This document shows positions 1 to 45,584 of a stretch of DNA of 45,584 nucleotides, piece after piece. Source of the DNA: Candidatus Dojkabacteria bacterium (GTDB taxonomy: Bacteria; Patescibacteriota; Dojkabacteria; SC72; WJKH01); the NCBI GenBank assembly GCA_014729235.1, contig WJKH01000047.1, forward strand, positions 1-45,584. The letters run 5' to 3'. A program made the position numbers and the translations under genes. The notes under the pieces are model-generated. The model was not told the DNA's origin. It saw nothing but the letters and a program-made list of their open reading frames with translations, and made no database searches. Within the stretch, counting starts at the first letter, position 1; every line of letters starts with the position of its first letter.

Positions 1-183
1 CATTAACTTTTAATAATTGGCGTACTGCCTAAAGCCAGGGGCAAGCTCTCCCCCTTTTTTCGAAATATGTTCGTTAGAACTATGATACTTTAGCCTGCGC
101 AGCTAGCCCAAGAGACGTCTCTTTTCAAGAGCACCTATCCTGCCATCCTCAGCAACAAAGCCCACAGCACAAGCCCGAGAATG

Positions 184-570
184 TTAATGAGAATGCTCGT
201 CCTCAGCAGCCATCGCTTCCTCGCGCGATACGTGCACAGTACCATCCGGATGATTGGAAGGAGAATAAATTGTATATAATTTCATATCCTCCGACTTTGA
301 AGTGTTTACAATATTGTGTTCAGTCCCCGCTGTAACAACAACAGCAGTGCCATCTTTTAGCGGAATCTCTTCCCCATCCAGAACAGCTTTTCCTTCACCA
401 GCTTCTACCCGAATAAATTGATCAACAGTATCATGCACTTCCATCCCAATATCTTCTCCCGGTTTCAAATTCATAACTACTAACTGCATATAATTAGCAG
501 TAAATAAAACCTTACGAAAATTTGAGTTTTGAAGGGTTTCTTCTTCAATCTCGCTGTGAAATGATTTCAT
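184..570 (-). CDS. Small cupin-fold protein
   Basis: 128 aa; cupin motifs around GEDIGMEVHDTVDQFIRVEAGEGKAVLDGEE and GTEHNIVN. Confidence 0.85.
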   Translation of the reverse strand: MKSFHSEIEEETLQNSNFRKVLFTANYMQLVVMNLKPGEDIGMEVHDTVDQFIRVEAGEGKAVLDGEEIPLKDGTAVVVTAGTEHNIVNTSKSEDMKLYTIYSPSNHPDGTVHVSREEAMAAEDEHSH

Positions 571-665
571 AAATACTTGGCTGAAAATTTAATTATTCAA
601 TTTTGATTATACCGCGATAGTCTACTTTTTCAAATTTCGGTTAACCTTCGCTAAAAAAAGATTAA

Positions 666-1376
666 TTAAAAATGCTCAGGATAATCACGACTTTCGATCA
701 TAACTATCCCACCATCAAACTTCTTAAGTAATTTGATAACCTTAATAACCTCATCATATGATTCGAAAGGCCTTTTCAAGTAATCCTTAAGCTTTGATTG
801 AGGAACCCATTCGTATTTTCCTTCTTCGCTACCGACTAAACTACCAGAAGGATCCTTAATTCGACAAAAGAACATATACTTATCCTCAATAACTCTATCA
901 CTAACCTTCTCAAGGTTTACGTAATGCCCAATTGCAAACTTCTCAGCTTTTCCAATATATCCAGTCTCCTCCTGAAATTCCCTCGAAGCCGCTTCTTCCA
1001 CCAATTCCCCGTACCGAACCTTTCCAGCCGGAAAACCCTGACATCCATAAAAAGGTTCCTTTAATCGAGTATACATCAATACCTCTAACTCCTGATCTAC
1101 ATATCGGTAGCCAATGTGTAATACAGTTATTTTTCCCTGTTTCATAATACGAACTTGATCCGTATCCATGGTATTCGCATACTCTTTCCCAGAATTTGTA
1201 AGTTGATATTCCCTGCCAATATTTTCGACATAACCTACCTCGATCATCTTTTTTAGATGAAAATCGAATTTGCTATTCTCCAAAACCTCATCCGGTTTTA
1301 ATTGTAAATACCTAAGACTTTCATTAAAAAGAAGTTCTCTCAAAATCTTTAATTGCAAAGGGTGCAGCTGCTTCAT
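666..1376 (-). CDS. N-terminal winged-HTH-like domain fused to NUDIX hydrolase
   Basis: Nudix box GKVRYGELVEEAASREFQEETGYIG; N-terminal ~70 aa resembles a winged helix. Confidence 0.8.
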   Translation of the reverse strand: MKQLHPLQLKILRELLFNESLRYLQLKPDEVLENSKFDFHLKKMIEVGYVENIGREYQLTNSGKEYANTMDTDQVRIMKQGKITVLHIGYRYVDQELEVLMYTRLKEPFYGCQGFPAGKVRYGELVEEAASREFQEETGYIGKAEKFAIGHYVNLEKVSDRVIEDKYMFFCRIKDPSGSLVGSEEGKYEWVPQSKLKDYLKRPFESYDEVIKVIKLLKKFDGGIVMIESRDYPEHF

Positions 1377-1535
1377 GATGCCATCGTATTAATATTTAAA
1401 TTCTACGAAACCTATTCTACAGGCTAAAACTAACAAATTCCAGTAAATTACACTTTACTAAACTGGAATCTTGCCCATAACACATCAGAGCAACGCAACA
1501 TGACACCTACGCCACAGCACATAAAACCTTGAGGA

Positions 1536-3767
1536 TTATTTCTTTTTTCCACTCTTTTTGGATTTCTTTTTTGAGCGAGATTTGGATTTTGACTTAGACT
1601 TCGATTTCTTACTGGATTTTTTTGACCGCTTAGACTTTTTCGATTTCTTTATGTAGCGACAATCAGGATAACCACTGCACCCAATAAACATCTTCCCCCA
1701 CTTACCCTTCCTCTCAACCAAAGCCTCACCACACTCAGGACACTCCTCCTTCAAAAGCATCGGAACAGTCCCTTTACATTCTTTGGGATAATCTTCGCAA
1801 GCCCAATATTTACCGTAACGACCCTCTTTCAAAATAAGCTTCTTCTCACACTTGGGACACTTCTTTGGCACCTGATACTTATCAGTATCTATCTTATCTA
1901 TGGAAATTCCTGCCCCAACCTCCTTGCCCTCAATATCCAGCATGCCATCACATTCGGGGAACTTGCTGCAACTTATAAACTTCCCATATCGACCAAGCTT
2001 AACTATAGTTTTTGCTCCACATTTCGGACACTTATACTCAGAATCATCCAGAACCAATACATCCTGCTTATCAACACTTTTATCGACCTTACCAATAACT
2101 TCCATCATAGGTTTATACTGGCCATCGATAAACGGAACGTACTCAACCTTTCCCTCGGCAATTTTATCTAGATCCTCTTCAACTTTTGCAGTATAGTCAT
2201 AATCAACAAACTTACCAAAATTCTTTTCCAAAAACCCTACTACAACCATTCCGACGTCTGTTGGAATCAAATTTCGGCGATCTTTAACAACATAACCACG
2301 AGAAATAATAGTTGAAATAATTGAAGAATACGTGGAAGGCCGCCCAACACCGTATTTTTCTAAAGCCTTGACTAGACTAGCCTCTGTATACCTCGCCTTT
2401 GGCTTCGTCCACTTCTGCTCCATAACCAATTCTTCGCACGTAAACTCCATCCCTTCCTTCAAGTCTTTTATTTCTTGCAAAGTATCTTTTGATGAACCAT
2501 CATCTCCACCCCAGACCCTTTTCCAACCATCAAACAACACCTTTTGCCCTGTAAGCTTGAATTCGTAAACTCGTCCATCAGCACCCTCCACTTGCAAAGT
2601 AACTGTTGCTAACTCAATCTTTTTTGGAACCATTTGACAAGCCAACGTCCGTTTCTTAATTAGGTCATACAATTTACCACCATCTTTTCCAATCTTGGAT
2701 TTTACTTCATCCAGACTTGTAGACAAGTCCGTCGGACGAATAGCTTCATGGGCTTCTTGGGCCAGTCTCGACTTATTCTTGAAATAATTAGGTTTCTTAG
2801 GAATATACTTTTCCCCGAATTTCGCCTTGACAGCTTGACGTGCGGCATCAACAGCACCTTTTGATAAATGCACACTATCAGTTCTCATATATGTAATATA
2901 CCCAGCCTGATACAATCTTTGAGCCACGGCCATAGTTCGTTTAGATGAAAATCCCATGAGGTTATTTGCAGCCTGTTGCAACGTTGAAGTTGTATACGGA
3001 GGATAAGTTCGCCTCGAAACTTCCCGCTTATTTACATCAATTATCTTAAATTTCTTCCCGACAACCGATTTTTCGACTGTTTTTGCCTCCTTCTCACTTT
3101 CAACTTTCGCCTTTTTATCATTAATCTTTGAAAGTTCGGCCTCCAACTTGGACTTCCCATCTGCAAATTTACCTAATATATCCCAATACTCTTTAGGCAC
3201 AAATTTTTGAATCAGCCGCTCTCTCTCAACTAAAAGCCTTAATGCTACAGACTGAACTCTGCCAGCTGACAGTCCATACCACATTTTCTTCCAAAGCAAA
3301 GCCGACACCTTGTATCCCACCAACCGATCTAAAACCCTCCTGGCAAATTGAGCTTCTACAAGATCTTTATCTATCTTCCCCGGCTTCTTAATTGCACTAT
3401 TGACAGCCGTTTTCGTAATCTCATTAAAAGTAATTCTGGAATAATCAGAATCTTCAAGTTTCAAAGCATTCGCAGCATGATAAGCAATAGCCTCTCCTTC
3501 TCTATCCGGGTCCATAGCCAGATATACTTTGCCATTTTCAGGCAGATGCTTCTGCAATTCATTAATTATTTTCTTCTTTCCTTTAATGACCGCGAAATCC
3601 GGCTCGTACTTATTTTCCACATCAACCGACAACCCCTTAGAAGGCAAGTCAATAATATGTCCCATAGTAGCCTTAACCTTATAATCCTGTCCCAAGTACT
3701 TTTCTATTGTCTTCGCCTTTGCCGGAGACTCCACCAGAACAAGATTCTTATACGATTTCTTCGCCAT
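1536..3767 (-). CDS. topA: DNA topoisomerase I with C-terminal zinc ribbons and Lys/Ser-rich tail
   Basis: LVLVESPAKAKTIEKYLG, AMDPDREGEAIA, YMRTDS, repeated CPKC zinc ribbons. Confidence 0.97.
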   Translation of the reverse strand: MAKKSYKNLVLVESPAKAKTIEKYLGQDYKVKATMGHIIDLPSKGLSVDVENKYEPDFAVIKGKKKIINELQKHLPENGKVYLAMDPDREGEAIAYHAANALKLEDSDYSRITFNEITKTAVNSAIKKPGKIDKDLVEAQFARRVLDRLVGYKVSALLWKKMWYGLSAGRVQSVALRLLVERERLIQKFVPKEYWDILGKFADGKSKLEAELSKINDKKAKVESEKEAKTVEKSVVGKKFKIIDVNKREVSRRTYPPYTTSTLQQAANNLMGFSSKRTMAVAQRLYQAGYITYMRTDSVHLSKGAVDAARQAVKAKFGEKYIPKKPNYFKNKSRLAQEAHEAIRPTDLSTSLDEVKSKIGKDGGKLYDLIKKRTLACQMVPKKIELATVTLQVEGADGRVYEFKLTGQKVLFDGWKRVWGGDDGSSKDTLQEIKDLKEGMEFTCEELVMEQKWTKPKARYTEASLVKALEKYGVGRPSTYSSIISTIISRGYVVKDRRNLIPTDVGMVVVGFLEKNFGKFVDYDYTAKVEEDLDKIAEGKVEYVPFIDGQYKPMMEVIGKVDKSVDKQDVLVLDDSEYKCPKCGAKTIVKLGRYGKFISCSKFPECDGMLDIEGKEVGAGISIDKIDTDKYQVPKKCPKCEKKLILKEGRYGKYWACEDYPKECKGTVPMLLKEECPECGEALVERKGKWGKMFIGCSGYPDCRYIKKSKKSKRSKKSSKKSKSKSKSKSRSKKKSKKSGKKK

Positions 3768-3770
3768 AAA

Positions 3771-4847
3771 TTATATTTCTTTATTAAAATTTACTGTAAA
3801 ATTACTATTCTGACGCTTTAAAATACCCTCAAGTTCATACTTTGTCAATTCCGAATATATTTCATCAACATTCAGACTCTCACTTCCAGCCGCAAAATCA
3901 ATCAACTCATCCAATGTAAAAACCTCCTTGTCATTTCCTTCCAAAAATTCCCGTAACCAACAACTTTCATCTTTCAAAATACCTTCTCGCTGAAACCCCA
4001 GCACCTCCAGCCAATCTCCCCTGTTTAAAAGTGGCATCACTCCTTGCGCAATCAGCTGATTGCATCCTTCTGAAGTCTTCCTAAACACACTCCCAGGAAA
4101 AGTATATACATTCACCCCTTTTTCCATAGCCCACTTTGCTGTAATCATCGAGCCTCCCTTCGCAGGAGACTCAACTACTACAACCCCTCGGGCTAAGCCT
4201 GCAATTATCCTGTTTCGCATTGGAAACATGCCTTTTACAACCTCACGACCAGGCGGAAACTCCCCCACTACCAACCCTTTCTTAGCTATGTCCTGATACA
4301 GCCCCCGATTCCTTGTCGGATAGCCCCTATCTACACCTCCCGCAACTACAGCTATAGTGGGCACCCCAACCTCGAGAGCCAATTTGTGAACTTCACCATC
4401 CACCCCATATGCCAGTCCGCTTAAATACGCGAACCCCCCTACCTGCTTTGACACCATCGGGTAGTTCACCTTAAGAACATCTCTAACCAGATTCTTCCCA
4501 TAGGAAGTAATCCGCCTGGTTCCAACAATTGAGTAAATGGCAGTTTCCAAAAGATCCGTATTCCCTCTACAAAACAAGATTACCGGAGGATAATGCAAAT
4601 TCAGTAACTGTTGAGGATAATCCTTCTCCCACATTGCGATCATCTTGACATCATTCTTCTCAAGGTCATCCAACAGCTCCCTTGACACCTTCATTCCAAG
4701 CTCTCGAAAAATTTCTTCAGGAATATCCTCTCCCCAGGTTGCTATCAAATTTGCATAAAACTTCTCCACAGCCTTGCTGCCAACTCCCTTTTCCAACAGC
4801 ATACTTGCCAAATATCTTTTTAATCTCATGTCCATTTTTTCATTCAT
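3771..4847 (-). CDS. dprA: DNA processing protein DprA
   Basis: GTRRITSYGK, LSGLAYGVDGEVH, FPMRNRIIAGL Rossmann-type DprA motifs. Confidence 0.93.
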   Translation of the reverse strand: MNEKMDMRLKRYLASMLLEKGVGSKAVEKFYANLIATWGEDIPEEIFRELGMKVSRELLDDLEKNDVKMIAMWEKDYPQQLLNLHYPPVILFCRGNTDLLETAIYSIVGTRRITSYGKNLVRDVLKVNYPMVSKQVGGFAYLSGLAYGVDGEVHKLALEVGVPTIAVVAGGVDRGYPTRNRGLYQDIAKKGLVVGEFPPGREVVKGMFPMRNRIIAGLARGVVVVESPAKGGSMITAKWAMEKGVNVYTFPGSVFRKTSEGCNQLIAQGVMPLLNRGDWLEVLGFQREGILKDESCWLREFLEGNDKEVFTLDELIDFAAGSESLNVDEIYSELTKYELEGILKRQNSNFTVNFNKEI

Positions 4848-4967
4848 AGCCCAATCATACAGATCAATTATTAAAAAGTCCTTAAAACATTATGAAATCC
4901 GAAAAATGGAAATTTGCCTGGAATTATGGGAACCGAGTCGCGAATTATTAAATTTTAACAATTGGGA

Positions 4968-6998
4968 CTAATTTTGACCCCCAAGCTCATATTCAAAAAA
5001 ATCCCTTACGATTCTCGTCAACCTATAACTTTTCCCTCCATCCTCTAGAAAGAAAACAAACGCATATTTCGGGTCCTCATAAGGATAAAACCCAACCACC
5101 CAGGCATGACTATGCTCATATTCACCATCTGAATTTCTAGCACCATATTCAGCCGTACCTGTTTTTGCAGCAACGGCAGGTTCAGTCCCCCGCAAGTTAA
5201 CAATATTGCCATTTTCACCTGCTACAGCTTCACGCATACCACGCCGAATAACCGATAGAGCATCATCCGAAATGAAGTTTTCTCTAATCTTGGGATACTC
5301 AAGTAACTCAATCTCACCATTCTGATCTGAAATAGCTCGACCAATATGAGGAGTGTACAAAGTCCCTCCGTTTGCTATAGCGCTTACCCAATTTACCGCT
5401 TGAATTGGTGTCACAGTAGTTATCCCCTGGCCAATCGCTGTATTGCATGAATCGCCCTCCGGATACCAAATTGGGTCAAGCCAGGTAAAACCGTTTTCCG
5501 CAAGCCAAATCTTATTCTCCGGAGAAGGTAGCCGCCCGGACTCCTCTCCGGGAAGATCAATCCCTGTTTTTTGGCCAATCCCGAAATTTTCCAGATATGG
5601 AACCAATTCATAAATATCCCAATCCAAAATAACTCTGCAGGGAAAAATATTTGATGAAACAGCCAGTGCCCCAATTACATTAATATTTCCATATTGTTTC
5701 CGAGCATATTCATAAAAATGTGCCCCATCGGAAAAAGTAAAATCATTTGAGCTTAAATATCTTGTCTGCTCATCAATAACACCGTTATCTAAAGCCGACG
5801 CCAAAACGATTGTTTTAAAAATTGAGCCCGGAGGCTGTTGGCCTGCAATCGCTCTCGCTGTGAAAACTTCTCGAGGATCTCCAATCAATTGATTGTATTT
5901 TTCGGCTGAAATACCACCAATAAAATCATTATTATCGTACGAAGGATACGAAGCCAGAGCCAAAATTTCCCCATTTGAAATGTCTTGGATTATTACAGCT
6001 CCTGCAGTGGCGCCATATTCTTGAGCACCCTTTTCAATATATTCATAAGCTTTTTCCTGAAGATCGCTATCTATAGTAAGGTACAAATTTCTGCCCGGAG
6101 CCATATCGCTGACTTCTACTGATGCACTTGAAACAACATTGCCCAGAGCATCAACTTCGACCGCAATCTCGCCTTTTTTCCCGGCCAGTTCCTTGTCATA
6201 ATATCTCTCGATACCTGTTTTTCCAATTATGTCATTAAAATCAATGTACTCCAATTTTTCAAGATCATTTTTATTTGCCTTCCCCGTATAACCAATAACG
6301 TGTGAGATAGGCTCCCCAAGAGGGTAATTGCGTTCATACCACTCATCAAGATATATCCCTTCCAATTGATCAAGCTTGGATTTAACCTCAAGCGCTATTT
6401 CATTATCAACCCCCTCAACTATCAGCAGCACCTCCAAATAGGCATAATCATCAATATAGTCTGTAATTTTATGAGCAAGAGACAAATACTCACCCCCCGG
6501 TTCACCTACTATTGCTTCAAGTCTGTCACCTGTCATTTTTACCTTGTCATAATCAATACTTCCATCGTCTCGCCGAAAAGCATCAACTATTAGAAAGATA
6601 TTATTAGAAGGCAAATTCTCAGCCAGCTTATTGCCATTGCGGTCAAAAATTACACCTCGATTTGGATATATTTTTCTACGCTGCAGCTGGTTATTCTCCG
6701 ATCTTGAGTAGTAATAGTCTCCATGAACCAATTGAAGATTTGCTGTAGCCAAAAGCATTGCGAGAAAGAAGCCAAAGAAAATCACAAAAAGAAAGATAAA
6801 ATTCCATTTATAGCTTTTCTTTGTCCTATATACAGGCGCGGAGTTCTTCAAAACCCCCTGGATATCGTCTTTTGAGCCGTGAAACATCTTGTCGTCCGGG
6901 TCAAGTTTGCCACATAGAAGGCGTGCAATATCTTTATACATTTGTTTCAATGCCCCCTGTAAGCCGTGGATTATCATCTGAATAACTCTTCTGGTCAA
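4968..6998 (-). CDS. mrdA: Penicillin-binding protein 2 (transpeptidase)
   Basis: Single N-terminal TM, PBP dimer domain, SSNIF (SxN) and KTGTAE motifs; next to mreBCD. Confidence 0.93.
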   Translation of the reverse strand: MTRRVIQMIIHGLQGALKQMYKDIARLLCGKLDPDDKMFHGSKDDIQGVLKNSAPVYRTKKSYKWNFIFLFVIFFGFFLAMLLATANLQLVHGDYYYSRSENNQLQRRKIYPNRGVIFDRNGNKLAENLPSNNIFLIVDAFRRDDGSIDYDKVKMTGDRLEAIVGEPGGEYLSLAHKITDYIDDYAYLEVLLIVEGVDNEIALEVKSKLDQLEGIYLDEWYERNYPLGEPISHVIGYTGKANKNDLEKLEYIDFNDIIGKTGIERYYDKELAGKKGEIAVEVDALGNVVSSASVEVSDMAPGRNLYLTIDSDLQEKAYEYIEKGAQEYGATAGAVIIQDISNGEILALASYPSYDNNDFIGGISAEKYNQLIGDPREVFTARAIAGQQPPGSIFKTIVLASALDNGVIDEQTRYLSSNDFTFSDGAHFYEYARKQYGNINVIGALAVSSNIFPCRVILDWDIYELVPYLENFGIGQKTGIDLPGEESGRLPSPENKIWLAENGFTWLDPIWYPEGDSCNTAIGQGITTVTPIQAVNWVSAIANGGTLYTPHIGRAISDQNGEIELLEYPKIRENFISDDALSVIRRGMREAVAGENGNIVNLRGTEPAVAAKTGTAEYGARNSDGEYEHSHAWVVGFYPYEDPKYAFVFFLEDGGKSYRLTRIVRDFFEYELGGQN

Positions 6999-7486
6999 AA
7001 CTTAATAGAAATTGAATCCGTTACCCAAATCATAGATTTGAGCTTTTCAAAAAACCCCACCAATAGCAGCCCCACAATCGTACATTTTAATATGCTCCAT
7101 ACCGGAAGCCAACTCAAATTCCCTAATATATTTACATCGGCTTGAGCGATAATCAGGTGAAACACGATTAATGAGCATGCAACTGCAACCCACTTTCCAA
7201 AACCTGAGGCAACAGAAAACAGGATCTGAAAAATTTGAATAACGGCAAACGATAGTAAAATTGCCAGGCCATAAGTCCCAATACGATATCCAAAAGCCAT
7301 GTCCAAAAGAACCCCCACCAGGAGAAGATAGGTGTACTCCATCCAACTCCAGGATTTTTTAAGAAATATTAGAACAGCGGTTACTGCAAAGACACTTCCA
7401 AACCCGATTCCATAAAAAAATACATCCAAAACAGGCATTACAAATACTCCAATTATCAAAGGAATCAATTTTATAAAGAAACTCAT
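6995..7486 (-). CDS. mreD: Rod shape-determining protein MreD
   Basis: Multi-TM protein between mreC and mrdA; start overlaps mreC stop. Confidence 0.8.
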   Translation of the reverse strand: MSFFIKLIPLIIGVFVMPVLDVFFYGIGFGSVFAVTAVLIFLKKSWSWMEYTYLLLVGVLLDMAFGYRIGTYGLAILLSFAVIQIFQILFSVASGFGKWVAVACSLIVFHLIIAQADVNILGNLSWLPVWSILKCTIVGLLLVGFFEKLKSMIWVTDSISIKF

Positions 7487-8328
7487 AACTGAATGTAAAC
7501 AAATTTTAGTTCACTGCTATTAATCGGCCGCTTTATGTAGCAGCTCTTAGAAGTACTTGCTGGTCCCTCACTCACCTCAGTCACACTCCCCAAAAATAGC
7601 CAGTCAGAAACCTTCTCATCTGCCACAATCACTGACTGACCTTCAGCCAGCGGATATGTAACAGCGACATTTTCAACTTTTATTCCTGTACTGGAACCTA
7701 TTGCCACACCATCAGCATACTTTGAAATTCCACCAATCATGTCTTGCTGCATTTCTTCTACCATAACAGAATCCAGCTCAATCGGCACAACTTTTACTTT
7801 TAGATAACTTTCTCCACTTCTTGGAACACGTACCTTGCAATACTGCTCCTCTGTATCTGTAACCAAACCAATGTATACATTACCAAGAACAACCGTTTGC
7901 CCCTCCTTCACGCCATCTCTCTCTCCTTTATTGAGAATAATATGGTCTTGACCGGTATACTGGTCAACGCCAATTATCTCCGCCAGGAGCAAATCTGCTT
8001 CAGTATTCCCTAGATTTAATTGTCTTCTTAATGCTTCATTTTCATCGTAATACTTTTTGACCAAAGCCAGCTGTGTCTTTAATGATATATTTTCCAAAAG
8101 CAGCTCGTTGTATTTCTTCTGAAGCTGACCAACTGCACGAATGCTGCCTACAAAGCCGTTTACGCCGTATGACATCTGACTGCCAATATATGACATCTGA
8201 TTCGACACCGGAGCAAAAAAACGAGCAATAGATGTCTTAAATATGAAATTTGACCCAATAAATACGATTCCTGTACAACAGGCCAAAATCAAAAACCTTC
8301 TAAATTTTGAGATTCCTTCTTTTATCAC
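7483..8328 (-). CDS. mreC: Rod shape-determining protein MreC
   Basis: TM plus coiled coil plus beta domain; synteny mreB-mreC-mreD-mrdA; probable GTG start. Confidence 0.92.
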   Translation of the reverse strand: MIKEGISKFRRFLILACCTGIVFIGSNFIFKTSIARFFAPVSNQMSYIGSQMSYGVNGFVGSIRAVGQLQKKYNELLLENISLKTQLALVKKYYDENEALRRQLNLGNTEADLLLAEIIGVDQYTGQDHIILNKGERDGVKEGQTVVLGNVYIGLVTDTEEQYCKVRVPRSGESYLKVKVVPIELDSVMVEEMQQDMIGGISKYADGVAIGSSTGIKVENVAVTYPLAEGQSVIVADEKVSDWLFLGSVTEVSEGPASTSKSCYIKRPINSSELKFVYIQL

Positions 8329-8356
8329 AACAACCCCAATGATAGATTATTGAAAA

Positions 8357-9415
8357 TCACGAGAGCTCGTCCCAACTCTTCTGTATCTTCTCAAGCAAAG
8401 CTATGTGATCAAGCATTTTTGCGGTCCCTCGTGCTACAGCACTGATCGGATCGCTAGTCACTCTTACCGGCAATTTCAACTCTTTTTCCCATAGCTTTTC
8501 AATACCACGAATCAGTCCCCCGCCACCAGCAACACACACTCCGGAGTTAATCAGATCAGAAAGAAGTTCCGGAGGCGTCTCCTCAATCGCACTTTTGATT
8601 GCCTCTGTAATCTTGTTGATTGAATTCGTAATTGCCTCTCTGACCTCAACACTGCTGAATTCCACAGACTTAGGAAGACCCGTCAACAAATCTCTCCCCT
8701 GAATTACAATTTTCTGTTCTTCTTCAAGCGGAAAAACCGAACCAATTGCAATTTTCACATCCTCAGCCGTTCGTTCCCCAATTAGAAGATTATACTTTTG
8801 CTTAACATAATTAATTATATCCTCATCCATTTCATCTCCGGCAATTTGAATAGTCTTATCAACAACAATATCGCCAAGGGAAATAACAGCAATATCTGTC
8901 GTCCCTCCTCCAATATCAACAATCATGCTTCCAGAAGCCTCCTCAACTGGAAGTTCTGCGCCGATTGCTGCGGCCATAGGCTCCTCAACTATAAAAACCT
9001 GCCGGGCACCGGCAGCTTTTGAAGCATCTATCACCGCCTGCCTTTCAACCTCAGTTACCGAGGAAGGCACCCCAACCACTACCCTTGGTCTTGGAATAAT
9101 AAGTGGCTTTGGAGAATATAAATGGACTTTGTTAATGAAATACTTAATCATGGCCTGAGTAGAATCAAAGTCCGAGATAACCCCGTCACGCAAAGGTTTG
9201 TGCGCTATAACGTTTGCCGGTGTACGGCCGATCATCTGCCTCGCCTCGACTCCTACAGCTAGAACATTCTTACTCTTTTTGTTGATCGCTACAACCGAAG
9301 GCTCAGAAATTACAATTCCCTTTCCACGCATATAGACCAAAGTATTGGCTGTACCAAGATCAATTCCGATATCATATGTAATTAACTCCAAAATTGGATC
9401 AAACAGCATTAACAA
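8357..9415 (-). CDS. mreB: Rod shape-determining protein MreB (ATG at 9409 is a likely start)
   Basis: IGIDLGTANTLVY, MIVDIGGGTTDIAVISLG, VCVAGGGGLIRGI. Confidence 0.97.
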   Translation of the reverse strand: MLMLFDPILELITYDIGIDLGTANTLVYMRGKGIVISEPSVVAINKKSKNVLAVGVEARQMIGRTPANVIAHKPLRDGVISDFDSTQAMIKYFINKVHLYSPKPLIIPRPRVVVGVPSSVTEVERQAVIDASKAAGARQVFIVEEPMAAAIGAELPVEEASGSMIVDIGGGTTDIAVISLGDIVVDKTIQIAGDEMDEDIINYVKQKYNLLIGERTAEDVKIAIGSVFPLEEEQKIVIQGRDLLTGLPKSVEFSSVEVREAITNSINKITEAIKSAIEETPPELLSDLINSGVCVAGGGGLIRGIEKLWEKELKLPVRVTSDPISAVARGTAKMLDHIALLEKIQKSWDELS

Positions 9416-9495
9416 ATTTGAATAATCTTATCTGTTGTATTTTAACAGATTTTGGGAAAAATCGTATACTCAACAAATTTCCTTTGTCGGAAAAA

Positions 9496-9726
9496 CTATG
9501 AGTTATTCTCTTCCTCAGCTTCTTTTCTGAGGCGCTTGTAGCACTTCATACAAATCGTAACCTTGGTCTTGTTGCCTTCATCATCAACCAAAGTAACCTT
9601 GGTCAGATTTGGTTTAAAAGTCCTATTGCTTCGAGGAGCTTTATACCTCCATTTACCTTTGGCCTTGTGCTGTATATTGTGTCCGTACATAGTAGACTTT
9701 CCGCACATTTCGCAAACTTTTGCCAT
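9496..9726 (-). CDS. rpmB: 50S ribosomal protein L28 (zinc-finger form)
   Basis: MAKVCEMCGKSTMYGHNI...CMKCYKRLRK. Confidence 0.95.
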   Translation of the reverse strand: MAKVCEMCGKSTMYGHNIQHKAKGKWRYKAPRSNRTFKPNLTKVTLVDDEGNKTKVTICMKCYKRLRKEAEEENNS

Positions 9727-9802
9727 ATTTCGTCAAATTGAAAATTACAATTAGGCGTGATATTATCAAAAAATAAGAAATTATTCAACTATAATTAGAC
9801 AT

Positions 9803-10426
9803 ATGTTAGATTTATACTCAATTCTAATCAGTCTCCCAATAATTGTGTTAAGCTCTGCTGTACATGAATTTGCACATGCATTTGCTGCCGATCAGCTCGG
9901 AGATTTAACGCCAAGAACTGACGGCCGTCTCACTCTCAACCCTTTCGTCCATATAAGCCCAATGGGGTTAATATCGATGCTGGTTGCCAAATTCGGCTGG
10001 AGCAAACCTGTCCGCATCAATGAATATAACTTTCAAAACCCTGTTCTCGACGCAGCAATTACAGCAATTGCCGGACCTACCTCAAACTTCCTTATTGCCC
10101 TAGTTTTTTCAGCCATCTATAACTTATTCAATATTTATAACTCCCCCTGGCTTATCCACACAATTGTCTTCGAGATTATTCTAATCAATCTCGGCCTTAC
10201 TATTTTCAATCTATTACCAATTCCGCCGCTCGATGGATCCCGAGTCGTACGACTACTTCTCCCAAATAAGCTGAGACCCTACTGGGAATCCATAGAAAAA
10301 CATTCAACCTTTATAATTCTATTGTTCTTGCTGCCAATTTCACCAATCGGACAATTCACAAGCTCATTAATATCCTCCGCTATGAGCTTTTTGCTACGTT
10401 TTCTCATCCCCCAACCGTTCATTTAA
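9803..10426 (+). CDS. Site-2 protease (M50 family) membrane metalloprotease
   Basis: HEFAHAFAADQLGDLTPRTDGRLTLNPFVHI and LPIPPLDGSRV. Confidence 0.95.
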   Translation: MLDLYSILISLPIIVLSSAVHEFAHAFAADQLGDLTPRTDGRLTLNPFVHISPMGLISMLVAKFGWSKPVRINEYNFQNPVLDAAITAIAGPTSNFLIALVFSAIYNLFNIYNSPWLIHTIVFEIILINLGLTIFNLLPIPPLDGSRVVRLLLPNKLRPYWESIEKHSTFIILLFLLPISPIGQFTSSLISSAMSFLLRFLIPQPFI

Positions 10427-10510
10427 TTATAAGACAGTTGTTATACCTAGACTCAATTCTATTTTTACTGGACTTTAATAAACCCTTGCCTACAGGCCTT
10501 AACTCAATAA

Positions 10511-10539
10511 TTGTAAACCTGGTCCGTTTGAAGTAGAAT
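10511..10539 (+). promoter_or_regulatory. Sigma70-type promoter for the 10545 ncRNA candidate
   Basis: TTGTAA (10511-10516), 17-bp spacer, TAGAAT (10534-10539); predicted +1 near 10546. Confidence 0.6.
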
Positions 10540-10544
10540 TAAAT

Positions 10545-10688
10545 GGGTTCTTTGAGAAAATGGGGTTTTTCTTCGCCTTCAAAAAAACTTCGTATGAGAG
10601 GTCAAAATCTCTCGGCCCTGCGGGGTCGAGCTGAGACTTCCAACCTTATATTTAAGGGTCCGAAGGATTTCCTCATCTCTTAGAACCC
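10545..10688 (+). ncRNA. Candidate structured small RNA, ~144 nt, family unidentified
   Basis: Ends pair (GGGTTCT/AGAACCC plus GAGA/TCTC); internal hairpins including a C(UGCG)G tetraloop hairpin; no ORF; promoter directly upstream. Confidence 0.55.
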
Positions 10689-10800
10689 GTTCTCCATGGG
10701 ATAATTTGCAACACTTCCCCACAGTCAAAATTGATGTTATAATTGCCCGATATTATTGATACGTATTATCTGATTCTCGTGCTCATTAAAATTTCATACT

Positions 10801-10874
10801 GCTGGAGTAGCTCAGCTGGTTAGAGCAACTGTTTTGTAAACAGTAGGTCGAGAGTTCAAATCTCTCCTCCAGCT
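10801..10874 (+). tRNA. tRNA-Thr (anticodon UGU)
   Basis: Cloverleaf GCTGGAG...CTCCAGC, anticodon loop TTTGTAA. Confidence 0.95.
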
Positions 10875-10928
10875 TTTCATATTGCTTGTTTTTCCTTTCC
10901 TCCCCCCCTATACACTATAAGTTAGCGG

Positions 10929-11014
10929 GCAGGGGTGGCAGAGTGGTCAAATGCACTGGACTGTAAATCCAGCGCCTTCGGGCTACACAGGTTCAAATCC
11001 TGTCCCCTGCACCA
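10929..11014 (+). tRNA. tRNA-Tyr (anticodon GUA), CCA encoded
   Basis: Class II tRNA with long variable arm, anticodon loop CTGTAAA, GCAGGGG/CCCCTGC acceptor. Confidence 0.95.
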
Positions 11015-11106
11015 TTGTTTAAATATTAAAAAAATAATATCAAAAAACGCTTTTGCACCATACAATTGCGTTGAGAGACTTCGCTAACTTAATACACTAT
11101 AAGTTA

Positions 11107-11180
11107 GCTGGATTAGCTCAGCTGGCTAGAGCATTCCCATGGTAAGGGAAAGGTCCCGAGTTCAAGTCTCGGATCCAGCT
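11107..11180 (+). tRNA. tRNA-Thr (anticodon GGU)
   Basis: GCTGGAT...ATCCAGC acceptor, anticodon loop ATGGTAA. Confidence 0.95.
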
Positions 11181-11321
11181 TTTTAGTATTCTGCATCTCT
11201 TCAAAAATCTTAGAGTATCTGCAACCGCACGGACATGACACTATAGGATAAGTGTTGATTTTAAAATGATTTTAGAATATAATTCCTCAAATTCCCGATA
11301 ATATTATTTATTTCAAATACT

Positions 11322-11489
11322 ATGGCAAAATCAAAAAGAACTGTGATTATTGCTTTGGCATGCTCTGTATGTGGCTCCCAAAATTACACCGAGTATAAAA
11401 ACACAGCAGTTAAAGACAAAGTAGAAAAAAACAAGTACTGTAAATCATGTAAAAAGCACACCAAGCACGTTGAAACTAAGGTTAAATAG
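11322..11489 (+). CDS. rpmG: 50S ribosomal protein L33 (55 aa)
   Basis: Translation [55 protein letters not shown]; two CxxC pairs; too short for the ORF track. Confidence 0.93.
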
Positions 11490-11556
11490 CAAAACTAATT
11501 TTAATAGCCGATCTCCGGCAAGATTAAGCTGTTATTTATTAGAGAGCAATTACTGC

Positions 11557-11629
11557 GGGCCCATAGTTTTAACTGGCAAAACAACGGTCTCCAAAACCGC
11601 AGTTCTCCGTTCAAATCGGAGTGGGCCTG
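11557..11629 (+). tRNA. tRNA-Trp (anticodon CCA)
   Basis: GGGCCCA/TGGGCCT acceptor, anticodon loop CTCCAAA, discriminator G. Confidence 0.93.
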
Positions 11630-11671
11630 TTTGATACTTGAGTTAAAATTTATATTTAAGCCTGAACAATT

Positions 11672-12025
11672 ATGGCAGCAAAAAAAGGAAAAAAATCGAA
11701 AGCAAAGAAGAATAAAATTCAGATTGACAAAGACTCCGTCAAGACAATAGTCATCAGCAGCCTTCTGTATACTGGAATAACGCTTCTGCTGACTTACACT
11801 ACCCTGCCTACCCCTGCTCATGCACTTATAACATCAATCGTAACAGGAGCGGTCCTGGGAGTTGCTACCCAATATGCAAGAGTCAACCTGCTTCAGGATG
11901 TGACATTTTTAGATTTTAAAACCCTTGTTAACCTCACGTTATATGTTTTTGTTGTTTGTGGTATAATAGCTGCGCTATCAATCGGTATAGACAGAGTCCT
12001 TCAGAAACTCTGGGCTCTACTATAA
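11672..12025 (+). CDS. secE: Preprotein translocase subunit SecE (extended)
   Basis: Position upstream of nusG; C-terminal TM preceded by VNLLQDVTFLDFKTLVNLT. Confidence 0.7.
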   Translation: MAAKKGKKSKAKKNKIQIDKDSVKTIVISSLLYTGITLLLTYTTLPTPAHALITSIVTGAVLGVATQYARVNLLQDVTFLDFKTLVNLTLYVFVVCGIIAALSIGIDRVLQKLWALL

Positions 12026-12052
12026 TTACTCATTAAATTATTTTGTAATTTC

Positions 12053-12742
12053 ATGGCAAAAAAGCGAGTAACAAAAAAATCCAAGAAATCAGCCAAGGAA
12101 GTCCTTGAAAATTCTGGCGAAAGTAAATCCTCAACAAAAGCGGCAAAGACAACAGCTTCTGAGGATAAAAACGATAAGACTAAATCAACTACCAAAACAA
12201 CTTCACAAAGGATGACAAGCAAGCCAAGATGGTATGTTTTAAACATCCAGCCAAGTCATGAGATTGCAGTTTCAAATTCAATTAAACAGCGGGTTAAAGC
12301 TACAGGAACTCAAGATCGCATTAAAGAAGTTCTAGTCCCGACTCAAAAGAAGATTGTAGTCAAAGAAGGAAAACAAGACATTAAAGAAGAAAGAATCTTT
12401 CCAGGATATATTTTGATCAAAATGCAGTTAAACCCACAGACCTGGGAGTTAATTACAAACACAGAAGGAGTTCGAGGATTTGTCAGAACTGACAAATATC
12501 CTCGCCCACTTCCTGAAGAAGAAGTCAAAGCGATCATGAAATTTATGGAAGTTGAACAGCCTGCGTATAAAGCCTCTTTCAGCGTAGGCGAAGCACTGAA
12601 GATCGTTGATGGGCCGTTTGCTGATTTCATCGGAAGCGTCCAAAGCATTAACGATAAAAAGGGTAAAGTTGAAGTTTTGGTTTCTTTTCTAGGCAGAGAA
12701 GCACCCGTAGAACTTGACTTTTCACAAGTTGAGAAGCTCTAA
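12053..12742 (+). CDS. nusG: Transcription termination/antitermination protein NusG with basic N-terminal extension
   Basis: RWYVLNIQPSHE, FPGYILIKM, VKIVDGPFADFIGSV KOW motif. Confidence 0.96.
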   Translation: MAKKRVTKKSKKSAKEVLENSGESKSSTKAAKTTASEDKNDKTKSTTKTTSQRMTSKPRWYVLNIQPSHEIAVSNSIKQRVKATGTQDRIKEVLVPTQKKIVVKEGKQDIKEERIFPGYILIKMQLNPQTWELITNTEGVRGFVRTDKYPRPLPEEEVKAIMKFMEVEQPAYKASFSVGEALKIVDGPFADFIGSVQSINDKKGKVEVLVSFLGREAPVELDFSQVEKL

Positions 12743-12765
12743 TTTAATTATCTGAAATACCGAAA

Positions 12766-13191
12766 ATGGCTAAAGAAATTATGCAAGTCGTGAAGTTAAT
12801 TATTCCCGCTGGCCAGGCCAGCCCGGCTCCCCCTATTGGACCAGCACTCTCACAGTACGGAATAAATATTGGCGATTTCACAAATCAATTCAATGAAAAA
12901 ACTCAGGAGGATGGAGGGATATTAACACCGGTTGTACTGACTATCTACAAGGACAGATCCTTCTCTGTTGAACTAAAGACCCCTCCCACTTCAGAGCTCA
13001 TCAGGAGAAGGCTTGGCATCAAGAAAGGGTCATCTGTTCCGAATCTCAAAAAGGTTGGAAAATTAACACAGCAGCATATCGATGAAATTATTGAAATTAA
13101 AAAAGACGATTTTAATACAACTGATAGGGATAAAGCCCTCAAAATCATTGAAGGACAAGCAAAACAAATGGGCGTTGAAATTGAAAAATAA
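12766..13191 (+). CDS. rplK: 50S ribosomal protein L11
   Basis: VVKLIIPAGQASPAPPIGPALSQYGINI. Confidence 0.98.
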   Translation: MAKEIMQVVKLIIPAGQASPAPPIGPALSQYGINIGDFTNQFNEKTQEDGGILTPVVLTIYKDRSFSVELKTPPTSELIRRRLGIKKGSSVPNLKKVGKLTQQHIDEIIEIKKDDFNTTDRDKALKIIEGQAKQMGVEIEK

Positions 13192-13212
13192 TTTTTTGAA
13201 ATCAAATTAATC

Positions 13213-13896
13213 ATGGCAAAAAGAGGAAAAAGATACAAAGACGCAGTTAAGAAGGCTGGCGAAAAAGAGTCTTTGAACCTTTCTGACGCTATTGAAAAAG
13301 CAAAAGAAAACTCATACTCAAATTTCACCGGCAGCATAGATCTTCACGTCTCAATTAATGTGCCAAAAGACACCGACCCGAAGTCAATCCGCAGCGCTAT
13401 TACATTACCAAACGCAACTGGTGATCAAGATAAACAAATAATTGTATTTACGGAGGACAAAGCCGATGAGGCAGAGAAAGCCGGAGCCGTAAAAGCCGGC
13501 CTTGAAGATCTAATCAAGGCAGTCAAGGACGGCAGTATTGATTTTGATGTAGCAATAGCCTCGCCTTCAGTTATGCCAAAAATCGGGCAGCTTGGTAAAA
13601 TTTTAGGGCCTAAAGGTCTAATGCCAAGTCCAAAGAACGGCACAGTTACAGAAGACATAAAATCAGCTGTTGAAGAATATCTAAAGGGTAAATCAAACTT
13701 TGCTTGTGATGAAGGCGGAGTCTTGCATATCTCACTTGGAAAAGCAGACATGGAAACTGAGAAACTAGTTGAAAATGCAAAATCATTTATTGAAGAAGTC
13801 GTAAAAGTGGTTGGAAAGCCAAGACCTATTGTCTTGAAATCGATCCACGTCTCTCCTTCAATGGGCCCAAGCGTTCCTGTTGAGTTGGAAAATTAA
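13213..13896 (+). CDS. rplA: 50S ribosomal protein L1
   Basis: MPKIGQLGKILGPKGLMPSPKNGTV. Confidence 0.98.
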   Translation: MAKRGKRYKDAVKKAGEKESLNLSDAIEKAKENSYSNFTGSIDLHVSINVPKDTDPKSIRSAITLPNATGDQDKQIIVFTEDKADEAEKAGAVKAGLEDLIKAVKDGSIDFDVAIASPSVMPKIGQLGKILGPKGLMPSPKNGTVTEDIKSAVEEYLKGKSNFACDEGGVLHISLGKADMETEKLVENAKSFIEEVVKVVGKPRPIVLKSIHVSPSMGPSVPVELEN

Positions 13897-13901
13897 AAAA
13901 T

Positions 13902-13930
13902 TTGCCTAATTATTGAAAATCGAATATAAT
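13902..13930 (+). promoter_or_regulatory. Promoter of rplJL
   Basis: TTGCCT, 17-bp spacer, TATAAT between rplA and rplJ. Confidence 0.7.
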
Positions 13931-13936
13931 ACGAGC

Positions 13937-14040
13937 TACGAAATTCAAAAATTAGTTGAGCCGCTGGTCAAAGAAACGAGGTGGTCTTAAGACGTAAATC
14001 CTTGCGAGACCGGAGACATTTCAAAAAATACACGTTACAA
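13937..14040 (+). ncRNA. Ribosomal protein L10 leader (autoregulatory)
   Basis: Structured ~100-nt leader (GAGCCGCTGGTCAAAG...GGTGGTCTTAAGACGTAAATCCTTGCGAGACC) directly before rplJ. Confidence 0.65.
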
Positions 14041-14061
14041 TAAATTAATAAATCTGATACC

Positions 14062-14595
14062 ATGCCAAAAAGCAAGGAGTATAAGGAGACACTATTAAAA
14101 AAATATAAAGACACTCTGTCTGAAGCCGATGGCTATATCGCGGTTGATCCAACTGAGGTCGATACAGCAACTACAACTGAATTAAAAAAAGAGCTGAAAG
14201 AAAATAATGCCGACTATATAGTAGTCAAGAATACAATTTTCAAAATTGCTCTTCAGGATGAAAACGAAATTCCACCACAAACTATTGACTTCTCAGGTGC
14301 AACAGCAATTATAACCTATTCAGAAGACCCAACAATACCTGCAAAAGCAGTGCAGAAAGTCCAGAAACAAACAAAACTTTTTGCAGCTCGCTATGGCTAT
14401 ATCGGCAAGAAGTACCTTGATTCACAGCGAGTCATGGACCTGGCAGATATCCCGGGACGCGAAGAGCTGCTTGCAAAACTGGTTGGCTCATTAAGCTCTC
14501 CAGTCTCAGGATTCATGAATACAGTAACCGGAAATCTACAAGGGTTTGCCCGGGTAATTTCGGCCTTAAAAGATCAGAAAGAAGCTGAAGCTTAA
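14062..14595 (+). CDS. rplJ: 50S ribosomal protein L10
   Basis: L10 fold sequence, position before rplL. Confidence 0.93.
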   Translation: MPKSKEYKETLLKKYKDTLSEADGYIAVDPTEVDTATTTELKKELKENNADYIVVKNTIFKIALQDENEIPPQTIDFSGATAIITYSEDPTIPAKAVQKVQKQTKLFAARYGYIGKKYLDSQRVMDLADIPGREELLAKLVGSLSSPVSGFMNTVTGNLQGFARVISALKDQKEAEA

Positions 14596-14649
14596 GAATT
14601 TTAAAATTAAGCTTGCTATCAAAATAAATAACTTAAATAATTAAAATAT

Positions 14650-15144
14650 ATGGCAGATACAAAAAAGGCAGAGAAGAAGGAAGAGAAAAAAGAAGAGAAA
14701 GCTCCAAAAGCTGAAGAAAGCTCAAAGGAAGAAACCTCAAAAGAGGACTCCAAAGATCTCCCTGAACTCTCAAAAAATGCAGAGAAAGTACTGGAAGTTG
14801 TTGAAAAGATGACAGTACTGGAACTTGCAGACCTCGTCAAAGTGATGGAGGAAAAGTTCGGAGTAAGCGCCGCAGCTCCAGTAGCTATGGCAGCAGCCCC
14901 TGCAGCAGGCGGAGGTGAAGAAGAGGAAGAGAAATCAAGCTTCACTATTGTCCTTAAAGAGGCAGGCGCTCAGAAGATCCCTGTTATCAAAGCTGTTCGT
15001 GAAATCACCGAGCTGGGACTCAAAGAGGCTAAGGATCTTGTAGAAGGTGCTCCAAAAGAGGTTAAAGCTGACGTTCCAAAAGAGGAAGCAGAAGAAATCA
15101 AAGCAAAACTTGAGGAAGTAGGTGCAACTGTTGAGCTTCAATAG
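14650..15144 (+). CDS. rplL: 50S ribosomal protein L7/L12 with charged N-terminal extension
   Basis: [28 protein letters not shown]...[27 protein letters not shown]. Confidence 0.97.
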
Positions 15145-15270
15145 CTTTAGCTTTTAAATCAAACGAGCCAAGGTACACAAAGCCCATTGGATTTGTGATA
15201 CTTGAGTAAGAGCTGATATCAAACTAGCGAGAATACAAAAGCTGTTTGAATGCCTAATCCTGAGAATTTA

Positions 15271-15303
15271 AAATGCGGATAACAAAAGTTTATCCGCATT
15301 TTT
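15271..15303 (+). terminator. Rho-independent terminator downstream of rplL
   Basis: 12-bp stem AAATGCGGATAA/TTATCCGCATTT followed by T run. Confidence 0.85.
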
Positions 15304-15314
15304 GCAGAAAAACG

Positions 15315-15323
15315 TGGTATAAT
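15315..15323 (+). promoter_or_regulatory. Extended -10 promoter of ATP-grasp operon
   Basis: TGGTATAAT, about 70 nt before ORF 15391. Confidence 0.5.
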
Positions 15324-15390
15324 ATACTATATTACTAATGCAAAACTGCCATGCAAAAGAATACCTCCCGAGCAGCTATCTAAGTTCTTA

Positions 15391-16065
15391 ATGTATACTC
15401 AGATGATCTTACCAAATCTTCCGCACGGAATAATTGTATTACTCTTATTTCTCCCGGTAATAGCGACAATTGCGAATTTCGCAAGATACGTACTTGGAAT
15501 TAGAACCCTAGGTATATACCCTGCCCTTTCACTTGCATTTGCCTTTTTACTCACCGGATTTCGATACGGAATGATAATCACTACCCTGGTCTTCGCAATA
15601 TCTTCACTAAGCTACTCGCTGATCAAATACACCAGAATGCATTACGTCTCCAAAATTACAGTTATCTACACGGCAAATGCTATTTTTTTAATCCTTGCAT
15701 TTACTTTATTCACCCAGGCCCCGTTTTTTAGCAATGTTCTAAATCTTGACTTTAACGAGATTAACCCAGCTGGTGTTTTATTAATCGCTGTCCTCATAGA
15801 CTTTTTTGTGAAACAGACAGTAAAAAAAGATTGGTTCACAGCAACCAGATCATTCATTGAGACGATTATAGTATCTTCAATTGGTTTCTTAATCATTCGT
15901 ATTCCCCGATTTGACCTGATCCTGGTAAAATATGCCTGGATTATCCCCTTATTAATAATTGTGAATGTCATTATTGGCCAGGGAAGCAACCTTAAGCTTC
16001 TTGAAATTCTCAGATTCAAGCAAATTATTGTTAAACCAAATCCACAGGATGACAAATCTTCTTAA
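15391..16065 (+). CDS. 7TM membrane protein, like the 7TM domain normally fused to an inactive transglutaminase
   Basis: RYVLGIRTLGIYPALSLAFAFLLTGFRYG plus six further hydrophobic helices. Confidence 0.7.
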   Translation: MYTQMILPNLPHGIIVLLLFLPVIATIANFARYVLGIRTLGIYPALSLAFAFLLTGFRYGMIITTLVFAISSLSYSLIKYTRMHYVSKITVIYTANAIFLILAFTLFTQAPFFSNVLNLDFNEINPAGVLLIAVLIDFFVKQTVKKDWFTATRSFIETIIVSSIGFLIIRIPRFDLILVKYAWIIPLLIIVNVIIGQGSNLKLLEILRFKQIIVKPNPQDDKSS

Positions 16066-17539
16066 AAATCTCGCAACAACAGAAGTTTTAGGTATCAACC
16101 GAAGAAATCAGGACTATCTTCGTCCACTGAATTCGCCCTCAGCAAAGAAAATTGCTGACAGCAAACTACTTACCAAGCGGATTCTTCGACGCTCAAACAT
16201 CCAGACACCGGAATTATTCAAAGTAATTCGGACTGAAAAGCAGTTAAAATACGTAGACTGGTCAAGTCTACCCAAAAGTTTTGTTATCAAACCAAATCAG
16301 GGGTCACGAGGGAGAGGCATTTTGATCGTCTATGGGAAGAAAAAAGGAAGCGAACAAGCCTGGATCCAATCCAACAACCAAATTGTCAGAATTAAAGACT
16401 TTGAATCGCATATTATGCAAATTTTCGAAGGTCGATTTTCACTTGGAAGCAGAAGAGATATCGCTCTAATTGAAGAAAGATTAAAAACCGACAAACTACT
16501 GAAGAAATACAGCTACAAAGGAGTTCCTGATATACGCATAATTGTATACAACAGCATCCCTTTGATGGCTATGACAAGGCTCCCCACCAAGGAATCAAAC
16601 GGAAAAGCAAACCTGCATGCCGGAGCAATCTGTGTAGGTATCGACATTGGAAGCGGCATCACTATTAACGGAATTCACCTAAAAAGCAAATCACTATTGT
16701 CGGATACATACGAGCCAATTGAAATGACATACGATCAAAAAATCAACCTCCCGATAAAAGGTATTGAAATTCCAAATTGGGATGAGATCCTGGAAATTGC
16801 CGTTAAATGCCAGCGAGAAAGCGGTCTTGGATATGCAGGTGTAGATATTGCAATTGACAGAGATAAAGGCCCAATGGTATTTGAGCTAAATGCCCGCCCG
16901 GGACTTGGAATTCAGGTGACGAATAACGCTGGACTCAGGTTTAGGCTTGAACGTGTAGCTGGAATTAAAGTAAAAAACACCAAGCATGCAGTGCGTATAG
17001 CAAAAAACCTATTTGGAGGAAGCGTAAGTGAGGAAATTGAGCTATTGAGTGGTCGGCAGATTGCCAATTTAGTCGAGAAAATTACTCTTTTTGAAAAAGG
17101 GAAATACAAAGTCAAGAGAAAACGAAAAAAATTAAAGCAAGGCACACTTCTAGTCAAAGGCCTCCTCGACACTGGCCTTCTAACTTCACGTATCGATCGT
17201 GATACCGCAGCAAAACTGGGATTTATCGATGCTATTAAATCTTTCAACTCCTATGAAATTCCCAAAGTTTTTAACTCGTTTGAAGAAGCCCAGGCCTACA
17301 TAGATAAGATGGATAACACAATCTCAAAACACGAAGATATCGTTCGATTGGCAAAAATTACAGAGGAAGGGAAAATAAGAGTAAGACCCGTGATCAGTGT
17401 TAACTTGCTTATTAAGGGAATTCACAAGAATATCGAGGTTATAATTAGTACAAGAAAGGAGTTAATCTACCCTATCCTGATAGGGCGTAGAGAATTAAAA
17501 GACTTTCTTATCGATGCAAGTAAAACTTTTACCCGATAA
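16049..17539 (+). CDS. RimK-related (alpha-L-glutamate ligase-like) ATP-grasp ligase fused to C-terminal RimB-like retropepsin domain
   Basis: VLGINRRNQDYL, FVIKPNQGSRGRGI, GVPDIRIIVYNSIPLMAMTRLPTKESNGKANLHAGA, FELNARPGLGIQ; C-term LLDTGLLTSRIDRDTAAKLG and PILIGRRELKDFLID. The ORF track starts at 15965; ATG 16049 preferred. Confidence 0.85.
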   Translation: MTNLLKNLATTEVLGINRRNQDYLRPLNSPSAKKIADSKLLTKRILRRSNIQTPELFKVIRTEKQLKYVDWSSLPKSFVIKPNQGSRGRGILIVYGKKKGSEQAWIQSNNQIVRIKDFESHIMQIFEGRFSLGSRRDIALIEERLKTDKLLKKYSYKGVPDIRIIVYNSIPLMAMTRLPTKESNGKANLHAGAICVGIDIGSGITINGIHLKSKSLLSDTYEPIEMTYDQKINLPIKGIEIPNWDEILEIAVKCQRESGLGYAGVDIAIDRDKGPMVFELNARPGLGIQVTNNAGLRFRLERVAGIKVKNTKHAVRIAKNLFGGSVSEEIELLSGRQIANLVEKITLFEKGKYKVKRKRKKLKQGTLLVKGLLDTGLLTSRIDRDTAAKLGFIDAIKSFNSYEIPKVFNSFEEAQAYIDKMDNTISKHEDIVRLAKITEEGKIRVRPVISVNLLIKGIHKNIEVIISTRKELIYPILIGRRELKDFLIDASKTFTR

Positions 17540-17577
17540 AAAAAGCATCGATATCTAACTTTTTAGTCTAAAAAAGC

Positions 17578-18564
17578 TTGAAATCAAAAAAGCAATCAAA
17601 AAATTATCTAAAAATCGCCGGCAACATACATCTTTCATATTACGTCGAAGCAGCTGATATCCTCGGTATAGACTACAAAATTTTTGTACGATCTCTCATG
17701 GCACGATTCGAGGCCAACGGAAAGCATTGGTTTATAATTAATACAGTCAATCCTCTAATTAATTCCCCAAGCGCAACAATTGCCAAGAGAAAATACCTCA
17801 CTAATATGGTGTTGGAAGAAGCGGGAGTTCCGGTTCCCAAGCAAAATAAGCTTTCCAGTATTGAAGATGCTCTTGAATTCTATAATAAATTCCAAGTCAT
17901 TGTCATAAAACCAGCACAAGGCCTAGGTGGAAAAGGCGTCACAATCCTGCCTGAGGACGAAAATGCAGTAAGAAAAGCTTACCGGGCAGCATTAGAAAAT
18001 AACAAAAGCAAGACAAGCACAAAGATCCTAGGTGAAGAGTTTATACCAGGCAACCACTATCGCCTACTGGTCCTGGGAAATCACGTAATCGGGGCCGTTA
18101 GAAGAGTTCCTGCGGATGTTTCCGGAGACGGTGTGCATACAATCTCTGAACTAATCAAGCTAGAAAATAAAAAACGTAAAGAAAGACTTTTAAAGCCAAT
18201 ACCTGTTGACGATCAGACTCATAAAAAGCTAAATAGACAAAACCTCACACTTGACTCCGTACTTCCAAAGGATCAGCGAGTAGAAATTCGATTCCATGCA
18301 AATCTCACGACCGGAGGATCAACAGAGGAATGCGCTGAAGAAATGCATAAGTTTTATGAAGAAACTGCCGTAAATGCAGTAAAAGCAACCGGCATGAAAT
18401 TTGGCGGCGTCGACTTGATCACCCCGGACATTTCAAAGCCGGCCAGATGCGCTATAAATGAAGTTAATTACAATCCGGGACTCAGGCCACATTACAAAGT
18501 TGATCGAGGCAAAATTGTAAAAGTTGCCGTACCGGTCATGAAGTATATTCGAGACAATTTCTAA
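17578..18564 (+). CDS. ATP-grasp ligase related to the cyanophycin synthetase ATP-grasp module (TTG start)
   Basis: VIKPAQGLGGKGVTI; KFGGVDLITPDISKPARCAINEVNYNPGLRPHY. Confidence 0.8.
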   Translation: MKSKKQSKNYLKIAGNIHLSYYVEAADILGIDYKIFVRSLMARFEANGKHWFIINTVNPLINSPSATIAKRKYLTNMVLEEAGVPVPKQNKLSSIEDALEFYNKFQVIVIKPAQGLGGKGVTILPEDENAVRKAYRAALENNKSKTSTKILGEEFIPGNHYRLLVLGNHVIGAVRRVPADVSGDGVHTISELIKLENKKRKERLLKPIPVDDQTHKKLNRQNLTLDSVLPKDQRVEIRFHANLTTGGSTEECAEEMHKFYEETAVNAVKATGMKFGGVDLITPDISKPARCAINEVNYNPGLRPHYKVDRGKIVKVAVPVMKYIRDNF

Positions 18565-18586
18565 ATAATTTTTTACCCAACGCCAT

Positions 18587-20284
18587 ATGAAAGTCCAGGT
18601 TTTACAAGGTTTAAATCTCCAATCCCAAATCACCACAACAATAATTGAGTTTGATACAAAGCCAAGTGAACATGTAATCTCGATACTTGAACAAATTCGC
18701 GACTACCACCCTATATTTATGACCAAGTATGAAGCAACGGATAACAGCGTATACATTGAATCCAAATTACCGCACCTGTGGAAAGTAGTAGCACCAGTTC
18801 TGAACGAATTGACTACAGAAAAAATTACCCGTGAAGAAGCCGAAGATTTCATACTCACAAAAGCAATAAAATACCAGGTGTTATCAATGTCAACCATTCC
18901 GCTACTACACACCGCTCATGAACTGGGATATGAAACTACACAATTTTTTATAAGAGAGGGTCTCAAACCAAAGCCTGGATCTCTGTACAATCGGTACTAC
19001 ACAATAGGAGTCGGAAGAGGCAGCCAAATTACGGTATCGATAGCCTCCAGTCGAGATGCATATATCTCTCAAAAAACCCAGAAAGACAAGTGGCTGACTA
19101 ATACAGTAATCCCAAGACTCGGCCTACCAATAGCAAAATGGCAGGTTGTAGAATCAAAAGAGGAACTAGCCGAAGTCTTCAAGGATTTTCCAAAACCCTT
19201 TGTGCTTAAGCCAACAGGATTAGTGGGAGGTCATGGAGTAAGCATTAACATTGACACAATTGAAAAAGCTTTTCGAGCTTATGATGCCGCTGAAGCCAGC
19301 ATAAACAGAAAAGACCGACCACTCTGGCAGCGAAAGATTATGATACAGGAACAAGTAGAAAGCCATGGCGGTGAGGACTATAGAATTCTTGTAATCGACG
19401 GGAAAATGGAAATTGCCACAAAACGTGTCCCGGCTTTTGTTATGGGCGATGGCGAACACTCAATAAAAGAACTGATAAATGAGATTAACAAGGACCCGAG
19501 AAGAGATATTAAAAATCCAACGCACACCATGAAACCGATAGTGATCGACGAAATGATGCATGACTATCTCGGAGATAACAATTTAACGGTAGAGTACGTA
19601 CCTCAGAAAGATGAAAAAGTCAGAGTAAGACTACCTGCAAGTATGAGTCAGGGAGGCGTTACGCAGGACGTTACCGATCAAGTTCACCCGCAAATCAAAG
19701 CTGTTGTAGAATCTCTAGCCGCCTCTATTCATGCTTATACACTTGGCGTAGATGTAATGTGCCTGGATATCACAAAGCCACTGACACGGGAAAATGGTTC
19801 TATTATTGAGATTAATACTATGCCTGAGGCGTATCTCAATTTATACCCTACTTATGGGAAAGAGTATGCCCATGTAATGAAGACTTATATTGAAAAGCTT
19901 ATGAGAGATAACAAATGTGCAAAGATTGTAATTGCAGGTGTTCAAGATTTAGATACAGTTGCTATAGATAAAATGGTCCGAGAAAAGAATAAGTTTCACA
20001 GTGATGAAAACGTGGGCGTCTATAAATCGGGAGCAATTTACATCAACAAAGAAACGATAAACTCAGAACTAGAGACTTGGGAAGCCATTCAAGCACTAAA
20101 AATAAACGCATCTCTAGATGCTATTGTTTTGGTATACGAGGACATCGAAGAAATTGAGCAATACGGATTTGGATTTGATAATGTTGATATGCTAATAACT
20201 GGGACAAATCTTACACCTGACTTCAGTCAAAAAATAAGCCAGTACTCCAGCGAAGGTCTCATCCAAGAAATAATTGAAGTATAA
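18587..20284 (+). CDS. Cyanophycin-synthetase-like ATP-grasp ligase with degenerate truncated Mur-ligase-like C-terminus
   Basis: FVLKPTGLVGGHGVSI, LGVDVMCLDITKPL...IIEINTMPEAYL; C-term NVGVYKSGAIYINKETI...QYGFGFDNVDMLITGTNLT. Confidence 0.75.
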   Translation: MKVQVLQGLNLQSQITTTIIEFDTKPSEHVISILEQIRDYHPIFMTKYEATDNSVYIESKLPHLWKVVAPVLNELTTEKITREEAEDFILTKAIKYQVLSMSTIPLLHTAHELGYETTQFFIREGLKPKPGSLYNRYYTIGVGRGSQITVSIASSRDAYISQKTQKDKWLTNTVIPRLGLPIAKWQVVESKEELAEVFKDFPKPFVLKPTGLVGGHGVSINIDTIEKAFRAYDAAEASINRKDRPLWQRKIMIQEQVESHGGEDYRILVIDGKMEIATKRVPAFVMGDGEHSIKELINEINKDPRRDIKNPTHTMKPIVIDEMMHDYLGDNNLTVEYVPQKDEKVRVRLPASMSQGGVTQDVTDQVHPQIKAVVESLAASIHAYTLGVDVMCLDITKPLTRENGSIIEINTMPEAYLNLYPTYGKEYAHVMKTYIEKLMRDNKCAKIVIAGVQDLDTVAIDKMVREKNKFHSDENVGVYKSGAIYINKETINSELETWEAIQALKINASLDAIVLVYEDIEEIEQYGFGFDNVDMLITGTNLTPDFSQKISQYSSEGLIQEIIEV

Positions 20285-20317
20285 CCTGCTGAAAATTAAA
20301 ATGTCATTCAGGAGAAT

Positions 20318-21271
20318 ATGAATAGCCCGAAAAAATACCTAATTATTGATAAGCATCAGCGAATTCAACTTAAAACTGAGCATACATATGCCGTCAGACG
20401 CCTATTTGAAGAGATTAGCGAGGCAGGAAATACTGCTGATTTTGCATATTACGATCAGTTGGAAATAATTTACTCAGACTCTTCAATCCAAGTTAAGGCA
20501 AACAATGTCGATGTTTCACAGTATGATTTCATTGTTTTCAGAGGCCACAGGCTCGACAACGATCGCCGGTATCAAATACGAAGAATGCTAATTGATTACA
20601 TTGATTTATCAAATTCGGCTGCAGCACAAAAAACACATGTTCAAAACTCAGAGTCGATTAAGCTTCTACCCTACTACAACAAGATTTATCTCGCGACGTT
20701 CTGTGCACAAAACAACCTGCCATACTTTAAAACTTACTTCCGCCTTGATGGTGATTATGAAAACCACCAAGGACCAATTGCCAATTTTCCTATGATTGCG
20801 AAAGAATATGCCGGAGCAAATGATCTTCATCAAATCGATGGAAAACTAAAGGTTAAGAAAAATGTATTTAAAATTGACTCACCGAAAGAGTTTAATCAGA
20901 AACACTTGAAAGATCAAGACTTGGCAAATTTCTTTATTCAAGAGTTTTCACCTGCCGGCGAAGACTTCAGAATCTTTATCGCAAACGGAAAAGTAGTAGG
21001 CGGCTGGAAACGAGAGTCAAATAACAGTTTTATGACTGTAAGAAAAGGGATTTATTCGGGTTACAATCAACCTGATGATGATATGGCCAAATTAGCCATG
21101 AAAACTTCGACAGCTCTAGAAGCTAATTTTATTGCAGTTGATATCATGAGAAAAGCAGATGGCAAGCCTTATATACAGGAAATCAGCCTAAATCCAGGAT
21201 TCAAAGCTTATGAAACAAAGATATCGGGAAACAATGTCAATCTGGCTGAGATTATTGTGAATTCATTTTAA
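20318..21271 (+). CDS. RimK-type ATP-grasp ligase
   Basis: MIAKEYAGANDL, FIQEFSPAGEDFRIFIANGKVVGGWKRES, FIAVDIMRKADGKPYIQEISLNPGFKAYE. Confidence 0.85.
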   Translation: MNSPKKYLIIDKHQRIQLKTEHTYAVRRLFEEISEAGNTADFAYYDQLEIIYSDSSIQVKANNVDVSQYDFIVFRGHRLDNDRRYQIRRMLIDYIDLSNSAAAQKTHVQNSESIKLLPYYNKIYLATFCAQNNLPYFKTYFRLDGDYENHQGPIANFPMIAKEYAGANDLHQIDGKLKVKKNVFKIDSPKEFNQKHLKDQDLANFFIQEFSPAGEDFRIFIANGKVVGGWKRESNNSFMTVRKGIYSGYNQPDDDMAKLAMKTSTALEANFIAVDIMRKADGKPYIQEISLNPGFKAYETKISGNNVNLAEIIVNSF

Positions 21272-21339
21272 AGCTATCCCCACACAATCAAACGGATTTG
21301 AAAAACCGCGGGGTAAAAGCCAGGCACTGCTTAATCCTA

Positions 21340-22518
21340 TTAACCGCCGATCTGCTTGAAAACTTTTCTAAAAGCTTCTTTGCTTGGAACATACTTAGGC
21401 TTTTTGATAAGACCCTCCTCAACCCATTTCGTTTGTTTAAAATCAATTTTCCCTGCGTATAATAGCTCGTACATGTAAGGTTTCCGTTCCATCATCCGCC
21501 TCACACGTCTAAACCCCCTGAAGTAAGCATAATCTCTTGGATAAATTCCGGGTTTTGACGTATCTCCAAGTCCCCTCTTGACCCTCAATACGAGATTGAA
21601 TGAAGTTTTTGGAGGTAAAGCAACTGAAAGAGCATTGTATAAGTCACGAAAACTCATAGTCTGCCCAATTTGAATCAACCAAACTAGCAAAGCACGCTCA
21701 CGGAGATGTGAAAATCTTAGATACCCCATCATTTCTTCGTTATACATTGCTAAACCCTCTTCAATATTGAGATAAGTATTGACATTTGGTTTCGACAAAG
21801 CATGATAACCCGTTTCCAGACCATTTAAATGACGGAAGACATGAGTTCCAATCTCATGAACGATCGTTTTTTTCAAATCACTCGGTCGCTTCCGAATATT
21901 CGGGTCAACAAAGACAGACTTTTTCTTTAAACCCATTTTCACGCCATTACTTCTGATCTTCTTTGACTTCGCCAATTTCCAATCGTCCAAACCAAAAGCC
22001 TGGAATGATTTCTCAAAAACGTCTTTAATCTCTTTAAAACCAAGATACTCTTCATTTTTAACCTTCTCTGAGTTTGCTAAATTATAACTGCGCCCATGCG
22101 TCCGGATAGCTATGCAGGCATTTCGAAATAATTTATACGATGGCATTCCGAATTTATCAATAGCAATCTCTGTAAACCGCTTGTTATCACCAACAGCCGT
22201 CATTAATTCGTGTGTCTGAATTTTATCTCTGATCAACTCAACATAAAAATCTGAAATCCTTGGATCAACATCTGAAATCTCCCCAACATCCTTTATACTT
22301 TCAATTATCTCGTTATTTGAATTTTTAACTATCTCATACTTAAATTGAGGATTACATGTACTCGCCTCAAGGAACTTCTTCTTCTCTGAGGCCAGATTTA
22401 CCGGAGTAAAAACTAAACTCAATGGAAGCCGAAGTTTGTTCAAATGCCTCGTAACTTTCTCTAAAGTCATAGACTTGCTGTTCACTGTTTTTGCTTTTTT
22501 ATTCTTGATTCCAAACAT
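21340..22518 (-). CDS. DUF1704 / MATCAP-like metallopeptidase
   Basis: HEIGTHVFRHLNG (HExxxH) and NIEEGLAMYNEEMMGYL (QEGLA-type motif). Confidence 0.85.
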   Translation of the reverse strand: MFGIKNKKAKTVNSKSMTLEKVTRHLNKLRLPLSLVFTPVNLASEKKKFLEASTCNPQFKYEIVKNSNNEIIESIKDVGEISDVDPRISDFYVELIRDKIQTHELMTAVGDNKRFTEIAIDKFGMPSYKLFRNACIAIRTHGRSYNLANSEKVKNEEYLGFKEIKDVFEKSFQAFGLDDWKLAKSKKIRSNGVKMGLKKKSVFVDPNIRKRPSDLKKTIVHEIGTHVFRHLNGLETGYHALSKPNVNTYLNIEEGLAMYNEEMMGYLRFSHLRERALLVWLIQIGQTMSFRDLYNALSVALPPKTSFNLVLRVKRGLGDTSKPGIYPRDYAYFRGFRRVRRMMERKPYMYELLYAGKIDFKQTKWVEEGLIKKPKYVPSKEAFRKVFKQIGG

Positions 22519-22530
22519 ATTCCGGGTTTA

Positions 22531-22785
22531 ATAATTTAATTTGAATTAAGACATAATCCTGCATGAAAAGGCGACTAGGATTTATTGCAATAGAATTAGG
22601 TCATTGGTCCCTGCCCCTCGTTATATCTTAAACCTGCTGGCTGAGCGCGCTTTTCAACTGCAGTCTTCTTTCTTAATTCAAATTAATATTGTAATATAAT
22701 GTAGATTACGTGACAATCCTGCATAAAAAGGCGACTAGAAGTTATTGCTCTACTGATTCTGAATTTCTTAACTCACATTAAATTA
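22531..22785. repeat. MITE-like repeat, copy A (one full and one truncated internal unit)
   Basis: ATAATTTAATTTGAATTAAG at left, inverted CTTAACTCACATTAAATTAT at right; core AATCCTGCATGAAAAGGCGACTAGGATTTATTGCAATAG...TGAGCGCGCTTTTCAACTGCAGTCTT. Confidence 0.75.
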
Positions 22786-22813
22786 TCCCCACGCTACGAT
22801 TTAACTTATTATA

Positions 22814-24157
22814 TCAATATTCTTCAATTAGAAACAACCCCAGTAAAAACCAATTCCATGGTGTCATAAAAAAATCCTGAAACATATTCCCTATCAGAAT
22901 TCCGGCCAGCAGAGATATAAGCAAAGGACTTCTTTTACTGAGAGCTTTTTTCGCAAAATAAATCACGAATCCCGAAAACCACATAAATCCGACAATGCCA
23001 AGCTCAGCAAGCACTCGTATATACGCATTATGAGGTGTAGCTCCTAGAGTTTCAACATCAAAATAATCTTGGTAATAAAACGTATACGAACCAATCCCAA
23101 TGCCCAGAAAAGGAAACCTCTTAAATATTTCCAGTCCTATCTTCGCTAAAACCAGATGCTGCCTGGCTGATTCATCTTGGAGTGTTATTGCACCAATAAA
23201 CCGCTCTTTAATATTTGTTAACATGTCAAAAACGGAAACAGAAGCAAGCTTGATTGGTGACTTTTTTCTCGCGCTACTAGAACGCTTCCCTCGGTTTCTC
23301 TTGAGCCTGTACAATAACACCGCAGCCCAGTAACTAACTGTACTTACAGCCAAAACTATAAACCCTGTTCTGGATCCGCTTATAACTATCAACCCGATCG
23401 CACTTGCAAAACCAAGCAATGATAGAAAAATCTCTCCCGCTTTCCTCCACCTTTTAAAATTACCATTTCGAATAATTCTGAAATGTTCATAAGCAAAAAC
23501 AACAGCAAATCCGGCAAATATCGCTAAATAATTTGGATCTATCATTAAAGCACTTGGCCGCAAGTATAAAATTCCATCGTGCTCCAGCCGGAAAAAGGAA
23601 AGCGGCATAAATCCTCCATATGAGTCAAAAATTCGGATAAACGGATGCTCTTCTCCCCCCTGAAAATAAGTTTTGAACTGAATATACGCTATCACCAGCA
23701 TTATCAGATTGAGTAAAAATATTACCTTGTAAAAAACTTTTTGGATCTTCGGATTCCATATATGTTTCACGAAGAAAGGAATGCTAATCAGGACAGCGTA
23801 ATATGCTACTCCAATCAGCCCATGTTTCACCTTGTATGCAAAAATCGAACTAATTGTTGCACCAATCAGACTTACAATAGCGAGCTGAAAGTATTCAAAT
23901 TTTAAATATTTCCTTATAAACAAAGAAAGCTCCGAACCTAAATCTTGATATATTGCTAGAAGCTTTTTAATCACCCATTTCCTTTTCTTGTAAAGAAAAA
24001 CTGTCACTAAAAGTACATACACAGCAATCCATAAAATTTTTGTCATCAACCTATCAAATATGTCAACATGCACAGCATCCACGCCCAGTCCCACAAACGA
24101 AGACAATCTTCCTGCAACCGCAACAACGTAGAAAACTATTAATAAAGATTCAAGCAT
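22814..24157 (-). CDS. O-antigen ligase / Wzy-like polymerase membrane protein
   Basis: Multi-TM; ISGSRTGFIVLAVS; FLGIGIGSYTFYYQDYF..GATPHNAYIRVLAELGIVGF. Confidence 0.8.
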   Translation of the reverse strand: MLESLLIVFYVVAVAGRLSSFVGLGVDAVHVDIFDRLMTKILWIAVYVLLVTVFLYKKRKWVIKKLLAIYQDLGSELSLFIRKYLKFEYFQLAIVSLIGATISSIFAYKVKHGLIGVAYYAVLISIPFFVKHIWNPKIQKVFYKVIFLLNLIMLVIAYIQFKTYFQGGEEHPFIRIFDSYGGFMPLSFFRLEHDGILYLRPSALMIDPNYLAIFAGFAVVFAYEHFRIIRNGNFKRWRKAGEIFLSLLGFASAIGLIVISGSRTGFIVLAVSTVSYWAAVLLYRLKRNRGKRSSSARKKSPIKLASVSVFDMLTNIKERFIGAITLQDESARQHLVLAKIGLEIFKRFPFLGIGIGSYTFYYQDYFDVETLGATPHNAYIRVLAELGIVGFMWFSGFVIYFAKKALSKRSPLLISLLAGILIGNMFQDFFMTPWNWFLLGLFLIEEY

Positions 24158-24189
24158 TTCTTCGCAAAATCATATTAAACGTACCTGAC

Positions 24190-25200
24190 CTATCCATTGG
24201 CCCCGAGATAATTAAGAGTACCATCCGCCAGCAAATCAAGAGCAACACCAGTTCCCTTTGCAACACAATAAATTGGGTCTTCAGCAACATGAGCCGGTAC
24301 TCCAATAGCTTTAGAAAGCAAATTATCCAGATTTTTCAACTGGGCTGTCCCCCCACTCATAACCATCCCCCTATCAACTATATCAGCTGATAGCTCAGGC
24401 GGAGTTTTTTCCAACACATGCTTAATAGCCCTTATTATTTTTGACAAAGGACTTTTCAAGGCTTCAGCTATATCATTGGAGTCAATGGTAATTGCTCGAG
24501 GCATCCCGGCAGTGCTGTCTCGGCCTCTAATTTCCATTTTTTCCGGGCGCTCTACACTCAAAGCACTTCCAATTTTCATCTTTATCTGTTCAGCCATCTG
24601 TTCCCCAACCGTCATATTGTGTTTCTTTTTTAAATAAGTGATTATCGCATCGTTTAAAGCATCTCCTGCAATCCGCAAAGACTCAAATTCAACTACTCCA
24701 TTGAGAGAAATCACAGCTATCTCTGCAGTCCCTCCCCCCATATTTACAATCATATTCCCGGAAGATCTATGTATTGGTAGTCCAGCGCCAATTGCGGCAG
24801 CCAGAGGTTCAGGAATTAAGTGCACTTTTCCCGCCCCGGCATTTGAAGCCGCACGAAAAACAGCCCTCTCCTCCACTGACGTTATGCCAGCCGGTACGCT
24901 TACCACCAATTCAGGTTTTGAGAGTCGAATTGGGCCCAGCGCCTTCCCCAGAAAATACTTCAATATCGCTTCCGTCACTCTGGAATCCGCTATCACCCCA
25001 TTTCGCATAGGGCGCTTTGCAATAATGTTGTCAGGGGTTTTCCCAAGCATTGATTTTGCTTCTTGCCCTACAGCAATCACTCTGCGGCTTACGGTGTCAA
25101 TTGCAACTACAGTAGGTTCCATCAGGATAATTCCCTGTCCCTCCAAGAATACTACTGAATTAGCAGTCCCCAAATCTATTCCCATCCTTTTTCCAATCAT
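24190..25200 (-). CDS. MreB/actin-like paralogue with altered phosphate-2 motif
   Basis: MGIDLGTANSVVFLEGQGII; NMGGGTAEIAVISLNGVV replaces DIGGGTTD/E. Confidence 0.9.
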   Translation of the reverse strand: MIGKRMGIDLGTANSVVFLEGQGIILMEPTVVAIDTVSRRVIAVGQEAKSMLGKTPDNIIAKRPMRNGVIADSRVTEAILKYFLGKALGPIRLSKPELVVSVPAGITSVEERAVFRAASNAGAGKVHLIPEPLAAAIGAGLPIHRSSGNMIVNMGGGTAEIAVISLNGVVEFESLRIAGDALNDAIITYLKKKHNMTVGEQMAEQIKMKIGSALSVERPEKMEIRGRDSTAGMPRAITIDSNDIAEALKSPLSKIIRAIKHVLEKTPPELSADIVDRGMVMSGGTAQLKNLDNLLSKAIGVPAHVAEDPIYCVAKGTGVALDLLADGTLNYLGANG

Positions 25201-25387
25201 ACCGCTATTATATGTCGAGTCAGGTTTTATTGCCAGAGCTGATTACAATTTCTATTTATCATATATTAACGATCTTTTTGAATAATTCTTCCAAACCGGC
25301 AAAGCCCAACGGCCTACACATGCGTTTACTCCCAATTTAGACTGCGACATATTAAAATAGTTGTCTGGAGAAAATAAAGATCAATCG

Positions 25388-26258
25388 CTATCCCAGAAAG
25401 ACAATACCAATAAAGCAAATAATTGCACTCACTATCTTTAGTACAAGATTTGACCGATCACGCAAAAACAGAATCTCCAGCGGGATTAAAGTTATCACAA
25501 CAGCATTATTAATTGCATCAACAGACCCTACCTTTCCTCCATGATAATACGACATAAAAGTAAAACGACTGTAAATAAAGTAAGCAAGACCAGCCAAAAC
25601 AACGCTCTTTAAAAAGTTTCCGGTTACCTTCCCTGCCTTAAAGTCAGCAATTATTCGTCGCCCGGCAAAAAGTGCATTCATAAAAGCCATGCTACAATAT
25701 AAAAGCAATGAATAAACATGAGGATTGAGATCTAGAACATACTTCTTATCAAAAGTGTAACCAATCCCAAAAAGAAAGCCCCCCAGAAGTGCCAGCCAGC
25801 TATATTTACTAATCTTCCCAGTTTTCCGCAAATCTTCGAGATTAGCGATAACTATTGAGACTGTAACAAGTATCACCCAACAATCTCGCGAATTCCAAAA
25901 CTCTCATTCAAGAATATAACTCCTAGTAAAACTGTATTTAAAGAAGAAACGGACAACAAGATATTTGAAGTGTGGGGCTATTTCCTTTGTAACTTCGATA
26001 ACAGAAAGTACCAGCCCAAAAATAAATCAAACTTGAGATGCCAAAAAGCCCCCATTCAACCAGAGTCCAGCTTATTTCAAAGGGAATCCCCCAAAAAATA
26101 AGCACCAATGCTGCTAAAATCGCCATTAAAAGCCAGTTCAGCAGATTTCCTGTCTCAACAGCAGCATCCACTTCATCACTTATAGCAACTTTCTGAAAAA
26201 TCTCAGCAAGCGTAAGAGCCCCGAGAGATATCAAAACAAAGACAAACCAATTTTCCAT
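25388..26258 (-). pseudogene. EamA/DMT-type transporter split by two frameshifts
   Basis: ORFs 25938-26258 and 25388-25876 plus intermediate frame SNILLSVSSLNTVLLGVIFLNESFGIREIVG form one 10-TM protein in three frames. Confidence 0.65.
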
Positions 26259-26283
26259 AATCTCATGCTGTTAAATATTGTAA

Positions 26284-27948
26284 CTACAAAGATTGTATAA
26301 TTTCATGCTCATAGTCAATCTCTCTTTCAATAATCCGCCTATAAGTCTGAAGCTCTCGCAAATTGAAACTAAAGAAAAACCTCGCGTCTTCAATATACTT
26401 ATCGCCTGCCTCCAAACCTTCAGTTCCATTAATACTATACATGACTTTCCGCTTGAGTGAAGTCTTAAGCTTGTACTTTTTTTCAATTTGAGCTAAATGC
26501 TGATACCATCCATAATCGCTATCGTCAAGCGCCGGATAATAACCCCAACGAGAAACCTCAGGCTTCTGCACAGGATGCGCCCTAGCGATATCATTTTTGA
26601 GATCCTCCAAAATTTCAGAATACTCAGCATTATTATCATAATCACGTGTAAGCATAAACGGATAATCATAAAATCGCTCACCCGCATAATAAAAAACTGG
26701 AGGATAAAGGGTTGTAATTAATCTGCTAACATTCGACATATTCAATAAAGCAATCAACCCTACAAATGAAAAAATTATTATTTTGAAAGAACTTTTCGAA
26801 GCTTTGTTTCTAAGGTAATCAGCCAAAATTACCGAAAGGGCTACAAAGATCAGAATAATTGCTGACGTGGCAAGTACACGGATATCTTTCAGACCAAACG
26901 TTATCTGAAGTCCCAGTACTTTGTGCAACGCAAACAAATCAAGGATCAATAACAGAAACACAAAAGCGGCTGAAAGCCACCGCCTCCCCACTCCAATCTT
27001 GTACTTGATTAAATTTATTATCAAAAACCCGAGCCCAGCACTTGCAATCAGCTCCCAAAACCCCCTCTGGACGTACAAAGAAAATTCCTTAAAATTTGAT
27101 TTAATATTATAGTCAAGAGCCAGAATTTCACGTACCTGAAAATAGTCAAACAGCAAAAAAAGCATTGTACAAGCTCCCAGGACTATCGTCGCGAAAGTAA
27201 TCCAGTCTTGAGTGCTTATTCTGGTCTTGGGCCTAATTTCCATTTGTTGAGCATTCCTGAAAATAACAAACACTATATATGAAAGCGGAACCAAATACAG
27301 GTAGTTAAATATGTACCGGATAACCCGAACAATATGTTCTCTCCAATTCTCTAAGAACTCCAAAATAACAGTTCGATACTCCTCATTCACGCTGGAAAAA
27401 AGCAAGTGAAACACGGTTACAGTCAGAATGGCAACAAAAAGTGACACCACCCTATTTCTACTAAACACTTTCTGAATTTTTTCTTTCAACTCGAAATCGG
27501 CAAAAATCTTCTGAGAAAAGAACTCTTTCACCGACTTTCTTGAGAAGAACACTCTAAGATAATGCGGAAAGGCAACAACAATCGCCTTGATGTAAAGGCC
27601 CACAGATAATTCGTCACTCTTCACAGAAAGTTTAGCCAGCAAAACTGTTATTCCAAAAAGCACAGTGAGATTGCTTACTACCGTCAAGGCAAAATTACTG
27701 GTAATTGAAAGGTAAACTATCACAATTTCCGTTACAATTGAGAGAACCGTCATCCAGCCAGGGATTTTTTTAAATTGCAGCAAAACAGCACTCAACAATA
27801 CTGTGTAAAAGACTGTTGCTCCGAGATTTATTGGAGGCAAAACCCCATTCCAAGTACTTGTCAAAAAATATGTCGCAGCAACAACCATAGCTATCTGTCT
27901 CATATTTAGTTTTATTTTTAGTTTTTTCATAAATTTTGCTCTGCTCAA
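26284..27948 (-). CDS. Multi-TM membrane protein, DUF4173-like
   Basis: 554 aa, about 12 hydrophobic segments, soluble C-terminus; TTG start, ATG at 27930 possible. Confidence 0.55.
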   Translation of the reverse strand: MSRAKFMKKLKIKLNMRQIAMVVAATYFLTSTWNGVLPPINLGATVFYTVLLSAVLLQFKKIPGWMTVLSIVTEIVIVYLSITSNFALTVVSNLTVLFGITVLLAKLSVKSDELSVGLYIKAIVVAFPHYLRVFFSRKSVKEFFSQKIFADFELKEKIQKVFSRNRVVSLFVAILTVTVFHLLFSSVNEEYRTVILEFLENWREHIVRVIRYIFNYLYLVPLSYIVFVIFRNAQQMEIRPKTRISTQDWITFATIVLGACTMLFLLFDYFQVREILALDYNIKSNFKEFSLYVQRGFWELIASAGLGFLIINLIKYKIGVGRRWLSAAFVFLLLILDLFALHKVLGLQITFGLKDIRVLATSAIILIFVALSVILADYLRNKASKSSFKIIIFSFVGLIALLNMSNVSRLITTLYPPVFYYAGERFYDYPFMLTRDYDNNAEYSEILEDLKNDIARAHPVQKPEVSRWGYYPALDDSDYGWYQHLAQIEKKYKLKTSLKRKVMYSINGTEGLEAGDKYIEDARFFFSFNLRELQTYRRIIEREIDYEHEIIQSL

Positions 27949-28039
27949 CTTAAACGCTGATTTCGTTAATATATGGTACTCGCAAAAGAACCTACAAAAG
28001 CCCGTCTGGCGACATTTCTACATGATATCGACAGAAAAA

Positions 28040-29554
28040 TTATGACTTTGATATCACGCCATCTAAATTCACCGCCTCTTTAAATCTCGCCGTAACCTCC
28101 TGAACAACCTTCCGAGCCCGGTTCGTTCCTTCAATTAAGATCTCTATTGTCTCCTTTGGCCTGTCCTCGTAGTACTTCCGCCTCTCCCTAATTGGTTTCA
28201 GAAAGTTATTAATTACAACAAATAGCTTTTCCTTAACCTCAACATCCCCAACTTTCCCGGCCTTGTAACGCTCCTTCAGATCGGCGACTTCATCCTTATT
28301 ACTGTTAAAAGCATCGTGATAAATAAAAACTGGATTTCCCTCAACCTTGCCGGGATCAGTAGCACGAATTCTATTTGGGTCCGTGTACATACTCATAACT
28401 TGTTGCTTGACTGTTTGCTCATCATCACTCAAATATATGCAGTTTCCTTTGCTTTTACTCATTTTACCGTCGCCATCAGTTCCAACAAGTCGAGCAACTT
28501 TTCCAATTTTTCCCTTAGGTACATTAAAGACTTTTTCTCCCGAACTTAATTGATAGGCAGAGTTAAAGTCTCGTGCTATTTCTCTCACCTGCTCGATAAC
28601 CGGCATTTGATCTTCTCCCACTGGCACAAGATCCGCATCAAATCCTAGAATATCTGCTGACTGCAAAATCGGATAACACACAAACCCCATTGAAGGATCC
28701 AATTTCTTGTAAGAAGTTTCCTCTTTTACGCTCGGATTTCTCATAACTCGGTTATGTTTTACCATGGTTAGAAAGAACGTATAGAGCTCGAATGTCTCAG
28801 GGATTCCGCTTTCGAGATAGATTGTAGCCTCGTCTGGATCTATTCCCACTGCCAAGTTATCAAGGAATACATTGTATGCTGCTTCATTGATTTGCTCGGA
28901 CTTATCATAATAATTTGCATACGCATGCAGATTGGCTATTAGTATGTATGTATCATATGTTTTCTGTAGTTCTACCCGGTCTTTGAGTGATCCAAGGTAG
29001 TGTCCCAGATGGAGTCTTCCGTCTTTTGATGGGGTGTCTCCTGTAAGTATTCGTTTTGATTTTCTTTTCATTTTTATTGCACAATTAAATAATTTAGCTC
29101 CGGAGATCTTTTGTATAACGTCCGAACTCGCTACAATATCATAGCACTTATCTCCCGTTCCTGCATAAAGAGACTTCTTGTCTAATAAACTTTCATCCAT
29201 GTAGAATCTAATTGCAGGATGATAGATTCCCACAGCTCCAACCCTAAAGCCCAGCCGGTTGCACAACTCGTCAGGGGAAAGTAGCCCCAGCCTTGTAACA
29301 CCCAATATTTGCTTCAGTTTCATCATATCTATGATAAATTCATTGCTACGTATAACACCGAAGTACTTATCCCCGCTTTTTAGAATTATTGATGACACCG
29401 AATCTGCAGTGTGTATTTGGGACGCATGAAGCCCTTCCTCAACAGTTTCGATCGGGGCATGCTTAATAAATTGCACCTGTCGCATTAAGCCAAGCCCCTG
29501 GATTCGGCGAACCAGTCCATCGAAATTCCCATTGCTATTGAAATTAGTATACAT
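28040..29554 (-). CDS. trpS: Tryptophanyl-tRNA synthetase with N-terminal YbaK/ProX-like editing domain
   Basis: [35 protein letters not shown]-term [93 protein letters not shown]. Confidence 0.93.
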
Positions 29555-29555
29555 A

Positions 29556-30095
29556 TCAACTTTTATTCCTTAAAAAACAAAATATTCCAGCATCTCTTGG
29601 ACCTAAACCATTAATCCGACGAACAGTTGTATTTTGGCCATATAAACCCCCGGGAGGATAGCGATCACAATCCACAATCAATCCACCTCTTTTTTCAGGT
29701 CTTATAGATCCTAATGAATAAGCCATCTGTATAGTTAGTTGTTCTGAATACTGCCCAAGATGGCCTCCCGTTCTTAACATAGCGGTATTTTGAGTGTGGA
29801 ATCCAAAATACGGCGTCCCCTCTCTGTCAACAAGATTCTGAAGAAAGGATGATCCCAATCCACGCCCCTGAAAATCCGGAAAAACTAAAAGCCCCCCTAA
29901 ATGAAAAAAACCGTCCCCAGCTCGAGTAGTGAGTAAATTATATGAAGCAAACCCGGCAACTCTAGAAGAACTCTTGGATTCCATTATCAACCCAATCCTG
30001 TGGGCTTCACGCATATGAGTTCTTAAATCGATTCTACCTGCCTCAGTAACTTCTCTTCCAAAAGCCCTGCAGTATAAATCATCTAATTGATTCAT
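29556..30095 (-). CDS. GNAT-family N-acetyltransferase
   Basis: [24 protein letters not shown] acetyl-CoA binding motif. Confidence 0.75.
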
Positions 30096-30437
30096 ATATG
30101 AACCACTTATTATCTCAGAAGGATCATCAAATACGCCACTTCTAAAAGTGGTCCCACCTACCTCGAAGAACCGACCAGTATCTCGGCCAAAGACAGTGTT
30201 GTGACAAATTATCTGCGCCTAACCCATTATTAACTCCCATAACCCTAATAAAAAAATTTACATAAACAAACATTAACTACAAACAAATCCTCACATCCTT
30301 TTACAAACCCACATGCAAATAGATCTGCTTACTGTACCGCCCGCATCGCCACAAAGCAAATCACATAAAATTCACTTTGCAAGCCTTGCTCAGCAGAAAT
30401 TTCTACCGAAAATCACTGATAGAAATCAAACCTATTA

Positions 30438-30524
30438 CTAGTACCACCAGAAATCCACCCCAATTACAGGCATTAAGACAAAACAGATCAAACTGTTCAT
30501 CACAATTATATATCTTTTCTTCAT
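30438..30524 (-). CDS. 28-aa small ORF with tandem Trp codons
   Basis: AAGGA SD then ATG; MKKRYIIVMNSLICFVLMPVIGVDFWWY; follows T-box terminator. Confidence 0.5.
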   Translation of the reverse strand: MKKRYIIVMNSLICFVLMPVIGVDFWWY

Positions 30525-30540
30525 AATTTGATCCTTTTTT

Positions 30541-30790
30541 ATAAAAAAATCCCCAAGCCAAAAGATAAAAAATTATCTACCAGCTTGGGGACATTAAATC
30601 ATTAACGTGATACCACCCCTATTTACGATTACATCGCTGCAATCGCCTTTGTAACTGACTCTTCAAACGTCGATATCAGTCTGGAACTAGATTACGGATT
30701 CCTTCCGGCTCACCTACTCTCCGAAAACGGATTTCAATTTGCTCCTCCCGGGCCCATTCTCCCGATCAGCGGATTTATTTTAATAGAACA
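30541..30790 (-). ncRNA. T-box leader upstream of GNAT-trpS
   Basis: AAATAGGGGTGGTATCACG ... GTCCCC antiterminator motif plus terminator; promoter TTGCTT-17-TAGAAT on minus strand predicts +1 near 30790. Confidence 0.8.
30542..30591 (-). terminator. T-box attenuator terminator
   Basis: CCCCAAGC/GCTTGGGG stem followed by T7. Confidence 0.85.
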
Positions 30791-30921
30791 AAGAGCATTC
30801 TAGCAAAATTTGTTGCTAAAAGCAAACTCGCGGTATCCCCTTTTGCAAAGGCACTTCTACCACATTCACTATTCTAGATGCGATTTAACTCTCAAACATT
30901 GTTATCAGGTCACGATACATA

Positions 30922-33900
30922 CTACAATTGCCTCTCCCGATGCTTTTTAATAATGAGACTAACTGTAAAGACAATTACCAAAAAAATGCCGAGCAAAAGA
31001 ACCCAAGCCCATAGTGACCAAGACTGCCCCTCAAAATGCGCAGAAGATAGTACTATCTTCTGTGTAGAATCAACTCCTAAAACCTCGACATCAGCGGACA
31101 TATCTTCTCCGTTATCGTCATAATATATTGTGTACACTCCCGATTCACTTACCTCGAACTCAACCTCTCCATTTTCATCACTCTCCAATACAATTCCCAG
31201 CGGATCAATCTTCAGAACCACGCCTGAAACTGGTTGGTCATTTTGGTCAACGACATTAATCGAAACACTGTACACTTCTTGCAGCTCTGAGGCATCAGAG
31301 CTATCACCTGTAGAAGAAGAATCTTCATTATCGGATGAATTGAGAGATTCGCCTTCCGTATTCCCCTCATCTATTGTCACTTCAGAATAGATTGGGGAGG
31401 AATCATCCTTACGATAGATTATCCTATCAAAATAGACTGCAGATTCATTTCCAAGAGAATCTTTAAATTGTACATATACATACTTTGCCTCCTCATCCTT
31501 GCCCTCTAGCTCTATCTCATCGCTTTCATCATAAGTTTCCCAATCAACCCCTTGAAAAGACTGATCAGTAGAAATCCTCATACTAGTAACATCAGACAAA
31601 TTGTCGCTCGCTAGAATATTCAACTCAACATCTCTATCAGTTGTTGTATGATCACCTGAATTTATTACGATCGATCCAGTTGGTCCTGTTGAATCAAGTT
31701 TAATCGTGTCAACAAACAAGGCTGATGTATTTAGAGCATGATCCAAAAACTGTACATATACATACTTCAAGCCATCTCCCTCGGAAAGTTCATAGCTATA
31801 AGAGGTTTCATAGGCTTGGAAAGAGTTTTCCCCAAGTTCAGCATCATTCTCAATTTTCATTGCTACAACATCAGTAAGATTGTCAGAAGCAATGATTGAC
31901 AGTTCAACAGTAGAATTATTCGTCCAGGCATCACCCGAATTAATTACAATTGCTCCTACAGGAGGAGTTGCGTCAAATACGATTGAATCTTCAAAAACAA
32001 GTGATTCATTCCCCGCAGGATCCCTAAATTGAATGTAAACAGTTTTATCCCCTTCCCCACTAGACAATATAAAATTGCGGTTCGTCGCATAGGTTTCCCA
32101 TTCGGCATCAGCGAACACTTGATCTTCAGATACCCGCAACTCACTTACGTAAGAGATCGCATCTGTAGCATCAATTATTAACTCTACCTCTCGATCACTT
32201 GTATCATATGAAACACTTTCCCCAAGGATCTGCAGTGAACCCGCAGGAGCCGTAGCATCTACTATAAAATCATCATATTGATAATTTAATGAATGAACAT
32301 AAAGTCCATCATCATCGTAAAATCTTGTGTAAACGTCATTGTCCCCTTCTGGAAGTTCATCAAGTGAACACTCATAACCTTCACTGGCACTATCAAATAG
32401 GCCATCGCTCGCCACACAGTCATTCCAATTACCACTGGGATCATTCGATAGACTCCACTGGACCCCTGCAATCGCACGATCATAAGTATATGTTTTATTT
32501 TCCAAGGTACGAATCCAGCTAACACCATCAGAAGAGATCGCATGGGCGACCTGCATAATTGAGTTTTTCGCCGAATACCATAACTCATAATCAGACCCTA
32601 TCTTAACAACAGAAGCATCTAAAACAGAACGTTGATCGGGTGAAATATTATCAACGTTTTTCTCAAGCACTGGATTTTCCGAATTTGAACTCCAAGAAAT
32701 CCCATCACTGGAAGTCATGTAAAAAATAAAAGAATCCTCCCCATCCGATCCAGAATACCAACCCTTATAAGTTGCTTCATCGATAAAAACCGTATCCGGG
32801 CTAATTGAATTAGAATCTGCTTCCCCAGCAAAACCAACATCAATTAAACAGCCGTCATCGTTAGCTTCCAAGTAACCACATTCTTCTAGAGCAGGATCAT
32901 CGTACCTCGTCCAATTTATTCCATCTGTGGAAGTGGCTAAACCCATCCTCGTGTTTCCATCAGTAACATAACCACTATAATACATTTTATAGCTACTTGA
33001 TGATTCTTTGACAATTGTCGGAGAAGCAACATCTGTGCTATCCCAAGATCCTGATACTCCAAAAGAGAAAATGCATCCATCATCATAGGCCTCATCGAAA
33101 CCACAGCTCGCTACAAGGCCATCGTCATATCTGGTCCAACTTATCCCATCAGCAGAAGTTGCATACCCGATACGCTCATTAGTGCCATCACTTCCCGTAT
33201 ACCATAATTTGAAAACTCCAGCGTCGGAATCCCAAATAACCTCCGGATCCATTACCGAGCTGTTATCCCAAAAACTTCCTCCACCGAATGAAAAAACACA
33301 TCCATCATCATCAGATTCTGCCAATCCACAATCTGATACAGCAGGGTCATCATATTTAACCCAATTAACGCCATCAGGAGAAGTTGCATAACCTATCATA
33401 TTTGTCGATGCATACCCAGAGTACCACATATGATAACTGCCATCTTTATACACAACGCTCGGAGAGTAAACATGATGCGTATCCCAAGCAGTGTCATAAC
33501 CTGTCCCCAGAGAAACAGCAACAGGATCAAGCTCAAATGAATTTATCGGAATACTTACGTTCCCTGTAAAATCCGGAGTCGAATCTGAAGTATATGAAAT
33601 CCCACTGAGGGAGAATGTCGGATCTGGATGCAAGATATTAAAGGATCTTATTGATGCAATTCCCCCAGTATTATTTCCTGCTTCAATAGCCAGTAGACTG
33701 GCATAACCATCATTGTCCAAGTCAACAACGCGCACTACATTACCTAAAGCAGAATCATAGGTATCATTCCCAAGAGTAAAGTAATTCCCCAAATCGATAC
33801 CATTTTCATTCCCAGGATAAATATACACACTTCCATGCCTCCTTCCTTCGGATTCACCCACCTGATAAGCCCCCACAATGAATTCATTATACCCATCATT

Positions 33901-35028
33901 GTTTAGGTCAGAAATATTTACTGATCTTCCATAATTTTCATTGTCAGACTTGCCATATGAAATAATATCTGCCGCACTCGCAGGATAATCACCGCTCCAA
34001 TCACTCCTCCCGTACCAACAGTATACAGCACCATTATAAGTATAACTGTTACTCACCCTATAATCCGAAATACAAAGATCGGGTATATCATCCGCATTGA
34101 TATATCCAGTATTAATCGTCTCAGCTCTGTAGCCAAATGACCTGGATGATATTTCAGGGAGAAAAGTTGCTGAAGGAGTAGTAGAAATATTCTCCCCACC
34201 AAGGTATAGGTGAACTTTTCGATATCTAAGATGTGCAATTGCAAGATCAGAATACCCATCTCCGTTTAAATCGTCTGCATAGAGATTAAAGCCAAAAAGA
34301 TACTCGCTGCTAATTGGATTATTCAAAATTAGATCCGGCTGAGATATTGAAAACTCCAGAGCCCCCCAATATATGTACACTTTTGAAGAATATACATCTG
34401 AAGTACGGACAGAAACCGCTAAATCATCAAGACCATCACCATTATAATCCCCAACCGCCAGAGATTGTCCATACATTTTTTCATCTGAAGAATTCCCAAT
34501 ATAAGTTACATCGGCCATCGATGTAGTAATATCTGAAGCCCATTCATTCTCCCCAAGAAAAACGTATACTTTTCCGGCATGATCCCCACCCTCACTATTA
34601 CCGGGCGATGAAGAAACAAGATCCTGATACCCATCTCCATTCAAATCACCGGAGACAACCCTTCCATAAAACCCAAACCCTCCCCCTGCTACATCAGAGG
34701 TAATCCGAACATCATAATCCCAATCGCTGGAAGATCCTCCATGATAAATATATATAGCCCCAGCATCAGCTCCTCCAGAATCATCCCTTGAGTTCCCGAC
34801 AATTACATCATCAATTCCGTCGTTATTTATATCAACTTCCAGCATAGGAAACCCCCAATAACCGTCGCTTTGTCCACCGGAACTGCCAAAAATATGTGCT
34901 TCATTAAAGAAATCTCCCTGGTCTAGTCCGGCATATAGCGATAACGGCACGATAAAGAGATAGAGAAAGACAAGATGTATTAACGCTAGTATCCAAGAAA
35001 AGACCCTCCTTGGCAGTTTGTTTTCCAT
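30922..35028 (-). CDS. Very large surface protein: signal/TM, FG-GAP (integrin-like) repeats, GH43/32-like propeller repeats, Ig-like repeats, C-terminal TM
   Basis: Repeated D-x-N-x-DG(Y/I)xD motifs; repeated SPDGVNW/SADGISW WYSG blocks; three DATxPxG Ig-like repeats; terminal TM and KKHRERQL. Confidence 0.85.
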   Translation of the reverse strand: MENKLPRRVFSWILALIHLVFLYLFIVPLSLYAGLDQGDFFNEAHIFGSSGGQSDGYWGFPMLEVDINNDGIDDVIVGNSRDDSGGADAGAIYIYHGGSSSDWDYDVRITSDVAGGGFGFYGRVVSGDLNGDGYQDLVSSSPGNSEGGDHAGKVYVFLGENEWASDITTSMADVTYIGNSSDEKMYGQSLAVGDYNGDGLDDLAVSVRTSDVYSSKVYIYWGALEFSISQPDLILNNPISSEYLFGFNLYADDLNGDGYSDLAIAHLRYRKVHLYLGGENISTTPSATFLPEISSRSFGYRAETINTGYINADDIPDLCISDYRVSNSYTYNGAVYCWYGRSDWSGDYPASAADIISYGKSDNENYGRSVNISDLNNDGYNEFIVGAYQVGESEGRRHGSVYIYPGNENGIDLGNYFTLGNDTYDSALGNVVRVVDLDNDGYASLLAIEAGNNTGGIASIRSFNILHPDPTFSLSGISYTSDSTPDFTGNVSIPINSFELDPVAVSLGTGYDTAWDTHHVYSPSVVYKDGSYHMWYSGYASTNMIGYATSPDGVNWVKYDDPAVSDCGLAESDDDGCVFSFGGGSFWDNSSVMDPEVIWDSDAGVFKLWYTGSDGTNERIGYATSADGISWTRYDDGLVASCGFDEAYDDGCIFSFGVSGSWDSTDVASPTIVKESSSSYKMYYSGYVTDGNTRMGLATSTDGINWTRYDDPALEECGYLEANDDGCLIDVGFAGEADSNSISPDTVFIDEATYKGWYSGSDGEDSFIFYMTSSDGISWSSNSENPVLEKNVDNISPDQRSVLDASVVKIGSDYELWYSAKNSIMQVAHAISSDGVSWIRTLENKTYTYDRAIAGVQWSLSNDPSGNWNDCVASDGLFDSASEGYECSLDELPEGDNDVYTRFYDDDGLYVHSLNYQYDDFIVDATAPAGSLQILGESVSYDTSDREVELIIDATDAISYVSELRVSEDQVFADAEWETYATNRNFILSSGEGDKTVYIQFRDPAGNESLVFEDSIVFDATPPVGAIVINSGDAWTNNSTVELSIIASDNLTDVVAMKIENDAELGENSFQAYETSYSYELSEGDGLKYVYVQFLDHALNTSALFVDTIKLDSTGPTGSIVINSGDHTTTDRDVELNILASDNLSDVTSMRISTDQSFQGVDWETYDESDEIELEGKDEEAKYVYVQFKDSLGNESAVYFDRIIYRKDDSSPIYSEVTIDEGNTEGESLNSSDNEDSSSTGDSSDASELQEVYSVSINVVDQNDQPVSGVVLKIDPLGIVLESDENGEVEFEVSESGVYTIYYDDNGEDMSADVEVLGVDSTQKIVLSSAHFEGQSWSLWAWVLLLGIFLVIVFTVSLIIKKHRERQL

Positions 35029-35063
35029 GCAACCATGATATCAAAGTATTCCCGCTTACGCAA
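35029..35063 (-). promoter_or_regulatory. Promoter giving predicted leaderless mRNA for the FG-GAP protein
   Basis: Minus strand TTGCGT, 17 bp, TATCAT, then 6 nt to ATG 35028. Confidence 0.6.
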
Positions 35064-35137
35064 CAAAATTCAGATACAAGAACAAGCTCAGCCACCTTAA
35101 CCCGGAACATCCCAATATACCAATATTAATGGGCCAT

Positions 35138-35443
35138 TCATTTTATTATCATCAGTATCCCAAATGATATTTTGGTGCTAAAAAGCGCAATTGTCCCTAA
35201 GCGCCCGCCAAATCCCGCAAATATATTTTGAGTGAAGCTGGAAATTAGGCCAGACAAAGCACCTCCAATTACGATTACCGGAATCGTCCCTTTTGAGGAG
35301 CTAGTCATCCCAACAAATGAGCCAGCAAAAATAATCAAAGAAAGATTGATAGATTGGGTGAAATGACCAATCATTGCACCAACAAAACCTTGAGAAAAAC
35401 TTCTGAAACAGAGAATTTGAAAAAAATAGTAACCACTGGACAA
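35138..35443 (-). CDS. Small hydrophobic membrane protein, unknown
   Basis: 101 aa, three hydrophobic Gly-rich segments. Confidence 0.4.
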   Translation of the reverse strand: MSSGYYFFQILCFRSFSQGFVGAMIGHFTQSINLSLIIFAGSFVGMTSSSKGTIPVIVIGGALSGLISSFTQNIFAGFGGRLGTIALFSTKISFGILMIIK

Positions 35444-35470
35444 ACTCCGAACACCTAACTTAATAAAATT

Positions 35471-35520
35471 CCCCGCCCTTACGGACGGAGAACTCCCGCC
35501 TGATTAGAACAAATCAGGCG
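35471..35520. other. Tandem hairpin element
   Basis: CCGCCCTTACGGACGG imperfect hairpin and CGCCTGATT-agaaca-AATCAGGCG perfect 9-bp hairpin. Confidence 0.5.
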
Positions 35521-35560
35521 ATTCTTGCAAACTCCCTCCCTCTAAAACTCACCATAGCGA

Positions 35561-36100
35561 TTACAACATACGAAACACATACCCTTCGCAACTATCAGGA
35601 TCTCCCTTTACATCGATAATAACAAAATTTCCCGCCTCTCCCCTCCTCACCAGATAACTCTCGGAATACAGATCACGAAAACCCTCCCTCTCAACACTCA
35701 ATCGAACCATAAGATCCTCCCCGGGCTCCCTTCCAACTAGAAACCATTTCCCCGAAATAGAATCCGGCCAAACCCCCGAGGTTTCCCAAGCAAATTCATT
35801 ACCTTGAAAATTATAAATTGCAAACGATCCGTCCCCCCTTAAGTCTAATTGCGGTAAAAACTCATTTGCATCATCAGATTGATTATCATGACCGGGCGAA
35901 ATTGAAAAATCAACAGTGTAAATCCCAATTAAATCAGACTGTGAAACATTCTGAGTATTTTCGGAAAATGCTGTCCAACAATCCGCATTATACTTTCCTC
36001 CACAAGATGTCAAAATAAATACCCCAACAATCAGCACTATAGTAGAGAGGCTAAGAGACCTTTTGAATAAGTTAATCCATCGGTCAATAATTTCTTGCAT
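35561..36100 (-). CDS. Lipoprotein, unknown function
   Basis: Lipobox ILTSCGG; SD AAGGAA before ATG 36100 (track ORF begins at TTG 36121). Confidence 0.7.
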   Translation of the reverse strand: MQEIIDRWINLFKRSLSLSTIVLIVGVFILTSCGGKYNADCWTAFSENTQNVSQSDLIGIYTVDFSISPGHDNQSDDANEFLPQLDLRGDGSFAIYNFQGNEFAWETSGVWPDSISGKWFLVGREPGEDLMVRLSVEREGFRDLYSESYLVRRGEAGNFVIIDVKGDPDSCEGYVFRML

Positions 36101-36289
36101 TATAGTTTCCTTAAAAATCAATCAGGCCCGCAACCCTAAAGTAAAGTACCCCACCAATTTTTCATAGATGCGGGAAGACTTACTTTCGTTACCAGCACTT
36201 ACGCAACCAACAAGAACATTTGGTTGCGCTTTATTTTACAATATTCTACAACTGAATTCGGATTTGCACAACCAACGCATAACTCTTCA

Positions 36290-36318
36290 TTGCGATCTCA
36301 GAAAATAGCATATATAAT
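36290..36318 (+). promoter_or_regulatory. Promoter giving predicted leaderless mRNA for PEGA protein
   Basis: TTGCGA, 17 bp, TATAAT, 6 nt to ATG 36325. Confidence 0.7.
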
Positions 36319-36324
36319 TTTGTC

Positions 36325-38175
36325 ATGAAAAAGTCAAAGGGAAAGAAAGTCAAGAAAATTCTCCAAAAAGTCATCAACATTCTGACAGCGGTTTTGGTGG
36401 CTGTATTTCTAATCGGAGGAACCATTTTTGCAATATACTACGGAAAAGGTTATCGCTTTAATCTGCAGGAAAGCACAATTGAAAAAACTGGAGTTTTAAG
36501 TGTTTCCAGCAACCCTTCGCAGGCACTGCTTTCAGTAAACGATGAGGAAAAAGGGTTAACGCCGAAGACTGTTGGATCCCTCAAAGAAGGCCTCTACACT
36601 GTTAGCGTAGAAAAAACCGGTTACCATAATTGGGAAAAAACTCTCCCGATAAAAGCTGAACTTTCGACCCCATATTTGGCAAATTTATTTTTATCCGAAC
36701 CATTACAATCCACGCTTTTTGAAATACCAGAAAACGAGGAAGTACTTGAATACCAACTTTCAGAGAATCAAAACCAGATTTATATGTTAACTCAGGAGTT
36801 TCCCGAAGAAGAGAATGAATCCGCTCTTACTCCATCACGTAGTGTTAAAATATACGCTTTCACAGTCAATGAAACCTTTCTAAACTTTACCGATAATCCT
36901 CAGATTATTTTCGACGACACACTAGATGAATATCAAGTGATCAATCTTGAGCCATCCAGAACTGGAGACTATCTAGCCGTGACAATTGCCTCAAACGACA
37001 AAGATGGGGTCGAGGTACCAACTCAGCGAAAAACTTATCTAGTGGACACCACAACGGCTGAGGAGGCACAAATTGATGATCTCCCCGAGCTTAGTCTGGA
37101 ACTTTTTTACGATTACGATATCAAATGGACAAAGACCGATAATTACATGCTTATTTCTTCGCCTGAAGAGATTTTTAGCTTCAATGTAACAAATAACGCA
37201 ACTATACTTATACAAAAAGGAGTTCAAAACATTAAGGGGCTAATTTATTATATTGACTCATCAGGAAATTTCTACTATCTAAATCATGTTCAGGAGGAAG
37301 AACAGGCAGAAGAAACTGAGGAATCCGGAGTTTCAAGCCCATCTGACAAAGAAACGATCAGCTACTATCAAATTATCCAGAAGAACCTTAACGGAACAAA
37401 CGAAGAACCATTTATTGAAGAAATCCTTTACAGCTCAGACCCGGAAAGACTGGAAACTCTCAAAAATCTCAGTCGAATACAGGAAACCACTTTTGCATTT
37501 TCTGCTGAAAACGCCAAGAACTACTTGACTGGAGAAATCCGGGATTTTACTGTTCATCCCGAAGGCGCAGGAATATTTCTCTCTACCAGCCTCGCAACTT
37601 ACTGGTATAACACTGAAACAAGTACATACACCGTGGTTGAATTAGCACCTACTCAATTTGTGGATTTTTCCCCTGACTTAAAGAACTTTTCATATTTGGT
37701 AGATCTAGACAGCTCATCCAATGAAGAGTCATCTGACATACAAAACTCAGTCGCCCTCAAAGTTTTCACGTTCGAAAAAGAACCAATTGACCACCTAACT
37801 AGTATTGGTTCGAAAGAGATCCTAACTATCACGAGTGAAAATAAATATTTCACTTCTAAAGAGAACTTTAAGTGGTTAAGCAACTCAAGCAATATTTCCT
37901 TTCTTGAGTTTCTAGATGAAAATAACCTCTCACTGACATTTATTGACATTGATGGAGAAAATCGAAATTCAATGATATCAATCCCTCTGAAATCTATTCC
38001 CTCAAGTGATATTTCGGATTTTATATACTCCGTGAGCTACCAAAATGAGGATATAATAACTTTCGAAGCTCGTACTCCCGAAGAACAAGCCCAGGAGCCA
38101 ATTTCTGAGGCATTGGAATCTGAGGATATGAATCCTGAGAATATCTACCAACTCGTGCAGTATCAGATTCAATAA
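36325..38175 (+). CDS. PEGA-domain membrane-anchored protein
   Basis: TM then GVLSVSSNPSQALLSVNDEEKGLTPKTVGSLKEGLYTVSVEKTGYHNW. Confidence 0.8.
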   Translation: MKKSKGKKVKKILQKVINILTAVLVAVFLIGGTIFAIYYGKGYRFNLQESTIEKTGVLSVSSNPSQALLSVNDEEKGLTPKTVGSLKEGLYTVSVEKTGYHNWEKTLPIKAELSTPYLANLFLSEPLQSTLFEIPENEEVLEYQLSENQNQIYMLTQEFPEEENESALTPSRSVKIYAFTVNETFLNFTDNPQIIFDDTLDEYQVINLEPSRTGDYLAVTIASNDKDGVEVPTQRKTYLVDTTTAEEAQIDDLPELSLELFYDYDIKWTKTDNYMLISSPEEIFSFNVTNNATILIQKGVQNIKGLIYYIDSSGNFYYLNHVQEEEQAEETEESGVSSPSDKETISYYQIIQKNLNGTNEEPFIEEILYSSDPERLETLKNLSRIQETTFAFSAENAKNYLTGEIRDFTVHPEGAGIFLSTSLATYWYNTETSTYTVVELAPTQFVDFSPDLKNFSYLVDLDSSSNEESSDIQNSVALKVFTFEKEPIDHLTSIGSKEILTITSENKYFTSKENFKWLSNSSNISFLEFLDENNLSLTFIDIDGENRNSMISIPLKSIPSSDISDFIYSVSYQNEDIITFEARTPEEQAQEPISEALESEDMNPENIYQLVQYQIQ

Positions 38176-38253
38176 TAAGTACAAACGCTTATTAAGCCTT
38201 ATTGCTCTCACCTTTCGTTTTTGAACCGTTTTCTTTTTTTGAGATCCTATAAT

Positions 38254-38327
38254 CGCACCCAGCCGGAATCGAACCGACAACCTACGCGTTAGGAGTGCGT
38301 TGCTCTATCCAATTGAGCTATGGGTGC
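38254..38327 (-). tRNA. tRNA-Arg (anticodon CCU)
   Basis: Minus-strand cloverleaf GCACCCA...TGGGTGC, anticodon loop CTCCTAA, GGTTCGATTCC. Confidence 0.93.
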
Positions 38328-38484
38328 CCCCGCTAACTTATAGTTTATGAAAACGTCAATTAGCAGTTAATTCCGAAAAACTTACATTATAAGTCAAACT
38401 AATTATACAATACTTCCTTCCACCGGTAAACCAATATTTTATAAGACTATATCTTGCACCAAAACTCATATATAATAGTCTCTT

Positions 38485-39114
38485 ATGAAAATGCGACATA
38501 CCAACATCACAATACCAAAAATCTACGCACTGTATGCTCTGACAACAACATTGCTAGTCCCGTTTCAATTTGGGGCTGCAACTTTCCTACTCCTGGCGGG
38601 ATGGAATATACTCACTATAATCGCTTACAACATAACCAAAAGTAAATCTCTGCGAAAATTCATCATTACAATCTCGATAATCTACCCAATAATTGAAATG
38701 ACTATCAAGTTTCTAATATTTCGCAATATTATCCCATTCAGTTACTGGTGGCTGAATTCTATTGAACATAGCCTTTTCGCAATATTCACAACCACCCTCC
38801 TCTCAATTTCACTAATCAACTCAAGCCTAATTAAAACTTCACTCTTAACGGCATTAACCTCAATCGGAATTTTCAATGTAGTCGGAATTCTAAATGAAAT
38901 ACTTGAATTTGGAATTAGACTTGCCCAAAATCTTGAAAAAATTGGCTATTATTACGATACTCTGCGGGACCTTATAATTAACCTTGCCATGTCAACACTT
39001 ACTGCTATAATAATAATGCTAATTTCCTCAAAATTACGTTCAAATGAAGAAAAACCCCACAATTCTAATAGAAGATTACCTCAAACAATTAGACCTGAAA
39101 GATTACCGAATTAA
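38485..39114 (+). CDS. Multi-TM membrane protein, unknown
   Basis: 209 aa hydrophobic; 3' end overlaps rlmN. Confidence 0.65.
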   Translation: MKMRHTNITIPKIYALYALTTTLLVPFQFGAATFLLLAGWNILTIIAYNITKSKSLRKFIITISIIYPIIEMTIKFLIFRNIIPFSYWWLNSIEHSLFAIFTTTLLSISLINSSLIKTSLLTALTSIGIFNVVGILNEILEFGIRLAQNLEKIGYYYDTLRDLIINLAMSTLTAIIIMLISSKLRSNEEKPHNSNRRLPQTIRPERLPN

Positions 39115-40075
39115 ACAATTTAACACCGAATTTTATCAAAACCTTGCCCAAAGTTTTGATGACATAACAACATTTTCTAAAGAACTCAGAACTAAACTAA
39201 AGGCTGCTGTCAACTTCTCTTCATTAACAGCTCAGAAAGTCTTTCAGTCAAAAAATAGCACCAAAGTTCTCCTGGAAACCTATGACAACAAGAAAATCGA
39301 ATCTGTTCTTATCCAGGAAAATAATCGCAACACAGTATGCCTCTCTACACAAATCGGCTGTCCTGTCAGATGCAGCTTTTGTGCAACCGGACAAATGGGA
39401 TTTACCCGAAATCTTGAAACCAAAGAAATCGTCGACCAAGCTCTATTCTGGGCAAGAAAGCTTAAAAGCGAAAACGATTCAATTACAAACATCGTGTATA
39501 TGGGCATGGGAGAACCGTTACTAAATTACGACGAGACACTTGATAGTATCGGTATCTTTACCAATCCCGAGAAATTGGGAATAGGCCAGCGTAGTATCAC
39601 CCTCTCTACAGTTGGAATAATTGATCCTCTTCGGAAGCTCCTAAGCCGGAAAAACCAATTCAGAATAGCGCTAAGTTTGCACGCTCCAAATCAAAAACTA
39701 CGAGAAACGCTAATTCCTATTGCGAAAACAAATCCGCTTACTGATTTAATGAATCTACTCAAAAACTACACTGCAAAGTTTAACAAGAGAATTAGTTACG
39801 AATACTTACTTCTTGCCGGGATTAATGATCAAGCCGAGCATGCAGATGAATTGATAAGGTTACTAAAAGGTCAACAACGGCTTGCATTTGTAAATCTGAT
39901 TATGTTCAATTCAAGTCAAAATCTGGACTTTGAACGAAGCTCAAAAGCACAAGCCGAGAGGTTTAAAGACGTTATCAATAAAGCAGGTTTTAATTGTACA
40001 ATCAGACACTCAGCAGGGACTGAAATTCACGGTGCATGCGGACAGCTCGCTACAAACGAATTTAATTTGAGTTAA
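39044..40075 (+). CDS. rlmN: 23S rRNA (adenine2503-C2)-methyltransferase RlmN
   Basis: Radical SAM CRCSFCATGQMG; MGMGEPLLNYD; LSLHAPN. Confidence 0.95.
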   Translation: MKKNPTILIEDYLKQLDLKDYRIKQFNTEFYQNLAQSFDDITTFSKELRTKLKAAVNFSSLTAQKVFQSKNSTKVLLETYDNKKIESVLIQENNRNTVCLSTQIGCPVRCSFCATGQMGFTRNLETKEIVDQALFWARKLKSENDSITNIVYMGMGEPLLNYDETLDSIGIFTNPEKLGIGQRSITLSTVGIIDPLRKLLSRKNQFRIALSLHAPNQKLRETLIPIAKTNPLTDLMNLLKNYTAKFNKRISYEYLLLAGINDQAEHADELIRLLKGQQRLAFVNLIMFNSSQNLDFERSSKAQAERFKDVINKAGFNCTIRHSAGTEIHGACGQLATNEFNLS

Positions 40076-40374
40076 GAAATAAGACGGCAGTTGAAAAGCG
40101 CGCTCAGTCAACAGGTTTAAGATATGACAGGGGTGTGGAAGAAAGACCCAATCCTATTGCAATAAGTCCTAGTCGCCTCTTCAAGCAGGATTCTTCATGA
40201 TTCTCCTTATACAACAGTATTAGCTTGAGTTAAGAAATAAGACAGCAGTTGAAAAGCGCGCTCAGTCGGCAGGTTTAAGCCATGACAGGGGCGTGGAAGA
40301 AAGACCCAATCCTATTGCAATAAGTCCTAGTCGCCTTTTCATGCAGGATTATTTCTTGACTCAAATTAAATTAT
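40059..40374. repeat. MITE-like repeat, copy B (two tandem internal units, period 158 bp)
   Basis: TAATTTGAGTTAAGAAATAA left, inverted TTATTTCTTGACTCAAATTA right; internal CAGTTGAAAAGCGCGCTCAGTC...CCCAATCCTATTGCAATAAGTCCTAGTCGCC twice. Confidence 0.8.
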
Positions 40375-40671
40375 CTCCAGCACCGACAAAAGTTTCCGGA
40401 CTTTCTGAGTTCGAGATTTATGAATGTCGTATGCTTTGAAATGACCGATCCGAGTTGATCGTAAATACCCTCCCTTTTCAAGATATCTAAGATTGCTCCG
40501 AACCGTAGATTCTTTGAGATTACAGATCAGAATGACATCTCTTATGAACAAAGGCCGTTTAGCTTTGTAAACAGCAGCTAACAGTTGAATACGAGTTGAA
40601 GTAATCAACTTGATTAATCTTATAGTACTTGCCGGAAGAGAAACTCTCTTGTAACGTATCACTTTCTTCAT
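40366..40671 (-). CDS. Winged-HTH transcriptional regulator-like protein
   Basis: 101 aa; ILICNLKESTVRSNLRYLEKGGYLRSTRIGHFKAYDI. Confidence 0.6.
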   Translation of the reverse strand: MKKVIRYKRVSLPASTIRLIKLITSTRIQLLAAVYKAKRPLFIRDVILICNLKESTVRSNLRYLEKGGYLRSTRIGHFKAYDIHKSRTQKVRKLLSVLEII

Positions 40672-40699
40672 ACTTAATCATATCATCAGCTCTGCTTAT

Positions 40700-41187
40700 T
40701 TGTAAAGCCTGTTGCAGTCTTTTTTGCAGTACTGTATAGAGACTGACAAAGAAAATTGTATCCTATAGCCACAATTCAGATAGTGCTTAGGAACAATGTC
40801 GTCACATGTTTCATACCCGTTCAACTTCTTACCAACAGCCTTAAGGTGTTTTACATGGGTTCGGCAATTTAGAATAATCTATTACCCTTTACTCACAGGC
40901 TTTACAATACCCCGATAATCACTGACATTATTAAAACAACGTTAACGCACGCAGCTCAACTTCTACGACAATGGAAATTTACTGTTTACGAGTAAATCGG
41001 GTGTACAGACTCTCGCTTTACATTGTTTGTGCAGGATTTACAGCATGCTAGTCCTTCTATGCGCTGTGAACTTCATGCCCAGTGCCACGCCTTGCCCGCA
41101 AGGCCTTGTACTTAGGCACCGTAATAGCTACTAGCATCCCACAACCCACCTTGCTAAGTGCACGGCTATGAGTGTAATTTCACTCAT
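40700..41187. other. ORF-free region with several perfect inverted repeats; candidate structured RNA(s), strand undetermined
   Basis: 13-bp IR TTGTAAAGCCTGT (40700-40712)/ACAGGCTTTACAA (40895-40907); nested ATGCTAGT(GTGCC(GCCTTG cccg CAAGGC)GGCAC)ACTAGCAT 41045-41137; ATGAGTG-taattt-CACTCAT hairpin near 41168-41187. Confidence 0.5.
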
Positions 41188-41302
41188 CATGCATTCAGTC
41201 CTATATCTTATAGTACGCCTGTTACTTGCTCTAAATAATTTGTACTCATTTCCGTGTCTGTCCAATATGTGATGATGGAATAACAAGTCGATTTAATATT
41301 TG

Positions 41303-41311
41303 TGCTATAAT
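41303..41311 (+). promoter_or_regulatory. Extended -10 promoter of uvrA
   Basis: TGCTATAAT with ATG 8 nt downstream. Confidence 0.55.
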
Positions 41312-41319
41312 ACAACTCT

Positions 41320-44193
41320 ATGCAAAAGCAAATTGAAATTAAAAATGCACGAGTCCACAACCTACAAAATCTCTCTGTAAACATCCCAAAGAACAAGCTT
41401 GTTGTGATGACTGGGGTCTCAGGGAGTGGAAAATCCTCACTAGCCTTCGATACCCTGTATGCTGAAGGACAACGTCGATATGTTGAATCCCTTTCATCAT
41501 ACGCTCGACAATTTCTCGGACTAATGCAAAAACCTGATGTAGAATCTATTACGGGGCTTTCCCCAGCTATTTCAATTGATCAGAAGACATCCAGCTCAAA
41601 TCCCCGGTCAACTGTCGGAACAATCACTGAAATATATGACTACTTACGACTTTTGTACGCTCGGGTCGGCACAAAGAATTGCCCAAAATGCGGCAAAACT
41701 GTCGAATCACAAACAGTTGATGAGATACAGGAACAAGTAATGACGTTATTGAATAAGTCCAAGACAGGAACAAAAATCCAAGTCACTTCACCTATCATTC
41801 AAAACAAAAAAGGTGAATTTGCCGATCTATTTGAAGAGCTTTTATCAAAGGGATACTTGAGAATCTCAATAGATGGAAAAACTCATAACCTTGACAGCAT
41901 GGAAAATGTAAAACTAAAGAAAAATGTTAAACACAATATTGACTTAGTGATTGACAGATTGAAATCTAAAGACTCCATGACAAAAAAAGAACAAGCAGAG
42001 TTTGAAAAACGTTTACGAGACGCAATTGAGCTCGCTACAAACGAATCCGAAGGGGAAGTAAAGATTATCATTGGAGAAAAACCTTACTTTTACTCCGAAA
42101 ATAATACTTGCCAGACATGTAAAATATCTTTTCCAAAGGCAACTCCAGCTTCATTTTCATTTAACTCACCTCAAGGAGCATGCGAAAAGTGCTCTGGTCT
42201 TGGAAAAATCAAGGAAATTGATGAAAACGCCATATACAACCCCAAGTTAACAATACTGGAAGGCGGAATTTTCCCATGGTCCAACAAAACTACCACCGAC
42301 AGCTGGACACTGAGAAAATTAACCACTGTCGCGAAAGCCCATGGATTTAAATTAAATGTCCCGATATCATCATACAAAAGAGATATTTTCGAATTAATCT
42401 TTTACGGAAAGGGAGCAAAATCAGAATACCCTGTCAAATACCGCAACAAGAAGGGACAAGAAAGAATTTATAACTCAGGATACGAGGGAATTATTCCCCA
42501 AATGGAGCGAAGATACTACGAAACAGATTCAGATTATGTCAGAAAAGAAACAGAAAAATACATGATTGAAAAGAACTGCTCGCTGTGTGACGGAAAAAAG
42601 CTAAAAGCCTTTGCACTCGCAGTAAAAATTAATGAAAAGAATATTTACGAAATAACAGAATTACCAATCAGTGAATGCCTTGACTTTATTGATGAAGTTG
42701 ATTTTAGCGGCATGAAAAAGGAGATTGCCAGTCCAATACTTACTGAGATCAAATCCAGATTAAAATTTCTTACTGATGTCGGACTGAGCTATTTAACCCT
42801 AGGCAGACAAGCAAACTCCTTGTCTGGAGGGGAATCGCAAAGAATTCGATTAGCTTCTCAAATTGGAACTGGACTGACAGGCGTATTGTACGTTTTAGAT
42901 GAGCCTTCCATTGGTCTCCACGCACGCGATGTATCACGCCTCTTAGGAACACTTGAAAATCTCAGAGACCTTGGAAACTCAGTAATTGTGGTCGAGCACG
43001 ACTATGAGACCATGGAACACGCCGATTGGATAATTGATATTGGACCCGGCGCCGGTATTAACGGCGGTAAAGTTGTCGCAGAAGGTACTTTCGATGAGGT
43101 AAAGCAGACAAATACACTGACTGCCAAGTATCTAAACAAATCCCTTTCCGTTGGCGATACGTTACCGCACACTCATGAAGTGCAAAAGTCCAAAACTTTA
43201 AAGATCTCGAATGTTTCAACGCATAATCTCAAGAATATTGACGCTGAATTTCCACTCGGCAATTTAATCTGTATTACAGGAGTTTCCGGCAGTGGAAAAT
43301 CATCACTAATCAACAACACCCTTTTCCCGGCTATTAAAAACAACCTAAACTTTGGACCAAAACGCAAATCACCAATGCAAACAGGTCCCTATGGAAGTGT
43401 TGAAGGGGTGGAAAATATTGATAAAGTAATTGAAATTAACCAAGCACCTATTGGCAGAACCCCAAGATCGAATCCTGCAACATACACCGGACTTTTTACT
43501 CCAATTAGGGAACTATTTTCACAAACACAAGAAGCAAGAGCCAGGGGATATAAACCTGGACGGTTCAGCTTTAATGTCAAAGGAGGCCGTTGTGAAAAGT
43601 GCCGAGGCGATGGACAAATCAAGATAGAAATGCAGTTTCTTCCTGATATGTACGTAACTTGCGAAGAATGTGAAGGTAAACGATATAATAATGACGCTTT
43701 AGAAATTGACTACAAAAATAAAAACATTGCCGATGTATTGGATATGACCGTCGATGAGGCAAGCGATTTCTTCTCCAATATAAGCAAAATAAATCGAAAA
43801 ATTAAACTTCTGCAACAAGTCGGCTTAGGCTATATCAAGTTAGGACAATCAGCTCCTACTCTTTCAGGAGGAGAATCCCAAAGAATAAAGCTTGCGAAAG
43901 AACTTTCGAAAATGAATCGAGGACATACTTTATACATACTTGACGAACCCACTACAGGTCTGCACTTCCACGATGTTGATAAATTATTGTTCGTCCTTAA
44001 GCGTCTTGTAAATAAAGGTCATTCTGTTATAGTCATCGAACACAATTTAGATATAATTCGACACGCAGACTGGATAATTGATCTCGGACCTGAGGGTGGC
44101 GAAGGCGGCGGAGAAATTATTGCAACAGGAACAGTTGAAGATATTAAAAACAACGACTCTAGCTGGACGGGGAAGTTTTTATCAAAATACTAA
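41320..44193 (+). CDS. uvrA: Excinuclease ABC subunit A
   Basis: [46 protein letters not shown] zinc modules, second ABC module. Confidence 0.98.
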
Positions 44194-44588
44194 TCCCAAT
44201 TCTTTTTTTACAAGTTACTCCAATTATCCCTACCTGACTTCTCATAAATACGTCCGAATTTTGTGTAAAAACGCATCAAAAGTATCCAACTCCTATACCT
44301 CGCCCGCCTGTTCAGTTGCCAAAAGTTAAAGAAGTTCATGAACATTTGCGACAGCGGTGTTAAAATAAATTAACACCACTTAATTTGTTAACACCTTTAC
44401 AAATGGCTGTCGCAACAGGAGTTCAAATGAGCTCCACACATATTTTACCATTTATGCCGGGTATGAAAACCGTTTACTCGGTATCATATAGAAATAATCT
44501 CTCTGATAAAGCAAAACTTAAATTACATTGTTACGAACTTCACAAGAATGAGAATATGAAACCCTCACAAATTGCCAAAGTACTTAAT

Positions 44589-45443
44589 GAAGATGTTCAA
44601 AATTCAACGACCCTCATAAAAGCGTAGAAAGACAAGCAGAACAGAAAAGTCGCCATGAAAAGAGATTTCTTTCTCAACCTATTACACTTCAAGATCATAA
44701 AAGACTTTATCCAACCAAAACATTTCTCAATATTACCCCTCGCTACCTTATCCTCCTGGGTAAACTTAAATCTGGGACCTCTTTTTCTGTTTTTACCTCT
44801 TTTCATCTCCATTCTAACCTGACAGTTTAATTGTTTAAGTCTTCTTCTCCTCTCATAATTCTCGTATCCTTTATCAAGTAAGAGCTCATATGGCAAATTA
44901 TCCTTTTCTCAAATCATTTTATCAAGGATCTGCGAATCCGAAGAGCTACCCCTATCTATACTGTACGAAACAGGTATATAATCAGAAGGAAATTCAACAC
45001 TCATTTTTATACAATAATTATGGTATTTACCAGAGCATCTTACTAAGCCATTTGTACGGTAACTTATTATATCGCTTGAATCTATAATAGTTTTAGACAA
45101 TCTCTTCTCTGTAAAGTCCTGTGTAATCAGATTGAAAAATTTCTTGAAATATCCTCTGCGTTGCATTTCATATAGATAGTTTCTACAAGTAGAGGAATGT
45201 TCAATATTTCTCCATCCGCAGTTATATTTAAATAGTTTATATAACTCAGTCAGGATAATAATTTTTGAGATTGGCTTAGGGCCTGTTTTAGAGGCCTTAC
45301 GATCTGGCAGGAACTTCGCCAGATGACATATGTAATGATATGGTATATCATCTTTCATAGGGCAGTTTTTTTAGAATTTAGTACCTAAATTCTGCCCTAC
45401 TTCAATCTTTTTGGCAACTTTCTATCGAATTTTGAACATCTTC
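44589..45443 (-). mobile_element. IS5-like insertion sequence, 855 bp
   Basis: 17-bp perfect TIR GAAGATGTTCAAAATTC/GAATTTTGAACATCTTC, flanking AAT direct repeats (44586-44588, 45444-45446). Confidence 0.85.
44597..45358 (-). pseudogene. IS5-family DDE transposase with one in-frame TGA
   Basis: ORFs 44909-45358 and 44597-44896 are in the same frame separated by TGA; TIIDSSDI, LLDKGYENY, NIEKCFGWIKSF. Confidence 0.8.
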
Positions 45444-45584
45444 AATAAACACAGATCTACAATATATCGATGGATTAACCAGACTAAAAAGGCTCTACAA
45501 ATTCGTAGATACCAATACCTCGAACCTAAATCCCGTTCCCCTAATTCCACCCCTAGAGAAAAAGTAATAACACCAGAATATGAA

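What the first reader, a model, noticed from the sequence alone, without database searches (positions are those of the whole stretch)
15318..22518. Candidate uncharacterised peptide-ligase/peptidase system: 7TM + four ATP-grasps + retropepsin + MATCAP-like metallopeptidase
Seen: ORFs 15391, 16049, 17578, 18587 and 20318 are tightly packed (17-nt overlap, then gaps of 38, 22 and 33 nt) behind their own extended -10 promoter and the rplL terminator, with a convergent HExxxH metallopeptidase. Known: RimK-type ATP-grasps add amino acids to protein or peptide C-termini, RimB-like retropepsins accompany them, and CphA-type ATP-grasps make amino-acid polymers; related 7TM/RimK/RimB neighbourhoods have been described in other bacteria. 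Inference: four ligases plus two peptidases in one locus of an apparently reduced genome suggests a dedicated reversible tagging or polymer system with unknown substrate. I know no description of this exact composition.
Basis: partly seen in the sequence, partly recalled or inferred. Interest (0 to 1): 0.9.

Follow-up and report, generated by a model that had tools for sequence, protein, structure and literature searches.

The report
Bacterial amino-acid tagging-and-trimming operon
A tiny-genome bacterium (Candidatus Dojkabacteria) carries a conserved operon of a membrane protein, four enzymes that stick amino acids onto something and two that probably cut them off again; its core is a relative of the osmotic-stress (rlo) genes of Pseudomonas, and in many related bacteria the same ligase is physically fused to a relative of the enzyme that trims tubulin tails in our own cells.

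Summary
The window is from Ca. Dojkabacteria (Patescibacteria). It holds a 7TM protein (PF14402), an RloC-type ATP-grasp fused to a RimB/RloA-type retropepsin, a CphA1-like ATP-grasp, a full-length CphA2-like protein, a RimK-like ATP-grasp and a convergent MATCAP metallopeptidase. The set is syntenic across the order (o4 in 36 of 40 genomes). Its core is related to the rloABC operon of Pseudomonas, so the kind is known. New here: (1) in Patescibacteria the retropepsin is fused to the ligase; (2) MATCAP belongs to the module: of 106 RloC-type proteins, 28 are fused to it and 27 have it within 8 kb; (3) the retropepsin D[T/S]G is intact in 46 of 46 MATCAP-free cases but broken in 24-25 of 28 fusions and 7 of 32 other MATCAP-bearing cases, in about five lineages, while MATCAP keeps its zinc motif in 59 of 59. 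This suggests that MATCAP can replace the retropepsin. RloA/RimB cleave poly-glutamate and eukaryotic MATCAP/TMCP trims polyglutamate from tubulin, so the best reading is a membrane-tethered, reversible (poly)glutamyl ligation system, with extra ligases in Dojkabacteria. Substrate and amino acid are unproven. Classical cyanophycin metabolism is not supported.

The parts
15270..15303 (+). terminator-like hairpin behind rplL (ATGCGGATAA / TTATCCGCAT stem, 7-nt loop, T run)
   Evidence: read from sequence, (not listed by the scan)
15315..15323 (+). extended -10 promoter element TGG-TATAAT before the operon
   Evidence: read from sequence; consensus match only
15391..16065 (+). o1: 7TM membrane protein, RloB-like but lacking the inactive transglutaminase domain
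   Evidence: PF14402 E 4.4e-7 over cut-off; RloB model NF052267 matched over 314-506 only; 7TM immediately upstream of the RloC-type ATP-grasp in 95 of 106 loci
16049..17539 (+). o2: RloC-type ATP-grasp ligase (residues about 1-340) fused to a RimB/RloA-type retropepsin (about 366-496, catalytic DTG at residues 374-376, nt 17168-17176)
   Evidence: TIGR02291 3e-85, PF14397 7e-65, PF05618 2e-7, RloA3 model 4e-8; RloA structures 9g58/9g59 and 2pma by sequence; AlphaFold mean pLDDT 82; PDB fold matches led by ArgX/RimK; DTG position
17578..18564 (+). o3: stand-alone cyanophycin-synthetase/GshF-type ATP-grasp ligase with CphA1-like substrate residues (N242, R303)
18587..20284 (+). o4: CphA2-like protein: N domain, ATP-grasp G domain, degenerate Mur-ligase domain without P-loop
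   Evidence: best fold match CphA2 7ta5, E 1e-38, TMq 0.71 over full length; sequence matches to 8fxh/7lg5; residue table
20318..21271 (+). o5: RimK-like ATP-grasp ligase
   Evidence: PF08443 4e-11; RimK structures by profile, 2e-8
21340..22518 (-). o6: MATCAP-family zinc metallopeptidase (HEIGTH + EEGL)
   Evidence: PF08014 2e-30; PDB KIAA0895L 7z5g 1e-11; motif

Best explanation
The locus encodes a Patescibacterial variant of the Rlo system: a membrane-tethered writer/eraser for acidic amino-acid (most likely glutamyl) chains. o1 (7TM) holds the o2 ligase at the cytoplasmic face of the membrane; o2 adds amino acids to a carboxyl group of a protein or peptide; its fused retropepsin and the separate MATCAP carboxypeptidase remove them. 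In Dojkabacteria three further ligases (o3 CphA1-G-like, o4 CphA2-like, o5 RimK-like) extend, branch or polymerise the chain. By analogy with P. aeruginosa rloABC the output is envelope/osmotic homeostasis. Shown here: domain content, conservation, fusions, active-site states. Inferred: glutamate as the amino acid, the direction of each reaction, membrane tethering, physiological role.
For: Order-wide synteny. RloC-type protein in 116 of 384 Patescibacteria at E<=1e-30, with the 7TM directly upstream in 95 of 106 loci examined, several of the rest at contig ends; a Halobacterium ORF that joins 7TM and RloC in one chain. The RloC-type ligase is followed by a retropepsin-like domain in nearly all, and is fused to MATCAP in 28. 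Retropepsin triad intact in 46/46 proteins from genomes without MATCAP, broken in 24-25 of 28 fusions and 7 of 32 other MATCAP-bearing cases, in about five lineages on the tree, while the HExxxH-type zinc motif is kept in 59/59 MATCAPs. RloA cleaves runs of 8 or more Glu, with D48A and D48N as inactive controls, and rloB/rloC deletion rescues the rloA triple mutant (PMC12239564); TMCP/MATCAP shortens polyglutamate on tubulin (PMC10499314). Both hydrolase kinds therefore share polyglutamate as a known substrate type. ATP-grasp Lys and Glu residues are invariant in all four ligases.
Against: Neither substrate nor amino acid is tested. In P. aeruginosa RloA is secreted, whereas the fused retropepsin has no export signal, so the compartment differs. 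One of the two arginines that bind poly-Glu in RloA (R137 equivalent, by my mapping) is missing in most of the Dojkabacteria order although the window keeps it. The independent-pairs test of MATCAP presence against triad loss goes one way only (2-4 versus 0) but is not significant (p 0.125-0.5). o5 has Ser instead of the second metal-binding Asn in most rows. Two near-complete genomes of the order (G019, G020) lack the system.
Confidence: 0.55

Rival explanations
1. Cyanophycin-like storage polymer: o3 makes or adds the unit, o4 polymerises it like CphA2, and the peptidases mobilise it.
For: o4 matches CphA2 over its full length, with Tyr at the CphA1 Arg458 position as in CphA2 8fxh (7ta5 has Phe) and no Mur P-loop; o3 keeps CphA1-like Asn394 and Arg458 equivalents.
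Against: No full-length CphA1 was seen among the order's hits; cyanophycinase-superfamily PF03575 in only 13 of 40 order genomes; the Asp-binding Asn394 is an invariant Ser in o4; storage does not explain the 7TM-RloC core or its conservation without o3/o4.
Confidence: 0.13
2. Biosynthesis of a secreted or surface peptide metabolite or envelope peptide (teichuronopeptide-like), with the 7TM as exporter or scaffold.
For: Several ligases in tandem fit stepwise peptide assembly; glycosyltransferase, Wzy-like or acyltransferase genes are inserted in or flank some copies; MreB is next door in most.
Against: I saw no precursor peptide or transporter gene; two hydrolase types tied to the ligase fit reversible modification better; insertions are lineage-specific.
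Confidence: 0.15
3. Two unrelated functions share an operon: an Rlo-type module (o1, o2, o6) and a separate CphA-like ligase module (o3-o5).
For: In many Patescibacteria the Rlo core occurs without o3/o4-like genes nearby; in two Dojkabacteria o3 and o4 lie apart (L047, L048/L049).
Against: Tight spacing and order-wide synteny; tandem CphA- or RimK-type ATP-grasps recur next to the Rlo core in other families (L110, L111, L114, L149, L156, L187).
Confidence: 0.12
4. RimK/RimB-like modification of ribosomal protein bS6.
For: RimK- and RimB-type domains; ribosomal operon next door.
Against: Readable bS6 C-termini of the order mostly end in KKKEIEI-like, not Glu-rich, tails; the first ligase is RloC-type (TIGR02291), not RimK; a 7TM partner is present almost always.
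Confidence: 0.05

Closest known systems
rloABC operon of Pseudomonas aeruginosa (PMC12239564); copy seen here in Legionella adelaidensis plasmid NZ_LR134414
   Same: 7TM (RloB), RloC-type ATP-grasp and RimB-like retropepsin in one operon
   Different: Here the retropepsin is fused to the ligase without an export signal, RloB lacks the transglutaminase domain, and three more ATP-grasps and MATCAP are added
RimB/RimK of Pseudomonas
   Same: ATP-grasp ligase paired with a cytosolic retropepsin
   Different: Ligase belongs to TIGR02291 rather than RimK; 7TM partner; bS6 tails of the order are not glutamate-rich
Cyanophycin synthetase 2 (CphA2; PDB 7ta5, 8fxh)
   Same: o4 has the N domain, ATP-grasp and degenerate Mur domain, and Tyr at the Arg458 position
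   Different: Asn394 is Ser; no CphA1 or consistently present cyanophycinase
MATCAP/TMCP tubulin carboxypeptidases
   Same: HExxxH metallopeptidase acting opposite a ligase of the wider ATP-grasp kind (TTL/TTLL in eukaryotes, RloC here; general knowledge); TMCPs remove polyglutamate
   Different: Bacterial, often fused to the ligase; substrate unknown; low sequence identity
Iyer et al. 2009 amidoligase neighbourhoods (not held; memory only)
   Same: predicted 7TM/transglutaminase/ATP-grasp/retropepsin neighbourhoods
   Different: I could not check whether the MATCAP link or the four-ligase form was noted there

Membership tests
Rlo system | RloC-type ATP-grasp (TIGR02291) | tested here: inconclusive
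   E 3e-85 over the full domain, but 286 bits is below the 314-bit curated cut-off
Rlo system | 7TM protein of the RloB family next to it | tested here: met
   PF14402 over cut-off; adjacency 95 of 106
Rlo system | inactive transglutaminase domain in RloB | tested here: not met
   224 aa, only the 7TM part matches; proteins of about 500 aa in other Patescibacteria
Rlo system | secreted retropepsin with signal peptide | tested here: not met
   the domain is C-terminal in o2; Legionella RloA is a separate ORF with an apparent signal peptide
Rlo system | role in osmotic/envelope homeostasis | not testable with these tools
   needs genetics
RimB/RloA retropepsin | catalytic D[T/S]G | tested here: met
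   DTG in the window; Asn in three relatives of the order
RimB/RloA retropepsin | two Arg that bind poly-Glu (RloA R114, R137; mapped by me) | tested here: inconclusive
   both present in the window; the second lost in most of the order
CphA2 | N + ATP-grasp + degenerate Mur domain lacking the P-loop | tested here: met
   no Mur-ligase Pfam hit
CphA2 | cyanophycin context (CphA1, cyanophycinase) | tested here: not met
CphA2 | polymerises beta-Asp-Arg | not testable with these tools
   needs enzymology
MATCAP (PF08014) | family profile and zinc motif | tested here: met
   106 bits against a cut-off of 27; HEIGTH + EEGL
RimK | RimK-family ATP-grasp for o5 | tested here: inconclusive
   PF08443 over cut-off but TIGR00768 61 bits versus 143; Ser at the second metal-binding position

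The most novel reading that the evidence does not exclude
Bacterial MATCAPs are erasers of an RloC-type ATP-grasp writer: a membrane-tethered polyglutamyl (or other C-terminal amino-acid) code in bacteria, analogous to the tubulin TTL/TTLL-MATCAP code, in which MATCAP has replaced a retropepsin eraser several times, often by fusing to the writer.
Probability: 0.35. Interest if true: 0.82.

Novelty: new variant of a known kind. Interest (0 to 1): 0.63.

Why it matters
It places a poorly understood stress-tolerance operon of Gammaproteobacteria (rlo) at the core of a system widespread in Patescibacteria, and ties bacterial relatives of a tubulin-trimming enzyme to a specific ligase by gene fusion. 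The two alternating erasers both have polyglutamate as a known substrate type, which turns 'unknown substrate' into a direct biochemical test that can be run with soluble, single-chain writer-eraser proteins.

Tried and rejected
Anti-phage defence: no PADLOC match. bS6 as target: readable C-termini mostly not Glu-rich (some loci gave no readable bS6 frame). FtsZ as target: ordinary C-terminal motifs. Canonical cyanophycin pathway: no CphA1 seen, no consistent cyanophycinase-superfamily gene. RloC-type protein in another phylum: 0 of 300 genomes in the phylum of a Clostridiaceae locus at 1e-20, which says little since no positive control was in that set. Literature on a MATCAP/ATP-grasp link in bacteria: none found; Iyer 2009 not held. 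The fold search with o2 listed ATP-grasp chains only, so the retropepsin domain rests on sequence plus the model's local confidence. L049 was first mis-scored as intact because a later DTG matched; corrected by the stricter pattern. A suspected o2-o3 fusion in one genome proved to be two ORFs.

Full report
Identity of the window. Relatives found with the o4 alignment are named Candidatus Dojkabacteria / WS6 (a few only 'Patescibacteria' or 'bacterium'); the window is contig C35 of a 1.16-Mb draft, 94.7% complete.

Observation. All coordinates, the overlap and the gaps are right. A hairpin plus T-run (15270-15303) and TGG-TATAAT (15315-15323) precede o1. Consensus scans over the whole region do not exceed chance and did not list that hairpin, so the transcription unit is likely but not shown.

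Proteins. o1 is the 7TM part of RloB without its inactive transglutaminase domain. o2 joins an RloC-type ATP-grasp to a RimB/RloA-type retropepsin. o3 is a stand-alone ATP-grasp of the cyanophycin-synthetase/GshF kind. o4 matches CphA2 7ta5 over its whole length (E 1e-38, TM-score 0.71 to the query), with a Mur-ligase-like C-terminal domain that has lost the P-loop. o5 is RimK-like. o6 is MATCAP. In the order's alignments the nucleotide-binding lysines and a metal-binding Glu are invariant in all four ligases; o5 mostly has Ser for the second metal-binding Asn.

Conservation. o4 occurs in 36 of 40 relatives. The order rplJ-rplL-o1-o2-o3-o4-o5-(o6)-mreB is kept across the order, with lineage-specific insertions (an AAT-type acyltransferase, glycosyltransferase and hydrolase in one genus; glutamate dehydrogenase in the nearest relative; a histidine kinase in another) and a few breaks. 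G019 and G020, 94-95% complete, lack the system.

The wider system. An RloC-type protein occurs in 116 of 384 Patescibacteria genomes at E<=1e-30. Of 106 such proteins read in their neighbourhoods, 95 have the 7TM directly upstream on the same strand; several exceptions are at contig ends. The 7TM protein is short (<260 aa) in 40, medium in 17 and 400 aa or more in 38, so the transglutaminase part has come or gone. A Halobacterium plasmid ORF joins 7TM and RloC in one chain. In Legionella the classical rloA-rloB-rloC order is seen, with a separate retropepsin that begins with an apparent signal peptide. Extra ATP-grasps near the core vary from none to about four.

MATCAP. It is fused behind the RloC-type ligase in 28 proteins (two changes on the tree), lies within 8 kb in 27, elsewhere in the genome in 5, and was not found in the genome for 46. 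Between ligase and MATCAP a shrunken retropepsin remnant is usually recognisable. The retropepsin D[T/S]G is intact in 46 of 46 without MATCAP, in 22 of 27 with it nearby, 3 of 5 with it elsewhere, and 3-4 of 28 fusions. MATCAP keeps its HExxxH-type motif in all 59 copies (one copy has HExxH). An Arg that I map to RloA R137, one of the poly-Glu contacts, is matched in 40 of 46 MATCAP-free, 9 of 27 adjacent and 3 of 28 fused proteins (pattern count). On the tree MATCAP presence needs 12 changes and triad loss 8; losses fall in about five lineages, all MATCAP-bearing. The formal independent-pairs test goes one way (2-4 to 0) but has too few informative pairs (p 0.125-0.5). Replacement is therefore the best reading, not proven. 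MATCAP absence also depends on draft completeness.

Mechanism. RloA of P. aeruginosa cuts runs of eight or more Glu; D48A and D48N were its inactive controls; loss of rloB or rloC rescues the triple rloA mutant under hypo-osmotic stress (PMC12239564). TMCP1/2 (MATCAP family) shorten polyglutamate on tubulin (PMC10499314). Two unrelated folds that alternate next to the same ligase, both with polyglutamate as a documented substrate, point to a glutamyl chain made by RloC. The chain of inference is: domains and fusions (shown), hydrolase exchange (supported), Glu chain (inferred), envelope/osmotic role (inferred by analogy).

Extra ligases. Mapping CphA1 residues from PMC9427784 through the printed alignments and counting conservation: R309 and R323 are kept in both o3 and o4; Asn394 is Asn in o3 and Ser in o4; Arg458 is Arg in o3 (19 of 20) and Tyr in o4 (18 of 18), as in CphA2 8fxh (7ta5 has Phe). 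o3 may thus take an acidic amino acid and o4 a different, perhaps larger, unit such as o3's product. This is inference. PF03575 proteins occur in only 13 of 40 order genomes.

Verdict. The kind (Rlo) is known; the composition, ligase-hydrolase fusion and MATCAP exchange make it a new variant. Whether the MATCAP link was noticed by Iyer et al. 2009 could not be checked.

Noticed in passing
L236:4185-5939 (Halobacterium sp. DL1 plasmid): One unannotated 584-aa ORF joins the 7TM domain and an RloC-type ATP-grasp in a single chain, in an archaeon.
   Followed up: partly
L112:10090-12537 (G309), L158:7794-10133 and 26 further loci: RloC-type ATP-grasp, shrunken retropepsin and MATCAP fused in one protein of about 770-1030 aa, in several Patescibacteria families.
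   Followed up: yes
window 14650-15144: The rplL ORF is 164 aa against mostly 133-148 aa in relatives; it starts with a Lys/Glu-rich stretch.
   Followed up: no
L032:7898-12799 and L038:7551-12423: In one genus an AAT-type acyltransferase (PF03417), a glycosyltransferase and an alpha/beta hydrolase are inserted around o4.
   Followed up: partly
L047:9173-10417: A glutamate dehydrogenase gene lies between o3 and o4 in the nearest relative.
   Followed up: partly
L123:5104-6942: An N-formylglutamate amidohydrolase-domain protein sits in an RloB-RloC-MATCAP cluster of another family.
   Followed up: partly
L110:960-3635: An 891-aa ORF the size of a full cyanophycin synthetase directly follows an RloC-type protein in genome G149.
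   Followed up: no
genomes G019 and G020: Two near-complete genomes of the order lack o2, o4 and MATCAP, so the system is dispensable there.
   Followed up: partly
G000:C80:15540-16097 and G000:C14:5518-6138: The window's genome has a further RimK-like ATP-grasp and one PF03575 peptidase outside this locus.
   Followed up: no
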